DNA of 64,000 nucleotides from Streptomyces sp. CA-278952. Its GTDB lineage: Bacteria; Actinomycetota; Actinomycetes; Streptomycetales; Streptomycetaceae. Every line of letters begins with the position of its first letter. Positions within the stretch are counted from its first letter, which is position 1. Positions 1 to 64,000 of the stretch are shown one piece after another. The stretch spans positions 7,785,501-7,849,500 of the forward strand of contig NZ_CP112880.1 in the NCBI RefSeq assembly GCF_028747205.1. Direction: 5' to 3'. The translations under genes and the position numbers were made by a program. Under the pieces are notes generated by a model that worked only from the letters and a program-made list of their open reading frames with translations, did no database searches and was not told the origin of the DNA.

Positions 1-832
1 GGGCGGTGAGGGCGAGGGCCGTGCTGTCCGCGTCGACCGGACGGAACACGCCCTGTCCGACGCCGCGACGGATCACGTCGGCGACCGTTCCCCGCCATTG
101 GCGGTAGTACTCCACATGGAGCCGTCCGACCGTGGTGGACCGGGCGGCCTCGGCCCACAGGTCGAGCCAGACGCACCACTGCCGCCGTTGCTGTTCGGTG
201 CGGGGCGTCTGGAGCTCGATCAGCAGGCGGAGCTCGTCCCCGGCGTGACGGGTGCCGGCCGTGGCGTCGGCACGGCGACGGGTGTCCTCGTCCATGCACC
301 AGCGGACCGCCGCCTCGAGCAGTTCGTCACGGCCGGGGAAGTGGTAATGGATCGCCGCCGTGCTGGTGTGGCAGGCCGCGGCGATGTCCGCGACCCGGAC
401 GGCGTGGAATCCGCGCTCGGCGATGAGCCGGACGGTCTCCCGCACGATCTGCAAGGGCCTGCCGCCCTCCGGCGAGGGCGACGGCGTGCGAGGGGGCGAC
501 GGAGAGCGAGGGGGCGACGGGGCGCGCGGGGCCGACGGCGTCGACGGCGTGCTGCCGGCCGTCCTGCCGGCTGTCGCGTCGCCCGCACCGACCGTCGCGT
601 CGCCCGCCGCGTCAACGCCGGCCCCGGCCGTCGTACCGATCAGCCGGCCGACGTCCACGCCGCCGATGTCCGCGATCCGGGCCAGCTCGGCGGCGGTGAA
701 GCGCCGTGTGCCGTTCAGGGAACGGGACAACTTCGACGGATCGATGACGATCCGCCGCGCGAACTCGCGCGCGCTGACTCCCGTCGCGTCGATCACCTGC
801 CGGACCCGTGCGGCCACCTCGTCCTGCTGCAT
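1..832 (-). CDS. XRE-TetR fusion transcriptional regulator (3' end outside window)
   Basis: Open reading frame with no stop before the left edge, so the C-terminus is missing. The first ~60 residues form a Cro/XRE-type helix-turn-helix (VSAREFARRI, then DPSKLSRSLNGTRRF). A low-complexity Ser/Pro/Arg/Ala linker follows at about residues 65-115. Next comes a TetR helix-turn-helix with a recognition region resembling VADIAAACHTSTAAIHYHF, then a helical ligand-binding region (WCVWLDLWAEAAR). It is one protein with two DNA-binding domains, not two genes, because the frame stays open through the linker. The ATG is at 830-832. An inverted repeat 21 bases upstream suggests autoregulation. The target genes are not visible. 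Family assignment is firm; ligand and role are unknown. Confidence 0.85.
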   Translation of the reverse strand, partial: MQQDEVAARVRQVIDATGVSAREFARRIVIDPSKLSRSLNGTRRFTAAELARIADIGGVDVGRLIGTTAGAGVDAAGDATVGAGDATAGRTAGSTPSTPSAPRAPSPPRSPSPPRTPSPSPEGGRPLQIVRETVRLIAERGFHAVRVADIAAACHTSTAAIHYHFPGRDELLEAAVRWCMDEDTRRRADATAGTRHAGDELRLLIELQTPRTEQQRRQWCVWLDLWAEAARSTTVGRLHVEYYRQWRGTVADVIRRGVGQGVFRPVDADSTALALTA

Positions 833-852
833 GGTCAGCCACCGTAGCCATG

Positions 853-871
853 TGTTGAGAAAACCTCAACA
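853..871. promoter_or_regulatory. Inverted repeat, probable operator of the XRE-TetR gene
   Basis: TGTTGAG and CTCAACA form perfect 7-bp arms separated by 5 bases. They lie 21-39 bases upstream of the start codon at 832. Size and position fit a dimeric repressor site for the adjacent regulator. This is inference; no binding data can be read from sequence. Confidence 0.5.
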
Positions 872-898
872 TCAGCGGATGTAATCCCTGAGAAAGCA

Positions 899-944
899 AG
901 GCGTTGCGGTTCTGACTGATGCATCAGTCAGAACCGCAACGCCT
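899..944 (-). terminator. 46-bp perfect palindrome, terminator of the sigma factor gene
   Basis: Two 23-base arms (AGGCGTTGCGG... and its exact reverse complement) meet with no unpaired base, making an unusually long uninterrupted palindrome. It lies 51 bases beyond the sigma factor stop. Read on the minus strand it is followed by a moderately T-rich stretch (TTGCTTTCTC). It probably separates the sigma factor transcript from the XRE-TetR gene downstream. Confidence 0.7.
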
Positions 945-994
945 GCTCGCCCGCTGTCCGCCCGGCCGACGCCCGACGGGGTGGCTCGCGGTGA

Positions 995-1867
995 TCACTC
1001 CTGGACGAGCATCCCGCTCCGCAGCTTGCCCAGCATCCGGCTCAGCAGCCGGGACACGTGCATCTGTGATATTCCGAGCTCCGCGCCGATCTGCGCCTGG
1101 GTCATCTCCTGGCCGAAGCGCATGTCGATGATCCGGCGCTCCCGCTCGTCCAGTTCGCCCAGCAGGGGCGCGAGGGCGTGGAGATTCTCCACGGTCTCCA
1201 TGGCGGGGTCCGGCTCGCCCAGTACGTCGGCGAAGGTCCGCCCGGAGGTCTGACGGGGGCCGGCCTCCGCGGTGTCGGTCGGCATGTCCAGGGAGCCCGC
1301 CGTGTAGCCGTTGGAGGCGACGATCCCCTCCGTGACCTCGGACTCCTCGATCCCCAGGTCCTTTGCCAGCTCCCGCACGGTGGGGTCCCGGTCGAGGTCG
1401 CCCGCCAGGGACTCCTTCGCCTTGGCGAGGTCGACCCGCAGTTCCTGGAGGCGCCGCGGCACGTGCACCGCCCAGCTCGTGTCACGGAAGAACCGCTTGA
1501 TCTCCCCGACGATGTACGGCACCGCGAACGAGGTGAACTCGACTTCCCGCGAGAGGTCGAAGCGGTCGATCGCCTTGATCAGCCCGATGGTGCCGACCTG
1601 AATGATGTCCTCCATGTCGCCGCTGCCCCGGTTGCGGAAGCGGTTGGCGGCGAAGCGGACGAGGGACAGGTTCATCTCGATAAGGGTGTTGCGCGCGTAC
1701 TGGTATTCGTGCGTGCCCTCCTCCAGCGTCTGGAGGCGGTCGAAGAAGAGGCGCGAGAGCCGGCGCGCGTCCATCGGGGCGACCTTCCCGGCGTCCTCGA
1801 TCCACGGAAGTTCCTCGGTGGTGCCCGTCTGCTCCGTACCGGCCGTCTGCGCGGTCTGTGCGGTCAT
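995..1867 (-). CDS. RNA polymerase sigma factor, SigB/SigF/SigG family
   Basis: A 290-residue sigma-70 protein. Region 2 is at about residues 55-125, with the core-binding stretch DMEDIIQVGTIGLIKAIDRF. Region 3 follows VHVPRRLQE, and region 4 is near residues 235-285, where TQAQIGAELGISQMHVSRLL is the -35 recognition helix-turn-helix. The length and the EYQYARNTLIEMNLSLVRF start place it with the stress and differentiation sigma factors that Streptomyces carries in many copies, usually controlled by anti-sigma kinases. No anti-sigma gene is adjacent, though a SpoIIE-type phosphatase lies 1.6 kb away. The start at 1867 is preceded by GGGAG. An in-frame ATG at 1924 is an alternative and would add 19 residues. 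Family assignment is secure; the orthologue is not. Confidence 0.93.
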   Translation of the reverse strand: MTAQTAQTAGTEQTGTTEELPWIEDAGKVAPMDARRLSRLFFDRLQTLEEGTHEYQYARNTLIEMNLSLVRFAANRFRNRGSGDMEDIIQVGTIGLIKAIDRFDLSREVEFTSFAVPYIVGEIKRFFRDTSWAVHVPRRLQELRVDLAKAKESLAGDLDRDPTVRELAKDLGIEESEVTEGIVASNGYTAGSLDMPTDTAEAGPRQTSGRTFADVLGEPDPAMETVENLHALAPLLGELDERERRIIDMRFGQEMTQAQIGAELGISQMHVSRLLSRMLGKLRSGMLVQE

Positions 1868-2504
1868 GTCGGCTTCACGCTCCCTGGTTCGTAGGCCCTG
1901 AGGTCTGTTCGCCTTCCCAGGCATACGGCTCTCATACGTTCGAAGAGGAAGTTGATCCGGCCAACGGGAGTGAGTTGGCTTGAAACAGGTGCAGTTCGGC
2001 TCTGAGGCGCGGTCACCCGAGAGGGACAAGCCGAGAGGTACAAGCCGAGTGGCACGGGTCGCGAGACGCGGGGCGAAAACCGCGAGCCGGGTGGGCGCTC
2101 GTAGAGGGCGCACGGAGACGGCGCGAGCAATGAATGCGCAAACAACCGCCCCACCGGTACGGGGGAGCCCGGTGGGGCGGTCGCCACCAGAGTGCCACAG
2201 CCGGGGGGGCGTTGGGACCGGACCGGCGCGTATTGGCCTACGGATGAGTCGATTTCGCCGCTCGTCGGTTCGGGCGTACGCCGGGGCATCGAGGTGTCGC
2301 AGGGGCCGTCGGCCCCGGTGGCGCGGGCCGGCGCGGGGCCGCACAGCCCCGCGCCCCGATGATGGGCGATGCCGTGAACAGATCCGCCCCACGGAATACC
2401 TGCCGTACCCACCGGCTTTTCGTGCCTGGCGGGTACGCCGCTCCCGGCCCCGAGCACCCGCTGCCGGGAACCGCGCGATGGACGGAACGAGAACGAGGAA
2501 GACC
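1868..2504. other. Long divergent intergenic region with one strong hairpin
   Basis: About 640 bases separate the sigma factor and the GNAT gene, and I see no convincing gene. Short ORFs on both strands lack family features and ribosome binding sites. At 2145-2181 a 13-bp perfect stem (ACCGCCCCACCGG paired with CCGGTGGGGCGGT, 11-base loop) could be a terminator or the 3' end of a small RNA. The region is long enough to hold promoters for both genes, but I cannot place them confidently. Confidence 0.5.
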
Positions 2505-3266
2505 ATGACCCAGAACAGCCCCCGGCCCCGGACCGATGATTCTTCCAGGCTCCACCCGCTGGACAACCCCGCCCGGTCCTCGCTCACCGGCCCGCACGCC
2601 CACTTCGCCGAGAGCCGCGGGCGGGTCCTGCGCTACCCCGCCGACGTCACTCCCTGGATCGCCCTCCCCGACGCCCCGGAAGCCGAGGACTGGGCCGATG
2701 TCGCGGCGCTCGCCGGGCCGGGCGGCTCCGTCACCCTGGCCGCGTTCCAGGAGCCGCCGCCACGGGACTGGGAGATCGTCTTCCGGGCCGAGGGCGTCCA
2801 GCTGGTCGACGCGTCGGTGGACGCCGCGCCCGATCCGGAGGCGGTCCCGCTGGGCCCCCGGGACGTGCCGGAGATGCTGGACCTGGTGGCGCGCACCCGC
2901 CCCGGTCCCTTCCTGCCGCGCACGGTCGAGCTGGGCACATATCTGGGCATCCGTCGGGGCGGCGCGCTGGTGGCGATGGCGGGGGAGCGGCTGCACCCGC
3001 CCGGCTTCACGGAGATCAGCGGTGTCTGCACGGACGAGTCCGTACGGGGGCAGGGGCTGGCGAGCCGTCTGGTCCTGGCGGTCGCGCACGGGATCCGGGA
3101 GCGCGGTGAGACGCCGTTCCTGCATGCCTCCGCCTTCAACACCGGGGCCGTCCGGCTCTACGAGTCCCTCGGCTTCCGGCTTCGCCGGCGTACGGAATTC
3201 CTCTCCGCCCTCGTCCCCGCCACGCTTCCGTCGGCCGACGGGAGCCGTAGGCCCTCACTGCGCTGA
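2505..3266 (+). CDS. GNAT family N-acetyltransferase
   Basis: A 253-residue protein whose C-terminal half is a GNAT domain. ISGVCTDESVRGQGLASRLV is the acetyl-CoA pyrophosphate-binding motif A (R/Q-x-x-G-x-G/A) at about residues 170-190. It is followed by FLHASAFNTGAVRLYESLGF, the typical motif B ending. The N-terminal ~110 residues are a variable region resembling the FR47-like subfamily. It probably acetylates an amine on a small molecule or protein; the substrate is unknown. The ATG at 2505 has GAGGAA five bases upstream, which decides the start against the longer open frame. It is monocistronic and followed directly by a hairpin. Confidence 0.88.
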   Translation: MTQNSPRPRTDDSSRLHPLDNPARSSLTGPHAHFAESRGRVLRYPADVTPWIALPDAPEAEDWADVAALAGPGGSVTLAAFQEPPPRDWEIVFRAEGVQLVDASVDAAPDPEAVPLGPRDVPEMLDLVARTRPGPFLPRTVELGTYLGIRRGGALVAMAGERLHPPGFTEISGVCTDESVRGQGLASRLVLAVAHGIRERGETPFLHASAFNTGAVRLYESLGFRLRRRTEFLSALVPATLPSADGSRRPSLR

Positions 3267-3295
3267 CCGGTACAGGCACCCGGTGCCTGTACCGG
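3267..3295 (+). terminator. 14-bp stem hairpin directly after the GNAT stop codon
   Basis: CCGGTACAGGCACC is followed after one base by its exact reverse complement, giving a near-perfect 29-base palindrome that begins at the first base after the TGA. There is no T-tract, as is usual in Streptomyces terminators. It likely ends the GNAT transcript. Confidence 0.65.
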
Positions 3296-3493
3296 TCCGG
3301 CACCGTACGACGGGGTGGGGACCTGAGGCACCCCCGGTACGGGACCAGGGCCCCGGGCCGGAAGTCCCGGGCGGGACCTTCGGCAGCCGCTCGGGGCCCT
3401 AAGCCCTCCTGTGCGGGCGCCCGCCACCCGGTCAACTGGAAGGGACCGACCGAGACTGCGGGCGGCACCGAGAGATCAACGGGAGGACAGGCC

Positions 3494-4792
3494 GTGCCCA
3501 TGAGGTTGCTGGACATGGCACAGAAGCGGAGCGGGGTACGGGCCCGGGGTGGTGCCGCGCCCGGAGCGGACGCGGGCGCCGGGGCGGTGTCCCAGAGCCG
3601 GATCGGCAACTGGGCACTGGTCGGCGGTCTCGCGCTGCTGACCGTACTCGTCGTGTTCCTCGACGTCAGTACAGGCAACGACCTGCGGGTCGTGCCGCTG
3701 CTCGTGGTCGTCCCCGCACTGGCCTCCGTTTACTGCAGCCTCCGCCAGACCATCTGGATCGCGGTGTGGATCACCACCGTCGTCGTCGGGTTCCGGGTCG
3801 GGGCGGACGGCACCTTCTGGGACTTCGTCTTCGGTATCGGTTTCGCCGTACTGGCCTGTGCGCTCGGGGTCGCCGCCTGCGCGGCGCGTATCCGGCACGC
3901 CACCGAGATGGCGCGGCTGCGGTCCGCCGCCGTCACCCTGCAACGCCAGATCCTGCGGCCGCTGCCGGTCGGTACCGACCACGTCACCGCGCACGGGCTC
4001 TACGAGCCGATCGAGGAGGACCGCTTCGTCGGCGGAGACATCTACGAGGTTGTCGAGTCGTCCTACGGGACCCGCGTGATCATCGGGGACGTCCAGGGGA
4101 AGGGGCTCGCGGCCATCGGCGCCGGATTCGCGGCCATCGCCGCGTTCCGTGAGGCGGCCATCCGCGAACCCACGCTCACGGGAGTGGTGGAGGCCCTGGA
4201 GGCCGCCGTCGTCCGGCACAACGTGTTCTCCGCCCAGACGGGCGAGGCCGAACGCTTCGTGACCGCGCTCGTCCTCGGGGTCGACGAGGGCGGCCGGGCG
4301 GAGGCCGTGAACTGCGGGCACCTGCCGCCGCGCCTGCTGCACGACGGCCGGTCGTCGGCCGTCACGCTCCACCGGACGTATGTCCCTCTCGGCCTCGCCG
4401 GACTCAGCCAGGAGACCCGTACGACCGAGTCCTTCGACTTCCCGCCGGGCGCGACGCTCCTGGTCGTCACAGACGGTGTGACCGAGGCCCGCGACATCGC
4501 CGGCGCCTTCTACCCGCTGGACGAGCGGATCAGGGCCTGGGCCGGGCACGGGCCGCGCGAACTGCTCGACGCGCTCCACGTCGATCTGGGGGAGTTCTCC
4601 GGAGGCGTCCGGCGCGACGACATCGCCGCGCTCGCCCTGCTGCGCACCTCTGCCGACGACGGGCGGCGGCCCGCGGTTCCGGGCGCCGCGGTCCCCGGCG
4701 ACGCCACTCCCGGCGATGCCGATTCCGGTGCCGGGGTCCTCGGCGATACCGCCGAAGCGGGCGGGGACCAGCGGCGGACCGCCGCGGTCTGA
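3494..4792 (+). CDS. Membrane-anchored PP2C/SpoIIE-type serine phosphatase
   Basis: A 432-residue protein. About residues 35-125 carry three or four hydrophobic membrane segments (ALVGGLALLTVLVVFLDV, VVPLLVVVPALASVYC, and two more). A linker helix RLRSAAVTLQRQILRPLP is the usual junction to SpoIIE phosphatases. The catalytic domain has the metal-binding motifs GGDIYE (~179-184) and GDVQGKG (~198-204), with VTDGVTEARD and a C-terminal RRDDIAALAL. Such enzymes dephosphorylate anti-anti-sigma factors and so activate SigB-type sigma factors. One of those is encoded 1.6 kb away, so a functional link is plausible but unproven. The tail after residue 385 is low-complexity Gly/Asp/Pro. GTG at 3494 has GGGAGGA upstream; ATG at 3500 is an alternative. 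Confidence 0.9.
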   Translation: MPMRLLDMAQKRSGVRARGGAAPGADAGAGAVSQSRIGNWALVGGLALLTVLVVFLDVSTGNDLRVVPLLVVVPALASVYCSLRQTIWIAVWITTVVVGFRVGADGTFWDFVFGIGFAVLACALGVAACAARIRHATEMARLRSAAVTLQRQILRPLPVGTDHVTAHGLYEPIEEDRFVGGDIYEVVESSYGTRVIIGDVQGKGLAAIGAGFAAIAAFREAAIREPTLTGVVEALEAAVVRHNVFSAQTGEAERFVTALVLGVDEGGRAEAVNCGHLPPRLLHDGRSSAVTLHRTYVPLGLAGLSQETRTTESFDFPPGATLLVVTDGVTEARDIAGAFYPLDERIRAWAGHGPRELLDALHVDLGEFSGGVRRDDIAALALLRTSADDGRRPAVPGAAVPGDATPGDADSGAGVLGDTAEAGGDQRRTAAV

Positions 4793-4825
4793 ACGCGCGC
4801 CGCGAGCCTGCGGCAGGCATCCTTG

Positions 4826-4861
4826 ATGTCCCCATGAGACAAATGTCGCGTGGGGACATTT
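4826..4861. promoter_or_regulatory. Nested inverted repeats, probable TetR operator
   Basis: Two overlapping perfect inverted repeats share one right arm. ATGTCCCC (4826-4833) pairs with GGGGACAT (4852-4859), and AAATGTC (4841-4847) pairs with GACATTT (4855-4861). The block ends 19 bases before the TetR start codon and must overlap its promoter. The usual arrangement would be autorepression of the three-gene operon by its first product. Confidence 0.6.
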
Positions 4862-4880
4862 TCAGGTGTACGGTGCATGT

Positions 4881-5663
4881 ATGACTCCGGAACGGAAGAT
4901 CCCGGATCGGCGCGGCCGCAAGGCGCGCCGCACCCGTGACACCCTGGCGCAGGCCGCGTTCGAGCTGGTGCTCGACCGGGGGCTGCGGAACGTGACGGTC
5001 GAGGAGATCGCGGAAGCCGCGGACGTCGACCGTCGTACGTTCAGCAGGTACTTCACGAGCAAGGAGGCCGCCGCCCTCGACTCCCTGCGGGGCGACGGCG
5101 ACCGCATCAACGCGGCCCTGCGAGCCCGCCCGGCCCCTGAACCCCCGCTCCTGGCCTACCGTCGGGCCGTCCTCGACTGGCTCGCCGATCCCGGGTCGGA
5201 GCCCTGGCACCGCCGCCCCCGGATCTTCGACCTGCTGGTCGTCGCCGAGGAGGAGCCGACCCTCTACGCCGTCTTCCACCACATTCGGGTGGACGCCCAG
5301 GAGGACTCGGTCGCCATCGTCGCGGAGCGGCTCGGCGTCGATCCCCGGCAGGACATCCGGCCCGCCGTGACCGTCGCCGCAGGAGCGGGCGCGCTGCTCG
5401 CCGCGCAGGCCGCCTGGGTACGCGGAGGCCGGCCGGACGCTCTGCCCGGCTTGGTCGCCGAGGCTTTCGACGCGCTCTCCGCCGACCTGCTCGGCGAGCC
5501 GCGCCCCGCTCCGGAACAGCACCCGGGAGGCCCGGAACCACACCGGGGCGCCAACGGCACTACCGGCGGTGCCGGCACTACCGGCACTACCGGCACTACC
5601 GGCATCGCCGGCACCACCAGCACCACCGAAGAAGAAGCAGAAGGAACCGAGGCAACACCATGA
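4881..5663 (+). CDS. TetR/AcrR family regulator
   Basis: A 260-residue protein with an N-terminal TetR helix-turn-helix: RRTRDTLAQAAFELVLDRGLRN, then VTVEEIAEAADVDRRTFSRYF, residues ~12-60. A helical ligand domain follows. From about residue 218 the tail is a Gly/Thr repeat written by a 9-base tandem unit (GGCACTACC) that looks like slipped-strand expansion. The ATG at 4881 is used; an in-frame GTG at 4866 is less likely. The stop overlaps the start of the downstream SDR gene by four bases, so the two are translationally coupled. It probably represses itself and the SDR and alcohol dehydrogenase genes in response to an alcohol- or carbonyl-type ligand (inferred from neighbours). Confidence 0.88.
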   Translation: MTPERKIPDRRGRKARRTRDTLAQAAFELVLDRGLRNVTVEEIAEAADVDRRTFSRYFTSKEAAALDSLRGDGDRINAALRARPAPEPPLLAYRRAVLDWLADPGSEPWHRRPRIFDLLVVAEEEPTLYAVFHHIRVDAQEDSVAIVAERLGVDPRQDIRPAVTVAAGAGALLAAQAAWVRGGRPDALPGLVAEAFDALSADLLGEPRPAPEQHPGGPEPHRGANGTTGGAGTTGTTGTTGIAGTTSTTEEEAEGTEATP

Positions 5664-6460
5664 GCACCGAGCACAGCTCCACCCCCGCAGCCGAGGCGAA
5701 GGCCGAAGACCGGACCGAGTTCGCGGGCCGCACCGCCCTCATCACCGGAGGCGCCTCCGGTATCGGCCTCGCCCTGGCCCGCCGGCTCGCATCCGGCGGC
5801 GCGGCGGTCGTCGTCGCCGACTACGACGAGGAGAGCGCGCGCAAGGCCGCGGCCGACCTGGAGAGCGCCGGAGCCAGGGCCGCCGCCGTCGCGATGGACG
5901 TCACCGACCCGGCCTCCGTCGAAGCGGGCGTGCGGTTCGCGGTGGACACCTTCGGCGCCCTCCACCTGGCCGTCAACAACGCCGGCATCGCGGGCCCCAG
6001 CAGCCCCACCGGCGCATACCCGGTCGAGGACTGGAACCGCGTCGTCGCCACCAACCTCAGCGGCGTCTTCCACTCGATGCGCTACGAACTGCCCGCCATC
6101 GTCGCGGCGGGCGGCGGCGCGATCGTCAACATGTCCTCCATCCTCGGCACCAACGGCTTCGCGGGGTCGCCCGCCTACGTCGCGGCCAAGCACGGCGTCG
6201 TCGGTCTCACCAAGACCGCCGCGCTCGAATACGCCGGACAGAACGTCCGCATCAACGCGGTCGGCCCCGGCTTCATCGACACCCCGCTCCTGCGGAACAC
6301 CGACCCGGGGGCCCGCGAGCAGCTGATCTCCCTGCACCCGGCGGGACGGCTCGGCACCGCCGAGGAGGTCGCCGAACTCGCCGCCTTCCTCCTCTCCGAC
6401 AAGGCCTCCTTCATCCACGGCAGCTACCACCTGGTGGACGGCGGCTACTCCGCCCCGTGA
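5660..6460 (+). CDS. Short-chain dehydrogenase/reductase (SDR)
   Basis: A 266-residue classical SDR with all diagnostic motifs. The cofactor loop is TGGASGIG (~30-37). ADYDEES follows the second strand, where an acidic residue favours NAD(H). NNAG sits at ~109, the catalytic Ser is in NMSSILG, and the YVAAKHG Tyr/Lys pair is at ~174-178. The C-terminus ends FIHGSYHLVDGGYSAP, typical of the family. It should oxidise an alcohol or reduce a ketone; the substrate cannot be read. It lies between its likely regulator (4-base overlap) and a zinc alcohol dehydrogenase, which suggests one catabolic or detoxification operon. Confidence 0.93.
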   Translation: MSTEHSSTPAAEAKAEDRTEFAGRTALITGGASGIGLALARRLASGGAAVVVADYDEESARKAAADLESAGARAAAVAMDVTDPASVEAGVRFAVDTFGALHLAVNNAGIAGPSSPTGAYPVEDWNRVVATNLSGVFHSMRYELPAIVAAGGGAIVNMSSILGTNGFAGSPAYVAAKHGVVGLTKTAALEYAGQNVRINAVGPGFIDTPLLRNTDPGAREQLISLHPAGRLGTAEEVAELAAFLLSDKASFIHGSYHLVDGGYSAP

Positions 6461-6529
6461 CGGAGCCCGAGTGGCGCGCGGGGGACACGGGGGTGACAAA
6501 GAGAGTCAAGAGAGAAGCGAGGAGACCCC

Positions 6530-7570
6530 ATGAAAGCCGTTCAGTACCGAGCCGTCGGCGCCGCCCCCGAGGTGGTCACCGTTCCGGACCCCGAGCCCGG
6601 ACCCGGCCAGGTCCTGCTGAAGGTCACCGCCGCCGGTGTCTGCCACTCCGACATCGCCGTGATGAGCTGGCCCGCCGACCAGATCCCCTTCCCGCTGCCC
6701 CTGACTCTGGGGCACGAGGGCGTCGGCACGGTCGCCGCCCTCGGTGACGGCGTCGACGGCTTCGCCCTCGGCGACTCCGTCGCGGTCTACGGCCCCTGGG
6801 GCTGCGGCACCTGTGTGAACTGCGCCGAAGGCAGGGAGAACTACTGCCTGCGCGCCCAGGAGCTCGGCATCATGCCGCCCGGACTCGGCGCACCCGGCGC
6901 GATGGCCGAGTACATGATCGTCGACGACCCCCGCCACCTGATCCCGATCGGTGACCTCGACCCGGTGAAGACCGTGCCCCTCACGGACGCCGGACTGACC
7001 CCGTACCACGCGATCGTGCGCTCCCGGGCGAAGCTGGTGCCCGGCTCCACCGCCGTCGTCATCGGTACCGGCGGCCTCGGCCACGTCGCGATCCAGCTGC
7101 TGCGCGCCATGACGGCCGCCCGGGTGATCGCCCTCGACGTCACCGAGGACAAGCTCGCCCTGGCCAGGACCGTCGGCGCGCACGAGGCCGTCCTCTCCGA
7201 CGAGAAGGCGGCCGCCCGGGTCATGGAGCTGACCGGCGGACTCGGCGCCCACGTGGTCCTCGACTTCGTCGGAGCGCCGCCCACCGTGGCGACCGCGGGA
7301 GCCGTCGCCCGTGTCGACGGTGACGTCACCATCGTCGGCATCGGCGGCGGCGCGCTCCCGGTCGGCTTCGGCACGCTTCCGTACGGCACCAACGTCAGCG
7401 CGCCCTACTGGGGCTCGCGCAAGGAACTCGCCGAGGTCCTCGACCTGGCCCACGCCGGAGCGGTCGACGTCCACGTGGAGACGTACTCCCTCGACGAGGC
7501 CCCGCTCGCCTACGAGCGCCTCCACGACGGCAGGATCAACGGCCGGGCCGTCATCCTCCCGGGCGGCTGA
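6530..7570 (+). CDS. Zinc-dependent alcohol dehydrogenase, MDR family
   Basis: A 346-residue medium-chain dehydrogenase. Catalytic zinc ligands appear in GVCHSD (Cys ~38) and GHEGVG (His ~63). The structural zinc site is the four-cysteine loop CGTCVNCAEGRENYC (~88-102). The Rossmann glycine motif is GTGGLGHVA (~173-181), and the acidic residue in ALDVTED favours NAD. It catalyses reversible alcohol to aldehyde or ketone oxidation. AGGAG lies seven bases before the ATG. It is last in the TetR-SDR-ADH operon, 69 bases after the SDR, and followed by a hairpin at 7739-7761. Full length for the family. Confidence 0.94.
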   Translation: MKAVQYRAVGAAPEVVTVPDPEPGPGQVLLKVTAAGVCHSDIAVMSWPADQIPFPLPLTLGHEGVGTVAALGDGVDGFALGDSVAVYGPWGCGTCVNCAEGRENYCLRAQELGIMPPGLGAPGAMAEYMIVDDPRHLIPIGDLDPVKTVPLTDAGLTPYHAIVRSRAKLVPGSTAVVIGTGGLGHVAIQLLRAMTAARVIALDVTEDKLALARTVGAHEAVLSDEKAAARVMELTGGLGAHVVLDFVGAPPTVATAGAVARVDGDVTIVGIGGGALPVGFGTLPYGTNVSAPYWGSRKELAEVLDLAHAGAVDVHVETYSLDEAPLAYERLHDGRINGRAVILPGG

Positions 7571-7738
7571 GCCCTCGGGCACCCGGGCGGCCGAGCCACT
7601 CCGGCCCCCCGGGCGGCCGCCTGATCCCTCCGGCATTCCGGCGGAAGCCCGAAGCCCTCCGGCATCCGGCGGCTGAACCTGCCACCCCCCTCGTCGTCGA
7701 ACGTCCGCCCGTCCGCCCCGGCGGCGGCCTTCGGCTCC

Positions 7739-7761
7739 TGCCCGGCGGCCGCCGCCGGGCA
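7739..7761 (+). terminator. GC-rich hairpin ending the alcohol dehydrogenase operon
   Basis: TGCCCGGCGGC and its exact reverse complement are separated by a single base, so about 9-10 bp would pair around a small loop. It lies 169 bases after the ADH stop and 40 bases before the promoter of the leader ORF. The 168 bases between consist of degenerate GC-rich repeats with no gene. Confidence 0.55.
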
Positions 7762-7800
7762 GGCGAGGATATTCCCGGCGCCGGGAGGCCGGTCGGCCGT

Positions 7801-7806
7801 TAGAAT
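7801..7806 (+). promoter_or_regulatory. -10 box of the ABC-F leader transcript
   Basis: TAGAAT lies seven bases before the leader ATG at 7814, which puts the expected transcription start on or within a base or two of that ATG. No good -35 hexamer is visible 16-19 bases upstream. The transcript is therefore probably leaderless, beginning with the leader codons. Confidence 0.45.
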
Positions 7807-7813
7807 GGCCGAC

Positions 7814-7846
7814 ATGGGTTCGTACAGCTACTACTTCTTCCGCTGA
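7814..7846 (+). CDS. Ten-residue putative leader peptide MGSYSYYFFR
   Basis: A complete mini-ORF of start, nine sense codons and TGA. It encodes an aromatic-rich peptide, with five of ten residues Tyr or Phe, ending in Arg before the stop. It lies 172 bases upstream of an ABC-F resistance-type ATPase and is followed by alternative hairpins. Established knowledge: several antibiotic-resistance ABC-F genes (vmlR, msr, lmrC type) are induced by ribosome stalling on a short upstream ORF that changes leader RNA folding. I infer the same here. The ORF is too short to identify by statistics, so its reality rests on the -10 box, the context and the composition. Confidence 0.55.
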   Translation: MGSYSYYFFR

Positions 7847-7854
7847 TTCCCGGC

Positions 7855-7950
7855 CCGGACGGCCGCAGCGCGCCGCACCGCGCGTCCCTCTGAGACGCCC
7901 CGGACGTCGACGTGACCCGCGCGCCCGACGCCGTCCCCTCCGCCGTCCGG
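7855..7950 (+). promoter_or_regulatory. Candidate attenuator with mutually exclusive stems
   Basis: The segment CCGTCCGG-type arm at 7942-7950 can pair either with 7855-7863 (CCGGACGGC, 9 bp), which begins 8 bases after the leader stop codon, or with 7900-7906 (CCGGACG, 7 bp). A ribosome stalled at the end of the leader ORF would cover 7855-7863 and force the second pairing. This is the logic of a translation-coupled attenuator. The region is GC-rich, so chance stems are possible. The downstream gene has its own ribosome binding site (AGGGA at ~8003). Confidence 0.4.
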
Positions 7951-8017
7951 CATCCACGCCCCGCCGCCGCGCCTCCGCGCGCGCCCTCGCGGGCCGTCAC
8001 CCAGGGAAAAGGCACCC

Positions 8018-9763
<1,746 letters not shown>

Positions 9764-10296
9764 GCGCGCAGCCGGTCGACGAACACCCGCTGGCCGACGA
9801 TCAGCCGCTCGGCGGCCTGCTCCGGCGTGCACCAGGCGAACCGGTCCATCTCCGGGAACTCCTGCTGCACGCCGGAGCCGCGCGGCCACTCCATCGTGAA
9901 CGTCCCGGGCACGACGGACGTCACGTCCAACTCCGCCTCCACGGCCCAGGCGGTCACCGTCTTGCCGCTGCGCTGCCGTGACTCGCCCAGCGCGATCCAC
10001 TCACCCGGCGGGACCGGCACGCCCAGTTCCTCCACGAACTCCCGGCGGGCGGCGGCCTCCGCGTCCTCCTCCGGTCCGTACTCGCCCTTCGGCACCGACC
10101 AGGCGGCCGTCTCCCGCCCCGCCCAGAACGGCCCGCCCATGTGCCCGATCAGCACCTCGACATCCCGCTCGCCCGCGCCCTCCGTGACCCGGAAGAGAAG
10201 AAGCCCCGCACTGCGCCTTCTTGTCGACATGTCGTCAAGTCTGCTGCGGCACGGTGCGGGGCGCCACGCGGGCCCGGCACGACCCGGAGGAAAGCG

Positions 10297-10707
10297 CTAC
10301 GTCTTGCGGTAGCCGTACGCCTCCGAGGCCGCGGCCTCCACCGCCGCGAGGTCGCCACCCGCCGAGGCGGTCACCACGGCCGCGACAGCGCCTTCGACGA
10401 ATGGCGCGTCCACGAGTCGCGTGGCCTCGGGCAGCTCGTCGCCCTCGGCGAGCATGGCCTTCACCGTGAGGACCGCGCTTCCCAGGTCGACCAGGACCGC
10501 GATACCCGCACCCCGGTCCACCGAGGCGGCGGCCCGGCCGATCAGCTCCGCGCTCGTCCCGAGCCCGCCGCCCGGCAGCCCGCCGGCCGGGGCGACCGGC
10601 GCGGTCACCCCTCCGGCGGCGAGGCCCCGGGCCAGCTCGGCGACCGACTCGGCGACCGGACCGCTGTGGGAGACCAGCACGATGCCCACCTGCCGTTCGC
10701 CGCTCAC
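10297..10707 (-). CDS. dhaM: Dihydroxyacetone kinase phosphotransfer subunit DhaM (EIIA-like)
   Basis: A 136-residue protein beginning SGERQVGIVLVSHSGPVAESVAEL. The LVSHS motif carries the EIIA-type active-site His near residue 13. GIAVLVDLGSAVLTVKAML is the conserved core of DhaM. In the PEP-dependent system DhaM receives phosphate from HPr and passes it to ADP bound in DhaL, which phosphorylates dihydroxyacetone held by DhaK. Only the single EIIA domain is present, without the HPr and EI-like extensions found in E. coli DhaM. GTG at 10707 overlaps the dhaL stop by four bases. It closes a dhaK-dhaL-dhaM operon. Confidence 0.92.
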   Translation of the reverse strand: MSGERQVGIVLVSHSGPVAESVAELARGLAAGGVTAPVAPAGGLPGGGLGTSAELIGRAAASVDRGAGIAVLVDLGSAVLTVKAMLAEGDELPEATRLVDAPFVEGAVAAVVTASAGGDLAAVEAAASEAYGYRKT

Positions 10708-11315
10708 GCGCCCGCTCCGTCCGCCGCCGTCGCCGCCAGGGCCTCGACCAGCAGCGCCGACGAGGTCGCGCCCGGGTCCTGATGCCCGATGCTGCGCTCG
10801 CCGAGATAGCTGGCCCGCCCCTTGCGCGCACGCAACGGCACCGTCGCCTCGGCGCCCGCGCGAGCCGCGTTCGCGGCGCCGTCGAACGAGGTGGCCAGGG
10901 CCTCCGCCGCGGGCAGCAGCGCGTCGAGCATCGTCTTGTCCCCGGCCTGCGCGCCGCCCAGCTGCCCCACCGCGGCGACCCCGGCCGCGAACGCCTGCGC
11001 CAGCTGGTCCTGGGTCACCTCGGCGTCGTCCCCGAGAGCCTTGCCCGTACGGCGCAGCAGCGTCCCGTACAGCGGTCCGGACGCCCCGCCGACGGTGGAG
11101 ATGAGCTGTCGTCCGGCCAGGGTGAGCACAGCACCGGGCGTGGCGGGGGCATCCTTCTCCAGCACCGCCGTCACCGCCGCGAAGCCGCGCTGGAGATTGC
11201 TGCCGTGATCGGCGTCCCCGATCGCCGAGTCCAGCTCGGTCAGATGGTCCGCCCCACGCTCCACGGACGCCGCGACAGCGGTCATCCAGCGGCGGAAGAA
11301 GTCGGTGTCGAGCAC
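10704..11315 (-). CDS. dhaL: Dihydroxyacetone kinase subunit DhaL (ADP-binding)
   Basis: A 203-residue all-helical DhaL protein. The metal/ADP-binding signature LTELDSAIGDADHGSNLQRGF (~26-46) provides the Asp residues that hold Mg-ADP. STVGGASGPLYGTLLRR and GDKTMLDALLPA are also diagnostic, and GRASYLGERSIGHQDPGATSSALL ends the domain. In this system it carries a permanently bound ADP recharged by DhaM. It lies 112 bases after dhaK and is coupled to dhaM by a GTGA overlap. Length and motifs match the family. Confidence 0.95.
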   Translation of the reverse strand: MLDTDFFRRWMTAVAASVERGADHLTELDSAIGDADHGSNLQRGFAAVTAVLEKDAPATPGAVLTLAGRQLISTVGGASGPLYGTLLRRTGKALGDDAEVTQDQLAQAFAAGVAAVGQLGGAQAGDKTMLDALLPAAEALATSFDGAANAARAGAEATVPLRARKGRASYLGERSIGHQDPGATSSALLVEALAATAADGAGA

Positions 11316-11427
11316 ATGATCTCCTGTTCCTCGGTCCCACCCGGAACGGATCGTCCCGGCGGTGGCACGGGCTGTACGGCCAACCCCGCACCGGGGTCGC
11401 CCACGGTCACGGGATTCCCGTCGGCGC

Positions 11428-12420
11428 TCAGCGGCCCCAGCGGAGTGCGGCCGTCCGCACGGGCGCGTCCCACAGTCGCAGCAGCTCCTCGTCGACCTGG
11501 CACAGCGTCACCGAACAGCCTGCCATGTCGAGCGAGGTCACGTAGTTCCCCACGAGCGTACGAGCCACCGGGACACCCCGCTCGGACAGGACCCGGTGGA
11601 CCTCGGCAGTGAACCCGTACAGCTCCAGCAGCGGAGTCGCCCCCATGCCGTTCACCAGCGCCAGCACCGGGCCGGTGGGGCGCAGGTCCTCCAGCACCGC
11701 GTTCACGGCGAAGTCGGCGATCTCCCCGGACGTCATCATCGGCCGCCGCTCCCGCCCCGGCTCCCCATGGATGCCGATGCCCAATTCCAGCTCTCCGGCG
11801 GGCAGATCGAAGGTGGGGCTGCCCTTGGCCGGAGTGGTCACGGCGCCCAGCGCCACCCCGAAGCTGCGCGAGGCCCCGTTCACCTGCCGCGCGACGGCGG
11901 CCACCCGCTCCAGCGGGGCGCCCTCGTCCGCCAGGGCTCCGGCGATCTTCTCGACGAACAGCGTCGCTCCCGTACCGCGCCGACCGGCCGTGAACGTACT
12001 GTCGCTCACGGCCACGTCGTCGTCCACCACGACCTGGGCGACCTGGATCCCCTCGTCGTCGGCGAGCTCGGCGGCCATCTCGAAGTTGAGCACGTCACCG
12101 GTGTAGTTCTTGACGACGAACAGCACCCCCGCTCCGCTGTCGACGGCTGCCGCCGCCCGCAGCATCTGGTCGGGCACGGGGGAGGTGAAAACCTCCCCGG
12201 GACAGGCGGCCGACAGCATCCCGGGGCCGACGAATCCGGCGTGCAGCGGCTCGTGTCCCGAACCGCCCCCGGAGACGAGGCCCACCTTTCCCGCCACGGG
12301 CGAGTCCCGCCGCATGACGACCCGGTTCTCCACGTCGACGGTCAGCTCGGGATGTGCGGCCGCGATGCCCCGCAGGGCATCGGCGACCACGGTCTCGGGA
12401 ACGTTGATGAGCATCTTCAC
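11428..12420 (-). CDS. dhaK: Dihydroxyacetone kinase subunit DhaK (substrate-binding)
   Basis: A 330-residue DhaK. VGLVSGGGSGHEPLHAGFVGPGMLSAACPGEVFTSP (~46-80) contains the conserved His (GSGHEP) near the substrate pocket. ALVNGMGATPLLELY and the GIGIHGEPGRER stretch (~215-227) provide the His that forms the covalent hemiaminal with dihydroxyacetone. The product is dihydroxyacetone phosphate, which enters glycolysis. First gene of dhaKLM. No adjacent glycerol dehydrogenase or DhaR-type regulator is visible. The stop at 11428 leaves 112 bases of GC-rich spacer before dhaL. Confidence 0.95.
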   Translation of the reverse strand: MKMLINVPETVVADALRGIAAAHPELTVDVENRVVMRRDSPVAGKVGLVSGGGSGHEPLHAGFVGPGMLSAACPGEVFTSPVPDQMLRAAAAVDSGAGVLFVVKNYTGDVLNFEMAAELADDEGIQVAQVVVDDDVAVSDSTFTAGRRGTGATLFVEKIAGALADEGAPLERVAAVARQVNGASRSFGVALGAVTTPAKGSPTFDLPAGELELGIGIHGEPGRERRPMMTSGEIADFAVNAVLEDLRPTGPVLALVNGMGATPLLELYGFTAEVHRVLSERGVPVARTLVGNYVTSLDMAGCSVTLCQVDEELLRLWDAPVRTAALRWGR

Positions 12421-12715
12421 GTCTGTCTCCTAGCGGGCCTGTCAGAGGCCGTGTTGACCTGCGCTTTTTCTGGTGGGAGAAGGTGTGGCGAGTAGTTGAT
12501 CCTGGCGGTCCGTTGATGCTGGCTGTCTGCTGCGTTTGCTGGCGGCGCGTCAGTCGATTGATGGGGTGCTCGCGAGTTGTCGGGCTGGAAGCGGTGTGCT
12601 CTCCCACGATCCTGCCGAGGAGCCGCGTCAGACGCCATCCGCGGAACGAGTTGCGGAGGCTACCGCCAACAGCGGGACAGCCCTTAGCGGCCTGTAACCG
12701 CCGTCGAACACGTAG

Positions 12716-13090
12716 ACTCCGTGGAATCCCGCCGACGACTGGGTCGGACGTGTGGACGCCTGGCTCAGTGATGCGGTCCGCGTCCACCTGGACCATGCCG
12801 AACTGCACGATGTGCTGTACGGCCACACCCCGATCAACGCGTCGACGGAGATCGAGGTCAGTCCCACGAACGCGCACGTCGAAGCGTTCCGGCACCTCAT
12901 CGCTGAGCGCCCCGACCCGCCGGCGGACGCCCCGACCCCCGCCATGGCGGCGCTCTTGATCTACAGCGCCTGGTACGGCGCGACCCACGCGCTGCTTCAC
13001 CACGAGGCCGAGGACGTCGACCGCCTGGCCGAGAAACTCATCGCCGACATCACCGACCTCGCCCATCGCTACCTGCGCGCCGAGGCCTGA
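12716..13090 (+). pseudogene. C-terminal remnant of a TetR-family regulator
   Basis: The frame opens just after a stop at 12713 with no start codon at the fragment's true beginning. It reads ADDWVGRVDAWLSDAVRVHLDHAELHDVLYGHTP... through SAWYGATHALLHHEAEDVDRLAEKLIADITDLAHRYLRAEA, the ligand-binding helices of a TetR protein without the DNA-binding domain. GTG at 12752 could still start a 112-residue product. The 295 bases before it (12421-12715) show no gene on either strand. They begin with a GGCCTGTCAGAGGCC inverted repeat and look like scrambled insertion-element sequence, so the 5' half was probably lost in a rearrangement. Confidence 0.7.
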
Positions 13091-13131
13091 GCGCCGGGCT
13101 CCCGGGCCCGAGCACCGAGAACCGACACACG

Positions 13132-13165
13132 CTGCCGACGACCCCTGTGCGGGGATCACCGGCAG
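13132..13165 (+). terminator. Interrupted-stem hairpin after the TetR remnant
   Basis: CTGCCG pairs with CGGCAG and, inside it, CCCC pairs with GGGG around a five-base loop. It is 41 bases past the TetR-remnant stop and 76 bases before the convergent ABC pseudogene stop, so it may serve either strand. Confidence 0.4.
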
Positions 13166-13241
13166 CGGTGCGGTGCGGTGCGGTTCGGGCGACGGGTGGC
13201 CGGTTGGTTGGTCTCCGGGGCAATCCGTCCCGTGCCGCCGG

Positions 13242-14837
13242 TCAGCCGCTCACCGGGGCGATGCGCCAGTGACGGGCCCGCTCGTACTGTGAGCTCAGCC
13301 GTGAGAACGCCCCACCGGCGCGCAGCAGTTCGTACCGGGTGCCGGTCTCCACGACCCGGCCGTCGTCGAGCGGGACCACATGGTCCGCGGTGGCCAGGGT
13401 GGCGGGGCGATGGGCGATCACGATCACCGTGCGGTCGGGGTCGTCGCCAAGGTTGGCGATGGCCCGGGTGACCACGGCCTCGTTCTCCGGGCCGAGGGCG
13501 GAGCTGGCCTCGTCCACCAGGACGATCCGCGCCCGCTTGAGCATCGCCCGGGCGATCGCGACGCGCTGGGGTTCGCCGCCCGACAACTGCGCGCCCCCCT
13601 CGCCCACACGGGTCTGCCAGCCGGCGGGAAGCCGTTCGATCACCTCGTCGAGCCGTGCCGCGGCGGCGGCCTCCCGCAACTCGGCCCAGGTCGCGTCCGG
13701 GCGTGCCAGGCGCAGGTTGTCCTCGATGGTGTCGTCGAACAGGTAGACGTTCTGGAAGACGATGGCGATCTCGTCGAGCAGGCTACTCGGGTCCAGTTCG
13801 CGCACGTCGACGCCACCGACCCGCACCTGGCCCGAGTCGACGTCGAAGAACCGGGCGATGAGCCGGGTCGCCGTCGTCTTCCCGGACCCCGACGGCCCGA
13901 TCAGGGCGGTGGTGGTGCCCGGTCGGCAGCGCAGGGACACGTCCTTCAGAGCGGGGACGGCGCCGTCCGGGTAGGTGAAGGTGACGTCGCTGAGCCCGAC
14001 GTCGGCCTCGGCCTCGGCGATCAGCCGTACGGGCTCGGCCGGAACCGGCAGAGCCGGAGTGGACAGCAGCTCCTCGATGCGCCCGATCTGGTTCCGCAAC
14101 GCCCGCAGCGCGCCGATGAGTTCGATGAGATTGCCGAGCGGCTCCAGGAAGCGGGCGGCGAGCACGAGCAGCACGATCACCGTGGCGACCTCGATACGCC
14201 CGCTGAGCATCAGCTCGACGGTCAGGGCGAGCACCGCGACGAACCCGGCCATGATCACGCCGGTGTGGACGAAGAACGGCTGCCTCGCACGGCGCATACC
14301 GTCGCGGTAGGTCTCGCGATGGTCCTCCAGTGCGGCGCGCATCCGGGGCGTGCCCTCGGCGTGACCCGCGGCGCGCAGCACCGGCTGGGCCTGACCCAGC
14401 TCGATCGCCCGGCTGGCCACCCCGGCCGCCGCCTGCTCCAGCTCGCTCTCGGTGATCTCGGCGATGCGCGCGGCCCGCCGCAGGGCCAGGTAGGCGGCCA
14501 GGCGGCGATGCGCGCGGCCCGCCGCAGGGCCAGGTAGGCGGCCAGGCGGCGATGCGCGCGGCCCGCCGCAGGGCCAGGTAGGCGGCCAGGCGGCGATGCG
14601 CGCGGCCCGCCGCAGGGCCAGGTAGGCGGCCAGTGCGATCGCGCACAGCAGCAGCGCCATCCGCCAGTCGACTGGGAGCGTCACGACGACGACCGTCGCG
14701 GGCAGCAGGGTCGAGGTGATCACGGGCCCGCCGATGGTCACGGCCGGATGGGCGGCGCTGCCGACGTCCGCGGTCACGCAGCGCGCGAGCCGGGCCTTGT
14801 GCTCGGCGGTGAACCAGCCCAGCGTCAGCGTGCTCAC
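13242..14837 (-). pseudogene. ABC exporter (fused TMD-NBD) lacking its 5' end
   Basis: From the codon at 14837 leftwards the frame encodes VSTLTLGWFTAEHKARLARCV..., the middle of an ABC exporter membrane domain, then a full nucleotide-binding domain. That domain has Walker A GPSGSGKTT, signature QLSGGEPQRVAIARAM (Gly-Gly-Glu retained), Walker B IVLVDEASSALG and the H-loop IVIAHR. It resembles the siderophore/lipid exporters of the IrtA/IrtB and CchI type. The first ~96 codons are missing from this strand; they lie inverted at 14851-15138. Within the membrane domain a 44-base unit is repeated four times. No ribosome binding site precedes 14837. Best read as a disrupted gene. Confidence 0.82.
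14461..14636. repeat. Four tandem copies of a 44-bp unit inside the ABC exporter
   Basis: Copies begin at 14461, 14505, 14549 and 14593 with the sequence GCGATGCGCGCGGCCCGCCG... and are essentially identical. On the coding strand the unit encodes AAYLALRRAARIA in one frame and other residues in the next two. Because 44 is not a multiple of three, only 1, 4, 7... copies keep the gene in frame. With four copies the frame is kept but 44 extra residues are inserted in a membrane segment. Confidence 0.95.
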
Positions 14838-14850
14838 AAGGAGTGCTCGC

Positions 14851-15138
14851 GTGATCCGCCGCCTGTACCGCCTCTGGCCGAATCCGAAGCTGCTGGCCCG
14901 CCTGTGGCTGCTCACCGCGGCGCAGGCGGTCCTGCAGGGTCTGCTGCTTGCTCTGCTCATCCCGATCCTGGACGCGGTCGTGCGGCCCGAACCGCAGGTC
15001 GGCGCCGCCGCCCCGTGGTTTGTGCCCGGCGGGGTCGGCGCGGCACTGTACGCAGCGCTGAGCATCATCGCCACCCCGGTGGGCTTCGCGGCGGCGGGCG
15101 CCCTCGCGGCGCAACTGCGCCGACTGCTGATGCACCAC
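14851..15138 (+). pseudogene. Inverted 5' segment of the neighbouring ABC exporter
   Basis: GTG at 14851, with AAGGAG seven bases upstream, starts 96 codons encoding MIRRLYRLWPNPKLLARLWL..., two hydrophobic helices (VLQGLLLALLIPILDAVV and VGAALYAALSIIATPVGFAA) and ...LAAQLRRLLMHH. It is the N-terminus of an ABC exporter membrane domain. The opposite-strand gene begins at exactly the next expected residue (VSTLTLGWFTAEHK). Flipping 14838-15138 in place joins CAC (His) to GTG (Val) in frame and restores one continuous exporter. Beyond 15138 the plus frame runs into unrelated sequence. I infer an inversion of about 301 bp. Confidence 0.75.
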
Positions 15139-15260
15139 CCGTCCCGCTGCGCCCTGATGCTGATGACCAGCGCGACCATAGCGGCCAGGCAGGCCAACCA
15201 GGCGGGCCAGTCCCCCCAACCCAACGTTGCGGTCCACGACCGCGCGTACCCCCAGTTCAC
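15139..15260 (-). pseudogene. N-terminal fragment of an unidentified membrane protein
   Basis: From GTG at 15260 the minus strand reads MNWGYARSWTATLGWGDWPAW then LACLAAMVALVISIRAQRDG, one hydrophobic helix and a basic end, and stops making sense at the inversion breakpoint. It resembles the start of Streptomyces single-pass proteins of unknown function. The rest of the gene is absent. The bases from 15261 to 15560 hold no recognisable gene on either strand. Confidence 0.4.
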
Positions 15261-15560
15261 GGACGGACCGTACTGCCGCGGGCCTCCGGAGCGGGAGCTC
15301 TGCAGCGACGGGGGCAACCGAGACAGGTGCCTTCTCTCGGTCGGCGTGATCCGCCGCACGGCCAACCACCATGGGGCAGCGCTACCCGCCGACCTCACAC
15401 ACGTGGGGGTGGCTCCACCGTGACGCTGCGCCGCCGCGGCTTCCTGCCCGCAGCTCTGAACCGGACCGCTGGCGGCGGAGGTCTCGGTGTGGAGGGCCGC
15501 TCCCCGTCCCCCCGTCCGGAACGGCCCCCCACTCACGCAGGTGTAGCGATCAGCTCCCGG

Positions 15561-16223
15561 TCAGGAGGCGGCACGGGCCGGCGCGGCCGCGAAGCCGTTC
15601 TGCCAGAGCTGGTTCACTCGCGCTCGTTCGTTGGCGTCCGGCTGGGCGTTGGTGCAGGACGGGCCGGGGCCGCCGCCGGACATGAGCTGGCTGCACGGTC
15701 CGGAGTAGTTGTCCGGCAGACCGAGCACGTGTCCGGTCTCGTGCGTGGTGACGCGGGTCGAGTTGTACTGCTGGTTCTGCCGGTAGTCCAGGAAGATGAA
15801 GCCACGGCCGTGTCCGTTGGTCGAGGCGTACGATCCGCGCGGATCGTTTCCTTCGCGGTACGTGAAGTCAGCCCTGGAGCCCTCCTGGAGCCGGACGTTG
15901 GAGACCGAGCTGTTCCAGATCCGGGTGCTGTTGGCTATCTGGGTGCGGAAGCTCGGCGCTGAGGCCGCGCTGTACGTGACCGTGACGGCCTGGGTTCCCG
16001 GGTTGGCGGCCCGCTTCTCAGCGACCGACTTCATGACCGCGTCGAAGAAGGCCCGGTTCGCGGCGGCGTTCTCACCCGACCCGTTGTACGCGGCGATGCC
16101 GGCGGGGGTGGAGGTGGCAGGAGCAGGAGCAGGAGCGGCGGAGACCGCGGGAGCTGAACCCAGCGCGGCAACCAAGCCGAGGCCGACGAAGGCGGAGGCG
16201 ACGGCGGTCGGGACGTGTCTCAT
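15561..16223 (-). CDS. snpA: Snapalysin-type secreted zinc metalloprotease
   Basis: A 220-residue preproprotein. Residues 1-30 form a signal peptide ending AVSAA, followed by a short Ala/Pro propeptide. The catalytic motif [11 protein letters not shown] (161-171) is the HExxHxxGxxD of peptidase family M7, in which His, His and Asp bind zinc. [16 protein letters not shown] (177-192) carries the family's disulfide-forming cysteines. M7 enzymes are small exported proteases known only from Streptomyces and relatives, digesting casein-like proteins. In many species a divergent LysR regulator (SnpR) controls the gene; none is present here, so control differs or is distant. Confidence 0.94.
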
Positions 16224-16594
16224 GGGGGATCTCTCCTACTGTCCGATGAAGCCGCACCCTGGATTTTGTCCGCTCAACGGACGGGGCGCGGGACGGTACG
16301 GGGAGAGTGTGGGGGAGCGGACACCCGCTGGGAATGATGCCAACTCGCGATGACACCGCCCTATCCCCCCAGTCCTCCGGTCCGGGTCGCGCCGCCATGA
16401 CATCGGCTCAAGGCCGCCACGTGGCCGAGGAAGCCCCTGGCCCGCGCTCCACCGCCCCGCGCGGCGCGGGCCGTTCACGTTGCCGCGGGGGAAACGGCTG
16501 CGCCGACGGGCGGGGACCGGCTTTGGGGCAGCCTCGTACGCCGACGACGGAGCCCGTGCACGGCTCGGCGGGTTCGAGGAGTGCGGCCTTCTCG
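16224..16594. other. Intergenic region upstream of snpA, no gene seen
   Basis: About 370 bases between the snpA start and the cupin stop. Frames are open because of high GC, but none shows family features or a ribosome binding site. It should contain the snpA promoter. The usual LysR partner gene is not here. Confidence 0.5.
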
Positions 16595-17062
16595 TCAGGG
16601 CGCTTGCGGGCCGGGCGTGCCGACGTGCTCGGTCGGGCGGGTGTCGGACCGGGGCCGGTGGTCGGTGCCGAGGCCGGCGGTGATGGTCAGGATGGACGCC
16701 GACCCGGCCATGTCGACCGCGTGCCACGCTCCGGCCGGGTTGACGGTGGCCTCGCCCGGCCGGAGCGTAACGCGGTCGGTCACCCCGCCCACGTCGCGGG
16801 TGACCGTCACCGACCCGCTGAGGCAGACGACCAGTTCGTCGCCGGCGGGGTGACGCTCCCAGTGGTCGCCGGGGCCGTCGCCGTCGAAGATCGTCACCAT
16901 TCGGCCCTCGGCGCCGTCCGCCGCGACCGCGGCGGTGTAGGCCTGGAGCACCTCCGGGTCCCAGGCGAAGCCCTCGACGGGTTTGGCTCTCGATCCCAGC
17001 CCGAGGTGCACGGGGGTGGTCCGCAGGTCGATGGCGTTGCGTTCGTGGTTGATGAGTCTCAT
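16595..17062 (-). CDS. Cupin domain protein
   Basis: A 155-residue single-domain cupin. Motif 1 is GDGPGDHWERHPAGDELVVCLSG (His, Glu and the following Glu positions of the G(X)5HXH(X)3-4E(X)6G pattern). Motif 2 is near PGEATVNPAGAWHAV, where the His is kept. Metal-binding cupins are dioxygenases, isomerases or small-molecule sensors; the type cannot be decided. ATG at 17062 is chosen because homology to a cupin starts at RLINHERN; no strong ribosome binding site is visible. It lies 83 bases after an AraC regulator in the same direction, so the regulator may control it. Confidence 0.82.
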   Translation of the reverse strand: MRLINHERNAIDLRTTPVHLGLGSRAKPVEGFAWDPEVLQAYTAAVAADGAEGRMVTIFDGDGPGDHWERHPAGDELVVCLSGSVTVTRDVGGVTDRVTLRPGEATVNPAGAWHAVDMAGSASILTITAGLGTDHRPRSDTRPTEHVGTPGPQAP

Positions 17063-17145
17063 GCCGAGGATCGTCACAGGGCGGCCATCGGGTGGTCTTG
17101 AAGGAAAGGGAACGGGAGCCGACGCGACGGTCGGCCGGCCGGCGA

Positions 17146-18015
17146 CTACCCGGTCCCGAGGAGGACTTCGCCGCGACGCCAGGCTGTCGGCGATCGGCCC
17201 GTGAACTCGCTCCAGTCCCGAACGAGATGGGCCTGGTCCGCGTAACCGGAGAGGGCCGCCACATCGGCCCACGGGAGCGGATCGTGCGCTGTTGCCAGTT
17301 CGTGCGCGTGCTCGAAGCGCAGAACACGGGCGAAGGTCTTCGGTAACAGGCCCACCTCACTGTGAAACCGCTCGGCGAGATACCGACGGCTCCAGCCCAG
17401 TTCTGCGGCGACCGCCCCAATCTGGACACGGCCCCGCGCGGCGACGAGGCGGCGCCAGGCCTCGGCCACCTCAGGGCGTACCCGGGGGACGCATTCGCCG
17501 CCGCCGCTGCGGCCGACGGCGCGCAGGAGCAATTCGTCCAGAGCGGCGAACCGCGCGGCCCAGGTCGTCGCCGTTCGGAGCCGGTCGACCAGCTCGACGC
17601 CAAGCGCTCCGAGAAGCTCGTCGAGGGGAACCAGCCGGTGGGCGAGCGCGGCAGCGGGCATGCCGTAGACGGCCCGAGCCCCGAGAGGTGTCAGCGCCAC
17701 CTGCACGCCTTGCTGGCGTCCGTCGTGGTGGATCGCGACGGACCGGCACATCAGACCGCCGGCCACGCTGCCGTATCGAGTCACGGGTGACCCGTCGTCG
17801 ACGCCCGTCGCCACCTCCAGAGGGTGGGAGAGGCTGATCACCGCAGTGAGCACGCGGCCCGGTGGACCGCAGTGCACCCCCGCCGGGAACCCGCGAAGGT
17901 CGAAACCGACGTACGAGCTGACGTACCGTCGCAAGGCGGGTGCCGGACGCGCATCGATCCTGGTTGCCCTGTAGTCCTCCACCCTCGTCAGTGTAGGAAG
18001 CGCCGGTCTACTCAT
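17146..18015 (-). CDS. AraC family transcriptional regulator
   Basis: A 289-residue protein. The N-terminal ~150 residues form a sensor domain like the DUF6597 group (RYVSSYVGFDLRGFPAGVHCGPPGR). The C-terminal AraC DNA-binding domain (~185-285) has two helix-turn-helices: VQIGAVAAELGWSRRYLAERFHSEVGLLPKTFARVLRFEHA, and PWADVAALSGYADQAHLVRDWSEFTGRSPTAWRR. The second helix-turn-helix with its F-x-G-x-S-P motif is diagnostic. It probably regulates the cupin gene immediately downstream. The inducer is unknown. Confidence 0.92.
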   Translation of the reverse strand: MSRPALPTLTRVEDYRATRIDARPAPALRRYVSSYVGFDLRGFPAGVHCGPPGRVLTAVISLSHPLEVATGVDDGSPVTRYGSVAGGLMCRSVAIHHDGRQQGVQVALTPLGARAVYGMPAAALAHRLVPLDELLGALGVELVDRLRTATTWAARFAALDELLLRAVGRSGGGECVPRVRPEVAEAWRRLVAARGRVQIGAVAAELGWSRRYLAERFHSEVGLLPKTFARVLRFEHAHELATAHDPLPWADVAALSGYADQAHLVRDWSEFTGRSPTAWRRGEVLLGTG

Positions 18016-18243
18016 GGGCCCTCGTGTTCAACTGTCGAGGATTCTCTCGGGAGTCCCGCCCACTGGCGACCGGCTCTGATCTCGCCGAGGATCGCCGGCA
18101 TCTCCGACGCCCCCCTCTCTCGGACTGGCCCGCAACTCCGTAGTCCTGCTCAACAGCCTCTGCATCGGCGCGGCCGTCAAACAGCCGGCCGCCGGCGGCT
18201 TCTCCCTCACCGGCCAGCCAGGGCCGATGCGGACCATGCTGCC

Positions 18244-18327
18244 GATGACCGATGACCGATGACCGATGACCGATGACCGATGACCGATGACCGATGACCG
18301 ATGACCGATGACCGATGACCGATGACC
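18244..18327. repeat. Twelve tandem copies of GATGACC
   Basis: A perfect 7-base microsatellite of 84 bases in the 408-base gap between the AraC gene and the kinase-fold gene. The rest of that gap (18016-18243, 18328-18423) has no recognisable gene. The repeat ends 96 bases upstream of the next start codon, so copy-number change could alter promoter spacing. Confidence 0.97.
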
Positions 18328-18423
18328 GCGGCCGCCGCCGCGAGTCGCATCGCCGACTGATCACGCCCGTCGGGAATCCATATCCCGGCGACATCGGCGA
18401 TCACCCCCGGGATACTGGTCGCC

Positions 18424-19170
18424 ATGAATGAGGTCGAAGTCGTCGTCGCCCATTCCGAGCGCGCGACTCTGCGCGTCGGCGACGTCTTCCTGAAGGTGGA
18501 CGCCGATCAGACGCGCATCGACGTCGAGGTCGAGGCGATGTCCCTCGCGCCGGTTCCAACCCCGGAGGTCCTGTGGCGCAAGCCGCCCGTGCTCGCGATC
18601 GCCGCACTCCCGGGAGCAACGCTCGGGCGTCTCGGCGGGCCGTCGACCGGGTCGGCGGCGGGGTGGGCCGCGGCGGGCGCCGCCATCCGGAAGCTGCACG
18701 CCGCGCCGCCGCCGCCCTGGCCCGGTCGGGCCGGGCGGAGCGCTGTCGCGCTGGCGGCGGAACTCGACGACGAGTGCGCGTCGCTCGTGACGAACGGCCT
18801 CCTGCCCACTGACCTGGTCACCCACAACCGCCGGGTCGCCGAGGCCGCGCTCCGGCCGTGGACCCCGGCGTTCACGCACGGCGACCTGCAGATCGCGCAC
18901 GTCTTCCTCGACAGCGACGAGGTCACGGGCATCATCGACTGGTCCGAGGCGGGTCGGGGTGATGCCCTGTACGACCTCGCCACCTTCACGCTCGGACACG
19001 AGAAACACCTCGACGACGTCCTCACCGGCTATGGCGCCGACACCGACCTCGACGTGATCCACGCGTGGTGGTCGTTGCGCAGCCTTCTGGCAGTTCGCTG
19101 GCTGATCGAGCACGGCTTCGACCCGTTCGCGCCGGGCTGTGAGGTCGACGTGCTGAGATCCCGAATGTGA
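18424..19170 (+). CDS. Aminoglycoside phosphotransferase (APH) fold protein
   Basis: A 248-residue protein of the APH/choline kinase fold. FTHGDLQIAHVFLD (~154-167) is the Brenner-type catalytic loop with its Asp. GIIDWSEAGRGDALYDLATF (~174-193) supplies the Mg-binding Asp. The usual Asn of HGDxxxxN is His here, as in some actinobacterial relatives. A Gly-poor N-lobe starts around residue 15. It phosphorylates a hydroxyl group on a small molecule; drug resistance cannot be assumed. ATG at 18424 is the first codon with coding signal and has no strong ribosome binding site. Confidence 0.82.
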   Translation: MNEVEVVVAHSERATLRVGDVFLKVDADQTRIDVEVEAMSLAPVPTPEVLWRKPPVLAIAALPGATLGRLGGPSTGSAAGWAAAGAAIRKLHAAPPPPWPGRAGRSAVALAAELDDECASLVTNGLLPTDLVTHNRRVAEAALRPWTPAFTHGDLQIAHVFLDSDEVTGIIDWSEAGRGDALYDLATFTLGHEKHLDDVLTGYGADTDLDVIHAWWSLRSLLAVRWLIEHGFDPFAPGCEVDVLRSRM

Positions 19171-19456
19171 GGCGATCGACGTCCTCCCCGCGTAGTGGCA
19201 CAACGAGGCCACCCCTCTCGCCGGTTCGCATCCCGGCGCACCACCACGCATGGCGCCGGCTCCCCGCGATGGCGCAGCTGGTCCGTCTCGCTGCCGTGGC
19301 ACCTGGGGCGTGGTCAGCCGAGTCGGCGGAGCAGGAGCAGGAGCAGGAGCAGTGGCCGCCCCGTGGGGCAAGCCTTGAGAGCCGGACGCTTCAAGGATGC
19401 CGAAGCGGGACACCGCCGTACGGAGCGCGCCCGATCCCGCCCCGCCGGCGTCCCGT

Positions 19457-19948
19457 TCAGCTCTCGGGAGCGTCGGCGGAGTGGGGTGTGCACAGGGCCG
19501 CGCCGAGCGCGCTGCGCCGATAGCGGACATGACGCCCGTGGCGGGTCCGCTCGAGAAGGTGGGCTGCTCGCAGGACGGACAGGTGCTGGCTGATGGCGGC
19601 GGGGGTGACGCCGTGCCGGTGGGCGAGCTCGGTGGTGGAGGCGGGTTCGGCCAGGAGGGTCAACAGGCGCCCGCGTGGGAAGCCGAGGAGTCGTTCCAGT
19701 GCCTGGGGCGCCGACGGCTCGGGGCGTTCGGCGAGGGTGGCCAGCCCGCGTGCCCCGTAGACGATGTGCGGCAGCGCCTGGGAGCTGAGCATGGTGGAGA
19801 CGCCGTCCGCGAAGCAGCTGGGGGGCAGCAGCAGGCGGCGTCCGTCGACCGGGATTTCGGTGGGCGAAGAGGGCCGTGGGCTGTGGCGTTCGATGGTGAG
19901 CATCTCCTGCGACCAGGCCAGTCGCCCATGAACCACCCCTTGAACCAC
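19457..19948 (-). CDS. ArsR-type winged-helix regulator, short form
   Basis: A 163-residue reading frame. The C-terminal ~75 residues form an ArsR-like winged helix (LLTLLAEPASTTELAHRHGVTPAAISQHLSVLRAAHLLERTRHGRHVRYRRS). The preceding part (IPVDGRRLLLPPSCFADGVSTML) matches the end of the larger actinobacterial DUF5937/ArsR proteins, which are usually around 320 residues. The N-terminal half of such a protein is absent, so this is either a short paralogue or a 5'-truncated gene. The start is uncertain (19948, or internal GTG/ATG codons). It is divergent from the alkyl sulfatase 125 bases away, suggesting control of that gene. An inverted repeat CACCC-N4-GGGTG lies between them at 19983-19996. 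Confidence 0.65.
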   Translation of the reverse strand: MVQGVVHGRLAWSQEMLTIERHSPRPSSPTEIPVDGRRLLLPPSCFADGVSTMLSSQALPHIVYGARGLATLAERPEPSAPQALERLLGFPRGRLLTLLAEPASTTELAHRHGVTPAAISQHLSVLRAAHLLERTRHGRHVRYRRSALGAALCTPHSADAPES

Positions 19949-20073
19949 CCCGTCGAAGGAATGACTGAAATGCCCCAGAATGCACCCGAGTGGGTGTGAT
20001 GTTCAGATGAGGCCATGCCCCGCGTCCGGGAGTCCTGGCCGCAGGCGCCGAACCCCGTAGAACGGAGCGAGAG

Positions 20074-21897
20074 ATGACCGCCCTCCCCTTCGAGGACACC
20101 ACCGACTTCGCCAACGCCGACCGAGGTTTCCTCGCAGCCCTCTCCCCGGCCGTCGTCACCGGGGCGGACGGCCGCGTCGTCTACGACAACGACGCCTACG
20201 CGTTTCTCGAGGCGGAGTGCCCCGACACCGCGCACCCGAGCCTGTGGCGCCAGGCCCAGCTCTGCGCTCGTCAGGGCCTGTACGAGGTGACCGAGGGCAT
20301 CTACCAGATCCGCGGGCTGGACCTGTCGAACATGACGCTCGTCGAGGGCGGGCGCGGCGTGATCGTCATCGACCCGCTGCTGAGCGCGGAGACCGCCGCC
20401 GCCGGCCTCGCCCTGTACCGCGAGCATCGCGGCGACCGCCCGGTCACCGGCATGATCTACACCCACTCGCACGGCGACCACTTCGGCGGCTCCCGCGGCG
20501 TCCTGCCCCGAGGCACCGAGGAGGGCGTGCCGATCCTCGCTCCCGTCGGCTTCCTGGAGCACGCGGTCAGCGAGAACGTGTACGCCGGCAACGCCATGAC
20601 CCGCCGGGCGATCTTCATGTACGGCGACCGGCTGCCGAAGTCCCCCGAGGGCCAGATCAGCGCCGGTCTCGGCATGACGACCTCCAACGGCACCATCACC
20701 CTCATCCCGCCGACCGTGGACATCACGGAGACCGGCCAGGAGGAGACCGTCGACGGGGTCCGGATCGTCTTCCAGCTCACGCCCGGCACCGAGGCCCCGG
20801 CCGAGATGAACTTCCTCTTCCCCGACCACCGAGCCCTGTGCCTGGCCGAGAACGCCACGCACAACATGCACAACATCCTGACTCTGCGCGGCGCCGTCGT
20901 CCGAGACTCCAGGATCTGGGCCCGCTACCTCGACGAGGCCGTCGAGTACTTCGGCGAGCGCTACGACGTGGCCTTCGCCTCCCACCACTGGCCCACCTGG
21001 GGCCGCGAGAACGTCGTCGCCTTCCTCACCGCCCAGCGCGACCTGTACGCCTACATGCACGACCAGACCCTGCGCATGCTGAACTCCGGCCTCACCGGGC
21101 CGGAGATCGCCGAGGAGATCCAGCTCCCGCCCGCCCTGGAGAAGTCCTGGCACGCCCGCGGTTACTACGGCTCGCTCTCCCACAACGTCAAGGCGATCTA
21201 CCAGCGCTATCTCGGCTGGTTCGACGGCAACGTCGCTCACCTGTGGGAGCACCCGCCCGTCGAGCTCGCCCAGCGCTACGTCGACTCCATGGGCGGCCCC
21301 GAACAGACCCTGGCCAAGGCGCGCGCCTACGTCGACTCCGGCGACCTGCGCTTCGCCGCCACCCTCCTCAACCACCTCGTCTTCGCCGCCCCCGGCACCA
21401 CCGACGCGAAGCAGACCCTCGCCGGCGTCTACGACAAGCTCGGCCAGGGCGCCGAGAACGGCACCTGGCGCAACTTCTACCTGACCTCAGCCAGGGAACT
21501 GCGCCAGGGCGTCAACCCCATCGCCATCGACACCACCAACCCCGAGATGGCGATGGCCTTGACCACCGACATGCTCCTGGACACCATCGCCATCCGCGTC
21601 GACGGCCCCCGCGCCTGGGACGAGGACCTGACCATCGACCTCGTCCTCACCGACGAACAGCGCCGCCACCGCCTCACCCTCCACAACGGCGCCCTCACCC
21701 ACCGCTCCGCCTTTGCCGGCGAACAGCCGAGGACCGAGCCGGGACTCACCCTCACCCTGACCAAGCCCCGCCTCCTCGGCGTCCTCGCCGGCAAGGGCCT
21801 CGACGGAGTCGTCGTCGACGGCGACCCGGGCCTCCTCACCCGTCTCTTCTCCTACGTCACCCAGCCCGACCCGGCCTTCCCGGTCGTCACCCCCTGA
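20074..21897 (+). CDS. Alkyl/aryl sulfatase, metallo-beta-lactamase fold
   Basis: A 607-residue enzyme of the SdsA/Bds1 type III sulfatase family. The zinc-binding motif THSHGDHFGG is at about residues 130-139. ENATHNMHNILTLRG (~266-280) and ASHHWPTWG (~310) provide the further Glu/His ligands. The centre (NGLSHNVKAIYQRYLGWFDGNVAHL-like region, ~370-400) is the dimerisation domain. The last ~130 residues form an SCP2-like substrate-binding domain. It hydrolyses the ester of alkyl sulfates such as SDS, releasing alcohol and sulfate. No Sec signal is evident, so it is probably cytoplasmic or exported differently. Start ATG at 20074 follows GGAGCGAGAG. Confidence 0.94.
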   Translation: MTALPFEDTTDFANADRGFLAALSPAVVTGADGRVVYDNDAYAFLEAECPDTAHPSLWRQAQLCARQGLYEVTEGIYQIRGLDLSNMTLVEGGRGVIVIDPLLSAETAAAGLALYREHRGDRPVTGMIYTHSHGDHFGGSRGVLPRGTEEGVPILAPVGFLEHAVSENVYAGNAMTRRAIFMYGDRLPKSPEGQISAGLGMTTSNGTITLIPPTVDITETGQEETVDGVRIVFQLTPGTEAPAEMNFLFPDHRALCLAENATHNMHNILTLRGAVVRDSRIWARYLDEAVEYFGERYDVAFASHHWPTWGRENVVAFLTAQRDLYAYMHDQTLRMLNSGLTGPEIAEEIQLPPALEKSWHARGYYGSLSHNVKAIYQRYLGWFDGNVAHLWEHPPVELAQRYVDSMGGPEQTLAKARAYVDSGDLRFAATLLNHLVFAAPGTTDAKQTLAGVYDKLGQGAENGTWRNFYLTSARELRQGVNPIAIDTTNPEMAMALTTDMLLDTIAIRVDGPRAWDEDLTIDLVLTDEQRRHRLTLHNGALTHRSAFAGEQPRTEPGLTLTLTKPRLLGVLAGKGLDGVVVDGDPGLLTRLFSYVTQPDPAFPVVTP

Positions 21898-21920
21898 CTT
21901 CCTCCCGGCCTCCTCGTACG

Positions 21921-21957
21921 GAGCGGCCCGGGGCAACGAACAAGTCCCGGGCCGCTC
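21921..21957. terminator. 12-bp stem hairpin between sulfatase and SDR
   Basis: GAGCGGCCCGGG and its exact reverse complement flank a 13-base loop in the short gap between two convergent genes. It probably serves as a bidirectional terminator and ends five bases before the SDR stop codon. Confidence 0.7.
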
Positions 21958-21961
21958 GTGC

Positions 21962-22702
21962 TCACATTCCGCCGGCGATCCTCATCACCGTGCCAGTGGC
22001 GTAGGAGGCGTCGTCCGAGAGCAGCCAGGCGACCGCTCCGGCGATTTCCTCGGGCCGGCCGGCGCGGCCCATGGGCACGAGTGCCGCGACCTTGGCGGGC
22101 CGCTGCGGGTCGGCGTGGAAATCGGTCCAGATCGTGCCGGGAGCGACGCAGTTGACCCGGATGCCGTCGGCCGCCACTTCCTTGGACAGCCCGACCGTCA
22201 TGGCGTCCACGGCGGCCTTCGCCGCCGCGTAGTGGACGTAGGTGCCGGGGCTGCCGAGGGTCGCTGCGGCGGAGGAGATGTTCACGATCGCCCCGCCCGC
22301 CGTCATGTCGCCGATGGCCCGGCGGGCGCAGAGCAGGTAACCCAGGACGTTGACCTCCAGGGCCTGCCGCATCCCCTCCGGGTCTGCGCCGGCCAGCGGT
22401 CCGACCGGTCCGCTCACCCCGGCGTTGTTCACCAGCCCGGTGACCCGTCCCAGGTGCGCGACGGCGGTGTCGAACAGCCGGTCAACGTCCGCCGCGTCGG
22501 CGGTGTCGACCGCGACCGCGACGGCTGCCCGTCCCAGCGCGCGCACCCCTTCGGCCACGGCCTCGGCCGCCTCGGCGTCCGACCGGTAGCCGACGGCGAC
22601 ATCGTGTCCCTCGGCCGCCAGCCGCAGGCAGATCGCTGCGCCGATGCCCCGGCTGCCGCCGGTGACCACAGTCACCCGCTGCCGTTCTTTCTGTGCTGCC
22701 AT
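21962..22702 (-). CDS. Short-chain dehydrogenase/reductase, FabG-like
   Basis: A 246-residue classical SDR. The cofactor loop is TGGSRGIG (~11-18). AVGYRSDAEA, with an Arg after the second strand, favours NADP(H). NNAGVSG (~89), the catalytic Ser in NISSAAAT and the YAAAKAAVD Tyr-Lys pair (~157-161) are all present, and it ends TGTVMRIAGGM. Likely a keto-group reductase of the 3-oxoacyl-ACP reductase type; the substrate is unknown. ATG at 22702 is chosen over the longer open frame because GGAGGACC lies eight bases upstream. It is monocistronic with a palindrome in its promoter region. Confidence 0.92.
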   Translation of the reverse strand: MAAQKERQRVTVVTGGSRGIGAAICLRLAAEGHDVAVGYRSDAEAAEAVAEGVRALGRAAVAVAVDTADAADVDRLFDTAVAHLGRVTGLVNNAGVSGPVGPLAGADPEGMRQALEVNVLGYLLCARRAIGDMTAGGAIVNISSAAATLGSPGTYVHYAAAKAAVDAMTVGLSKEVAADGIRVNCVAPGTIWTDFHADPQRPAKVAALVPMGRAGRPEEIAGAVAWLLSDDASYATGTVMRIAGGM

Positions 22703-22730
22703 GTCCGGTCCTCCGAGCTGTGCATATAAA

Positions 22731-22740
22731 TGATCGATCA
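22731..22740. promoter_or_regulatory. Palindrome TGATCGATCA in the SDR promoter
   Basis: A 10-base perfect palindrome sits in a rare AT-rich patch (TATAAATGATCGATCAAATAG), 29-38 bases before the SDR start. Position and AT content suggest a promoter with a repressor site. No dedicated regulator gene adjoins. Confidence 0.4.
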
Positions 22741-22769
22741 AATAGTCACTTTACTCAGACGGGCCTCCG

Positions 22770-22917
22770 CGTTGATTCCCGCTCGAAACCGGCCTGGACG
22801 CGTGTGTGTCTTGCCCTCGGCACCACCCGGAACCCCAGGTTGAGCGCGGCGTAGAGCTCTCCGGCGTCCACGGCGTGGCGCAACCACTGCTCCGCCTCCT
22901 CCAGCTGACCGTTCCGT
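22770..22917 (-). pseudogene. Tetratricopeptide-type repeat fragment
   Basis: On the minus strand GQLEEAEQWLRHAVDAGELYAALNLG reads as one TPR/Sel1-like helical pair, then degenerates into unrelated residues before a stop. No start codon or further repeats are present. It looks like the tail of a larger TPR protein left after a rearrangement. Low certainty because the fragment is short. Confidence 0.35.
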
Positions 22918-23039
22918 GTGCCGATTCAGCCAACCAGTCACTTCGCGTCATCGTCCGATAACTCGCAGGCGCGGCCGCGCGGTTCCCGATAGACAGGGGA
23001 CCGGAATGAGACCGAAGGTAATCCTGGTGCGGGGCAAGG

Positions 23040-23702
23040 GTGCTGACGACCAAGGGGCGCCCCCGCCGGCAGCGGAAACGCGACGCACAGGTGAAGTTCG
23101 CCGTCGCTGCCCTGGCCGTCGCTGCGGTCTGGGCCCTGGTCTCCTGGCTCCTGGTGAACTGGTGGGTCCTGATCGTCCTGGGAGCTCTCGCCCTGATCGG
23201 GGGAGCCGGATGGGCCCACCGGCTCCAGCAGCAGCGGACATGGGAGCGCGTGCATCAGCAGGCCCTGCGCTACGGACTCCCGGAGCTGGACGCCCTGCAC
23301 CACCGCGACTTCGAGTACGCGATCCGTGACCTCATGCTCCGCGACGGCTGCACCGACGCCCGGCAGATCGGCGGGGCCGGGGACAACGGAGCGGACGTCC
23401 TGGCCACCGACCCGCTGGGCCGGACCTGGGTCATCCAGGTAAAACACCGCAAGGACGGCGACCGCGGCTCGGCCGTCGGCACCCCCGACCTCCAGCGGGT
23501 CAACGGCACCGCCCGCCAGCTCTACGGCGCCGACGTCGTCCTCGTCATCACCAACGGCCGTTTCTCCGCCCGCTGCCCACCGCTGGCCCAGCAGCTGCAC
23601 ATGCACCTCGCCAACCGGCAGGTCCTCGCCGCCTGGGCAAGCGGAGGGCGCCCGCTCTGGGAACTCCTGCCGAGGATCCCCGCACCGCGGAGCGGCCGGT
23701 GA
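23040..23702 (+). CDS. Membrane-anchored Mrr-type restriction endonuclease domain protein
   Basis: A 220-residue protein. Two hydrophobic helices at about 18-58 (VKFAVAALAVAAVWALVSWLL, WVLIVLGALALIGGAGWA) precede a Mrr_cat nuclease domain. DFEYAIRDLMLRDGCTDARQIGGAGDNGADVLATDPLGRTWVIQVKH (~90-137) holds the catalytic Asp and the Q-x-K form of the PD-(D/E)xK site. Mrr-type enzymes cleave methylated DNA. This topology, with the nuclease inside the membrane, is common in Streptomyces and its role is unsettled. GTG at 23040 is the best start but has only a weak ribosome binding site. The stop overlaps the next frame by four bases. Confidence 0.8.
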   Translation: MLTTKGRPRRQRKRDAQVKFAVAALAVAAVWALVSWLLVNWWVLIVLGALALIGGAGWAHRLQQQRTWERVHQQALRYGLPELDALHHRDFEYAIRDLMLRDGCTDARQIGGAGDNGADVLATDPLGRTWVIQVKHRKDGDRGSAVGTPDLQRVNGTARQLYGADVVLVITNGRFSARCPPLAQQLHMHLANRQVLAAWASGGRPLWELLPRIPAPRSGR

Positions 23703-24394
23703 CCCGGCGTACCCGGATCCACCCGGAGTTCGGTCTCCGGCCGAGGAAGCAGATTCGCCACTGGGGCCCGGTCATCCTGGCGGCGCTGCTGCTGTGCTGG
23801 ATGGCGGGGGCCGGGGCGCGGGAAACGGCGGAGGCGCCCGTCCTGGTGATGCTCGCCTTCTCAGCCGGAGCGGCCTGGGCCCTGTGGGGGATCTCGTGCC
23901 TCAGGGAAGGCGTGTGGCTGGGGCCGGCCTCGCACGACATGCTCGCACTGAGGGCGGCCGGATCGGATCCTGGCGGGAGGCTCGTCGACGACCATCTCGG
24001 GGTCACCGCTCGGCCGGGATGGTCGCGACGGAGTCCGAGGCAGCCGTCGTCCAGGAGTAACTTCCACGTCGTGAAAATGCTGGAAACCGGTCCCAGAGGG
24101 TGCGGCCTGATGGTCGGCGACGACGGTGGCCTTCATCGTGTTCTGCTTCTGCTTCCCCGAGACAGAAGCACGGCGTCCGCCGCTGCTGGCCGGGGGCCGA
24201 CGGACCTGGACCTCGGTGGCGTCCAGCCGCAGCTCGATGCCTTCGGCCTGGGCGTGTGCGAACACATCCGCCAGGGTCCGCAGCCGCAGGCCGGGCCGGT
24301 CCGGGACCGCGCACCCCCGCCCGGCCGGCAGCCCTCGTATCTAGCCGATCGCACGGGTGGTGGTGGGGCGGTCGACGCCGAACAGCATCCCTGA
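23699..24394 (+). pseudogene. Small membrane protein gene truncated by an IS remnant
   Basis: GTG at 23699 overlaps the upstream stop (GTGA). About 115 codons encode a basic N-terminus and two hydrophobic helices (WGPVILAALLLCWMAGAGA, VLVMLAFSAGAAWALWGISC), then a soluble stretch. From about 24061 the frame reads antisense to a decayed transposase, so the original C-terminus is lost. It was coupled to the Mrr-type gene. No family recognised. Confidence 0.5.
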
Positions 24395-24604
24395 CGCCGC
24401 TTGCGGCACATCGTGCCGCAAGTGAATCAACGTGGCCACGAGCCGGTCGACGAACACCAGCCCATGACGGACACCGGCTCCTGCCTCACGCTTCCTGGCC
24501 CCACCGCGAGCTTCGTGACGACGCCACTCGACCACGGCCTGGCACGGACCGGCCAACTCCTCAACCAGGGACGCGTGATGCCCCCGCGAGACCCGTGTGA
24601 ACAC
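24061..24604 (-). mobile_element. IS5-family-like insertion sequence remnant
   Basis: The minus strand from GTG at 24604 reads the start of a DDE transposase: LVEELAGPCQAVVEWRRHEA, LVFVDRLVATLIHLRHDVPQAASGMLFGVDRPTTTRAIG. It is interrupted by an in-frame TAG at 24341-24343, where relatives have Glu, then continues IRGLPAGRGCAVPDRPGLRLRTLADVFAHAQAEGIELRLDATEVQVRRP to a KQKQNTMKATVVAD stretch. Near 24105 one base is missing (HQGRTLW in relatives), and the element ends abruptly around 24061 against host sequence. The catalytic C-terminal half is gone. It is inactive. Confidence 0.78.
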
Positions 24605-24863
24605 CTGAGGCGCGAGAACCCTCGACTGACCATGATCGTCACATCCGGATCATGTCACCCACCAGCAAGAACACGTCACCCGCAATCACGCACCAGTTCG
24701 TTGGCATCGCCGTTTCGGTCGGGGCAGGTCCCCATGTTGGCCGTTAGCGCAAAAGTGCCTTTTGAGCTGGGACGATGAACCTTGTCGAGGGGTTCTGGCG
24801 GTCCAACGGAAGACACTTCTGCCTGCGCGCTCGGGCCCGGGAAGTGGCCTGGCAAGCTTCGCC
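24605..24863. other. Probable insertion-element debris
   Basis: This short AT-richer stretch lies upstream of the IS5-like transposase start. It contains AAAAGTGCCTTTTGAGCTGGG and GGGGTTCTGGCGGTCC blocks of the kind found at insertion-sequence ends, but no intact terminal repeats or coding frame. I cannot name the element. Confidence 0.3.
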
Positions 24864-25412
24864 TCAGTGGTGCTCGAGCACGCGCTCCGGCGGGGGAGAC
24901 GCGGCCGTCCGGCGCCGGTAGTACGCGATCGTCGACACCGTCAGCAACGGGGCCCAAGCCAGCAACGGTACATAGCAGGCGACGAGGAGAGCTTCTTGGG
25001 CCGCAGAGTTCGTGAGGCTGCCGGAAGCCAGGCTGTGGGACTGGGTGATGCCGACCACGATGCTCAGGAGGAAGAGGACGCCCGCACCCAGCAGTGCCGC
25101 TATCACCGCAGGGAGCGGGCGCACGGGACGGCCGCCGATCAGAGGGATCCAGCGCGGCACGACCTCACCCCACGGTTGCACCAGACCGAGCGTCAGCAGG
25201 GCGAGCGCCTCGGAGACCGCCGTCAGCGTCAGGACGTACAGCACGCCCCAGCCGGTACGGACGGCATCCGAGGCCACCGGGAGCCCGGCCACCAGGGCGA
25301 TCCGCCACAACGCCGACGGCAGAGTGACCAGCGGTACAGCGTAGGCGGCGAGGACGGCCCAGCGCGGCACATTGGGTAGTACGTTCCCTCTCGGCATGTG
25401 ATCGATTCTCAT
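24864..25412 (-). CDS. Small polytopic membrane protein of unknown function
   Basis: A 182-residue protein with four hydrophobic segments: VLAAYAVPLVTLPSALWRIALV, GVLYVLTLTAVSEALALLTLG, VIAALLGAGVLFLLSIVVGI, and EALLVACYVPLLAWAPLLTVSTIAYY. It has a basic C-terminus (YYRRRTAAS), which suggests that end is cytoplasmic. The pattern matches a widespread uncharacterised Streptomyces membrane family, so no function is proposed. ATG at 25412 or 25397; neither has a good ribosome binding site. It stands between mobile-element remnants but its own frame is intact. Confidence 0.7.
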   Translation of the reverse strand: MRIDHMPRGNVLPNVPRWAVLAAYAVPLVTLPSALWRIALVAGLPVASDAVRTGWGVLYVLTLTAVSEALALLTLGLVQPWGEVVPRWIPLIGGRPVRPLPAVIAALLGAGVLFLLSIVVGITQSHSLASGSLTNSAAQEALLVACYVPLLAWAPLLTVSTIAYYRRRTAASPPPERVLEHH

Positions 25413-25599
25413 CACGGGGGCGTCGCCGCACCTCAACCTACGGGGCCATCCACCTCCCCCGTAGGGGGGGAGAAACATGTGCGGTTGGCTTCGTTCGCGT
25501 TCAGCAGCAGTGTTTGTTCACTGGTTGCGGCAGGAGTTGGTGACCAGCGGGCTCGTAGATGTTCACGACGAGCAGCAGTCGAGTGAGTTGCTGGGGTAT

Positions 25600-25991
25600 C
25601 CGCCCGATGGGCATGCTCGCACTGTTGCATGGCGCCTCAAGTCGTGAGGTCAAGATGCTGCAGACCGCTGACCTCGCCCCTCATGCCCGGACGCCCGGCT
25701 CGGCAACCGTCCGCATCCGCTCCCCTTGGACCCCGCGTCATGGGCAGTGCTGGAACGCTGCTCACCGCGAAGCCCAGCGGACCGACAGCCCCCACCTGAT
25801 GGTCACCCGCCAGACGAAGTCCGGCCGAGGACCGGCGTCCACCGCCTATGTCAGCCACATTCTCGACGCCTGCGGCATCCCGCCCCGCATGATCCGCTGC
25901 ACTCGACTACTCGACCTGGTCAACACCATGGACCCCAAACTCGTCGCCGCCGCCTTCGGCATGGTGCCCGAAGCCACCATGGCATTGCACC
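25600..25991 (+). pseudogene. Tyrosine-recombinase (integrase) remnant
   Basis: The region encodes LALLHGASSREVKMLQTADL, then, after frame changes near 25680 and 25770, PHLMVTRQTKSGRGPASTAYVSHILDACGIPPRMIRCTRLLDLVNTMDPKLVAAAFGM. These are pieces of an actinobacterial site-specific integrase catalytic domain, in which the Arg of SSREV and later residues form the active site. The terminal segment with the nucleophilic Tyr is absent, and the frame ends against the convergent DUF1963 gene. At least two frameshifts are needed to join the pieces. Inactive. Confidence 0.65.
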
Positions 25992-25994
25992 TGG

Positions 25995-26882
25995 TCACGG
26001 GGCCACGAAATTGGTCACGGCTAGCGCCTTGTCCACCCGAGCGGCGGCCAAGTCGTCGTGACGGATCACGAAACTCGTGTAGTACTCCTCGTAGACCCGG
26101 GCTTCACTGGCGAGTGATATCCATTCGCTCGTCATCCGGTGCTTTTCCTTCTCCAGGTGGGAATGCCATTTCGCGATCGGGATGGCTGGGATCTTGCCTG
26201 CCTTCTCGCGTCCCGCGAGGGTCTGCTCCGCAATGCTGTTGATCACCTCATCATCGGCATACCCGCCGATGGCAACGTAAGCGTCAGACGGCCAGAGGTC
26301 GTGGGCCAGAGCCCGAAGTTCGTGCAGGTGAGGCAGGTCGCACTCCATGTACCGGACCAACTGCTGCTGGAAGGGCGACATGTCCTCCCAATCGAGATCC
26401 TCCCAGAACTCGTGCCAGTCCTCGTCCTCGCCCTCCTGGAGCCAGAGGGGCAGTTCGGCTCTGAGCTCGGCACTGACGTCGAGCTGCTCGCGGACGCACT
26501 TGGAGCTAGGGGCTTCCACGACCGCGGTTTCGGTACCGGTCGGTACATACACGACTCGCGCGTACCTCCCGGAACTGTCCTCATGGTCCATCTCCTGGTT
26601 CACGAAGAAGAGCAGCGTCCCGTCCGCCGGCAGGTCGAAGCCGTCGACTCCCGGCAGCGCCCCACAATCGACGGAAAGGAGCAACGGCAACGGAATGTCC
26701 CCGGCGGACGGCCACTTCATACCCACCGGCAGCCGGGGCAACCCGCCGAACCGCCCGACCGGAGGACTACCGCCCACGGACAATCCGATCGACAAACGAA
26801 GGTGCTGTCTGAATCTGCTGATCTCCCCGTCCGGGATGCCCAACTCAAGCGCTGCCCGACGAAACTCTCCCTGATGATCCAT
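25995..26882 (-). CDS. DUF1963 (YwqG-like) family protein
   Basis: A 295-residue protein with the DUF1963 pattern: SPPVGRFGGLPRLPVGMKWPSAGDIPLPLLLSVDCGALPG (~48-87), then LPADGTLLFFVNQEMD (~93-108), and near the C-terminus GGYADDEVINSIAEQTLAG. The family is common in bacteria, often encoded near toxins or mobile DNA, with no established biochemical role. The protein is acidic and lower in GC than its surroundings, which hints at acquisition. ATG at 26882 begins the family homology; the frame is open further upstream but without coding character. It is flanked by an integrase remnant. Confidence 0.78.
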   Translation of the reverse strand: MDHQGEFRRAALELGIPDGEISRFRQHLRLSIGLSVGGSPPVGRFGGLPRLPVGMKWPSAGDIPLPLLLSVDCGALPGVDGFDLPADGTLLFFVNQEMDHEDSSGRYARVVYVPTGTETAVVEAPSSKCVREQLDVSAELRAELPLWLQEGEDEDWHEFWEDLDWEDMSPFQQQLVRYMECDLPHLHELRALAHDLWPSDAYVAIGGYADDEVINSIAEQTLAGREKAGKIPAIPIAKWHSHLEKEKHRMTSEWISLASEARVYEEYYTSFVIRHDDLAAARVDKALAVTNFVAP

Positions 26883-27246
26883 GCCTGAGAAGGTAACCCC
26901 TTCGCAACCCCGCTGTGCCCTGGGGGCGTTGGCGGGCATGGCTGTACGTGGTGGAGCGAGCGGCCAGTCACCTCGGATCATCCCAGCGGATCCACCTCCA
27001 GGAAGGGGCCACCCGTCGCCGGGGGGGGTGGGTGGTGCAGCCCCCTGTCAGTTGGACATGAGATCCCACGTACTTGGCTGAGACCGTCGGATCTCGTTCC
27101 AAGGGACGCCAGGCTCGGGCACCGTTCACCCACGAAAACCTCCCGACGGCCCTGCCGAAGTGTCGGCCGTCGTCAGCCTCGGGCTCATCACCGGCTCCTT
27201 GTCACAGCCGCGTGGTTGGGTGGCTGCATCCTTATAGGAGGACCAC
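26883..27246. other. Intergenic region, no gene seen
   Basis: The 364 bases between two divergent genes contain a G-run (GGGGGGGG near 27020) and no frame with family features. It should contain promoters for the DUF1963 and DinB-type genes. The last 12 bases carry a strong AGGAGG for the latter. Confidence 0.4.
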
Positions 27247-27828
27247 GTGACTGATCTCAAAGTGGAGCTGCACCGCAAGCTGCAGGCAGGACGGGCCGGT
27301 CTGATCTCCAAGCTGGAGGGACTCACCGAATACGACATGCGCCGACCCATGACACCCACCGCCGCGAACCTGCTGGGCCTGGTCAAGCATCTGGCAGGCC
27401 TTGAATACGGGTACCTCGGCGAGTCGTTCGACCGGCCGGCGCCAGAGCCGCTGGCCTGGGTCGAGGACGGTTCAATCTGGGAAGGCACAGATATGTGGGC
27501 CAGGCCCGACGAGTCCAGCAAGTACATCATCGAGCTCTATCAACGTGCCTGTGCGCATGCCGACCGGACCATTACGGAACTCGCTCTCGAAACCCCGGGC
27601 CAGGTACCGCACTGGCCCGAAGACCGCCGCGCCACCACCTTGGGCGTCCTGCTCGTTCGCATGGTCTCCGAGACTGCCCAGCATGCTGGCCACGCCGATG
27701 TCCTGCGAGAACTCATCGACGGTAAAGCCGGTCCAGATCACGACGACTTCGGTGACGATGCCACGTGGCGGCAGTACCATGCCCGCGTCCAGGCAGCGGC
27801 CGACACTCACCGCCCTCAACGTCGATAA
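27247..27828 (+). CDS. DinB/DUF664 family protein
   Basis: A 193-residue four-helix-bundle protein of the DinB/YfiT superfamily, DUF664 subgroup. LLGLVKHLAGLEYGYLGESF (~39-58) and ETAQHAGHADVLRELIDGKAG (~140-160) supply the three histidines of the family metal site. Actinobacterial relatives include mycothiol-dependent transferases and isomerases, so a thiol-linked detoxification role is possible but not shown. GTG at 27247 is preceded by a near-perfect AGGAGG. Monocistronic. Confidence 0.88.
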   Translation: MTDLKVELHRKLQAGRAGLISKLEGLTEYDMRRPMTPTAANLLGLVKHLAGLEYGYLGESFDRPAPEPLAWVEDGSIWEGTDMWARPDESSKYIIELYQRACAHADRTITELALETPGQVPHWPEDRRATTLGVLLVRMVSETAQHAGHADVLRELIDGKAGPDHDDFGDDATWRQYHARVQAAADTHRPQRR

Positions 27829-27875
27829 GACTGCTCCACCTTCGATGAGACAGACAACCGCCCTGCCTGGGCGCA

Positions 27876-28170
27876 GCCGAGGCTGAGCAGGTCCTGCGGT
27901 GCTTCACCCGCAGCGGGCCGAGGCATCCGGCGTACCGGGCGATCGAGGAGCTCGGGAGGGCGGTGCGTACGGCGTTCATCTGCGACTACCTCGCCGAGGC
28001 CGAAGTGCAGCGCGAGATCAACGACGTCCAAGACACCCTGAGCGGAAGAATGGCGGAAGCGGCTCACCGACGTCGACCGGCGGGCCCTGTCTCGGCTGTT
28101 CTGGACCCACGTGCACCCCTACGGCCGGTGCGAGCTGGACATGGCATCGCCACTGCACATCGCACTGCCC
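27876..28170 (+). mobile_element. Tn3-family transposase C-terminal remnant
   Basis: EQVLRCFTRSGPRHPAYRAIEELGRAVRTAFICDYLAEAEVQREIND matches the catalytic end of Tn3-type TnpA. After a deletion and frame change near 28040 the very end follows: EEWRKRLTDVDRRALSRLFWTHVHPYGRCELDM. The central NSAN-type region between them is missing, as is everything upstream. No Tn3 terminal repeat was recognised. Confidence 0.7.
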
Positions 28171-28194
28171 GTCGTGCCCGAAGCTCGCAGTGAG

Positions 28195-28360
28195 GGAGCA
28201 GTCGTGGTCCGGGCACGGTTCCCGATGACTGCCTGCCGTCCCTGCAAGGTCCGGGCGCAGTGCACCCGTTCCCACAACAAGTCGGACACGGGCCGCCGAA
28301 TCCCCCTTCGCCCGCAGGCGGAGTATGAGGCTATCCAGCAGGCGCGGGCCCGGGAAGACA
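28195..28360 (+). mobile_element. IS1182-type transposase C-terminal remnant
   Basis: VVVRARFPMTACRPCKVRAQCTRSHNKSDTGRRIPLRPQAEYEAIQQARARE carries the C-x-x-C...C zinc-ribbon-like end (CRPCKVRAQC) and the RPQ...ALQ/AIQ helix seen at the C-terminus of IS1182-group DDE transposases. It is fused in frame to the Tn3 remnant upstream, indicating insertion of one element in another followed by deletion. Confidence 0.6.
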
Positions 28361-28745
28361 CCTGTCAATGTATCCCTCCAGCCTTTGCGTCAGGACGCTG
28401 GCTGTCAGATCGACGCGGCCCAGTTCACGCCAGGGAACAGCGACCTTCTCCGCCTCCGGAGCGAACCCCAGCGCGTCCAGCAGCCGCCAGTAGAGATGGG
28501 CGGTGCCATCTTCGGCCAAGGTTCCTCCCGCAGCGACGTAGCGATCGGCGAAGCTCATGCCAGCGGGAACACCGTGCAGCAGGCGAGAGCCGTCGAGCAA
28601 TGAGCCACGTCCAAGTCGGCGGGCTCCCAAGAGGTCTCCACCCAGTCGGCTACACCACTGATCTGAAGATCATCGCCGGTGCCTGTGAAGAGGACGTTGC
28701 CGGGATGGGACGTTGCCGGGATGGAAGTTCCGTTGCAGGAAGCAC
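28331..28745 (-). pseudogene. C-terminal remnant of a kinase-fold (APH-like) gene
   Basis: The minus strand encodes HPGNVLFTG...ISGVADWVETSWEPADLDVAHCSTAL, the catalytic Asn loop and metal-binding Asp of an APH/choline-kinase fold. After a frameshift near 28575 it reads LLHGVPAGMSFADRYVAAGGTLAEDGTAHLYWRLLDALGF and the C-terminal helices. Upstream, a 16-base unit (GACGTTGCCGGGATGG on the plus strand, 28693-28708 and 28709-28724) is duplicated exactly inside the catalytic loop, which adds a further frame change. The N-lobe is missing. Pseudogene. Confidence 0.65.
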
Positions 28746-29304
28746 CCCTCATAGGCCGGGGGCTCCCGGCACACTATCCGTCTCCCGCCGAGACGCATTC
28801 CGTGCACTGAGTTCGCCAATAGTGTCGTCAGATCGGTGAGGGCGCTGGAGTCGTGGGGGTGCTGCTACTTCTTCCGTACCAGGGGTCACGGCCTCTCCGA
28901 TGCAGTCGAGGTTCTGGGCGCGCATGACCGGCGCGTTCGCGCCGACCTCGTAGGAGTGGGAGGTGCTGAGGTCCTCCTGGCGCCGAATCGAGACGGCTTC
29001 CACGGGGCCGCCGCCCATGTTGGGGGGAGGGGGCGAGGGTACGGAAGCGGGCGGTGACCGCAGCGGTACCGGCGTGGTCGGCGCGCAGGCCGCGGTACAC
29101 GGCGGCCAGGCCGCGCTCCGCTGCGAGCCTCGTGCGTCGTGACGTCGTGCGTCGTGCGGAGTCACCCGAACAGAGGACGCGCTCGGCCCGTCAATCTCAG
29201 GTGGTTGGCGCCAGTGCCGACCTGGTGCCATTGCGGCTGGGACTGTGCCGCGAAATCCTGGATCCCGCAGAGCCACTCAGCCCGTGGGGGGCATGGAGGT
29301 AGGT
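28746..29304. other. Unassigned region before ku
   Basis: A long minus-strand frame (28749-29276) is open but mostly low-complexity. A short part (YEVGANAPVMRAQNLDCIGEAVTPGTEEV) looks protein-like, but I cannot assign a family. Probably more debris at the edge of the mobile-element region. The last 10 bases carry GGAGGT for ku. Confidence 0.35.
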
Positions 29305-30315
29305 ATGCCGAGGCCCTTGTGGACCGGTGCGATCAGCTTCGGCCTGGTCACCATCCCGGTGAAGGTCGTCTCCGCGACCCAGGACCACTCGATCCACTTC
29401 CGCCAGGTCCACCTGGAGGATCTCGGACGGGTGCGCACCCGGAAGGTCTGCGAGCTGGACGGCGAAGCCCTGTCGCAGGACGAGATCGGCAAGGGCTACG
29501 AGCTCTCCAAGGAGCAGACGGTGCCGATCACGGATGAGGAACTGGACCGGATTCCGCTCCCCACCGCGAAAGCCATCGAGATCGTCGCTTTCGTGGACGC
29601 CGACAGCGTCGATCCGATCCGGATCAGCGACTCCTACTACCTCGCGATCGACGGCAAGGTCGCCGAGAAGCCCTACACCCTGCTGCGCCGGGCGCTGGAG
29701 CGCTCGGACAAGGTGGCCGTCGCGAAGTTCGCCTGGCACAACCGCGAGCGGCTGGGACTGCTGCGGGTCAGGGAAGGGGCGATCGTGCTGCACTCGATGC
29801 GCTGGCCGGACGAGATCCGCAGCCCCGAGTCCCTGACCCCGCGAGAGGTGGAGCTGGACGACGACGAGATCGAGCGGGCCGTCCAGCTGACCGACTCCAT
29901 GGCTCTGGACAGCATCGCCGGGTTCCGGGACACCTACCGGGACGCCCTGGAGGAGCTGCTCACGGCGAAGTCGGAGGGCAAGGAGCTTCCGGAGCCCGCC
30001 GAGGGCGAGGAGCAGGAGGAGGGCAAGGTCGTGGACCTGATGGCCGCGCTGAACGCGTCGGTCGAGGCGGCGAAGGAGAGCCGCGGGGAGGGTGAGGAAG
30101 GGGAGGGTGAGGAAGGGGAGGCCACGGTGCACGAGATGCGGCCCCGGAAGAAGACCGCATCGACGAAGACGGCCTCGTCCAAGAAGCCGACCGCCGGCCG
30201 GAAGGCGGCGGCGTCCGGGAAGGCCACCGGTCAGAAGGCGGGCGCCAAGAAGACGACCGCGGCGAAGAAGACGGCCGGCGCCAAACGCACGGCGAGGAAG
30301 CGGAGCGCCTCCTGA
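29305..30315 (+). CDS. ku: Ku protein of non-homologous end joining
   Basis: A 336-residue bacterial Ku. The N-terminus PRPLWTGAISFGLVTIPVKVVSAT and the ring core (IRISDSYYLAIDGKVAEKPYTLLRRALERSDKVAVAKFA) are diagnostic. After about residue 255 the protein changes to an acidic stretch, then a Lys/Ala/Thr-rich basic tail (~285-336). Such tails in mycobacterial and Streptomyces Ku bind DNA and promote internal threading. The homodimer binds double-strand ends and recruits LigD-type ligase. ATG at 29305 lies five bases after GGAGGT; an in-frame ATG at 29293 overlaps that site. It is followed after 20 bases by a ligase gene. Confidence 0.95.
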   Translation: MPRPLWTGAISFGLVTIPVKVVSATQDHSIHFRQVHLEDLGRVRTRKVCELDGEALSQDEIGKGYELSKEQTVPITDEELDRIPLPTAKAIEIVAFVDADSVDPIRISDSYYLAIDGKVAEKPYTLLRRALERSDKVAVAKFAWHNRERLGLLRVREGAIVLHSMRWPDEIRSPESLTPREVELDDDEIERAVQLTDSMALDSIAGFRDTYRDALEELLTAKSEGKELPEPAEGEEQEEGKVVDLMAALNASVEAAKESRGEGEEGEGEEGEATVHEMRPRKKTASTKTASSKKPTAGRKAAASGKATGQKAGAKKTTAAKKTAGAKRTARKRSAS

Positions 30316-30335
30316 CCGAGGACCGAGAGGGTTCC

Positions 30336-31298
30336 GTGGCGCGTCTGCCCCGCATCGCACCGATGCTCGCGACCCCCGGGCGGCTGCCCCCGCCCTCGGA
30401 GGACGCCTCGTACGCGTACGAGGTGAAACAGGACGGGCAGCGGTGCATGATCTACCTGCCCGGCGACGGGTCCGTACAGTTGCGCTCCCGGTCCGGCGCC
30501 GACATCACCCCCGCCTATCCCGAACTCGCGAGCCTGGGAGCGGCGCTGGGCTCCCGCCCCGCCGTGCTGGACGGGGAGATCGTCGCCCTGGACGACGAGG
30601 GGCGCGGCGACTTCCAGCGGCTGCAGCCCCGGATGGGGCTGGCCGGCTCCCGGGCCAGGGCGGCCCGCATGGCCGCGAAGGCGCCCGTGCACCTGATGCT
30701 TTTCGACGTCGTGTTCCTCGGCACGAGCCGGCTCACCCGCACCCCGTACTCCGAGCGCCGCGCCGTCCTGGACTCCCTGGGCCTGGGCGGGCCCGCGTGG
30801 TCGACCCCGGCGGCGGTCGTCGGGCACGGGCAGCGGGCGCTGGAGATGACACGGACCGCCGGCTTCGAAGGGATCGTCGCCAAGCGGCGCACCTCCCTCT
30901 ACGAGCCGGGTGTCCGCTCCCGGGCATGGGTCAAGATCCGGCACGTGCGGACCGAGGACATCGTCGTCGGCGGCTGGCTGCCCGGCCACGGCCGCCTCAC
31001 CTCCCTGCCCGGCGCCCTCCTCATGGGCCGACCGGACCCCGGCGGAGGACTCCGCTACGTCGGCGGGGTCGGCACCGGCTGGAGCGACGCCGAACGCACC
31101 GCCCTCGCAACCCTCCTCCACGCCGCGGCGACCGAAACCTGCCCGTTCACCGAGCGGCCGGCGGTGACCGGAGCCCGGTGGGTGGAGCCCCGGCTGGTCG
31201 GAGAGGTCCGCTACGCGACCCGCACCAGGGCCGGGCGGCTGCGCCAGCCCTCCTGGCACCGCCTGCGCCCCGACCTCACACCCGATGACCTCCGCTGA
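30336..31298 (+). CDS. ATP-dependent DNA ligase (stand-alone LigD ligase domain)
   Basis: A 320-residue ligase. YEVKQDGQRC (~27-36) is motif I (KxDG), whose Lys is adenylylated. LRSRSG is motif Ia/II region, VLDGEIVALD is motif III, FDVVFL is part of IIIa, EGIVAKRRTSLYEPG is motif IV, and WVKIR is motif V. A C-terminal OB-fold follows (VGGWLPGHG...). There is no polymerase or nuclease domain, so it represents only the ligase part of LigD. GTG start. It lies 20 bases after ku, so the pair should repair broken ends; the polymerase partner may be encoded elsewhere. Confidence 0.93.
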   Translation: MARLPRIAPMLATPGRLPPPSEDASYAYEVKQDGQRCMIYLPGDGSVQLRSRSGADITPAYPELASLGAALGSRPAVLDGEIVALDDEGRGDFQRLQPRMGLAGSRARAARMAAKAPVHLMLFDVVFLGTSRLTRTPYSERRAVLDSLGLGGPAWSTPAAVVGHGQRALEMTRTAGFEGIVAKRRTSLYEPGVRSRAWVKIRHVRTEDIVVGGWLPGHGRLTSLPGALLMGRPDPGGGLRYVGGVGTGWSDAERTALATLLHAAATETCPFTERPAVTGARWVEPRLVGEVRYATRTRAGRLRQPSWHRLRPDLTPDDLR

Positions 31299-31557
31299 GT
31301 CGCGCAGGAGCGTTCTTCCGCCGTCGAGTAAGCGCCGTACGGCCTCGGGCTTCCCCTCCGTGGTGATCAGCGACCACTACCGCCTGCGGAGCGAGCCCGG
31401 ACGGTGCGTCGAGGCGGCCCAGCAGTTCGTCGACGCGGGCTTCGACAGACTGGTCGTGCAGAACGCCGGTCCGACCTCGACGGCTTCCATCGACTTCTAC
31501 CGGAGTGAACTCGACGGGCGCCTCACACAGCTCAAGCCGAACAGCACGCGGGCCTGA
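31285..31557 (+). pseudogene. Internally deleted F420-dependent (LLM-class) oxidoreductase
   Basis: SGFPSVVISDHY matches the N-terminal strand of luciferase-like F420-dependent dehydrogenases. After a few residues it jumps to CVEAAQQFVDAGFDRLVVQNAGP...IDFYRSELDGRL, the C-terminal strand and helix of the same family. About 250 residues between are missing. The frame is intact over 90 codons, but the product would have no active site. It overlaps the end of the ligase gene. Best read as a deletion remnant. Confidence 0.6.
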
Positions 31558-31582
31558 AGGAGCACCTTGCTACGCTCGTCCC

Positions 31583-31969
31583 ATGCTGAGACTCGGAATG
31601 CCTGTCGTCGGTGTCACCGACATCCCCCGAGCGGTTGCCTTCTGGAGCGCGGCGTTGAACCTGGTCGCCAGTCAGGAGTGGGCGACCGAGACGTGGCGAA
31701 CGCTCGACCACGCCGACGGCTCCGGCCGGGCACTCGGCCTGTTGCGCAGCGACTCCCCGGCCGAGCCCCGCCCCCGTATCCATCTGGACCTGTTCACGGA
31801 TTCGGCCGAGGAGCAGCGGAGTGAGGTCCGGCGACTGCTCGGTCTCGGCGCGCAGAGCGTCGACTGGGACCTCTACCCGGCCGATCCGGACTTCGTTGTT
31901 CTGGCCGACCCGGACGGCAACATCTTCTGTGTCGTGGACCTGAGCCACGCTCCCAGCGGCGCGAGCTGA
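31583..31969 (+). CDS. VOC-family (glyoxalase/bleomycin-resistance fold) protein
   Basis: A 128-residue protein with two beta-alpha-beta-beta-beta units. GMPVVGVTDIPRAVAFWSAAL opens the first; PRIHLDLFTDSAEEQRSEVRRLLGLGA and FVVLADPDGNIFCVVDLS form the second. The His in IHLDL and the Glu-equivalent positions are the usual metal sites. Members isomerise or cleave metabolites or bind antibiotics; the role here is unknown. TACGCT at 31571-31576 is a possible -10 box placing the transcript start at the ATG, which fits the lack of a ribosome binding site. Confidence 0.85.
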   Translation: MLRLGMPVVGVTDIPRAVAFWSAALNLVASQEWATETWRTLDHADGSGRALGLLRSDSPAEPRPRIHLDLFTDSAEEQRSEVRRLLGLGAQSVDWDLYPADPDFVVLADPDGNIFCVVDLSHAPSGAS

Positions 31970-32055
31970 ACGGCGCGACGACCCGACCTCCGGATCCGCG
32001 GGACGACCTGACCGGCCGGGCCGCGGGTCCCGCCTACCCGTACTGACGGCAGGCG

Positions 32056-32343
32056 TCACGCGCGCTTCCGCGGCCGTCGTTCGGTCCCGGCGAGGGCGCG
32101 GTCGAGTGCGGCCACGCCCAGGCCGGCCAGGACGATCTGGATGAGCCACTCCGACCAGTCGACGCCCCGCGTGTCGCCCACACCCAGCACGGACGCCAGC
32201 AGCGAGCCGAGGAGCGCGGCGGCCATGCCGACGACGAGCGTCCACAGGACGCCGATGTGCTGACGGCCGGGCAGGACGAGGCGCCCCAGCAGGCCGATCG
32301 CCGCACCGATGATCAGAGCGCTGACGAGTCCGGAGATGTGCAT
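32056..32343 (-). CDS. GlsB/YeaQ/YmgE family small membrane protein
   Basis: A 95-residue protein with three hydrophobic segments and the family's glycine pattern (GLVSALIIGAAIGLLGRLVLPGRQ; TLVVGMAAALLGSLLASVLG; WLIQIVLAGLGVAAL). It is annotated in databases as transglycosylase-associated, and is stress-linked in several bacteria with no proven enzymatic activity. GAAGGAG lies six bases before the ATG at 32343, which decides the start against the longer frame. Upstream, a 22-base direct repeat (GCGTACCCC(C)GAGGGGCGATG at 32377 and 32402) may belong to its promoter. Confidence 0.88.
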   Translation of the reverse strand: MHISGLVSALIIGAAIGLLGRLVLPGRQHIGVLWTLVVGMAAALLGSLLASVLGVGDTRGVDWSEWLIQIVLAGLGVAALDRALAGTERRPRKRA

Positions 32344-32621
32344 GGCCGGCTCCTTCGTGGTCGACATGTCCGCTTCGCGTACCCCCGAGGGGCGATGATG
32401 CGCGTACCCCGAGGGGCGATGAGGACTCCCGGTACACGGACTCGCCGACACGTCACGACACCGCCGAAGTAGCCGCCGCACAGCGGCATCCGGCGTCATC
32501 CGGGGCGGCTCGCCGCCATCGGCCCATTCATTCGTGCATACGTCCGGAGCGCAGGGGCAGGCGGATGTCAGCCATGGACGACGGAGGCCGATCGCGAGCG
32601 GCCATCCCCGGCGACAGGTGA

Positions 32622-32924
32622 ATGATGAGCACCGAGAAGAAGACCGATGAAGAGCACGACGGAAAGCGCGTCGACGTTCCTACCGCCATGAGGCAGGCCT
32701 CTGCACAGCTCACGGAATTGCTCCAGTGCGAGCCGGGTTCTGTTTCCGCAGTGAGGGCCACCGAGGACGGTTGGTCGGCGGACGTGGAAGTGGTCGAGTT
32801 GGAAAGAGTGCCGGACACCATGAGTGTCATGGCCTCTTACCGGGTTGAACTCGACCCGCGGGGAACGCTGTTGTCCTACGAGCGACTGCGCCGCTACGCC
32901 AGGGGCCAGATCGACCGTCGCTGA
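32622..32924 (+). CDS. gvpO: Gas vesicle protein GvpO
   Basis: A 100-residue protein. MRQASAQLTELLQCEPGSVSAVRATEDGWSADVEVVELERVPDTMSVMASYRVELDPRG...YERLRRYARGQ is the GvpO domain, with the conserved Trp and the RVPDTxSVMASY signature. GvpO is an accessory protein essential for gas vesicle formation in haloarchaea and appears first in Streptomyces gvp clusters. Tandem ATG codons at 32622 and 32625 are possible starts. It heads a row of ten gvp genes in one direction; 56 bases to gvpA. Confidence 0.93.
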   Translation: MMSTEKKTDEEHDGKRVDVPTAMRQASAQLTELLQCEPGSVSAVRATEDGWSADVEVVELERVPDTMSVMASYRVELDPRGTLLSYERLRRYARGQIDRR

Positions 32925-32980
32925 AATTCCGTCGTCAGACGTAACTCAGACGTAACAAAGATCACCGAAAGGAGTTCCCC

Positions 32981-33418
32981 ATGGCACTCGTTCAGCAGAG
33001 CAATGCGACGTCCGGTGGTGGGAGCGGCTCGGGAAATCTCTACGACGTTCTTGAACTCATACTCGACCGCGGGCTGGTCATCGACGCATTCGTCCGTGTC
33101 TCCGTGGTCGGTATCGAGATTCTCAAAATCGACGTCCGGGTGGTGGTCGCGAGCGTCGACACCTATCTGCGGTTCGCCGAAGCCTGCAACCGACTCGATC
33201 TCGAGTCCGGACGCAAGGCGCCGAGTCAACTCACCGACCTGGTCGGCGACATGACGGAGAACGGCGCCAAGGGCAAGTCCAAGGGCGCGCTCAGCGGTGC
33301 CGTCGAGGCGGTGACCGAGTCGTTGCAGGGCAAGCGCGAGGAGCCCGAGGAAGAGCCGCGCAAGCGCCCGGCCCGTAAGTCGACGTCCAGCCGCCAGACC
33401 CAGCGAAGCGGGGAGTAG
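32981..33418 (+). CDS. gvpA: Gas vesicle structural protein GvpA
   Basis: A 145-residue protein. [56 protein letters not shown] (~19-74) is the GvpA/GvpJ rib-forming fold: helix-strand-strand-helix. A hydrophilic tail of ~70 residues, rich in Lys, Glu and Ser, follows, much longer than cyanobacterial GvpA (about 70 residues in total) as is usual in Streptomyces. It would be the major wall component if vesicles are made. AAAGGAG lies upstream of the ATG. It is followed after three bases by gvpF. Confidence 0.94.
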
Positions 33419-33421
33419 CCG

Positions 33422-34132
33422 GTGCCCACCTACATCTACGCCATCACCGGCGCCGACCACCCGCTGCCCCTGAACGGCCTGCACGGCGTGGGCGACCCGC
33501 CTTCCGCCCTGCGTACCCTGCACACCGACCGGCTGGCCGCCGTGGTCAGCGACGCGCCTCCCGGACTCCGCGCCAAGCGACGCGATGTGATGGCCCATCA
33601 GGGCGTCCTGGAGACGCTGATGGCCGGTGGCGCGACCCTGCCGATGAGGTTCGGTCTGGTGGGCCCCGGCGACGACGAGGTCACCGCGGCCCTGGACCGG
33701 GAGGCCGACGCGTACGGGGACCGGCTGGTGGAACTCGACGGCCGGGTGGAGTACAACCTCAAGGCCGGTCGTGACGAGGACGACCTCCTGCGGGAGATCA
33801 TGACCGAGTCCGACGACATCCGGGAACTCAACGAACGGACGCGTGCCCAGGGCGGCCACGACGACCGTGTCGCCCTGGGAGAGCTGGTGGCCCGCGAGGT
33901 GACCGCCCGCCACCAGCGGGAGGCGGAGGACGTCGCCGCCCGGCTGGCGGACGTCGCCACCCGCAGCTCACACGCGGAGCCGGCCCCGCAGCAGTTCCTC
34001 AACCTGTCCTTCCTCGTGCCCCGGGCGGAGACCGACGCCTTCGTGGCAGCTGTCCGGCGCGAGGCGGAGCAGCGCGGCGACGCGTACGCGTTCACGCTGA
34101 CGGGCCCGCTGCCTCCGTACAGCTTCGTCTGA
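33422..34132 (+). CDS. gvpF: Gas vesicle protein GvpF (GvpL/GvpF family)
   Basis: A 236-residue GvpL/F protein. TYIYAITGADHP opens the first domain; MAHQGVLETLMAGGATLPMRFGLV is the conserved core; LNLSFLVPRAETDAFVAAVRREAEQRGDAYAFTLTGPLPPYSFV is the C-terminal signature. GvpF is found at the inner vesicle surface and is thought to help nucleate or chaperone GvpA. GTG at 33422 starts three bases after the gvpA stop, with GGGGAG within the end of gvpA. The second member of the family is gvpL at 36787. Confidence 0.94.
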   Translation: MPTYIYAITGADHPLPLNGLHGVGDPPSALRTLHTDRLAAVVSDAPPGLRAKRRDVMAHQGVLETLMAGGATLPMRFGLVGPGDDEVTAALDREADAYGDRLVELDGRVEYNLKAGRDEDDLLREIMTESDDIRELNERTRAQGGHDDRVALGELVAREVTARHQREAEDVAARLADVATRSSHAEPAPQQFLNLSFLVPRAETDAFVAAVRREAEQRGDAYAFTLTGPLPPYSFV

Positions 34133-34193
34133 CCGTCGGGGGGTGGCCCGGGCTCGTCCGGCCCTCCCCGGGAGCGGAGGTGATCTGTCCGCC

Positions 34194-34451
34194 ATGGGCC
34201 TCATCAGCAGCATCCTGACCCTGCCGCTGGCTCCCGTACGGGGGACGGCCTGGGTTCTCGACCAGGTCGTCCAGGCCGCCGAGGAGGAGTACTACGACCC
34301 CGAGCCGGTACGCGCCCGGCTTGCCCAGTTGGAACAGGACCTGATCAACGGCCTCGTCGACGAGGACGAGTTCGATCGGCGCGAGGACGAACTCCTCGAC
34401 CAGCTCGACGAGATCGAGGAGTACCGCAACAGCGCACGGCACACGCCGTGA
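34194..34451 (+). CDS. gvpG: Gas vesicle protein GvpG
   Basis: An 85-residue protein. GLISSILTLPLAPVRGTAWVLDQVVQAAEEEYYDP, then LAQLEQDLINGLVDEDEFDRREDELLDQLDEI, match GvpG: an N-terminal amphipathic/hydrophobic helix and a charged helical hairpin. It is a required accessory protein of the vesicle assembly complex. ATG at 34194 follows GGAGCGGAGG at an unusually long distance (about 13 bases). 61 bases after gvpF. Confidence 0.93.
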   Translation: MGLISSILTLPLAPVRGTAWVLDQVVQAAEEEYYDPEPVRARLAQLEQDLINGLVDEDEFDRREDELLDQLDEIEEYRNSARHTP

Positions 34452-34501
34452 CCATCGACCACGACACATATGACCCGGGGGAGAGCAGAGGTGCATCGCA
34501 C

Positions 34502-35101
34502 ATGACGAAGAACGCCAAGATAGGCGCGGCTCTGGTGGGGGGATACCTGCTGGGGCGTACCAAGAAGGCCAAACTCGCCCTGGGGTTCGGGATGTTCCTC
34601 CTCGGCAAGAAGATCGACCTCGACCCGCGGCAGCTCGGCAGGATGCTGGCCGACTCACCGGTCCTCGGCTCCCTCAACGACCAGGTGCGCAAGGAACTGG
34701 TCGACGCCACCAAAACGGCGGCCACCAAGGCCGTCACGCAGCGGGCCGGCAGCCTGGCCGACTCCCTGCAGCAGCGCACCCAGGCGCTGGGGGCCGGTTC
34801 CGGGACCGACGAGGAGGAGCCGGACGAGGAGGACGACGAGACCAGGACAGCCGCCGCCGACGATGACGAAGCCGAGGCGGACCGGGACGAGGACACGGGC
34901 GGGGACGGAGAGCGCAAGCGCACTCCCCGGAAGACCGCCGCCGCGTCCGACTCCAAGCCCGCGTCCAGGAACCGGTCCTCCTCCGGCGGCAGCCGGTCCG
35001 GGAGCGGGGGCAAGTCCGCCCCCGCCCGCAAGCGCGGCGGAACCGCCCGGAAGACCGCGGCCTCCGGCGCCCGCAAGGCCAAGGGAGGCGACGATGCCTG
35101 A
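34502..35101 (+). CDS. gvpY: Gas vesicle cluster protein GvpY
   Basis: A 199-residue protein. The N-terminal ~100 residues are conserved-looking (MTKNAKIGAALVGGYLLGRTKKAKLALGFGMFLLGKKIDLDPRQLG), with a hydrophobic hairpin that could insert in a membrane or the vesicle shell. The rest is low-complexity: an acidic run (EEEPDEEDDE) and then a Lys/Ser/Arg-rich tail. Position between gvpG and gvpZ matches Streptomyces gvp clusters, in which gvpY is genus-specific and of unknown function. ATG at 34502 is preferred because AGAGG precedes it; GTG at 34448 overlaps the gvpG stop and would add 18 residues. Confidence 0.8.
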   Translation: MTKNAKIGAALVGGYLLGRTKKAKLALGFGMFLLGKKIDLDPRQLGRMLADSPVLGSLNDQVRKELVDATKTAATKAVTQRAGSLADSLQQRTQALGAGSGTDEEEPDEEDDETRTAAADDDEAEADRDEDTGGDGERKRTPRKTAAASDSKPASRNRSSSGGSRSGSGGKSAPARKRGGTARKTAASGARKAKGGDDA

Positions 35102-36302
35102 CTCCACACTCGGCGGCATCAAGGACGACGTGGTCAAGAGCCCGGCCACCGACCGCCTCAAGGACGAGCTGCAGAACTACCTCCGCGCCCGTGCCGAACA
35201 CGCGGTGACCCAGCTGGGACACCGTCTCGGCGACTCGGTGTCCAAGCTCGCGGAGCCGGGCGGCGGAGGCGGTGCGCTCAAGAGTCTGGCCAAGGGCGGC
35301 CAAGCCCTCGGGGAAGGCAAGTCCCCCGGTCAGGCCGCCCTGAGCGCCGGCGCCTCCCATCTCAAGGACACCGTCAAGGACAAGGTCAAGGGAATGTTCG
35401 GCAAGGGGCGCAAGTCGGGTGGGGGCAAGTCCAAGAGCGTCACCATCGTCGAGGACATCGACGTCGGCGTGCCGGTCCGTGAGGCGTACGACCAGTGGAC
35501 CCAGTTCCAGGAGTTCAGCTCGTTCGCCAAGGGTGTCGTGAGCGTGGAGAAGGCGGACGACACCACCAGCAACTGGAAGGTGAAGGTCGCCAAGTCGACC
35601 CGCAGCTGGAAGGCGAACGTCACCGAGCAGGTGCCCGACGAACGCATCACCTGGACCACCGAAGGAGCCAAGGGCACCGTCAAGGGCGTGGTCACCTTCC
35701 ACGCGATCACCGACGATCTCACCCGTGTCCTGCTGGTCCTCGAATACTTCCCCAAGGGGTTGTTCGAGAAGACCGGCAACATCTGGCGCGCCCAGGGCCG
35801 CCGCGCCCGGCTCGACCTCAAGCTCTACCGCAAGTTCATCATGATGCGCGGCGAGGCGACCGACAGCTGGCGCGGCGAGATCCGTGACGGAGAGGTCGTC
35901 CTCAGCCATGACGAGGCGCTGGACGAGGAGGAGTCCCGGAACGACGAGGGCTCCGAACCCGATGAGAGCGCCCCCGACGAACCGTCCGATGAGGAACCGT
36001 CCGAGGACGAGCAGCCCCCCGACGAGGACGACGACCTCGCGTACGAGGACGAAGAGCCGCAGGACGAGGAGTTCGGCGACGAGGAAGACCAAGAGGAAGA
36101 CCACGAGGAGGGCGGCGAGGAGGAAGACGAGGCCGTCGAGCCGGCGGACGAGCTGGACGAACCGGCGGAGGAGGCCGCGGACGACGAGGACGCCGGGGAC
36201 CGGGGCGACGAAGCCGAGGCCGAGGAGACGGAAGAGGAGCCGGAAGAGGAGCCGCAGCCGGCCCGGCGCTCCCGACGCCGTCAGGCCACCGCCGACCGGT
36301 GA
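35094..36302 (+). CDS. gvpZ: Gas vesicle cluster protein GvpZ (SRPBCC domain, acidic tail)
   Basis: A 402-residue protein in three parts. Residues 1-~105 are helical and Lys/Gly-rich. Residues ~110-255 form an SRPBCC/polyketide-cyclase-like domain (VTIVEDIDVGVPVREAYDQWTQFQEFSSFAKGVVSVEKADD...ITWTTEGAKGTVKGVVTFHAI) that should enclose a hydrophobic cavity. From ~275 to the end it is almost only Asp, Glu and Pro, over 100 residues, closing RRSRRRQ. AGGGAGG lies five bases before the ATG at 35094, inside gvpY (8-base overlap). The family is found in actinobacterial gvp clusters; its function is unknown. Confidence 0.82.
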   Translation: MPDSTLGGIKDDVVKSPATDRLKDELQNYLRARAEHAVTQLGHRLGDSVSKLAEPGGGGGALKSLAKGGQALGEGKSPGQAALSAGASHLKDTVKDKVKGMFGKGRKSGGGKSKSVTIVEDIDVGVPVREAYDQWTQFQEFSSFAKGVVSVEKADDTTSNWKVKVAKSTRSWKANVTEQVPDERITWTTEGAKGTVKGVVTFHAITDDLTRVLLVLEYFPKGLFEKTGNIWRAQGRRARLDLKLYRKFIMMRGEATDSWRGEIRDGEVVLSHDEALDEEESRNDEGSEPDESAPDEPSDEEPSEDEQPPDEDDDLAYEDEEPQDEEFGDEEDQEEDHEEGGEEEDEAVEPADELDEPAEEAADDEDAGDRGDEAEAEETEEEPEEEPQPARRSRRRQATADR

Positions 36303-36355
36303 CCGGACCCGCGCACAGAGCCGCACCGAGACCCTACGGAAAGGCGTGAGACACC

Positions 36356-36790
36356 GTGTCCGATTCACTCGCCGGCCGGATGCCGGCCCCGCCCCGGGGG
36401 GCCGGCCCGGCACACGGGCAGCAGGGCTCGTCGGCCAACCTCGCCGACATCCTGGAAAGGGTGCTGGACAAGGGCATCGTCATCGCCGGTGACATCCAGA
36501 TCAACCTGCTCGACATCGAGCTGCTCACGATCAAGCTCCGTCTGCTCGTCGCCTCCGTCGACAAGGCCAAGGAGATGGGCATCGACTGGTGGGAGCACGA
36601 TCCCTCGCTCTCCTCACGGGCCCGCCCCGCGCCCGGGACCGACGCCGGCCCCGGGCACGACGCGCTGGCCGACGAGAACGAGCGACTGCGCGCCGAACTC
36701 GCCCACCTGCGGTCTGCGGCGGCCGGGATCCCGGGCTCCGGGACGGCCGGAGACCGGGCCGCCCCGGCGGAACAGGAGAACGAACGATGA
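36356..36790 (+). CDS. gvpJ: Gas vesicle protein GvpJ (GvpA/J family)
   Basis: A 144-residue protein. NLADILERVLDKGIVIAGDIQINLLDIELLTIKLRLLVASVDKAKEMGIDWWEHDPSLSS (~28-86) is the GvpA/J fold with the GIDWWE ending typical of GvpJ. GvpJ is a minor shell protein thought to cap or taper the vesicle. A heptad-like helix (DENERLRAELAHLRS) follows. GTG at 36356 with GGAAAGG upstream. It overlaps gvpL by four bases. Confidence 0.93.
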   Translation: MSDSLAGRMPAPPRGAGPAHGQQGSSANLADILERVLDKGIVIAGDIQINLLDIELLTIKLRLLVASVDKAKEMGIDWWEHDPSLSSRARPAPGTDAGPGHDALADENERLRAELAHLRSAAAGIPGSGTAGDRAAPAEQENER

Positions 36791-37641
36791 ACACCGGACC
36801 GAACGCGACCGTCGGCGTTCCGGGCGAAGGCACCGGGGAGCTGAGTTACGTCTACGCCGTCGGCCGTGAGGGCCCCGCCCTGGACGGGCTCGCCGCCCGG
36901 CTGCCGGGCGTGGACGGCCGGCCCCTGCGCCCCGTCGGCGGAGGCGGGCTGTGCGCACTCGTCTCCCCCGTGCCGGCGGACACGTTCAGCGAGCGGGGAC
37001 TCACCGCGCAGATGGAGGACCTGGATCGGCTCGAAGCCGTGGCCCGGGCCCACCACGCCGTGGTGGACGCCGCGTTCGCGGAGACCTCCGTCCTGCCGAT
37101 GCGGCTGGCCACGGTCTATCTGGACGACACCCGGGTGGCTGACATGCTGGTCAGGCAACGCAGCGAGTTCCAGGAGCTGTTGGGTCGTCTGGAGGGTCAC
37201 GTCGAGCTGGGCGTGAAGGTCTACGCCGATCCCCGTACGGCCGCCGTGACGGCATCGGCACCGGCCGCGGCGACGCCGTCGGGCGGCGGAGCGGGCCGCG
37301 CCTATCTGCGGCAGCGTCAGGCGCAGCAGCGCGACAGCCAGGACGTCTACCGGGCGGCCTCCGACCTGGCCGCCCGGGCCGCGCGGCTGGCCGAGGGAGT
37401 GGCGGCCTCACGGGCGGTGCACCGCCCGCAGCAGGGGCAGCTCGCCGCCCGGGCCGGGGTGAACGTGGCCAACGAGGCCTACCTCGTGCCCCGGGAACAC
37501 ACGGCGCAGCTCCACCGGGATCTCTCCGCACTGGCCGAAGGCACCCCCGGGGTCGCGATCGAGGTGACCGGGCCGTGGGCGCCCTACTCGTTCGCCACCG
37601 CCGTGGTGGCGGAGGGCGCGGGCGGCGGTGGTCCACGGTGA
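36787..37641 (+). CDS. gvpL: Gas vesicle protein GvpL (GvpL/GvpF family)
   Basis: A 284-residue second GvpL/F paralogue. ELSYVYAVGREG opens it; EDLDRLEAVARAHHAVVDAAFAETSVLPMRLATVYLDD is the core; NEAYLVPREHTAQLHRDLSALAEGTPGVAIEVTGPWAPYSFA is the C-terminal signature. A region of Ala/Gln/Arg-rich helix (RQRQAQQRDSQDVYRAASDLAARAARLAEG) lies between. It probably interacts with other Gvp proteins at nucleation. ATG at 36787 overlaps the gvpJ stop; its own stop overlaps gvpS. Confidence 0.93.
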   Translation: MNTGPNATVGVPGEGTGELSYVYAVGREGPALDGLAARLPGVDGRPLRPVGGGGLCALVSPVPADTFSERGLTAQMEDLDRLEAVARAHHAVVDAAFAETSVLPMRLATVYLDDTRVADMLVRQRSEFQELLGRLEGHVELGVKVYADPRTAAVTASAPAAATPSGGGAGRAYLRQRQAQQRDSQDVYRAASDLAARAARLAEGVAASRAVHRPQQGQLAARAGVNVANEAYLVPREHTAQLHRDLSALAEGTPGVAIEVTGPWAPYSFATAVVAEGAGGGGPR

Positions 37642-37850
37642 GCACGGACATCATCGGCGGCGTTCTCGGCGAGACCGAGCCCCGGGGCGGTCCGCCCGTC
37701 GCGCTGATCGATCTCCTGGACCGCCTGCTGAACGGAGGGGCCGTGCTCACCGGAGACCTCGTCCTGTCCATCGCCGACGTGGACCTCGTCCACATCAACC
37801 TTCGAGCGGTGATCCGGTCGATCACCGGTGAGGAGCCGGGGCCGTGGTGA
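37638..37850 (+). CDS. gvpS: Gas vesicle protein GvpS (GvpA family)
   Basis: A 70-residue protein, the third GvpA-type gene in the cluster. VALIDLLDRLLNGGAVLTGDLVLSIADVDLVHINLRAVIRSIT contains the helix-strand-strand-helix. It is close to the minimal GvpA length and lacks the long tails of gvpA and gvpJ. GTG at 37638 overlaps the gvpL stop (GTGA), and the stop overlaps the gvpK GTG, so gvpL-S-K are translationally coupled. Confidence 0.9.
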   Translation: MSTDIIGGVLGETEPRGGPPVALIDLLDRLLNGGAVLTGDLVLSIADVDLVHINLRAVIRSITGEEPGPW

Positions 37851-38326
37851 GCCCGCCCCCGGCCGCGTACGGGCGAAGCATTCCGGCGAGCGAGGAGGCG
37901 GAGGAGGTGGACACGATGACCGAGGACGACCGCGCGCGAGGTGTGGGCGGTGTGCCCTCCGCGGCGGCCGAAGAGGTGGCACGCGCGGCGGCCCGGGCGT
38001 TCGGGCTCAGCCCCGCGCAACCGGACGACAGCCGTCCCTCGACGGCGGCCCAGCGGCTGCACACCGACCCGGACACCGTGGAGCGGGATCTCATCAAGCT
38101 GGTGCTCACCATCGTCGAACTGCTCCGTCAGCTCATGGAGCGCACCGCGATCCACCGCGTCGACCAGGGCGACCTGAGCGAGCCCCAGGAGGAGCGGATC
38201 GGCATGACGCTGATGATCCTGAACGAACGCATGACGGAGCTGTGCGACCGCTACGACCTGACGATGGACGACCTCAATCTCGACCTCGGACCGCTCGGCA
38301 CACTGCTGCCGCACGACGGCGCGTGA
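37847..38326 (+). CDS. gvpK: Gas vesicle protein GvpK
   Basis: A 159-residue protein from the GTG that overlaps the gvpS stop. The GvpK domain is RLHTDPDTVERDLIKLVLTIVELLRQLMERTAIHRVDQGDLSEPQEERIGMTLMILNERMTELCDRYDLTMDDLNLDLGPLGTLL, with the conserved Q-x-x-E-R-x-A-x-R/H core. It is an accessory assembly protein present in nearly all gvp clusters. ATG at 37916, with a strong GGAGGAGG eight bases upstream, is an equally good or better start and would give 136 residues. Confidence 0.9.
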   Translation: MSPPPAAYGRSIPASEEAEEVDTMTEDDRARGVGGVPSAAAEEVARAAARAFGLSPAQPDDSRPSTAAQRLHTDPDTVERDLIKLVLTIVELLRQLMERTAIHRVDQGDLSEPQEERIGMTLMILNERMTELCDRYDLTMDDLNLDLGPLGTLLPHDGA

Positions 38327-38375
38327 GCGGGCAGAGCCCAGGTTTCATCGCAGCACCCAAGGCAAGGAGGAGCCC

Positions 38376-38849
38376 ATGACTGACGACAAGGATGCGAAGA
38401 ACTACACCCCGAACAAGGGCAGGACCACCACTGCCGGCAAGACGGAACCGGCCCGCAAGGCGGCTGGAGCCACGGCCGAGAGGGCCGGCAAGCGGGCCGA
38501 CGCGACCGCCGACGAGGCGCTGTCCGCGGCCGGGGGTGCCAAGGACGCGGCCGGGAGCGCGAAGGACGCGGCCTCGGACGGCGCCCGGGCGGCCGGTGAG
38601 ACCACCCGCCGCGTCGGCCGTGCCGCTGCCGCCGGTCTCCAGAGTGGGCAGCACGCCGTGACGGCCAACGTGGCGAAGGCGGCCGGCGCGGCGACCACGG
38701 CCTGGACCGTCGTCAAGCACCGCAAGGCCGTCGCCGCCGGCGCCGCGGCGGGGGTGGCCGGTGTCGCCGGAGCGGCGTTCGCCATCGGCCGTTCGACCGC
38801 CAGGCCTCCGATGGGCCCGCTGACCCGACTGGCGCGCGGGCGGATCTGA
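38376..38849 (+). CDS. Ala/Lys-rich LEA-like protein with one membrane segment, end of gvp cluster
   Basis: A 157-residue protein. Residues ~20-105 are Ala, Lys, Thr and Asp with an 11-residue-like periodicity (AGKRADATADEALSAAGGAKDAAGSAKDAASDG), resembling late-embryogenesis-abundant helices. Residues ~120-142 (AVAAGAAAGVAGVAGAAFAIG) form one hydrophobic helix, followed by a short basic end. AAGGAGG precedes the ATG. It lies 49 bases after gvpK in the same direction and before the operon terminator, so it is probably co-transcribed. Function unknown; it could be a vesicle- or membrane-coating protein. Confidence 0.75.
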   Translation: MTDDKDAKNYTPNKGRTTTAGKTEPARKAAGATAERAGKRADATADEALSAAGGAKDAAGSAKDAASDGARAAGETTRRVGRAAAAGLQSGQHAVTANVAKAAGAATTAWTVVKHRKAVAAGAAAGVAGVAGAAFAIGRSTARPPMGPLTRLARGRI

Positions 38850-38885
38850 CTGCGGAACGGAGAACGCCGGGCCCGGCACGGGCCA

Positions 38886-38933
38886 GGACGTGGGGCGGGG
38901 CCGGAGAGGATTCTCCGGCCCCGCCCCACGTCC
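38886..38933. terminator. 22-bp perfect stem, terminator of the gvp operon
   Basis: GGACGTGGGGCGGGGCC... and its exact reverse complement flank a GGAT tetraloop, an exceptionally stable hairpin. It lies 36 bases after the last gvp-cluster gene and before the convergent aminotransferase remnant, so it can act in both directions. Confidence 0.85.
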
Positions 38934-38957
38934 GGACCACGGCGGTCTCCGTCCCGT

Positions 38958-39101
38958 ATGGCAGTGGCCGGTGCTGGTCACGCCGACGCCCGCGGTGAAG
39001 TCGAGGTGGCGTCGCCCCTCCGCGTCGTAGAGGTACAGCCCTTCCCCTCGGAAGGCGGTGACGGGAGTGGCCTGCTTCAGTACGGGTGACAGCCGGGGCA
39101 T
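38958..39101 (-). pseudogene. N-terminal 48 codons of a class III aminotransferase
   Basis: From ATG at 39101 the frame reads MPRLSPVLKQATPVTAFRGE, GLYLYDAEGRRHLDFTAGVG and VTSTGHCH, the canonical start of PLP-dependent class III aminotransferases (4-aminobutyrate or acetylornithine type). At the following HP position the sequence changes and runs into the gvp terminator. The catalytic Lys and cofactor domain are missing. A deletion has removed about 380 codons. Confidence 0.75.
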
Positions 39102-39165
39102 GGTTCACCTCACGGTTCGGGGACCTGCGGCGGGAGCCTGGGGCCCGTGACGGGAGTACGTGCGC

Positions 39166-40020
39166 TCAGTGGCCGGCCGGGTCCGGCCGGGGCAGGAAGC
39201 CGGACTCGGTGGCCCAGGCCAGCGCGGAGGCCCACCACCGGGGCGTCGGGGCGGTGAACCGCACCCCCAGCCGGTCGAGTACGGCAAGGGTGTGCGAGGA
39301 GCCGGTCCGGACGTTGCGGTCCTCCAGCAGACTCCAGGCCGCGGCCAGCCGGACCTCTTCGGGGTGATCGCCTTCCGCCCGGTCCAGCGCGGCTGCGAAG
39401 TCCTTCGCGTCGCGCAGCTCGATCCGGTGGCCGGACCGCCTCATCCAGCCCACCAGTTCGTCGTGGGGGACCTGGTGCGGGGTCTCGACATGGTGGGCCC
39501 CGGGGGCCGCGTCCGCGTACAGGGCCAGAGCCGCGATCCCGGCGGCCACCGTGTCCACGTGACTGAAGGCGAACGTCGTCCCTCCAGGCGCGGGGCGGCT
39601 CCGGCCGGCAGATAGCCGCGCAGGGTCTGGTAGACGCGGTTGGTGGCGATGCCCCCGTGGAACGCGCCGGTGCGGCTGTGGGCGGCGACGTGGCCGCTCC
39701 GGTGGATGTGGCAGCGGCGGCCGGAGGCGGCCCAGGCGCGGACCGCCTCCTCGGCGAGGGACTTGGACCGCTCGTACGGGGTGCGGAAGTGCTGGCCGAT
39801 GCGCAGATCGGCCTCGCTGAACCGGCGGTTGGGGGCCGCCGGGTCGATCCCGCCGGCCACGGCGAGCGTCGAGATGTGGTGGAACCGGACCCCGCCCATG
39901 GCCTCGGCGTCGATCCAGGCCAGCCGCCGCCGCACCCCGTCGTGGTTGACGCGTTCCAGTTCCTCGGGCGGGGCGACCAGGCGGACGTCGGCGGCGGCGT
40001 GGACCACGACCTTGGGCGTC
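39166..40020 (-). pseudogene. Thioester-reductase-type SDR, 5'-truncated and frameshifted
   Basis: KVVVHAAADVRLVAPPEELERVNHDGVRRRLAWIDAEA, then FHHISTLAVAGG..., FRTPYERSKSLAEEAVRAWA (Tyr/Lys pair) and TNRVYQTLRGYLPAGAAPRLEG are the NAD-binding and catalytic parts of a carboxylic/thioester reductase domain (NAD_binding_4). At about 39581 the frame must shift by one base, where GGG would need to be GGGG, to continue into TTFAFSHVDTVAAGIAALALYADAAPG and the last 130 residues. The N-terminal nucleotide-binding loop is replaced by Gly/Arg low complexity. If the single-base lesion is a sequencing error the 5' loss still remains. Confidence 0.72.
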
Positions 40021-40168
40021 CCGGGCGAGGGCACGGAATTCCCGCCGCCGGCTTCAGGATCCTGGCTCCGCGATCCCGGCTCTGCGCTGCTGGCTCTGGG
40101 TTTCCCGCCCCCGCCCCCGCCCCCGCTTCCGGCTCGGCCTCGGTGGCTGCTTCGCCGCCCCGGGAGCC

Positions 40169-40212
40169 CCCCTGCCCGGCCCCTGCCCGGCCCCTGCCCG
40201 GCCCCTGCCCGG
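40169..40212. repeat. Four tandem copies of an 11-bp unit
   Basis: CCCCTGCCCGG is repeated exactly at 40169, 40180, 40191 and 40202. It lies where the lost 5' part of the thioester-reductase gene should be, so slippage or repeat-mediated deletion may have removed that part. Confidence 0.95.
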
Positions 40213-40247
40213 CGTGCCTCCGCCGAGAGGTGCCTGGCTTGAATTAT

Positions 40248-40259
40248 TCGAACGTTCGA
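40248..40259. promoter_or_regulatory. Palindrome TCGAACGTTCGA
   Basis: A perfect 12-base palindrome made of the two LexA half-sites (TCGAAC and GTTCGA) without the usual four-base spacer. It lies in an AT-rich patch 343 bases upstream of dnaE2. It may be a decayed or variant SOS site or a site for another regulator. Confidence 0.35.
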
Positions 40260-40492
40260 GCGAATATCGAAGAGTGTGGACAGAGCAGCAGGTGGTCGAG
40301 GGGTGGGGCAGGCCGACGGCGGCGCAGGTGGGCCTGGATCTGGCCACCGGCGTGGTGGCGGGCAGCCCGGGGTCGCGCGCGGCTCACGTGCTCGCCGCAC
40401 CGCTGGAGTCGGCGCCGACGTCCTGCCGTGTCGACTCCGTGTGTCCAGGTGCACTCTCGCAGTAGGGCGACTTCCCGCCACGTCAAGATCGG

Positions 40493-40526
40493 TTGGCTGA
40501 AACCGTCCTATCGAACTATTGTGCGA
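40493..40526 (+). promoter_or_regulatory. dnaE2 promoter with LexA (SOS) box
   Basis: TTGGCT (40493-40498) and TATTGT (40517-40522), 18 bases apart, form a plausible -35/-10 pair. The -10 lies inside TCGAACtattGTGCGA (40511-40526), which matches the actinobacterial LexA consensus TCGAAC-N4-GTTCGA at 11 of 12 fixed positions. LexA bound here would cover the -10 and block transcription until DNA damage. The site is 76 bases before the dnaE2 start codon. Confidence 0.75.
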
Positions 40527-40601
40527 ATGGATCGGATGCGACGTTCTGACAGCAGGACGCCAGACGAGCAGGGGGTGCCAGAGCAGATTCGGAGGTGCGC
40601 G

Positions 40602-43600
40602 ATGGCTGTTTTCACGCATCTCCACGTCGCTTCCGGGTTCTCCGCCCGCTACGGCGCCTCGCATCCGCAGGATCTGGTGCGCCGGGCGGCTGAGCTCGGC
40701 ATGGGTGCGCTCGCGCTGACTGATCGGGACAGTGTCACCGGCGCCGTGCGGCACGCGAAGGCGTGCCTGAGCGCCGGGATACGCCCGATCTTCGGGGTGG
40801 ATCTCGCTGTCCCGGCGTTCGACACGGCAAAGGCTCCTCGCCGCTCGCGCACACCGGTCCGCGGTGGTGGGCACGTGGCGGAGCCGCGCCTGAGGATCAC
40901 GCTGCTGGCAGGCTCCGTGAGCGGGTGGGCGCGTATCTGCCGTCTCGTCTCCGCGGCCTACGCACGTCCGGTCGACGGCTTTCCGGTCGCCTCGTGGGAG
41001 GCGCTGCGGGAGGGCTTGGGCGAGGATGTGGTGGCGATCCTCGGGCCGGCCTCCGAGCCTGTACGCGCGCTGGCCGCCGGGCGGCCGGACGTCGCGGAGA
41101 GGCTGCTCGTCCCGTGGCGGGAGATCGCGGGTCAGGGACTTCTCCGGCTGGAGGCGGTCGCCTACGGCCTGCCCGGGCTGGGCGCGGGATCGGTGCGGCT
41201 GGCCGCGCACACCCTTGCTCTGGGCGACCGGCTCGGCATCCCGACGGTGCTCACCAATGCGGTGCGGTACGAGCGGCGCGAGCAGCACCGCCTGGCCGAC
41301 GTGCTGGACGCCGCCCGGCTGCTGCGCCCGATCTCGCGGCGTGGAGCGCTCGACCCGGGCGAGCGGTATCTGAAGTCCGGAGCCGAGATGGACGAGGTGG
41401 CGGAGCAGGTGGCCGCGGCCGCGAGCGCCCCGGCCGGTCGAGGGCGGCGTCTGATCGAGGAGACGGCGGCTACGGCCGAGCAGTGCACGGTGGACCCGGT
41501 GCGCGACCTCGGCCTGGGGCGGGCGCACTTTCCCGAGCCGCACGTAGCGGGAGCCGGCACCCGGCCGGGGGACGGGATGCGGTTGCTGCGGCAGCGCAGC
41601 GAGGCCGGGATGACCGCCCGCGGTCTCGACCGGGACGTGCGGGCGATGGATCGCCTCGGCTACGAGCTCGGGGTGATCGAGCGCCTCGGATACGAGGCGT
41701 ACTTCCTCGCGGTGGCCCAGGTCGTCGCGGACGTACGGTCCATGGGGATCCGGGTCGCGGCCCGCGGCTCCGGTGCCGGGTCCATGGTCAACCACAGCCT
41801 GTTCATCGCCACGGCCAACCCGCTCTCGCACCGGCTCCTGTTCGAACGCTTTCTCAGCGAGCGCCGTACCGCCCTGCCGGACATCGACCTCGATGTCGAG
41901 TCGGACCGGCGCCTGGAGGTCTACGACCGGATCTTCGAACGGTTCGGCTCCGAGCGCGTGGCGGTCACCGGGATGCCGGAGACCTACCGTGCCCGTCACG
42001 CCCTGCGCGATACGGGGCTCGCGCTCGGGATCCGCCCGCAGACCGTCGACAGGATCGCCAAGAGCTTTCCGCACATCCGCGCGTGCGACATCGGCTCCGC
42101 CCTGTCCGAGCTGCCCGAACTGCGGCAGCTCGCGGCCGAGGCCGACCAGTACGGTCCGCTGTGGGAGCTGGCCGAGGGCCTGGACGCCCTGCCGCGCGGC
42201 TTCGCCATGCACCCGTGCGGCGTGATCCTCTCCGACGCGAGCCTGCTCGGCCGCCTCCCGGTGCAGCCCGCTCCGGGAGGCGCGTATCCGACGGTGCAGG
42301 CCGACAAGCACGATGTCGAAGACCTCGGCCTGCTGAAGCTCGATGTCCTCGGCGTGCGCATGCAGTCGGCGATGGCGCACTCGGTCGCCGAGATCCGTCG
42401 CACCACAGGCCGGCACATCGACCTCGACAGTCCCGACCACGTCGACCTCGCCGACGAGCCCACCTTCGAACTGATCCGCAGCACCAAGGTGCTGGGCTGC
42501 TTCCAACTGGAGAGCCCAGGACAGCAGGATCTCATCGCGAGACTCCAGCCACGGCACATGCAGGACGTGATCGCCGACATCAGCCTCTTCAGGCCCGGCC
42601 CGGTCGCCGGGGGCATGCCCGCGAAATTCATCGCCGCCCGGCACGGGGCCGAGGAGCCTCGATATCCCCACCCCGACCTTGTGCCGATCATGGACGACAC
42701 GTACGGGGTGGTGATCTGGCACGAGCAGATCATGATGATCCTGGCCACGATGACCGGCTGCGACCGTGCTGCCGCGGACGTCGCACGCCGCGCCCTCGCC
42801 GACGCCGGGCGGCTGCCGAAGGTGGAGGCGTGGTTTCGCCGCTGCGCCGGCGAGCGCGGCTACACCCCGGACGTGATCGGCGAAGTCTGGGACATCGTCA
42901 AGGAGTTCGGGGCGTACGGATTCTGCCGCGCGCACGCCGTGGCCTTCGCGGTCCCGGCCGTCCAGTCGGCGTGGCTCAAAACGCACTACCCCGCCGCGTT
43001 CTTCGCCGGGCTGCTCCAGCACGATCCCGGCATGTGGGCGCCCCGCGTCCTGGTCCAGGACGCGAAGCAGTTCGGCGTGGCGATCCTGCCGGTCGACGTC
43101 AACACCTCCCGCAGCGCACACAGCGTCGAGCCGACCGCGAACGGCTGGGGCGTACGGCTCGCGTTGTCCACGGTGCGCGGGATCACCGAGGCGGAGAGCG
43201 CCCGCATCGAGGCCGGGCAGCCGTACGCCGGACTGCAGGATCTGTGGCTGCGCGCCCGCCCGTCCCTGCCTCTCGCCCAGCGCCTCATCAAGATCGGAGC
43301 GCTCGCTCCGCTGCAAGGCGGGCTGACCCGGCGGGATCTGCTGTTGCAGGCCACCGAGCTGCACCGCTCCGCACGCAACCGGACCACGATCGACGGCCAA
43401 CTGCCGCTCGGCGACGAGACGCACGCGGGTGAGCCGGCCGGGCTGCCCGAGATGACCGGCCGCGACGTGACGAGTGCCGAGATCGACGTGCTCTCCATCG
43501 ACGTCAGCCGTCATCTGCTCGAACACCACCACCGCCTGCTCGCCGAGCTCGGCGCGACCGACGCCCACCACGTGCAGGCGATGCACCGCGGACAGCAGGT

Positions 43601-44069
43601 GCTGGTCGCCGGCGTGCGGGCATCGACCCAGACGCCGCCGATCCCGTCCGGCAAGAGGGTCATCTTCGTGACCCTGGAGGACGGCTCCGGCCTCGTGGAC
43701 CTCGCGTTCTTCGAGGACTCCCACGCCACCTGCGCGCACACGGTCTTCCACTCCGGCCTGCTCCTGGTCCGCGGAGTCGTCGAGGAACGCGGCCCCCGGC
43801 GTACCGTGGTCGGGCAGGCGGCCTGGGACCTCGAGGAAGTCGCCACCACCCGCCGCGACCTGGGCCCCGAAGCCGCTCTCGGCCTGCTCGGCCGCACCAC
43901 ACCCGCCCCCACGCCTGTCCGCGGTGACAGCACGCCGGGTGCGGGCCGGACCCTCGAAGACGGAACGGCCGGGGCGAAGCTCAACGCCTGGAGCGATCTG
44001 CGGCCCGCCGGGTCCGGCTCCGCCGACCTGCGGCGCCTGGGACACCGGTCTCCCGGCTCGGCGGGGTGA
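40602..44069 (+). CDS. dnaE2: Error-prone DNA polymerase III alpha subunit DnaE2
   Basis: An 1155-residue C-family polymerase. The N-terminal PHP domain starts VFTHLHVASGFSARYGASHPQDLVRRAAELGMGALALTD (the first His of the usual HxH is retained as HLH). The palm has the catalytic aspartates in ALPDIDLDVES (~425-435). VAARGSGAGSMVNH and the SLFRPGPVAGGM stretch are conserved. The C-terminal OB domain is around 960-1060 (VLVAGVRASTQTPPIPSGKRVIFVTLEDGSGLVDLAFF). In mycobacteria DnaE2 works with ImuA' and ImuB in damage-induced mutagenesis. GGAGG lies six bases before the ATG. The stop overlaps the Y-family-like gene. Confidence 0.94.
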   Translation: MAVFTHLHVASGFSARYGASHPQDLVRRAAELGMGALALTDRDSVTGAVRHAKACLSAGIRPIFGVDLAVPAFDTAKAPRRSRTPVRGGGHVAEPRLRITLLAGSVSGWARICRLVSAAYARPVDGFPVASWEALREGLGEDVVAILGPASEPVRALAAGRPDVAERLLVPWREIAGQGLLRLEAVAYGLPGLGAGSVRLAAHTLALGDRLGIPTVLTNAVRYERREQHRLADVLDAARLLRPISRRGALDPGERYLKSGAEMDEVAEQVAAAASAPAGRGRRLIEETAATAEQCTVDPVRDLGLGRAHFPEPHVAGAGTRPGDGMRLLRQRSEAGMTARGLDRDVRAMDRLGYELGVIERLGYEAYFLAVAQVVADVRSMGIRVAARGSGAGSMVNHSLFIATANPLSHRLLFERFLSERRTALPDIDLDVESDRRLEVYDRIFERFGSERVAVTGMPETYRARHALRDTGLALGIRPQTVDRIAKSFPHIRACDIGSALSELPELRQLAAEADQYGPLWELAEGLDALPRGFAMHPCGVILSDASLLGRLPVQPAPGGAYPTVQADKHDVEDLGLLKLDVLGVRMQSAMAHSVAEIRRTTGRHIDLDSPDHVDLADEPTFELIRSTKVLGCFQLESPGQQDLIARLQPRHMQDVIADISLFRPGPVAGGMPAKFIAARHGAEEPRYPHPDLVPIMDDTYGVVIWHEQIMMILATMTGCDRAAADVARRALADAGRLPKVEAWFRRCAGERGYTPDVIGEVWDIVKEFGAYGFCRAHAVAFAVPAVQSAWLKTHYPAAFFAGLLQHDPGMWAPRVLVQDAKQFGVAILPVDVNTSRSAHSVEPTANGWGVRLALSTVRGITEAESARIEAGQPYAGLQDLWLRARPSLPLAQRLIKIGALAPLQGGLTRRDLLLQATELHRSARNRTTIDGQLPLGDETHAGEPAGLPEMTGRDVTSAEIDVLSIDVSRHLLEHHHRLLAELGATDAHHVQAMHRGQQVLVAGVRASTQTPPIPSGKRVIFVTLEDGSGLVDLAFFEDSHATCAHTVFHSGLLLVRGVVEERGPRRTVVGQAAWDLEEVATTRRDLGPEAALGLLGRTTPAPTPVRGDSTPGAGRTLEDGTAGAKLNAWSDLRPAGSGSADLRRLGHRSPGSAG

Positions 44070-45073
44070 GCGCCATGACCACCCGAGCCCGGAGCATCCT
44101 GCGCATTCAGCTCCACGACCTCGGCCCGGCCGGCCAGGAGACGTACGAGCAGGCCCTCACGCTGCTGCGTGATCTCACCCCGCTGGTGCAGGCCCTCCCG
44201 CCGGACGCCGCCGACCTCGACGTCACCGGTGCCCTGCGGTTCTTCGACCGGGACACCGGTGGCCTGGCGGCCATGGCCGCACTCCGCCTGGCCGCACACC
44301 TCGGGCTACGGGCGACGATCGGCGCCGGCCCGAATCGGATGCTGGCCGCGATGGCGGCCGACACGACCGCTCCTGGTCAGGTCACCGTCGTCGCCCCGAG
44401 CCCCCGGGCAGTCGCCGAGTTCCTCCATCCCAAGCCTGTCGGCGCCCTCTACGGGGTCGGCCCGGCCACCGCCCGTACGCTCGGGGAGTACGGCCTCCAC
44501 CGCATCGGCGACCTTCTCGACGTTCCGCTGCTGACGCTGCAGCGCATCCTCGGCAAGGCCACTGCCGTGACGCTGTCGCAACGGGCCCGCGGCCTGGACG
44601 CGCGCCCGGTCACCTCCGAGGCGGCGCCCAAGTCCACCGGTTGCTCCCACGAGTTCAGCCACGACGAGCTCGACCCCGCCGCACACCGCCGGGCCCTGCT
44701 CGACCTCTGTGAACGTCTCGGGCTCCGGCTGCGCACCACTGGCCAGGTCGCCGCGCGGCTCGCGCTGAGCATCTCGTACGCCGACGGCGCCACGACGCAG
44801 CGCTCGCGCACGCTGGAGGAGTACACCGCTCACACACCGGCACTCGGCGCTGCCGCGTACGACCTGTATTCCCGCTTCGGGCTGCAGCGCGCCCGTGTCC
44901 GCACGATCACCGTTCGCGCGGACCTCACCGATGCCCAGTACGCCGTCCAGCAGTTGCTCCTGGACCCGGCGGACGGCAAACGGCGCCGCATCGAGCAAGC
45001 CGCCGACCGGGCGCGGGCCCGCTTCGGCGATCAGGCGATCCGCCCGGGCACCCTCGCCCGGCCGCGGTGGTGA
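44066..45073 (+). CDS. Catalytically degenerate Y-family polymerase-like protein (ImuB-like)
   Basis: A 335-residue protein with a Y-family plan: an abbreviated palm (ILRIQLHDLGPAGQETYEQA; DLDVTGALRFFDRD), thumb with helix-hairpin-helix (VGALYGVGPATARTLGEYGLHRIGDLLDVPLLTLQRILG) and little finger (STGCSHEFSHDEL...RTLEEYTAH). The motifs that carry catalytic acids are altered: the first strand lacks DxD, and the usual SxDEAxLDVTG reads PPDAADLDVTG, with the Glu replaced. The fingers region is also missing. ImuB of the mutasome is likewise inactive and acts as an adaptor to the beta clamp and DnaE2, so I infer that role. It overlaps dnaE2 by four bases. No imuA-like gene is adjacent. Confidence 0.82.
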   Translation: MSAMTTRARSILRIQLHDLGPAGQETYEQALTLLRDLTPLVQALPPDAADLDVTGALRFFDRDTGGLAAMAALRLAAHLGLRATIGAGPNRMLAAMAADTTAPGQVTVVAPSPRAVAEFLHPKPVGALYGVGPATARTLGEYGLHRIGDLLDVPLLTLQRILGKATAVTLSQRARGLDARPVTSEAAPKSTGCSHEFSHDELDPAAHRRALLDLCERLGLRLRTTGQVAARLALSISYADGATTQRSRTLEEYTAHTPALGAAAYDLYSRFGLQRARVRTITVRADLTDAQYAVQQLLLDPADGKRRRIEQAADRARARFGDQAIRPGTLARPRW

Positions 45074-45354
45074 CCGAGGCCTCCAGCTGATCGTGTGGGC
45101 CGAAGGGAAACCGGCCGCCCACCTGGACGACGGCCGGGTGGAGGCGATCACCGTGGCCGCCCCCGTTCCCCGGCGCCACGTCGGCCGGCGCCCAAGCATC
45201 TGACGGTGCTGGAGCACCCGCCGGACGCACGGAACGCGCTTTTCCGTTCATGATCATCAGATGTGGTGAACCTCCCGGCTCCCAGGGGTGATACGCCCCT
45301 CTCGCCCACCATGATGAGGTCGTCCCGCCCACCAACTCTCTCAGGAGTACGACG

Positions 45355-46563
45355 ATGTCAGAGACGTCCGAGCCTAATGTCGGTGCCTTCACCCTCGGCG
45401 GCCCGCTCACCGCTGAACCGGCCGGGACCGTCGAGGTACCGGAGCACGAGGAATGGCCCCTGCCGAACGGCTTCGCCTGGGTCTTCCCCGGCGAGGGCAA
45501 CCAGGGCGGCCTCGTCCGGCCCGTGATCATGGCCGACGGCTTCAACCTCGGCCGGAGCAAGCTCGACGTGCTCTACCACGGGCTGGAGAGCGGCAGCTTC
45601 CCGTTCATCAGCGAGCTGCGCCGTCGCGGCAGGGACGTGATCCTCCTCGGCTTCGAGGAGCGCAGCGCGTCGATCCTGGACAACGCGGAGGCGGCGGTGG
45701 CCGCCATCCTGCGGGCGACGGCCGAGCAGGTGGGCGACACCCGTCTCGTCGTCGGCGGATTCAGCATGGGAGGCATCGTCACCCGCTACGCACTCGCCAA
45801 GCTCGAAACGCAGCGGATGGATCACAGGACCGCGCTGTACTTCTCCTACGACAGCCCGCACCGCGGCGCTTCCATCCCCGTCGGCGTGCAGGCGTTCTCC
45901 CACTTCATCCCCTTCCCGAACGACTTCGCGCGGCAGATGAACAGCCCGGCCGCGCGGCAGATGCTGTGGCAGCACTACGACAAGGACACCGAGAAGATCA
46001 CGGTCGCCCCGGAGCGCACGGAGTTCCTCGACGCCCTGGACCGGGTCGGCGGCTGGCCGCAGATCCCGATGAAGATCGCCGTGGCCAACGGCCGCGCCGA
46101 CGGCATCGGTCTGCCGGACGTGAAGCCCGGCGAGGTCGCGCTGCGCATCGACCGGATCTACCCCGGCACCACCTTCTACACCCAGGCCCAGGGCGACGAC
46201 GTGACGGCCGCGTACCTGAACCGCAGGTTCCCCAAGGCCGAGCAGACCGTCACGACCAACGGCTTCCCGGAACTGGACGGCGCGCCGGGCGGAACCCTGC
46301 ACACGTACAAGATCCTCTCCGGGGCGATGGAGAAGCTCGGCGGCAAGATCGACCTGCGCCACGAGGACGTCTGCTTCGTCCCCACGGTCAGCGCGGTCGC
46401 GATCCGCGACATCGAGAAGCAGGACGACCTGTACGCGAACGTCGGTGACCTGGACCCGCAGGAGAGCGAACTCGACGACTTCCTCTGCTCGTCCACGACC
46501 ACCGCGCACACGGGCATCACCGAGGAGCTGTGCACCTGGATCCTGGACCGGCTCCCCAGCTGA
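45355..46563 (+). CDS. Alpha/beta-hydrolase fold protein with GFSMGG nucleophile motif
   Basis: A 402-residue protein. PVIMADGFNLGRSKLDVLYHGLESGSFPFISELRRRGRDVILLGFEERSASILDNAEAAVAAILRA leads to LVVGGFSMGGIVTRYALA, the nucleophile elbow G-x-S-x-G with Ser near 142. SYDSPHRGASIP follows, as in lipases and esterases that act on bulky substrates. A His near the C-terminus (AHTGITEELC) may complete the triad. No signal peptide, so probably cytoplasmic or released by other means. CAGGAG precedes the ATG. It is monocistronic, with a terminator before the convergent regulator. Substrate unknown. Confidence 0.75.
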   Translation: MSETSEPNVGAFTLGGPLTAEPAGTVEVPEHEEWPLPNGFAWVFPGEGNQGGLVRPVIMADGFNLGRSKLDVLYHGLESGSFPFISELRRRGRDVILLGFEERSASILDNAEAAVAAILRATAEQVGDTRLVVGGFSMGGIVTRYALAKLETQRMDHRTALYFSYDSPHRGASIPVGVQAFSHFIPFPNDFARQMNSPAARQMLWQHYDKDTEKITVAPERTEFLDALDRVGGWPQIPMKIAVANGRADGIGLPDVKPGEVALRIDRIYPGTTFYTQAQGDDVTAAYLNRRFPKAEQTVTTNGFPELDGAPGGTLHTYKILSGAMEKLGGKIDLRHEDVCFVPTVSAVAIRDIEKQDDLYANVGDLDPQESELDDFLCSSTTTAHTGITEELCTWILDRLPS

Positions 46564-46601
46564 TCCTCCTCCCGCGTCCGGCGGGCTGACGGGTGTTGAG
46601 C

Positions 46602-46624
46602 AAGCGCCGTGCCGGGCGGCGCTT
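46602..46624. terminator. Hairpin between hydrolase and GbsR-type regulator
   Basis: AAGCGCCG and CGGCGCTT form a perfect 8-bp stem with a seven-base loop in the 63-base gap between convergent stops. It probably ends the hydrolase transcript. Confidence 0.6.
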
Positions 46625-46626
46625 CC

Positions 46627-47133
46627 TCAGCCGCCGAGGTGTTCGGCCCGGTGTGCCGCCCAACGCTGCATCATCGACCCGAGTTCCTCCTCCAGGAACC
46701 GGAAGAACTCCAGGGTGTCGCTGATCCGGCGTCCCTGCGGGGTGTCGAGGCCGAACTGGTCAACGCCCTCCTGCATCGTGGCCTGCCAGTTCTTCAGGAT
46801 GGTGTCCCGATTCAGCAACGCCACGTACCACTGGTCGCCCTGCACGCGATAGCGCTCACGCCGGGACCCGGGCTCCCGCTCGCGGCTGACCATGTTGACC
46901 TGGGCGAGATAGCGGACGGCTCCCGACACGGCCGCCGGGCTGATCTTCAGCTGCTCGCTCAGCTCCGCGGAGGTGAGCACTCCCCGCTCCGACGAGAGCA
47001 GGGCGGCGAAGACCCTGGCCGGCATGCGCGCCATGCCCGCCTGGACCAGCTGGGCGGCGAAGTGCTCCACGAACCGGGAGACCGCCGTCTCGTCGTCGCC
47101 GTCCACGCGGCTCTCTTTCCGCCGCTCATCCAT
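46627..47133 (-). CDS. GbsR/MarR family transcriptional regulator
   Basis: A 168-residue protein. FVEHFAAQLVQAGMARMPARVFAALLSSERGVLTSAELSEQLKISPAAVSGAVRYLAQVNMVSREREPGSRRERYRV (~20-98) is the GbsR-type winged helix. The C-terminal helices (WQATMQEGVDQFGLDTPQGRRISDTLEFFRFLEEEL) form the dimer. It is divergent from a two-gene ABC exporter, 123 bases away, with an inverted repeat over that exporter's promoter. This regulator-exporter layout is widespread in Streptomyces and usually means drug-responsive derepression. ATG at 47133. Confidence 0.9.
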   Translation of the reverse strand: MDERRKESRVDGDDETAVSRFVEHFAAQLVQAGMARMPARVFAALLSSERGVLTSAELSEQLKISPAAVSGAVRYLAQVNMVSREREPGSRRERYRVQGDQWYVALLNRDTILKNWQATMQEGVDQFGLDTPQGRRISDTLEFFRFLEEELGSMMQRWAAHRAEHLGG

Positions 47134-47221
47134 GCTCCGACCCCGGTCCCTGTGGTTCCTGACGCTCGTGTGCGCCCGCGTGCTCGGCCACTCTATCCAG
47201 CGATTCATACGGTTTCTTAAC

Positions 47222-47255
47222 TTCACAGACTTCTGAAAGAAGCGTACTTTCGGAA
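47222..47255 (+). promoter_or_regulatory. Leaderless promoter overlapped by an inverted-repeat operator
   Basis: TTCACA (47222-47227) and TACTTT (47245-47250) are 17 bases apart, and the -10 ends six bases before the ATG at 47257. Over it lies TTCTGAAAG (47231-47239) with CTTTCGGAA (47247-47255), an inverted repeat with one mismatch and a seven-base spacer. A repressor bound here, probably the GbsR-type protein, would block the promoter. Confidence 0.6.
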
Positions 47256-47256
47256 T

Positions 47257-48234
47257 ATGAAGAAGGCCATCACCGTCGCCGGGCTGCACAAGTCGTTCGG
47301 CCGGACGCACGCCCTCGCCGGCCTCGACCTCTCCGTCGAAGCGGGCGAGGTCCACGGCTTCCTCGGACCCAACGGGGCCGGCAAGTCCACGACGATCCGC
47401 ATCCTGCTGGGGCTGCTGCGCGCCGACTCCGGCGGGGCCCAACTCCTCGGCAAGGACCCGTGGAAGGACGCGGTCGAGCTGCACCGGCGCCTCGCCTACG
47501 TCCCCGGGGACGTGGAGCTGTGGCCGGGCCTCACCGGAGGAGAGGCCATCGACCTGCTGGCGAAGCTGCGCGGCGGCCTCGACCGGCGGCGGCGCGACGA
47601 ACTCATCAAACGGTTCGACCTCGATCCGGTCAAGAAGGGCCGCGCCTACTCCAAGGGCAACCGGCAGAAGGTCGCCATCGTCGCCGCGCTCGCCTCCGAC
47701 GCCGAACTGCTCCTCCTCGACGAGCCCACGGCCGGCCTCGACCCCCTGATGGAGGTCGTCTTCCAGGACGTCATCCTCCAGGCGAAGGCGGCGGGGAAGA
47801 CCGTGCTGCTCTCCAGCCACATCCTGGCCCAGGTCGAGAAGCTCTGCGACCGCGTCAGCATCGTCCGCCGGGGCCGCACCGTACAGTCGGGCACGCTCGG
47901 CGAGATGCGCCACCTCACGCGTACGACCGTCGAGGCCGAGACCGAGCGCCCGGCCACCGGACTCGACGCCCTGCCCGGTGTGCACGGACTGAGAGTGCTG
48001 GACCGGAGAGTGAACTTCGCCGTGGACGGAGCACACCTCGACGCCACGCTCCGCAGGCTCGGAGAGTTCGGCATCCGGAGCCTGACCAGCCACCCGCCGA
48101 CGCTCGAAGAGCTGATGCTGCGTCACTACGGCGACGAGCTCGCGTCCAACGGACGTACGGGGACCGGCGAACCCACCCCCTCCGACGGGCCCCCCTCCAC
48201 CTCCACCGGCGGAAAGGGCGGCGTCCCCCGATGA
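47257..48234 (+). CDS. ABC transporter ATP-binding subunit, drug-export type
   Basis: A 325-residue ATPase of the DrrA-like group. Walker A is GPNGAGKST (~37-45), Q-loop region PGDVELWPGLTG, signature YSKGNRQKVAIVAAL (~131-145; the usual SGG reads SKG), Walker B LLLLDEPTAGLDP (~152-164), H-loop LLSSHILAQ. The C-terminal ~90 residues form the extra domain found in drug and polyketide exporters. It pairs with the permease whose ATG overlaps its stop. Likely substrates are amphipathic drugs or lipids; not determinable. Confidence 0.93.
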   Translation: MKKAITVAGLHKSFGRTHALAGLDLSVEAGEVHGFLGPNGAGKSTTIRILLGLLRADSGGAQLLGKDPWKDAVELHRRLAYVPGDVELWPGLTGGEAIDLLAKLRGGLDRRRRDELIKRFDLDPVKKGRAYSKGNRQKVAIVAALASDAELLLLDEPTAGLDPLMEVVFQDVILQAKAAGKTVLLSSHILAQVEKLCDRVSIVRRGRTVQSGTLGEMRHLTRTTVEAETERPATGLDALPGVHGLRVLDRRVNFAVDGAHLDATLRRLGEFGIRSLTSHPPTLEELMLRHYGDELASNGRTGTGEPTPSDGPPSTSTGGKGGVPR

Positions 48235-49892
48235 CCAGCACCGTCGCGCCGCTCGACGCCCCCGGAAGGCCCGCGCCCACCAGGGCCGCCTCCGTCGCCT
48301 TCACCGGTACCGGGACCCTGGTCCGGTTCGGACTGCGCCGTGACCGCGTCCGCATGTCCGTATGGCTGCTCGCCCTCACCCTGGGCACGCTGGCCACGGC
48401 GTCCCAGTACAAGGCGCTGTACTCCACTCCCGAAGAACGCGCCACCGCCGTCGGCTCCATGGACAGCCCGGCCGCGCTCGCCATGACCGGCCCTCGTCAT
48501 TATCTCTCCGACTACACCGCCGGAGCGATGCTCGGCCACCAGCTGCTCGGCTTCATGGCCGTCCTGGTGGGTCTGATGAGCATCCTGATCGTCACCCGCC
48601 ACACCCGCGACGAGGAGGAGACCGGCCGCGCCGAACTGGTCCGCTCCACCGTCGTCGGGCACCACGCTCACCTCGCCTCCGCACTGGCGCTCGCCGTCGT
48701 GGCCAACCTCGCGCTCGCCCTGCTGCTGGCCCTGGGTCTCACCGCGTCGGGCATCGACGGAATCGGCCCCGGCGGGGCGCTGCTGTACGGCTTCACCCAC
48801 GCCGCGATCGGGCTCGTCTTCGCCGGGACCGCCGCGATCACCGCACAGATCACGGCGCACACCCGGGGCGCCTCGGGCATGGCGCTCGCGGCGATCGGCG
48901 CCGCCTACGTGCTGCGGGCCTCCGGCGACGTGGGCAACGACGCCCTGTCCTGGCTGAGCCCGATCGGCTGGACCCAGCGCACCTACGTCTTCGTCGACGA
49001 CCGGTGGTGGCCGTTGGCGCTCTGCCTGTCCCTCGCCGCGCTGACCGCGGCGTACGGATTCGTCCTGAGCACCCGACGCGATGTCGGCGCGGGCCTGCGC
49101 GCCGCGCGGCTCGGCCGGCGCACGGCGTCCGACGCCCTCACCCGGCCCTTCGGCTTCGCCCTGCGGCTGCACCGGGCGACCCTGCTGGGTTTCGGCGCCG
49201 GGCTGTGCCTGATGGGCGTCATGTACGGCTCGATCCTCGGCGAGGCGGCCGACATGGTGAAGGACATCGAACAGGTCCAGGAGGCGCTGGCGGAGATCGG
49301 CGGCAGCACCGTGGCCGAGTCGTTCGCGTCCATGGTGATGGTGGTCGTCGCGGTGGTCGCCGCCGTGTACGTGGTGATGGCCGCGCTGCGACCGCGCGCC
49401 GAGGAGAGCGCCGGCCGCGCCGAACCGCTCCTGGCCACCGGCCTCTCCCGGAACCGCTGGCTCGGAAGCCACGTGGCCGTCGCGCTGGCCGGCGGCACCG
49501 CGCTGCTGGTCATCGCCGGGCTGGGCTTCGGCCTCTCGGGCGCGGCGTCGGCGGGGGACGGGGGCCTGGTCCTCGACCTGGTCCAAGCGGCCGCCGCGTA
49601 CGCCCCCGCCCTCTGGGTGACCGTCGGCGTGGCCGTCCTGCTCTTCGGCTGGTTCCCGCGTGCGGGGGCGGCGGCGTGGATCGTGCCCGTGTACGCGTTC
49701 CTCGTCGGGTACCTGGGGCCGATCCTCCAGCTCCCGGGCTGGATGGAGAACCTGTCGCCCTTCGGCCATGTGCCGCGACTCCCGGCCGCCGGGATGAGCT
49801 GGACCCCACTGCTCGCGCTGACCGCCGTCGCCGCCGGACTGATCCTGCTGGGGCTGATGGGTTTCCGCCGCCGGGACCTGGAGACCAAGTGA
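48231..49892 (+). CDS. ABC exporter permease, polyketide-antibiotic type
   Basis: A 553-residue integral membrane protein with about twelve hydrophobic segments in two repeats. It opens TGTLVRFGLRRDRVRMSVWLLALTLGTLATASQYK. The TRHTRDEEETGRAELVRSTVVG and AEESAGRAEPLLATGLSRNRWLGSH stretches are the repeated coupling motifs (EE-x-G-R-x-E) that contact the ATPase. Two such motifs in one chain show an internal duplication, usual for this family. It is translationally coupled to the ATPase (ATGA overlap). Confidence 0.92.
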   Translation: MTSTVAPLDAPGRPAPTRAASVAFTGTGTLVRFGLRRDRVRMSVWLLALTLGTLATASQYKALYSTPEERATAVGSMDSPAALAMTGPRHYLSDYTAGAMLGHQLLGFMAVLVGLMSILIVTRHTRDEEETGRAELVRSTVVGHHAHLASALALAVVANLALALLLALGLTASGIDGIGPGGALLYGFTHAAIGLVFAGTAAITAQITAHTRGASGMALAAIGAAYVLRASGDVGNDALSWLSPIGWTQRTYVFVDDRWWPLALCLSLAALTAAYGFVLSTRRDVGAGLRAARLGRRTASDALTRPFGFALRLHRATLLGFGAGLCLMGVMYGSILGEAADMVKDIEQVQEALAEIGGSTVAESFASMVMVVVAVVAAVYVVMAALRPRAEESAGRAEPLLATGLSRNRWLGSHVAVALAGGTALLVIAGLGFGLSGAASAGDGGLVLDLVQAAAAYAPALWVTVGVAVLLFGWFPRAGAAAWIVPVYAFLVGYLGPILQLPGWMENLSPFGHVPRLPAAGMSWTPLLALTAVAAGLILLGLMGFRRRDLETK

Positions 49893-49920
49893 CGCACCCG
49901 GGGGGCGTGCTGACGTCACG

Positions 49921-51354
49921 TCACCATCCGGTCCACAGCAGGTGGTTGATCAGCAGGGTCGGAATCGCCGACGCGGCAAGCCACCACCGCACACTCGGGC
50001 GGGGGAGCAGCGCCGTCGCCGGCAGCAGCCACAGCAGGAACGGCTGCCAGATGCGCTCGGTCTCCGCCTTGCTCATGCCGGAGAGGTCCGCGGCGAGCAG
50101 CGCCGCCAGCGCCGCCAGGACGAGCAGCGCCAGCCTCGCTTCCGGGGAGGCCGCCGCGGAGCCGCCCCGCAGTGCCCGTACGGCGCCGGGCGCGGCCACC
50201 GCGCTCCGGCGCAGCCCGGCGACGGCGGCGAGCCCGGCCGCGAGGGTCGCGCAGGCCAGGTTGGCCCAGACCCAGTAGCCGTACGGGCGGACGCCGCCCG
50301 CGCCCTGGTAGTAGCGCTCGACCAGCAGGTGGTAGGCGGTCCACCAGTTGAACCCGGCGAGCGTGAAGGCCACCGGGACCACGAGGGCGCCGAGCAGGAA
50401 CAACGGCACCGGGCGGGCGGTCCGGGTGAGCACCAGCACCGCCAGCAGGACGGCCGCCATCAGCCCCAGCCCGTAACTGAGGTAGCAGGTCCACCCGAAC
50501 AGCAGACCCCCGCCGGCCGCCGCCACGGCCGGGAAGCGGACCCGGCGGGTGGCGGCCAGCGCGAGCAGCGCCACCGACCAGGCGGCCACCGCCGTGAAGT
50601 AGCCGTCGGCGGAGACGCCCGCCCAGACGGCGGCCGGGGCGAGGACGAGGAAGGGCGCGGCACGCCGGGCCAGGCGCTCCTCGGCCAGCACGCGCACGGT
50701 GATCAGGGCGGCCAGCACCCCCGAGGTGCCCACCACGACGCAGAAGACGGCCGCCCAGGCGCCGCCACCGAGACCGATGCGGTCCAGCCACACGAAGGTC
50801 AGCGTCGCCCCCGGCGGGTGCCCGGCGATATGCGCGGGCCAGTTGCCGGGCTCGCCGATCACGATGTGGTTCGTGAAGTCGCGCAGGGTGGCGGGAATGT
50901 CCTCGAAGCGGTCGATGACCCGCAGGTACTCGTGCTTCGTGGTGAGCCGCTTCGCGACGCCCCGGTGCCAGCCGTCGATCAGCGCCATCGAGAAGACCCA
51001 GGCCATCGACCCGGCCCAGGCCGCGGCCAGCAGCCCGCGCCAGGGCAGCCGGGCGGCGAGCGCCGGGCCGTGGACGACCACCAGGACCGCCGTGACCAGA
51101 GCGGCCGGCGTGCCCGGCCCCAGGTGCGGGTCCCAGGAAGCCAGCAGCGGCGGCCACTGGGCGCGCAGACTCCCGTCCCGGTTCTGGATGACATGGCCGA
51201 CGACCACAGCGGCCGTGACCAGCAGCACGCCCGCGGCGGCGGCGACCAGGTCGGCCCGCCCCGCGCGCCGGGCGCGGTCGTGGTCCGGTGGTGCGGGCGG
51301 GCCGTGCCCTGTGCCGCCGGCGGTATTCGTGGGGGTGGCGTTCTCGGTCTTCAC
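49921..51354 (-). CDS. Polytopic membrane protein, possible GT-C glycosyltransferase
   Basis: A 477-residue protein with around eleven hydrophobic segments. The loop after the second or third helix (DGWHRGVAKRLTTKHEYLRVIDRFEDIPATLRDFTNHIVIGEPGNWPAHIAGHPPGATLTFVWLDRIG) is long and contains His, Asp and Glu residues, as in lipid-linked-sugar (GT-C) transferases. The GHPPG stretch is typical of such actinobacterial proteins. It is divergent from the sulfite-oxidase-fold gene 193 bases away and convergent with the ABC permease. It may belong functionally to the envelope or glycan cluster to its right. Confidence 0.72.
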   Translation of the reverse strand: MKTENATPTNTAGGTGHGPPAPPDHDRARRAGRADLVAAAAGVLLVTAAVVVGHVIQNRDGSLRAQWPPLLASWDPHLGPGTPAALVTAVLVVVHGPALAARLPWRGLLAAAWAGSMAWVFSMALIDGWHRGVAKRLTTKHEYLRVIDRFEDIPATLRDFTNHIVIGEPGNWPAHIAGHPPGATLTFVWLDRIGLGGGAWAAVFCVVVGTSGVLAALITVRVLAEERLARRAAPFLVLAPAAVWAGVSADGYFTAVAAWSVALLALAATRRVRFPAVAAAGGGLLFGWTCYLSYGLGLMAAVLLAVLVLTRTARPVPLFLLGALVVPVAFTLAGFNWWTAYHLLVERYYQGAGGVRPYGYWVWANLACATLAAGLAAVAGLRRSAVAAPGAVRALRGGSAAASPEARLALLVLAALAALLAADLSGMSKAETERIWQPFLLWLLPATALLPRPSVRWWLAASAIPTLLINHLLWTGW

Positions 51355-51534
51355 GCTGGCACGCTATGCACACCGGGGGGCGATCGGGCGGTACGGCAGG
51401 GCCGCGTCACCGAACCGTCAGATCCGCCTTCCAGCGGCGACGACCGTTGCGGCGATGCCCGCCTCCCCGCCCTGCCGGCACGACGTCAGAATTTTGTCAG
51501 GAGTCGCGTCCGCCCGTCGGCGCCGATCCCCGCC

Positions 51535-51540
51535 TAGCGT
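51535..51540 (+). promoter_or_regulatory. -10 box of the molybdopterin enzyme gene
   Basis: TAGCGT lies seven bases before the ATG at 51548, so transcription should start at or next to the start codon. The same hexamer and spacing occur upstream of the epimerase gene (57808-57813, minus strand). No obvious -35. Confidence 0.45.
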
Positions 51541-51547
51541 CGGCGTC

Positions 51548-52819
51548 ATGCCCGAACGCCGTCGCATCCGCTCCCTGGCCGACCCCTTCCGCGCCCCGCG
51601 CACCCCTGCCGACCCGGCATTCTGGCGCAGCCCCGTGCGGGGAGTGCGCTTCACCGCCGTGCTCGGCGTCATCCTGCTCGCCGGACTCACCCTGCTGTTC
51701 GTCACCGGTCTGCTCTCGTACGCGGCCTACAACCCCGACCTGAACCGGGTCAACGACAAGACCCCGGGCAAGGGGTGGCTCGGCTTCTACCTGTTCTCCT
51801 GGCCGACCGGCCCGCACTGGCTCTACCGGCTGACCCAGGGCCTGCACGTCACCGTCGGCATCGTGCTCGTGCCCGTCCTGCTCGCCAAGCTCTGGTCCGT
51901 GGTCCCCCGGCTCTTCGCGCTGCCGCCCGCCCGCTCCGTGGGCCATGCCCTGGAGCGGATCTCGCTGCTGCTGCTCGTGGGCGGGGCGCTGTTCGAGTTC
52001 CTCACCGGACTGCTCAACATCCAGCTGGACTACCTCTTCCCCGGGTCGTTCTACACCCTGCACTTCTACGGGGCCTGGGTCTTCCTCGCCGGGTTCGTCA
52101 CCCATGTGGCGCTCAAGACGCCCCAGGCCGTACGGGTGTTGCGAGGCGGCATCCCGCGCGGCGGACCGGACACCCTCGCCGCCCCCGACCCGCTGCCCGC
52201 CACCCTGTCCCGGCGCGGCGCACTGGCCCTCGTGGGGGCCGGTTCGCTCCTTCTGCTGGTCACCTCGGCCGGTCGCAGTTTCGACGGGCCGCTGCGCCGC
52301 ATCGCGCTCCTCACCCCGCGCGGCGGCACCGACCCGGGGGCCGGCCCGAACGCCTTCCAGATCAACAAGACCGCCGCCGCCGTACGGATCAGGCCCGCCG
52401 ACACCGGTGAGCGCTGGCGGCTGACGGTACGGGGGCCGGCCGGGGAGTTCCGCTTCTCCCGGGCCGAGCTGCTGGCCATGGAACAGCACGGCGCCGCGCT
52501 CCCGATCGCCTGCGTGGAGGGCTGGTCGACCTCGGACCAGCGGTGGCGCGGAGTGCGGCTCTCCGACCTGGCGGCGCTCGCCGGATACCCGGGCCGGCCG
52601 CCGGGCGTGTTCGTCGAGTCGCTCCAGCGCAGCGGCTCGTTCCGCAAGGCCGCACTCCGCGACAACCAGGTCCGCGACGGCCGCTCGCTGCTGGCGCTGG
52701 AGGTGAACGGCGCACCGCTGTCGCCCGACCACGGCTACCCGGCCAGGATCATCGTCCCCGCCGTGCCCGGGGTGCTGAACACCAAGTGGGTCGAGACCCT
52801 GACGTTCGGAGAGCTGTGA
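51548..52819 (+). CDS. Membrane-anchored molybdopterin oxidoreductase, sulfite oxidase fold
   Basis: A 423-residue protein. The N-terminal ~225 residues form four or five membrane helices with spaced histidines (GPHWLYRLTQGLHVTVGIVL, SFYTLHFYGAWVFLAGFVTHVALK), resembling a cytochrome-b561-type haem domain. The C-terminal ~170 residues form the sulfite-oxidase Mo-cofactor fold. The invariant Cys ligand is in LPIACVEGWS (~316-325), followed by WRGVRLSDLAALAG and the TKWVETLTF end. It probably transfers electrons between a periplasmic-side substrate and the quinone pool; the substrate is unknown. TGATG overlap with the next gene shows coupling. Confidence 0.88.
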   Translation: MPERRRIRSLADPFRAPRTPADPAFWRSPVRGVRFTAVLGVILLAGLTLLFVTGLLSYAAYNPDLNRVNDKTPGKGWLGFYLFSWPTGPHWLYRLTQGLHVTVGIVLVPVLLAKLWSVVPRLFALPPARSVGHALERISLLLLVGGALFEFLTGLLNIQLDYLFPGSFYTLHFYGAWVFLAGFVTHVALKTPQAVRVLRGGIPRGGPDTLAAPDPLPATLSRRGALALVGAGSLLLLVTSAGRSFDGPLRRIALLTPRGGTDPGAGPNAFQINKTAAAVRIRPADTGERWRLTVRGPAGEFRFSRAELLAMEQHGAALPIACVEGWSTSDQRWRGVRLSDLAALAGYPGRPPGVFVESLQRSGSFRKAALRDNQVRDGRSLLALEVNGAPLSPDHGYPARIIVPAVPGVLNTKWVETLTFGEL

Positions 52820-53346
52820 TGTCCACCCGAGCCGTACCGCCCGCGTCCGCCGGCCCCCGCCGTCCGCGTTTCTCGCCGCGCCGCCCGTACGGCGAGGGCC
52901 CCCTCCACCTGCTGCTGCTCACCGCCACGTTCTGCCTGGCCGGCTACGCGGGCGTACGGCTGCTGGACGGGGACACCGTCGGCGTGCTGCTCTGGTTCGC
53001 GGGGTCGGCCGTCCTGCACGACCTGGTGCTGCTGCCGGTGTACGCGGGGGCCGACCGGGCGCTGCGCGCCGCGTTCGGCCCCCGGCCGGCCCTGGTGAAC
53101 TTCGTCCGGGTGCCGGCGTTCCTCTCCGGACTGCTCCTGCTGATCTGGTTCCCGCTGATCGCCCGGCGCACCGAACGGCGGTACGAGGCCGCCGCCGGCA
53201 CCTCCCCGGACGTCTACTTCGGCAACTGGCTGCTGATCACCGGCGCGCTGTTCGCGCTCTCCGCGCTCTGGCTGCTGGCCCGGGCGCTCCGCTCCCGTAC
53301 GGGCCGGCGCAGCGAGACGAAGGTCCGCCCCTCCGCGCCCCACTGA
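52819..53346 (+). CDS. Small membrane protein coupled to the molybdopterin enzyme
   Basis: A 175-residue protein with about four hydrophobic segments (LLLLTATFCLAGYAGVRLL, VGVLLWFAGSAVLHDLVLLPVYAGA, VPAFLSGLLLLIWFPLI, WLLITGALFALSALWLLAR). Its ATG shares an A with the upstream TGA. Coupling suggests it is a partner subunit of the oxidoreductase. The last 133 bases overlap the convergent methyltransferase gene. No family function known. Confidence 0.75.
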   Translation: MSTRAVPPASAGPRRPRFSPRRPYGEGPLHLLLLTATFCLAGYAGVRLLDGDTVGVLLWFAGSAVLHDLVLLPVYAGADRALRAAFGPRPALVNFVRVPAFLSGLLLLIWFPLIARRTERRYEAAAGTSPDVYFGNWLLITGALFALSALWLLARALRSRTGRRSETKVRPSAPH

Positions 53347-54095
53347 TCGGCCGTGAGCCAGCCGCCGGCCCGGGCGTGCCGCAGCAGGGCAGGCGTCCCG
53401 ATCCGCGCCCACGGGAACGGCTCGGCGTCGCGCGCGGAGGCGGGGGCGGTCCTTCCGTCCGTTCCGTCCCGGCCGTCGTCGAGACGGACCCGGACCCGTT
53501 CGTCCACGTCGACGGGGGCGGTCTCGGCGATCAACAGCCCGCCGACGCCGAGCAGATCGGCCGCCCGGTCCAGCAGGGCGGCCGGATCGCCCCCGATGCC
53601 GATGTTGCCGTCGAGGAGCAGAAGGGTGCCCCAACAGCCCTCCCCGGGCAGCGGGTCGAACACGCTGCGGAGCAGAGCGGCGCCGCCCAGCCCGCGCGTG
53701 CGGGCCACCGCCGCTTCGCTGACATCGATGCCCAGCGCCCGGTGTCCGAGCGAGGCCAGCTCCGCCACCAGCCGCCCCGGCCCGCAGCCGATGTCCAGCA
53801 CCGGCCCCTCGCACCGGTGCAGCGCGGACAGGTCGGCGGAGCCCGCGTCGGAGCACCAGCGCTCGACGTCCAGCGGCAGCAGCCAGCCGTCGTTGCGGCG
53901 CAGGAACAGCGGACCGCGGCCGGTGCGCAGGGCGTTGGCGTACGGGTCGGCGCCCCACGGAGCGGTGCGGACCGGGGCGGCGCCGGGGGCATCCGTGGAG
54001 CCGAAGGCCGCTCCGTGGGCGTGGGCGTCCGGGGCCTCGACGCGGTCGGCCGGGGCCGGGGAGGCGAGCCCGGACGAGGGCACGGTCGTACTCAT
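53214..54095 (-). CDS. Class I SAM-dependent methyltransferase
   Basis: A 293-residue protein. VLDIGCGPGRLVAELASLGHRALGIDVSEAAVARTRGLG (~98-136) is motif I and the acidic loop that bind S-adenosylmethionine. LLLLDGNIGIGGDPAALLDRAADLLGVGGLLIAET is the post-I/IV region. The first ~70 residues are low-complexity. Substrate unknown; in this cluster a glycan or lipid is plausible. ATG at 54095 overlaps the DUF2064 stop, so it is the third gene of a GT2-DUF2064-methyltransferase operon. The last ~35 residues (RPVRERSARASSQSAESA...) read through the opposing gene and look non-conserved. Confidence 0.88.
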   Translation of the reverse strand: MSTTVPSSGLASPAPADRVEAPDAHAHGAAFGSTDAPGAAPVRTAPWGADPYANALRTGRGPLFLRRNDGWLLPLDVERWCSDAGSADLSALHRCEGPVLDIGCGPGRLVAELASLGHRALGIDVSEAAVARTRGLGGAALLRSVFDPLPGEGCWGTLLLLDGNIGIGGDPAALLDRAADLLGVGGLLIAETAPVDVDERVRVRLDDGRDGTDGRTAPASARDAEPFPWARIGTPALLRHARAGGWLTADQWGAEGRTFVSLRRPVRERSARASSQSAESANSAPVISSQLPK

Positions 54096-54739
54096 CGCAC
54101 CCCCGCCCCGGTCAGCCGGCCGAGCGCCGCGGCGAACCGGCCGCCCGGCGCCGCCGACGCGACCCGGTGGGCGTCGGCAGCGGTGTCCACGTCGACCAGT
54201 ACCGGCAGATCGCGCACGGCGAGCCCCGCCTCCACCAGTCTGCGCCGCTGCACCGCACCCGTATCCGGGACGGACATCGGCACCCCGCGCAACAGGGCCG
54301 GATCGGGATCCGCCAGGCCCAGGGCCCAGAAGCCGCCGTCCTCGGCCGGACCGAACCAGGCCCCGACGTCATCCCAGCCGCCCGGGGCGAGAGCGGGGGC
54401 GAGCAGATCGGACGTGATCTGCGGGGTGTCCATGCCGACCAGGAGGGCCGGCCCCGTACACCCGCCGAAGGCCGCGGCGAGACGCTCGTCGAGACCGCCC
54501 GCGCTCTGCGGCACCACCTCGAAGCCCGGGGGCACCCAGGGGCCCGGCCGCCCGTCGAGGACCAGGACACGCCGCCGGGCGGGCAGGGCGAGCACGGCGT
54601 CCAGGGTGTCCGCGAGTGCCGCGGCGGCGAGCTCGGCGGCCTCGGCGGGGGAGAAGGGTGGGCAGAGCCGGGTCTTGACCCGCCCCGCCACCGGCTCTTT
54701 CGCGATGACCAGGAGCTCCGTGGGCCCGTACGCGCTCAT
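54092..54739 (-). CDS. DUF2064 family nucleotidyl/glycosyltransferase-fold protein
   Basis: A 215-residue protein. LLVIAKEPVAGRVKTRLCPPFSPAEAAELAAAALADTLDAVL is the DUF2064 start, resembling the P-loop-like G-x-x-K-T-R-L of nucleotidyltransferases. GMDTPQITSDLLAPAL supplies a D-x-P/T motif and GPAEDGGFWALGL another. The family is annotated as a glycosyltransferase or guanylyltransferase-like protein; activity here is unproven. It overlaps both neighbours by four bases, so the three genes are tightly coupled. Confidence 0.86.
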   Translation of the reverse strand: MSAYGPTELLVIAKEPVAGRVKTRLCPPFSPAEAAELAAAALADTLDAVLALPARRRVLVLDGRPGPWVPPGFEVVPQSAGGLDERLAAAFGGCTGPALLVGMDTPQITSDLLAPALAPGGWDDVGAWFGPAEDGGFWALGLADPDPALLRGVPMSVPDTGAVQRRRLVEAGLAVRDLPVLVDVDTAADAHRVASAAPGGRFAAALGRLTGAGVR

Positions 54740-55497
54740 CGAACCGCCTCCGTCCCCGCGCGCCGGGCCCGGTCGGATGGCCGGTCCGCCGGTGGCTCCC
54801 GCAGCACGCCGCGCATGTCGCGCACCGCCTGCCAGGTTCCGCGCCAGGTGCCGGTCACCTTCGACTTCCCGGTGCGCGGCCGGTAGGGGACGTCGCTCTC
54901 GGCGACCCGCAGTCCGGCGTCCGAGGCCCGGACCACCATCTGGAGCGGATAGCCGCTGCGCCGGTCGGTGAGGTCCAGGGCGAGCAGATCGCTCCGGCGG
55001 GCCGCCCGCAGCGGGCCGAGGTCGTGCAGGCGCAGACCGGTGCGGCGGCGCAGCATCCGGGCCAGTGCCAGATTGCCGGCGCGGGCGTGCGGCGGCCAGG
55101 CGCCCCGGCCCTCGGGGCGGCGGCGGCCGAGCAGCAGATCGCAGTCGCCGTCCGCGATCCGCCGCACGAAGCCGGTCAGCAGCGCGGGGTCCAGCGAGCC
55201 GTCGCAGTCGCAGAAGCAGACGAACTCGGCCTCGGCGGCGAGCAGCCCGGCGTGGCAGGCCGCGCCGAACCCGCGCCGTTCCTCCGTGACGACGTGCGCG
55301 CCGAGGGAGCGGGCGAGCTCGGCCGAACCGTCGGTCGAGCCGTTGTCGACCACGATCGCGCGCCAGCCGGCGGGGACGCGATCGAGCACCCAGGGCAGCG
55401 CGGCCGCCTCGTCGAGGCAGGGCAGCACGAGGTCGGCCCTGGGGAGGCCGGTGTGCGGGGCGGGCGGGAACGGAAGAGCGGCAGAAGAATCGGTCAC
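54736..55497 (-). CDS. Family 2 glycosyltransferase
   Basis: A 253-residue GT-A protein from GTG at 55497. ADLVLPCLDEAAALPWVLDRVPAGWRAIVVDNGSTDGSAELARSLGAHVVTEERRGFGAACHAGLLAA is the nucleotide-sugar binding half (D in VVDNGSTDG). FVCFCDCDGSLDP carries the D-x-D metal motif (~97-103). GRRRPEGRGAWPPHARAGN and SGYPLQMVVRA follow, as in dolichol-phosphate-mannose-synthase-like enzymes. The usual C-terminal membrane helices are absent. A longer start (ATG 55503/55506) is open, but TAGGGT at 55505-55510 lies seven bases before this GTG, which favours a leaderless start here. Confidence 0.88.
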   Translation of the reverse strand: MTDSSAALPFPPAPHTGLPRADLVLPCLDEAAALPWVLDRVPAGWRAIVVDNGSTDGSAELARSLGAHVVTEERRGFGAACHAGLLAAEAEFVCFCDCDGSLDPALLTGFVRRIADGDCDLLLGRRRPEGRGAWPPHARAGNLALARMLRRRTGLRLHDLGPLRAARRSDLLALDLTDRRSGYPLQMVVRASDAGLRVAESDVPYRPRTGKSKVTGTWRGTWQAVRDMRGVLREPPADRPSDRARRAGTEAVR

Positions 55498-55504
55498 CCG
55501 CATC

Positions 55505-55510
55505 ACCCTA
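55505..55510 (-). promoter_or_regulatory. -10 box of the glycosyltransferase operon
   Basis: On the minus strand TAGGGT lies seven bases before the GTG at 55497, the same spacing as at 51535 and 57808. It implies a leaderless transcript and decides the start codon. Confidence 0.45.
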
Positions 55511-55622
55511 CGGAGACAAGTCCGGCATTCAGGGCATCAGGTTCTTACGAAACATGGACATCGGCCGGATGGGGGGCGGTCGGCCCCGGAAGTCCCGGGG
55601 CGAGGGTGCCACAGTGGACGCC

Positions 55623-56420
55623 ATGGAGAACACCCCGCCCGCCCGGCATCCGGCGCCCGTCCCGCAGGGGGCGCGCGGCCGGGTCCTCGTCGTGGACGAC
55701 GACCCCACCGTCGCCGAGGTCGTCGTCGGCTATCTGCACCGCGCCGGCTACACCGTCGAGCAGGCCGGCGACGGTCCCACCGCGCTGGCACGGTTCGCGG
55801 CACACCGGCCCGACCTCGTCGTCCTGGACCTGATGCTCCCCGCCATGGGCGGGTTCGAGGTCTGCCGCCGGATGCGTGAGCAGGGGCCGGTCCCCGTCAT
55901 CATGCTCACCGCCCGGGGCGACGAGGAGGACCGCATCCTCGGACTGGAGACCGGCGCCGACGACTACGTCACCAAGCCGTTCAGCCCGCGCGAACTCGTC
56001 CTGCGGGTCGACTCCGTGCTGCGCCGCGCCCGGGCCGCCGTACCGGCGGACGGGGCCGGCCCGCTCTCCGGAGGCGGGCTGAGCCTCGACCCGGCGGCCC
56101 GGCAGGCCTACCGCGACGGGCGCGGACTGGCCCTGACACTGCGGGAGTTCGACCTGCTCGCCTTCCTCCTCCGGCACCCCGGGAAGGCGTTCGGGCGGGA
56201 GGAGCTGATGCGGGAGGTCTGGGGGTGGGACTTCGGCGATCTGTCGACGGTCACCGTCCACATCCGCAGACTGCGCGGCAAGGTCGAGACGGATCCCGCC
56301 CGCCCCCGGCTGATCCGCACCGTGTGGGGCGTGGGCTACCGCCTGGACGCCGAAGCGGACCGTACGGAGGAGGGTGTGGCCGCCGCCCCCGCGCCGCCGG
56401 CCGGGGGCCCTTCGCGGTGA
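55623..56420 (+). CDS. OmpR/PhoB family response regulator
   Basis: A 265-residue protein. The receiver domain (~16-130) has acidic DDD in VLVVDDDPTVAEV, the phosphoacceptor Asp in PDLVVLDLMLPAMGG and the Lys in DDYVTKPFSPRELVLRV. The C-terminal OmpR winged helix (~165-245) is LTLREFDLLAFLLRHPGKAFGREELMREVWGWDFGDLSTVTVHIRRLRGKVE...IRTVWGVGYRL. Residues from ~245 are Ala/Pro-rich. ATG at 55623 is the best start; an in-frame ATG at 55554 is possible. Its cognate kinase is reduced to a remnant just downstream. It is divergent from the glycosyltransferase operon and may regulate it. Confidence 0.93.
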   Translation: MENTPPARHPAPVPQGARGRVLVVDDDPTVAEVVVGYLHRAGYTVEQAGDGPTALARFAAHRPDLVVLDLMLPAMGGFEVCRRMREQGPVPVIMLTARGDEEDRILGLETGADDYVTKPFSPRELVLRVDSVLRRARAAVPADGAGPLSGGGLSLDPAARQAYRDGRGLALTLREFDLLAFLLRHPGKAFGREELMREVWGWDFGDLSTVTVHIRRLRGKVETDPARPRLIRTVWGVGYRLDAEADRTEEGVAAAPAPPAGGPSR

Positions 56421-56722
56421 AGAACGTCCTGCTCGTCGCGGACCGGTCGGTGAGCACGGAGTGCGGCTGACCGGCGACCGGATCGACGAGGGGCCGGTGG
56501 AGGCGGACGGTGAGGAGAGGGGCCGGTGGAGGCGGACGGCGAGGAGAAGGGCCGGGTCCTGGGCGATCTCCTGATCAACGCCATCCGCCCCACCCCGCCC
56601 GCCCCACCCCGCCCGCCCCACCCCGCCCGACGCACCGCGGCCGTCGAGGCGCACGCCGGGCGCGCCGAGGTGCGCAACGTACAGGGCGGCTGCCGCCTCT
56701 CCGTCACGCTCCCGACAGCGTG
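56421..56722 (+). pseudogene. Histidine kinase remnant downstream of the response regulator
   Basis: Two short islands survive. GRVLGDLLINAIRPTP matches the N box of a kinase ATPase domain (RVLxNLLxNAxRHTP), and VEAHAGRAEVRNVQGGCRLSVTLPTA followed by TGA matches the end of such kinases. Between them lies C-rich filler, and before them a 28-base direct repeat (GGGGCCGGTGGAGGCGGACG... at about 56489 and 56518). The sensor, dimerisation helix with the phospho-His, and the G boxes are gone. About nine tenths of the gene has been deleted. Confidence 0.65.
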
Positions 56723-57801
56723 ACGGCGCTCTCCTCCCGGCTGCCCGCCGAACCCCGCAGCGGAGCCGCCGCGAAGTCCCGCATCCCCTCGGCGAAGGAG
56801 ACCCGGGGCCGCCAGCCCAGCTCCTCGCGCAGCGCCCGCGAGTCCGCCGTGACATGGCGGACGTCCCCCAGGCGGTATTCCCCGGTCACCACCGGGTCCG
56901 GCCCGCCGTGCGCGCCGGCCAGCGCGGCGGCCATCTCCCCGATGGTGTGCGGGTCGCCGCTGCCGGTGTTGTACGCGGCGAAGGACGCGGGCCGCCGCTC
57001 CCGTACCGCCTCCAGGGCCACCGCGTTCGCCGCCGCCACGTCATGGACGTGGACGAAGTCGCGCCGCTGGCCCCCGTCCTCGTAGACCCGGGGGGCCTCG
57101 CCACGCGCCAGGGCCGAGCGGAAGAACGAGGCGACACCGGCGTACGGGGTGTCGCGCGGCATCCCCGGCCCGTACACGTTGTGGTAGCGCAGCGACACCG
57201 CCCGGCCGCCCGTCGCCCGTGCCCACGCGGCGGCGAGGTGCTCCTGGGCCAGCTTCGTCGACGCGTACACGTTGCGCGGGTCCGCGGGCGCGTCCTCGGC
57301 CACCAGACCGGGCGTCAGTTCCGCCCCGCAGTCCGGGCAGTGCGGCTCGAAGTCCCCCGCCCGCAGATCGGCCTCCGCGCGCGGTCCGGGGCGGACCGTG
57401 CCGTGCCGGGGGCAGGCGTAGCGGCCCTCGCCGTAGACGACCATCGACCCGGCCAGCACCAGGTCCCGGACCCCGGCAGCGGCCATCTCCGCCAGCAGCA
57501 CCGCCGTACCGAGGTCGTTGCACCCCACGTACAGCGGGGCGTCCGCGAAGTCCTTGCCGAGGCCGACCATGGCCGCCTGGTGGCACACGGCGTCCACCCC
57601 GACCAGCGCGTCCGCCACCACTCCCCGGTCCCGGACGTCGCCCACGAGCACCCGGTCGCCCGGCGGCACCGGCGGCGCGCCGCCGGGGTGGGCCGAGGGC
57701 AGCAGGGCGTCCAGCACCACGCTCTCGTGCCCGGCCGCGGCGAGTGCGGCGACGACATGTGACCCGATGAACCCGGCTCCGCCGGTGACCAGTACGCGCA
57801 T
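56704..57801 (-). CDS. NAD-dependent sugar-nucleotide epimerase with Cys/His insert
   Basis: A 365-residue extended SDR. MRVLVTGGAGFIGSHVV is the Gly-rich NAD loop, VLDALLP follows, the catalytic Ser is in LAGSMVVYGE (~117-126), and the Tyr-Lys pair is in VYASTK (~178-183). RYHNVYGPGMPRDTPYAGVASFF is the substrate part. An unusual insert at about 127-162 carries CPRHG (Cys130, His133) and HCPDCG (Cys155, Cys158), a pattern that could bind zinc. Probably a UDP- or GDP-sugar 4-epimerase or dehydratase. TAGCGT seven bases before the ATG suggests a leaderless mRNA. The 3' end overlaps the kinase remnant by 19 bases. Confidence 0.9.
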   Translation of the reverse strand: MRVLVTGGAGFIGSHVVAALAAAGHESVVLDALLPSAHPGGAPPVPPGDRVLVGDVRDRGVVADALVGVDAVCHQAAMVGLGKDFADAPLYVGCNDLGTAVLLAEMAAAGVRDLVLAGSMVVYGEGRYACPRHGTVRPGPRAEADLRAGDFEPHCPDCGAELTPGLVAEDAPADPRNVYASTKLAQEHLAAAWARATGGRAVSLRYHNVYGPGMPRDTPYAGVASFFRSALARGEAPRVYEDGGQRRDFVHVHDVAAANAVALEAVRERRPASFAAYNTGSGDPHTIGEMAAALAGAHGGPDPVVTGEYRLGDVRHVTADSRALREELGWRPRVSFAEGMRDFAAAPLRGSAGSREESAVTLSGA

Positions 57802-57807
57802 GACCGC

Positions 57808-57813
57808 CACGCT
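57808..57813 (-). promoter_or_regulatory. -10 box of the epimerase gene
   Basis: On the minus strand TAGCGT lies seven bases before the ATG at 57801, identical in hexamer and spacing to the box before the molybdopterin enzyme gene at 51535. Confidence 0.45.
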
Positions 57814-57888
57814 AGGGCCCGGCGAGCCGTCGGGCCGGGCGCGGCGCGCACCCGTCACGGGTCCGTAAGGAGGTGTCCGACGTCCCGG

Positions 57889-58401
57889 TCAGCGCACCCG
57901 CTGGCCGGGGGCCGCGTCGAGCCGCACGAAGGGGATGGCGCGGCCGGCCCGCCGGTAGGCGTCCGCGCTGCCGTCGGCGACGTCGAACCCCAGGAAGGCG
58001 CACAGCCGACGGGCGGTGCGGGGGTGGGCGGGGGCGTAGCGGGCCATGATCTCGCCGCCCTCGTCCGCGCTCGGGAAATGGGCGGTGACGGCGTAGTGGC
58101 GGTTGCCGACCTGGATCGTGGTCTTCGGCGAGGCACGCAGGTTGCGGTACCAGGCGGCCTGGGGGCCGAAACCGGAGGCCAGAAACCAGGTTCCCTCCCC
58201 GCGGTCGTGCGCAACGACCTCCAGGGCCACCCGTCGGTCCAGGCCGCTGTTCCGGCCGGTGTGGTGCAGGAGCAGCAAGCGCCGGCCGAAGACCGGGCCG
58301 AGGCCCACGCGGTAGAAGGCGATGGGCAGGCGGGCGAGGCGTCGCCGCCAGCCGCGCGGCAGGGGCGGACGGCTGGGGCCGGTGTGTTGTCGTGGCGTCA
58401 T
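57889..58401 (-). CDS. Deazaflavin (F420)-dependent nitroreductase family protein
   Basis: A 170-residue protein of the Ddn/DUF385 split-barrel family. RLPIAFYRVGLGPVFGRRLLLLHHTGRNSGLDRRVALEVVAHDRGEGTWFLASGFGPQAAWYRNLRASPKTTIQVGNRHYAV contains the F420-binding core (TGRxSG...R, WYxNL). Members reduce quinones or nitroaromatics with reduced F420. AGGAGG lies eight bases before the ATG at 58401 (GTG at 58404 also in frame). It is divergent from a MarR regulator, with a shared operator between them. Confidence 0.9.
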   Translation of the reverse strand: MTPRQHTGPSRPPLPRGWRRRLARLPIAFYRVGLGPVFGRRLLLLHHTGRNSGLDRRVALEVVAHDRGEGTWFLASGFGPQAAWYRNLRASPKTTIQVGNRHYAVTAHFPSADEGGEIMARYAPAHPRTARRLCAFLGFDVADGSADAYRRAGRAIPFVRLDAAPGQRVR

Positions 58402-58467
58402 CACAACGCCTCCTCTGGACGCGAACGGGAGTCGGCGGCACAGCGGGCCCCGGCTCGACTCTTAGCC

Positions 58468-58484
58468 TGTGCAATCTTTGCACA
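58468..58484. promoter_or_regulatory. Inverted repeat TGTGCAA-TCT-TTGCACA
   Basis: Perfect 7-bp arms with a three-base spacer lie in the AT-rich centre of the divergent promoter region, 67 bases from the Ddn-type start and 72 from the MarR start. Arm length and spacing suit a MarR dimer. It probably controls both genes. Confidence 0.65.
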
Positions 58485-58555
58485 GTCTAAATCCAGGAGA
58501 CGTGGAAGACCGAGGGGCGGTCCACGCCCTGCCGGGAGCAGGGTAGAAAGGTGCC

Positions 58556-59086
58556 ATGGCCAGGAAGCCGGCTCCTGCGGAGCGCATGGACGATGTGGAC
58601 GCCGTGACCGGGGCGGTGCTGACGGCATCCCGGCTGCTGGTCGCGGTGTCGGCGCGCTCGCTGGCGGACGTCGAGGAGCGGGTGACGCTGCCGCAGTTCC
58701 GGATGCTGGTGGTGCTGTCCTCGCGGGGTGACACCAAGCTCGTGGCGCTGGCGGAGCTGCTGGGAGTGGCGCCGTCGACGGCGATGCGCATGGTCGACCG
58801 GCTGATCGCGGCGGGCCTCGCGGACCGGCAGACCAATCCGGACAACCGCCGGGAGACGCTGCTCCGGCTCACGGAGGAGGGGCGTCGCACGGTCGAGAAC
58901 GTCACCGCGCGTCGACGTCAGGAGATCGCGTCGATCGTCGAGCGCCTGGCTCCGCACCAGCGGACGGCGCTCGTCGAAGCGCTCACCGACTTCAACCGGG
59001 CGGGAGGCGAGCCGCCGGCCCCGCTGCCGGACGAAGGCGCCGGACCGCACCCCCTGGGCTGGGGCGACGCGACGACGGCGGGCTGA
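58556..59086 (+). CDS. MarR family transcriptional regulator
   Basis: A 176-residue protein. VTLPQFRMLVVLSSRGDTKLVALAELLGVAPSTAMRMVDRLIAAGLADRQTNPDNRRETLLRLTEEGRRTVENV (~42-115) is the MarR winged helix with its wing Asp-Arg (DNRRE). Flanking helices form the dimer, and the C-terminal ~30 residues are Pro/Gly-rich. It probably senses a phenolic or oxidising compound and controls itself and the divergent F420-dependent enzyme through the repeat at 58468. ATG at 58556. Confidence 0.92.
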   Translation: MARKPAPAERMDDVDAVTGAVLTASRLLVAVSARSLADVEERVTLPQFRMLVVLSSRGDTKLVALAELLGVAPSTAMRMVDRLIAAGLADRQTNPDNRRETLLRLTEEGRRTVENVTARRRQEIASIVERLAPHQRTALVEALTDFNRAGGEPPAPLPDEGAGPHPLGWGDATTAG

Positions 59087-59258
59087 CCGGCCGGCCGCGA
59101 TCCGTCGGCGCCCTGCCCCGCGGGCGGGCGGTGGTCCTTCCGGACGTGCTCGCCACGGACATCACCCATATGGTTGCACCTTGAACAATTCATGTCGTGA
59201 GAGAGGAGCGTTCCCTTGAGCGATCGGCCGGTGGGCGACATGGCGGGCGAGCGGCCGG

Positions 59259-59513
59259 ATGCCTGGGATGGCGCTGGACGCCATCCTGGACGGCGTGCCG
59301 TTCGTCGCGGTGGGTGCTCTGGTGGGCGCGAAGCGGGACGCCTTCTACCGCCTGAGGCGAGGCAACCTCCGGCTCGGCGCGCTCTTCGGCGCGGCGCAGA
59401 GCGCGCGCCGCCGGACCATGGCGCCGGGCCGGAAGAAGAAGGCGGAGCTCAAGGGGTATCGGCTGGTCCGCATCGATGCCCCGCCGGCGCCGGGCGCCGA
59501 CCCGGTCCGCTGA
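59259..59513 (+). CDS. Small basic protein of unknown function
   Basis: An 84-residue frame (or 81 from ATG at 59268): MALDAILDGVPFVAVGALVG, AKRDAFYRLRRGNLRLGALF, GAAQSARRRTM, then a Lys/Arg-rich end. It has coding-like third positions but no recognisable family. A good GAGAGGAG lies before a TTG at 59216 in another frame, so either the gene starts there with a frameshift or this ORF has a weak start. Low confidence that it is translated. Confidence 0.4.
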   Translation: MPGMALDAILDGVPFVAVGALVGAKRDAFYRLRRGNLRLGALFGAAQSARRRTMAPGRKKKAELKGYRLVRIDAPPAPGADPVR

Positions 59514-59541
59514 GCGGGCGCCGGGCGGCAGCCCGCCCGGA

Positions 59542-60489
59542 TCAGGGGCGGCCGGTGAGGTAGCCGCCCATCGAGGTGAAGTACTCGGTCGCGGGCAGTT
59601 CGCGGCCGTCCTCGGTCCGTACGCGCGTGATCGCGAGGCCGTGATTGCGGCCGGTGCGGGCGTCGGCCCCGGCGACGATCACCACGCCCTCGCCCTCCCG
59701 GTAGAACACCCGGCCGGGTGTGCCGCCGTAGCGGTTCTGCGACACGACGGCGGAGAGGACCTCCAGCCGCCGGCCCCGGTGGAAGGTGAAGGCGCTGGGG
59801 TAAGGGGCGGACTGGGCGCGGATCAGCCGTTCGAGATCCTCGGCGGGCCAGTTCCAGTCGATGCGGATGTCCTCGGCGGCCCGCTTGTGGAAGAAGGTCG
59901 CCTTCGACCGGTCCTGCGGGGTGAACTCGGTCTGTCCGGAGGCGATGAGGGCGAGTGCGCCGATGGTGACCGGGGCAATGAGATCGACGGTGCGGTGGAA
60001 GAGGTCGGTGGCGGTGTCCGTCGGGCCGACCGCTATCGCCTCCTGGCGGACGATGTCGCCGGCGTCGAGTTCGTCGTCCATCAGGTGCGCGGTGACGCCG
60101 ACTTCGCTCTCGCCGTTGATCAGCGCCCAGATCAGGGGCGAGAATCCCGCGTACTTCGGCAGCAGCGAGTCGTGGACGTTCAGCGTGCCGTGGCGGGGGA
60201 GGCCGAAGATGCGCGGCGGTATCCAGGTCCGCCAGTTGTTGGCCACGATGATGTCCGCGTCCGCCTCCTTGAGGCGCTCGAACAGCTCCTCGTCGTCCGG
60301 GCGTTCGCGGATCAGGACGGGAACCCCGTGCTCCTCGGCGAGATCGGCGACGGAGTCGCTCCAGATCTTCTCGTACGCGTGCTCACTCCTGGGGTGCGTC
60401 ACGACCAGCACCACCGAGTGCTCGGATGCGAGGAGGGCCTGCAGGGTGCGGTGCCCCCAGGTCTGGTAACCGAACATGACGACCCGCAT
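59542..60489 (-). CDS. cchA: Formyltransferase of hydroxamate siderophore biosynthesis (CchA-like)
   Basis: A 315-residue protein of the methionyl-tRNA formyltransferase fold. RVVMFGYQTWGHRTLQALLAS opens it. IIVANNWRTWIPPRIFGLPRHGTLNVHDSLLPKYAGFSPLIWALINGESEVGVTAHLMDDELDAGDIV carries the catalytic Asn-His-Asp set (NVHDSLLPKY, then DAGDI). The C-terminal domain continues to MGGYLTGRP. In coelichelin biosynthesis CchA formylates N5-hydroxyornithine. It is divergent from an ornithine hydroxylase gene with iron boxes between, which supports this role over a tRNA enzyme. GGAGGAACC precedes the ATG. Confidence 0.88.
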   Translation of the reverse strand: MRVVMFGYQTWGHRTLQALLASEHSVVLVVTHPRSEHAYEKIWSDSVADLAEEHGVPVLIRERPDDEELFERLKEADADIIVANNWRTWIPPRIFGLPRHGTLNVHDSLLPKYAGFSPLIWALINGESEVGVTAHLMDDELDAGDIVRQEAIAVGPTDTATDLFHRTVDLIAPVTIGALALIASGQTEFTPQDRSKATFFHKRAAEDIRIDWNWPAEDLERLIRAQSAPYPSAFTFHRGRRLEVLSAVVSQNRYGGTPGRVFYREGEGVVIVAGADARTGRNHGLAITRVRTEDGRELPATEYFTSMGGYLTGRP

Positions 60490-60524
60490 GGGTTCCTCCT
60501 CGGGGCAGGGATGGGCCGGGCAAG

Positions 60525-60543
60525 TAAAGCAAGCCTCACCTGA
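60525..60543. promoter_or_regulatory. Iron box upstream of the formyltransferase gene
   Basis: TAAAGCAAGCCTCACCTGA matches the DmdR/IdeR-type iron box TTAGGTTAGGCTCACCTAA at 13 of 19 positions, with the CTCACCT half complete. It lies 36 bases upstream of the cchA-like start, where an iron-loaded repressor would shut off transcription. Confidence 0.55.
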
Positions 60544-60629
60544 GTCGGCAACACGGCATGCTGTCGTCCGTGCTTGACGGACCGTCAGGGCGCCCTCACC
60601 CCATTTGCCCTATCGACAAGGCGTGTTAG

Positions 60630-60648
60630 TCAGCTTAGGCTCGCCTAA
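60630..60648. promoter_or_regulatory. Iron box upstream of the ornithine monooxygenase gene
   Basis: TCAGCTTAGGCTCGCCTAA fits the iron box well; the core TTAGGCTCGCCTAA (60635-60648) is close to a perfect dyad. It lies 90 bases before the cchB-like start. Two boxes in one divergent region suggest independent iron control of each direction. Confidence 0.75.
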
Positions 60649-60737
60649 GTTGAGGTGGGCGGTTCCGTCGGCCTGCCCGCCTTTCGCCACCAACCCCCAC
60701 GCCTGACAGGCGACTTTCCCAGACGAATGGGAGTGAC

Positions 60738-62096
60738 ATGTCACAGGTTCTTCCTGGCGACACACCACTGGTCCACGACCTCATCGGCATCGGCTTCGGC
60801 CCGTCGAATGTGGCCATGGCGATCGCGCTCAGCGAGCACAACAGCAAAGTCGGCAGGCAGGATTCGGTCACCGCCCACTTCTTCGAGCAGCAGTCGAGCT
60901 TCGGCTGGCACCGCGGCATGCTCATCGACGACGCCACCATGCAGGTCTCCTTCCTCAAGGACCTGGTGACACTGCGGAACCCGGCCAGCGAATTCAGCTT
61001 CCTGTGCTACCTGCAGAGCAAGGGCCGGCTGATCGACTTCATCAACCACAAGAACCTCTTCCCGCTGCGGGTGGAGTTCCACGACTACTTCGAGTGGGCC
61101 GCGGCCAAGGTCGACGACCTCGTCTCCTACGGCCACGAGGTCGTCGCCGTCACACCGTTCGTGTACGACGGGACGGTGGAGTACCTCGACGTGACCGTCC
61201 GGTCCGCGGAGGGGCCGACGGTCCACCGGGCCCGCAACCTCGTCATCGGAACCGGGCTGCGCCCCCTCATGCCCAAGGGTGTGGAACGCGGCGAACGCGT
61301 CTGGCACAACTCCGACCTGCTGCGGAAGGTCGACGGCCTCGAGAACGCCTCGCCCTCGCGGTTCGTCGTCGTCGGCGCCGGCCAGAGCGCCGCCGAGAAC
61401 GTCGCCTATCTGCACCGCCGTTTCCCGGACGCCGAGGTCTGCGCGGTCTTCTCCCGCTACGGCTACAGCCCCGCCGACGACAGCAGCTTCGCCAACAGGA
61501 TCTTCGACCCCGGCGCGGTCGACGACTACTTCGCCGCCCCCGAGGAGGTCAAGAGCCGGCTGATGGCCTACCACGGCAACACCAACTACTCCGTGGTGGA
61601 CATCGATCTGATCGACGACCTCTACCGCCAGATGTACCGCGAGAAGGTGCTGGGCACCGAACGGCTGCGCTTCCTCAACGTGTCCCGGGTCACCGGAGTC
61701 GAGGAGAGGGCCGACGGGGTCCGGGCGACCGTGAAATCCCTGGTGACCGACGAGGAGTCGGAACTGGACGCCGACGTCGTGGTGTTCGCCACCGGATACA
61801 GCCCCGCCGACCCGCTCGGCGTCCTCGGCGAGGTCGGAGAACGCTGCCGGCGCGACGATGCCGGCCGCGTACGGGTCGAGCGCGACTACCGGATCGTGAC
61901 CGACCCCGGCCTGCGCTGCGGCATCTACCTCCAGGGCGGTACGGAGCACACGCACGGCATCACCACCTCGCTGCTCTCCAACACCGCGATACGGGTCGGC
62001 GAGATCCTGGACTCGCTGCTCGACCGCCGGGTCAAGTCCACCTCCGACGAGTCCCGGCCGGTGCCGGAGGGGACCGGCGCCGCCACCCCGCGCTGA
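60738..62096 (+). CDS. cchB: L-ornithine N5-monooxygenase (CchB-like)
   Basis: A 452-residue flavin monooxygenase of the SidA/PvdA group. HDLIGIGFGPSNVAMAIAL (~12-31) is the FAD-binding GxGPxN. FFEQQSSFGWHRGMLIDDATMQVSFLKDLVTLRNPASEFSFLCYLQSKGRLIDF is the characteristic substrate region. FVVVGAGQSAAENVAYL (~209-225) is the NADPH-binding motif. DADVVVFATGYSPADP is the ATGY motif, and the C-terminus has GTEHTHGITTSLLSNTAIR. It hydroxylates ornithine, the first step to hydroxamate siderophores. ATG at 60738 follows GGGAGTGAC. Followed by permease genes. Confidence 0.94.
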   Translation: MSQVLPGDTPLVHDLIGIGFGPSNVAMAIALSEHNSKVGRQDSVTAHFFEQQSSFGWHRGMLIDDATMQVSFLKDLVTLRNPASEFSFLCYLQSKGRLIDFINHKNLFPLRVEFHDYFEWAAAKVDDLVSYGHEVVAVTPFVYDGTVEYLDVTVRSAEGPTVHRARNLVIGTGLRPLMPKGVERGERVWHNSDLLRKVDGLENASPSRFVVVGAGQSAAENVAYLHRRFPDAEVCAVFSRYGYSPADDSSFANRIFDPGAVDDYFAAPEEVKSRLMAYHGNTNYSVVDIDLIDDLYRQMYREKVLGTERLRFLNVSRVTGVEERADGVRATVKSLVTDEESELDADVVVFATGYSPADPLGVLGEVGERCRRDDAGRVRVERDYRIVTDPGLRCGIYLQGGTEHTHGITTSLLSNTAIRVGEILDSLLDRRVKSTSDESRPVPEGTGAATPR

Positions 62097-62122
62097 GCGC
62101 TGTCCGTCGAACTGCCGTCGTC

Positions 62123-62149
62123 GCCCGCCCGGCGACCTGCCGGGTGGGC
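62123..62149 (+). promoter_or_regulatory. Hairpin between cchB and cchC
   Basis: GCCCGCCCGGC pairs with GCCGGGTGGGC, with one G-T pair, around a five-base loop in the 94-base gap. It could attenuate or stabilise the transcript rather than end it, since the next gene is probably in the same operon. Low confidence. Confidence 0.35.
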
Positions 62150-62190
62150 CCCGCGGGACCGCTCCGATCAAAGGGATATCGTTCCTCGAC

Positions 62191-63249
62191 ATGTTCACGA
62201 CTGAGGTGGAGCGCCCCGTGCCCGGGGGGACGGCCGACACCCGCCGACGGCGGGTCGTCGGGCTGGGCGTCCTCACGGTGGCCCTGGTGATCGCGGCGGC
62301 GGTGTCCTTGGCCGTCGGGGCGCGCGCGTTGAGTCCCGCCGAGGTCTGGCACGGGCTGCTCGCGGACCCCGGGCCCGACCAGAAGCTCACCGAGATCCGG
62401 CTCATCGTGCAGACCGTGCGTGTGCCCCGCACGGTCCTGGCGATCGTGGCGGGCCTGGCCCTGGGCGTGGGCGGCGCGCTGATCCAGGGGTACACGCGCA
62501 ATCCGATCGCCGACACGGGACTGCTGGGCGTGAACGCCGGAGCCTCCTTCGCCGTGGTGTCGGTCATCGCCCTGTTCGGGTTCACCGACCCGTTCCAGTA
62601 CGTCTGGTTCGCCTTCGTGGGCGCGGGGATCGCCGGCGTCGTCGTCTTCGGCCTGGCCAGCATCGGCAGGGGCGCGGGCAACCCCCTGACCCTCGCTCTG
62701 GCCGGACAGGGCGTCACGGTGTTCCTCGCGGCGATGACCACGGCGGTGGCCCTGTCCGACCAGAAGTCGCTGAACGCGCTGCGGTTCTGGAACGCGGGCT
62801 CCGTCGCCGGCGTCGGCTTCGACGTCATCTGGCCGGTGACGGGGTTCATCGCCGTCGGGCTGCTCCTGGCGCTGATCACGCTGCCCGCCCTCAACCTGCT
62901 CAACCTGGGCGACGATGTGGCCCGCGGCCTGGGAGTGAACATCGCGGTGAGCCGGACGATCGGCATCGTCGCCATCACGCTGCTGGCGGGGGCCGCGACG
63001 GCGGCCAGTGGCCCCATCGCCTTCCTCGGGCTCATGGTGGCCCACGTGGCCCGTTATCTGACCGGCCCCGACTACCGCTGGCTGGTGCCGTACGCGGGGC
63101 TGCTCGGCGCCGGCGTGCTGTTGGTCTGCGACATCGTGGGCCGCCTGGTCGTGCGGCCGGGGGAGCTGGAGTCGGGCGTCGTCGTCGCCCTTCTCGGAGC
63201 CCCGTTCTTCGCGCTCCTGGTGTGGCGAGGAAAGTTCAGGAGCGCATGA
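62191..63249 (+). CDS. cchC: Iron-siderophore ABC permease, FecCD family (CchC-like)
   Basis: A 352-residue permease with about nine or ten membrane helices. The FecCD signatures are VQTVRVPRTVLAIVAGLALGVGGALIQGYTRNPIADTGLLGVNAGASFAVV (~68-118), RFWNAGSVAGVGFDVIW, and ATAASGPIAFLGLMVAHVARYLTGPDYRWLVPYAGLLGAGVLLVCDIVGR near the C-terminus, where the G-P-I-x-F-x-G-L coupling helix meets the ATPase. It imports ferric siderophore with the next permease. ATG at 62191; it ends in the first of three 21-base repeats that contain the cchD starts. Confidence 0.92.
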   Translation: MFTTEVERPVPGGTADTRRRRVVGLGVLTVALVIAAAVSLAVGARALSPAEVWHGLLADPGPDQKLTEIRLIVQTVRVPRTVLAIVAGLALGVGGALIQGYTRNPIADTGLLGVNAGASFAVVSVIALFGFTDPFQYVWFAFVGAGIAGVVVFGLASIGRGAGNPLTLALAGQGVTVFLAAMTTAVALSDQKSLNALRFWNAGSVAGVGFDVIWPVTGFIAVGLLLALITLPALNLLNLGDDVARGLGVNIAVSRTIGIVAITLLAGAATAASGPIAFLGLMVAHVARYLTGPDYRWLVPYAGLLGAGVLLVCDIVGRLVVRPGELESGVVVALLGAPFFALLVWRGKFRSA

Positions 63250-63296
63250 GGCGGGTTCACGAGCACATGAGGGAAGTCCAGGAGCCCATGAGCGGA
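63234..63296 (+). repeat. Three 21-bp repeats, each with an in-frame ATG
   Basis: Units at 63234, 63255 and 63276 follow the pattern GTTCAGGAGCGCATGAGG. Each has a purine-rich ribosome-binding-like block and ATGAG at the same place, and all ATGs (63246, 63267, 63288) are in one frame. They span the end of cchC and the start of cchD. Confidence 0.85.
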
Positions 63297-64000
63297 GCCG
63301 AAGTGCGGGCGTCGATGCCGCCGGGCGTACGGCTCGGCCAGGTGTCGTTCGTCTGGCGTCCCTGGCTCGTACTGGTCACGCTGGTCCTCGGGGCGGCGGC
63401 CTTCCTGGTCTTCTGCCTCTCCATCGCCGTCGGCGACTTTCCCATCGGCCTCTCCCGGGTCATCGCCACCCTCTTCGGCCGGGGCGAACAGGTCGACGCG
63501 TTCGTGGTCATGGACCTCCGGATGCCCCGGGCGCTGGCCGGTCTCATCGTGGGCATCGCCCTGGGCCTCTCCGGGGCCATCACCCAGTCCGTGGCGCGCA
63601 ATCCGCTCGCCAGCCCGGACATCCTGGGGATCACCACCGGCGCCGGCGCCGTCGCGGTGTTCCTGGTGACGACGACGGGAGGGACCGCTGCGGCGATCGC
63701 CGGTTCGGTCGGGCTCTCCTCGGCGGCCCTCCTGGGCGGCCTCGGCACGGGGCTGCTGGTGTACTTCCTCGCCTGGCGGCGCGGGATCGACGGCTTCCGG
63801 CTCATCCTCATCGGCATCTCCGTCACCGCGGCGATGCAGGCCATCACGGTGTGGCTGCTGGCCTCCGCCGACATCCGGGACGTGGCGCGCGCCCAGGTGT
63901 GGCTGATCGGCTCGCTGGACAACCGGAGCTGGGACGAGGTCCGGGTGGCGTTCTGGTGCAGCCTCGTCCTGCTCGTCGTCGTGGCCGCGGTGGCCTTCCC
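63246..64000 (+). CDS. cchD: Second iron-siderophore ABC permease, FecCD family (CchD-like), 3' end outside window
   Basis: At least 251 residues, cut by the right edge. VVMDLRMPRALAGLIVGIALGLSGAITQSVARNPLASPDILGITTGAGAVAVFLV is the FecCD signature, with R-x-P-R and NPLASPDxLG. LRLILIGISVTAAMQAITVWLLASADIRDVARAQVWLIGSLDNRSWDEV continues it. It should pair with CchC. The first ATG (63246) overlaps the cchC stop; 63267 and 63288 are in frame alternatives, and 63288 matches the usual N-terminal length best. An ATPase and a binding lipoprotein gene are expected beyond the window. Confidence 0.9.
   Translation, partial: MRRVHEHMREVQEPMSGAEVRASMPPGVRLGQVSFVWRPWLVLVTLVLGAAAFLVFCLSIAVGDFPIGLSRVIATLFGRGEQVDAFVVMDLRMPRALAGLIVGIALGLSGAITQSVARNPLASPDILGITTGAGAVAVFLVTTTGGTAAAIAGSVGLSSAALLGGLGTGLLVYFLAWRRGIDGFRLILIGISVTAAMQAITVWLLASADIRDVARAQVWLIGSLDNRSWDEVRVAFWCSLVLLVVVAAVAF

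Follow-up and report, generated by a model that had tools for sequence, protein, structure and literature searches.

A conserved, apparently leaderless mini-ORF as a probable translational attenuator of an ABC-F gene in Streptomyces

Among the ABC-F genes governed by short upstream open reading frames (uORFs), the closest described parallel to the locus studied here is msrD, on whose leader peptide MsrDL (MYLIFM) erythromycin stalls the ribosome at the stop codon. In that report, F5, the penultimate residue of MsrDL, collides with the release factor's catalytic glutamine, inducibility fell when the UAA stop codon of msrDL was changed to UGA, and tylosin and spiramycin produced no stop-codon stall (PMC10314930). 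The tiaA and are5sc uORFs respond to lincosamides, streptogramin A and pleuromutilins and, in the excerpted text of their report, not to erythromycin (PMC12421871), and lmrC is presented, in a similarly partial text, as carrying a terminator with uORF2 (PMC8546547). In cplR a terminator hairpin hides the Shine-Dalgarno (SD) sequence, combining termination with SD sequestration, and for the actinomycete Ard1 the accessible part of the same source states that a uORF could not be predicted (PMC10201436).

We have analysed a 64,000-nucleotide stretch of the Streptomyces sp. CA-278952 genome (hereafter the window; the genome is 8.2 Mb in a single contig), in which a short ORF precedes an ABC-F gene; all window features given below lie on the + strand. 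A −10 box, TAGAAT (7801-7806), which conforms to TANNNT and whose spacing is kept in relatives, is followed by the 7-nt spacer GGCCGAC and then by the ATG (7814) of a ten-codon mini-ORF (7814-7846) that encodes MGSYSYYFFR and ends in UGA (TGA at 7844-7846), just as the original prediction had read it. The ABC-F gene (8018-9763), which encodes an ATPase of 581 aa, starts 171 nt beyond this stop codon and is preceded by CAGGGAAAAGG; its SD core AGGGA is at 8003-8007. It is fairly probable, in our view, that 7801-8017 constitutes a ribosome-mediated translational attenuator in which a single leaderless ORF serves as transcript start, sensor and anti-SD. The window has no Rfam match at gathering scores, and a simple scan of 7570-8100 returned neither a sigma-70-like promoter nor a terminator-like site.

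The encoded protein passes the ribosomal protection-like ABC-F family NF000355 (394 bits against a cut-off of 380), and its best-scoring named family is NF000171 (TlrC/CarA/OleB/SrmB), where its 711.1 bits fall under the cut-off of 800, so that a macrolide target is likely, although not established, for this ABC-F protein. In a quick tree of 78 ABC-F proteins (L096 was omitted as truncated), the window's protein lies closest to one from Streptomyces anulatus (L031), and S. griseus (L105) is among those that follow. The leaders fall into two groups on starred branches of this tree, which we call type A (the window's subfamily, 35 leaders) and type B (the other subfamily, 44 leaders), and both main ABC-F clades have the mini-ORF.

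It is clear from the relatives, surveyed as the best 80 of 151, that the leader ORF is not a chance feature of the window. A mini-ORF of 6-11 codons located 6 or 7 nt after TANNNT is present in 78 of these 80, so that the predicted leaderless ORF, its −10 box and their spacing are all kept. The spacer between TANNNT and ATG measures 6 nt in 46 and 7 nt in 32 of the 78 relatives; the search pattern permitted these two spacers only, and a wider scan (spacers 4-9) showed no other spacing for the same mini-ORFs in L046-L110. Counted by aromatic content, 77 of the 80 have a mini-ORF with at least three F/Y/W/H residues at the leader position, and L106 (MAFLFV, with two Phe) was added by name to give 78. 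The full pattern (TANNNT, 6-7 nt, ATG and a short ORF with at least three F/Y/W/H) had no off-target occurrence in 1,562,138 strand-bases, comprising both strands of the 80 relative loci and the window. Outside the genus, the mini-ORF is also found in Micromonospora (L090), Nocardiopsis (L103) and Spongiactinospora (L106). As for the two misses, L084 reads GTG..VTFHCFP-TGA at the same place, and L083 is without such a leader, its ABC-F match beginning at query residue 22; here a coding sequence (L083:3700-4060), by eye regulator-like with a LuxR-type end, lies upstream of the ABC-F match, and the leader is lost.

Comparison of the orthologous 5′ regions, which the original prediction had called for, showed that the mini-ORF is kept better than the upstream flank. 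Among 15 equal-length R-type leaders, pairwise identity averages 0.94 within the mini-ORF, 0.51 across the upstream flank (26-50 nt before the −10 box) and 0.86 near the ABC-F start, and for 38 type-B leaders the corresponding values are 0.85, 0.31 and 0.46; the comparison is ungapped, so the last value is too low where genes differ by indels. Searching 392 Streptomyces genomes with DNA patterns detected the GSY type in 10 (up to 3 mismatches tolerated) and the MAFLFFV type in 16, with none for the reversed-pattern controls of either. All 26 pattern matches, one of them the window, lie directly upstream of an ABC-F gene with 66-100% identity, and 25 have TANNNT 6-7 nt ahead of the ATG, L125 having TATGGC; this survey and that of the relatives are not independent, since several genomes are common to both. 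Across the class, the MAFLFFV pattern matched 0 of 296 genomes, so this type-B peptide is not widespread at that sampling.

Large plasmids gave a boundary for the leader. Seven of eight matches were examined there (H6, of the same species and identity as H5, was left out). The mini-ORF is present in both relatives at 67-69% identity (MAFLFFV and MAFFYFL), and within 420 nt upstream it was not found in four of the five at 52.7-57.8%, which places the leader in a single clade rather than in the TlrC/CarA family at large. The fifth distant relative, L145, has a GTG-start VITAFAAAGFYYI behind TAAGAT, which we do not trust as a leader. The plasmid loci L144 and L145 (Streptomyces sp. NBC_01224 and S. 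griseofuscus, respectively) carry distant TlrC/CarA-type ABC-F genes without a mini-ORF of the window type, and these genes adjoin macrolide glycosyltransferase genes.

The position of the −10 box points to a leaderless ORF. The distance from the −10 box to the start averages 6.3 nt in S. lividans (PMC8079986, partial text), and WblC-activated promoters of S. coelicolor mostly start 7 or 8 bp past it, with GAAAWY 3 bp before the −35 element and a spacing of 16-19 to TANNNT (PMC7157823, likewise in part). Given these published distances, the spacer of 6-7 nt puts the ATG of the mini-ORF on the expected transcription start, and the mini-ORF therefore looks leaderless. In the window, a WblC/WhiB7-type box, GATATT (7768-7773, five of the six letters of GAAAWY), ends 3 nt upstream of the −35 position, where the poorly matching GGCGCC (7777-7782) stands 18 nt before the −10 box. 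At least five of six GAAAWY letters are found at the expected place in 26 of 35 type-A leaders, 13 of them perfect (letter-shuffled mean 0.35 of 35, most 2), and in 5 of 44 type-B leaders (shuffled mean 0.9, most 3). Since the box lies at the right distance, the window gene may belong to the WblC antibiotic-stress regulon, to which the leader would add a second layer of control. Type-B leaders (L059-L109) have a conserved inverted repeat, GAGGCGAGACG...CGTCTTG, in the 24 bases before the −10 box, and this repeat is missing from the window's subfamily; we take it to resemble the operator of a TetR-type repressor.

The peptides themselves are variable in all but their ends. There are 32 different ones among the 78 relatives, including MGSYRFYFFR (7), MGSYHFYFFR (3), MGSYYFFR (4), MGSYYFFL (3), MAFLFFV (25), MAFFYFL (4) and MRHYFFL (2), plus 25 other kinds. 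The original prediction had singled out an Arg-stop ending, and this did not hold, since the last residue is V in 30, R in 27, L in 21 and M in one of the 79 peptides (78 relatives and the window), changing five times by parsimony on the quick tree, although the starred branches alone force fewer changes. It is the penultimate residue that is fixed as Phe, in 79 of 79, and it is preceded by F (62), Y (15), H (1) or L (1). The stop codon is UGA in all 78 relatives with the mini-ORF; UGA, which is read by RF2, is the common stop in Streptomyces, so this count by itself proves little. The sensed drug is probably a macrolide.

In addition to encoding the peptide, the mini-ORF is complementary to the region that starts ABC-F translation. 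In type A, AUGGGU (7814-7819 in the window) pairs with ACCCAU (8014-8019), reaching the ABC-F start codon; across 30 leaders 94.4% of the cells are paired, compared with no more than 59.5% in slid controls. The RNAalifold consensus recovered four of these six pairs and otherwise short helices. The single compensatory cell in this helix, AUGAG:CUCAU in L047, was equalled by 100 of the 500 shuffles. At its 3′ end, the type-A mini-ORF pairs with CAGGGAAA; in the window the predicted duplex joins the anti-SD arm CUUCUUCCGCUG (7834-7845) to CAGGGAAAAG (8002-8011), with two one-nt bulges. Some type-B leaders pair through the 5′ part of the mini-ORF (AUGGCUUUCC with GGGAAAGUCAU) and others through its 3′ part (ACUUUCUCUG with CAGGGAAAGU; UUCUUUCUCUG with CAGGGAAAGAA).

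We have also checked in silico how SD access responds when pairing is forbidden in the mini-ORF and the 10 nt after it, which imitates a ribosome stopped at the UGA codon. Such masking raised the mean predicted SD access from 0.11 to 0.37 in 30 type-A leaders and from 0.09 to 0.28 in 44 type-B leaders, whereas letter-shuffled leaders barely responded (0.28 to 0.28 and 0.22 to 0.25, respectively); the set comprised 74 of 79 leaders (L050, L051, L095 and L107 were skipped and L048 had no SD match), and the gene starts of L045, L050, L051 and L095 were set by hand. A gain above 0.05 was seen in 28 of 30 type-A and 38 of 44 type-B leaders, and a drop of that size in none. In the window, the predicted unpaired probability of AGGGA is 0.19 when free and 0.40 when masked. 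Masking also opens the ABC-F start codon in type A (from 0.39 to 0.51) but fails to do so in type B (0.51 to 0.47). When the mask was limited to the final 12 nt of the mini-ORF, mean SD access in type A went from 0.11 to 0.29, and in type B partial masking traced the release to the 5′ part of the mini-ORF; masking the 10 nt after the stop, or a control stretch, did not free the SD. When the SDs were permuted among leaders (L050, L051 and L095 omitted, identical pairs merged), permutations as good as the own SDs numbered 18 of 5000 in type A and 0 of 5000 in type B, although permutation and shuffle values of this kind overstate the significance because the loci are related by descent. Exchanging SDs between groups showed the own SD to be best in five of five rows and three of five columns (at most 12 loci per group).

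Codon choice in the mini-ORF follows the same pattern, as unpreferred codons fall at the pairing places. GCT is used at codon 2 of MAFLFFV in 24 of 25 leaders, whereas it makes up 166 of the 6376 Ala codons of the ABC-F genes; GGT in 22 of 24 ..FFR leaders, against 276 of 4140; and TTT in 7 of 7 entries of the ..FFL table, against 14 of 714 (the codon and swap tables omitted L050, L051, L095 and L107, the last of which, with TTC, is therefore outside the ..FFL table). Among the 21 leaders ending in L, 16 have TTT-CTC-TGA, all 16 with the SD CAGGG. In both leaders with the SD AGAGGA (L071 and L107, which belong to different clades) the ending is TTC-CTC-TGA, so that pairing is restored. Three further leaders have TTC-CTC without AGAGGA: L059 and L060, where the 5′ part pairs instead, and L064, whose pairing is poor. 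We put forward, tentatively, that the leader may represent a kind of minimal drug sensor absent from the literature searched, in which the same 21-36 bases of a leaderless ORF of 6-11 codons act as transcript start, as F-X-UGA arrest peptide that blocks release at the stop codon, and as anti-SD, with codon choice bound by both of the latter duties.

Other comparisons were less favourable. Of 400 synonymous recodings of the window mini-ORF, 315 match or exceed its pairing, and a place among the best 20 of 400 is reached by no more than 9 of 35 leaders in type A and 20 of 44 in type B, so the recoding test, being negative for the window's own group, was dropped as support for pairing. Random 25-mers drawn from ABC-F coding sequence equal the mean pairing with the own SD region in 23.6% of cases for the ..FFR group, to which the window belongs, and in 3-12% for the other groups. 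The fold of the whole leader was likewise rejected as evidence (window z = −0.01, with 99 of 200 shuffles folding at least as well). The window's own signal is weak in recodings, 25-mers and fold energy, and it is the relatives that carry the argument for SD pairing. The lower inducibility of msrDL with UGA in place of UAA, and the missing stop-codon stall with tylosin and spiramycin, also count against the scheme preferred below (PMC10314930).

The original prediction had placed the switch elsewhere, in a stem between CCGGACGGC (7855-7863) and GCCGTCCGG (7942-7950) with a competing arm at 7900-7906 and compensatory changes expected across orthologues. The two arms are exact complements, and over 30 aligned leaders 85.0% of cells are paired (slid controls at most 46.2%), rising to 92.7% in the inner part; no pair has changed on both sides, so the stem is kept but unproven, and the expected compensatory changes did not appear. 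CCGGACG at 7900-7906 could compete for 7944-7950 in the window, but as a general part it was discarded, because among the 30 aligned leaders the contiguous arm is present in one, the window's own. Type-B leaders have their own, almost invariant hairpin directly after the stop, the inner part of which is followed by TTTCT; 97.6% of its cells are paired, again without covariation. Stems kept without covariation give, by conservation alone, no proof of pairing. These comparisons were made on alignment A2 (the window and 29 of 34 type-A leaders; L040, L043, L051, L095 and L107 omitted) and alignment A1 (42 of 44 type-B leaders; L063 and L070 omitted for inserts). In L034-L038, L043 and L110, insertions with further inverted repeats stand between the stop and the SD, and with insertions some type-A leaders reach 201-249 nt, compared with roughly 170 nt for the window's own. 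As a predicted switch, the pairing of the mini-ORF with the SD and start codon is better supported than this stem.

The well-kept inner stem, the nearly invariant type-B hairpin with its TTTCT, and the use of terminators by lmrC and msrD (PMC8546547 and PMC10314930, available text) would all suit transcriptional attenuation, in which a stalled ribosome keeps a terminator, be it 7855-7863:7942-7950 or some equivalent hairpin, from folding, and SD pairing is secondary. We regard this as unlikely, though it is the strongest of the competing accounts: the simple scan finds no terminator-like site in the window leader (T-poor terminators would escape it), the stems are without covariation, and masking the 10 nt after the stop leaves the SD hidden, although that masking does not address termination. 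Transcription termination may nonetheless add to the translational switch.

Unpreferred codons and SD pairing, on the other hand, point to selection on the RNA, and UUC-rich codons are naturally complementary to purine-rich SDs, so that the leader could also be a drug-blind translation gate, which represses by SD pairing and is opened by any slowing of the ribosome, whatever the peptide. The invariant penultimate Phe makes this improbable, for it is kept in 79 of 79 peptides although the pairing region differs (3′ in type A, 5′ in type B), and in the 25 MAFLFFV leaders the invariant part of the peptide is the FFV end, not the main pairing part. Least probable of all, and very much so, is an attenuator responding to Phe or Tyr supply through ribosomes stalling on hungry codons. 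The mini-ORF does have runs of Phe/Tyr codons, and amino-acid attenuators of S. lividans have leaderless leader peptides (PMC8079986, in the part available); yet the controlled gene is an ABC-F gene and not a biosynthetic one, MAFLFFV is without Tyr and MAFLFV has two Phe only, and what stays constant is the position relative to the stop (F-X-UGA), not the number of Phe or Tyr.

Taken together, translational attenuation through the leaderless mini-ORF remains the reading we prefer, and it would operate as follows. A WblC-type promoter would start the message at or beside the A of ATG 7814, and ribosomes would load on the leaderless ORF. Without drug, the ribosome would read MGSYSYYFFR, terminate at UGA and depart; the vacated mini-ORF RNA would then pair with the ABC-F SD and start codon (AUGGGU with ACCCAU, CUUCUUCCGCUG with CAGGGAAAAG), keeping the gene off. 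An exit-tunnel drug, most likely a macrolide, would block release at the conserved F-X-UGA end, so that a ribosome arrested there would occupy the mini-ORF and leave the SD open, allowing synthesis of the ABC-F protein, which would relieve the ribosome. If the leader works as read here, promoter, sensor and repressor are packed into about 45 bases, and the 32 peptide variants among the 78 relatives could reveal the rule of a drug-dependent block of release. The scheme also raises the question of how leaderless initiation behaves when the sensed drug sits in the ribosome.

A second ABC-F gene of the window's genome (L008:1225-2823, 392.8 bits to NF000355 against the cut-off of 380) is preceded by TAGAAT, 7 nt and ATG..MAFLLVH-TAG; with its mini-ORF, this locus (L008:1128-2823) lies at about 6552700-6554400 on C1. 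A MAFLLVH-type pattern (up to 1 mismatch; control 0) was found in 30 of 101 Streptomyces genomes, and all 12 loci examined lie directly before an orthologous ABC-F gene with 91-98% identity. Their codons are exchanged among GCA/GCC/GCT and between CTC and CTT, and their peptides are MAILLVH, MAFLLVH, MAFLLAH, MAFLLLH and MASLLVH, mostly MA[F/I]LLVH. The presence of this second, apparently leaderless peptide ahead of a different ABC-F gene hints that sensing through leaderless ORFs may be a general means of ABC-F control in Streptomyces.

In comparison with the known systems, the closest likeness is to MsrDL, whose F-X-stop ending has the same geometry as the invariant F-X-UGA found here, and the Nocardiopsis peptide MAFHYFM (L103) likewise ends in FM; we claim this likeness without homology, the ending being the one thing in common. 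MsrDL differs in having its own ribosome binding site and a UAA stop and in acting on an intrinsic terminator (PMC10314930, as far as its available text goes), whereas here the ORF looks leaderless, all 78 relatives with the mini-ORF stop at UGA, and the predicted target is the SD; a simple scan after the mini-ORF found no intrinsic terminator of the MsrDL kind, although it would miss T-poor ones. With lmrC, tiaA and are5sc the locus would share uORF control of a Streptomyces ABC-F gene by drug-induced, ribosome-mediated attenuation (PMC8546547, PMC12421871), but tiaAL (MVGDDDISG) and are5scL1 (MLV) each possess a ribosome binding site, and their stalls occur at the start codon (PMC12421871). 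CplR, VmlR, VmlR2 and LsaA combine a uORF with a hidden SD in ABC-F control, the arrangement predicted here, with the different peptides MR[I/M], MIN, MK[L/Q] and MAGN (PMC10201436, excerpts). A leader ORF beginning at the transcription start would be shared with LeuL, TrpL, IlvL and other attenuators of S. lividans, which control amino-acid genes instead (PMC8079986, available part), and a drug-responsive actinomycete uORF would be shared with wblC/whiB7, where a transcription factor is controlled (PMC7157823, available part). Searches of the open-licence literature returned no leaderless drug-sensing ABC-F uORF, and no paper for six of the peptides searched as words, both being weak evidence of absence. 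Thus uORFs before Streptomyces ABC-F genes are already known, and what looks new here is the leaderless form and the invariant penultimate Phe.
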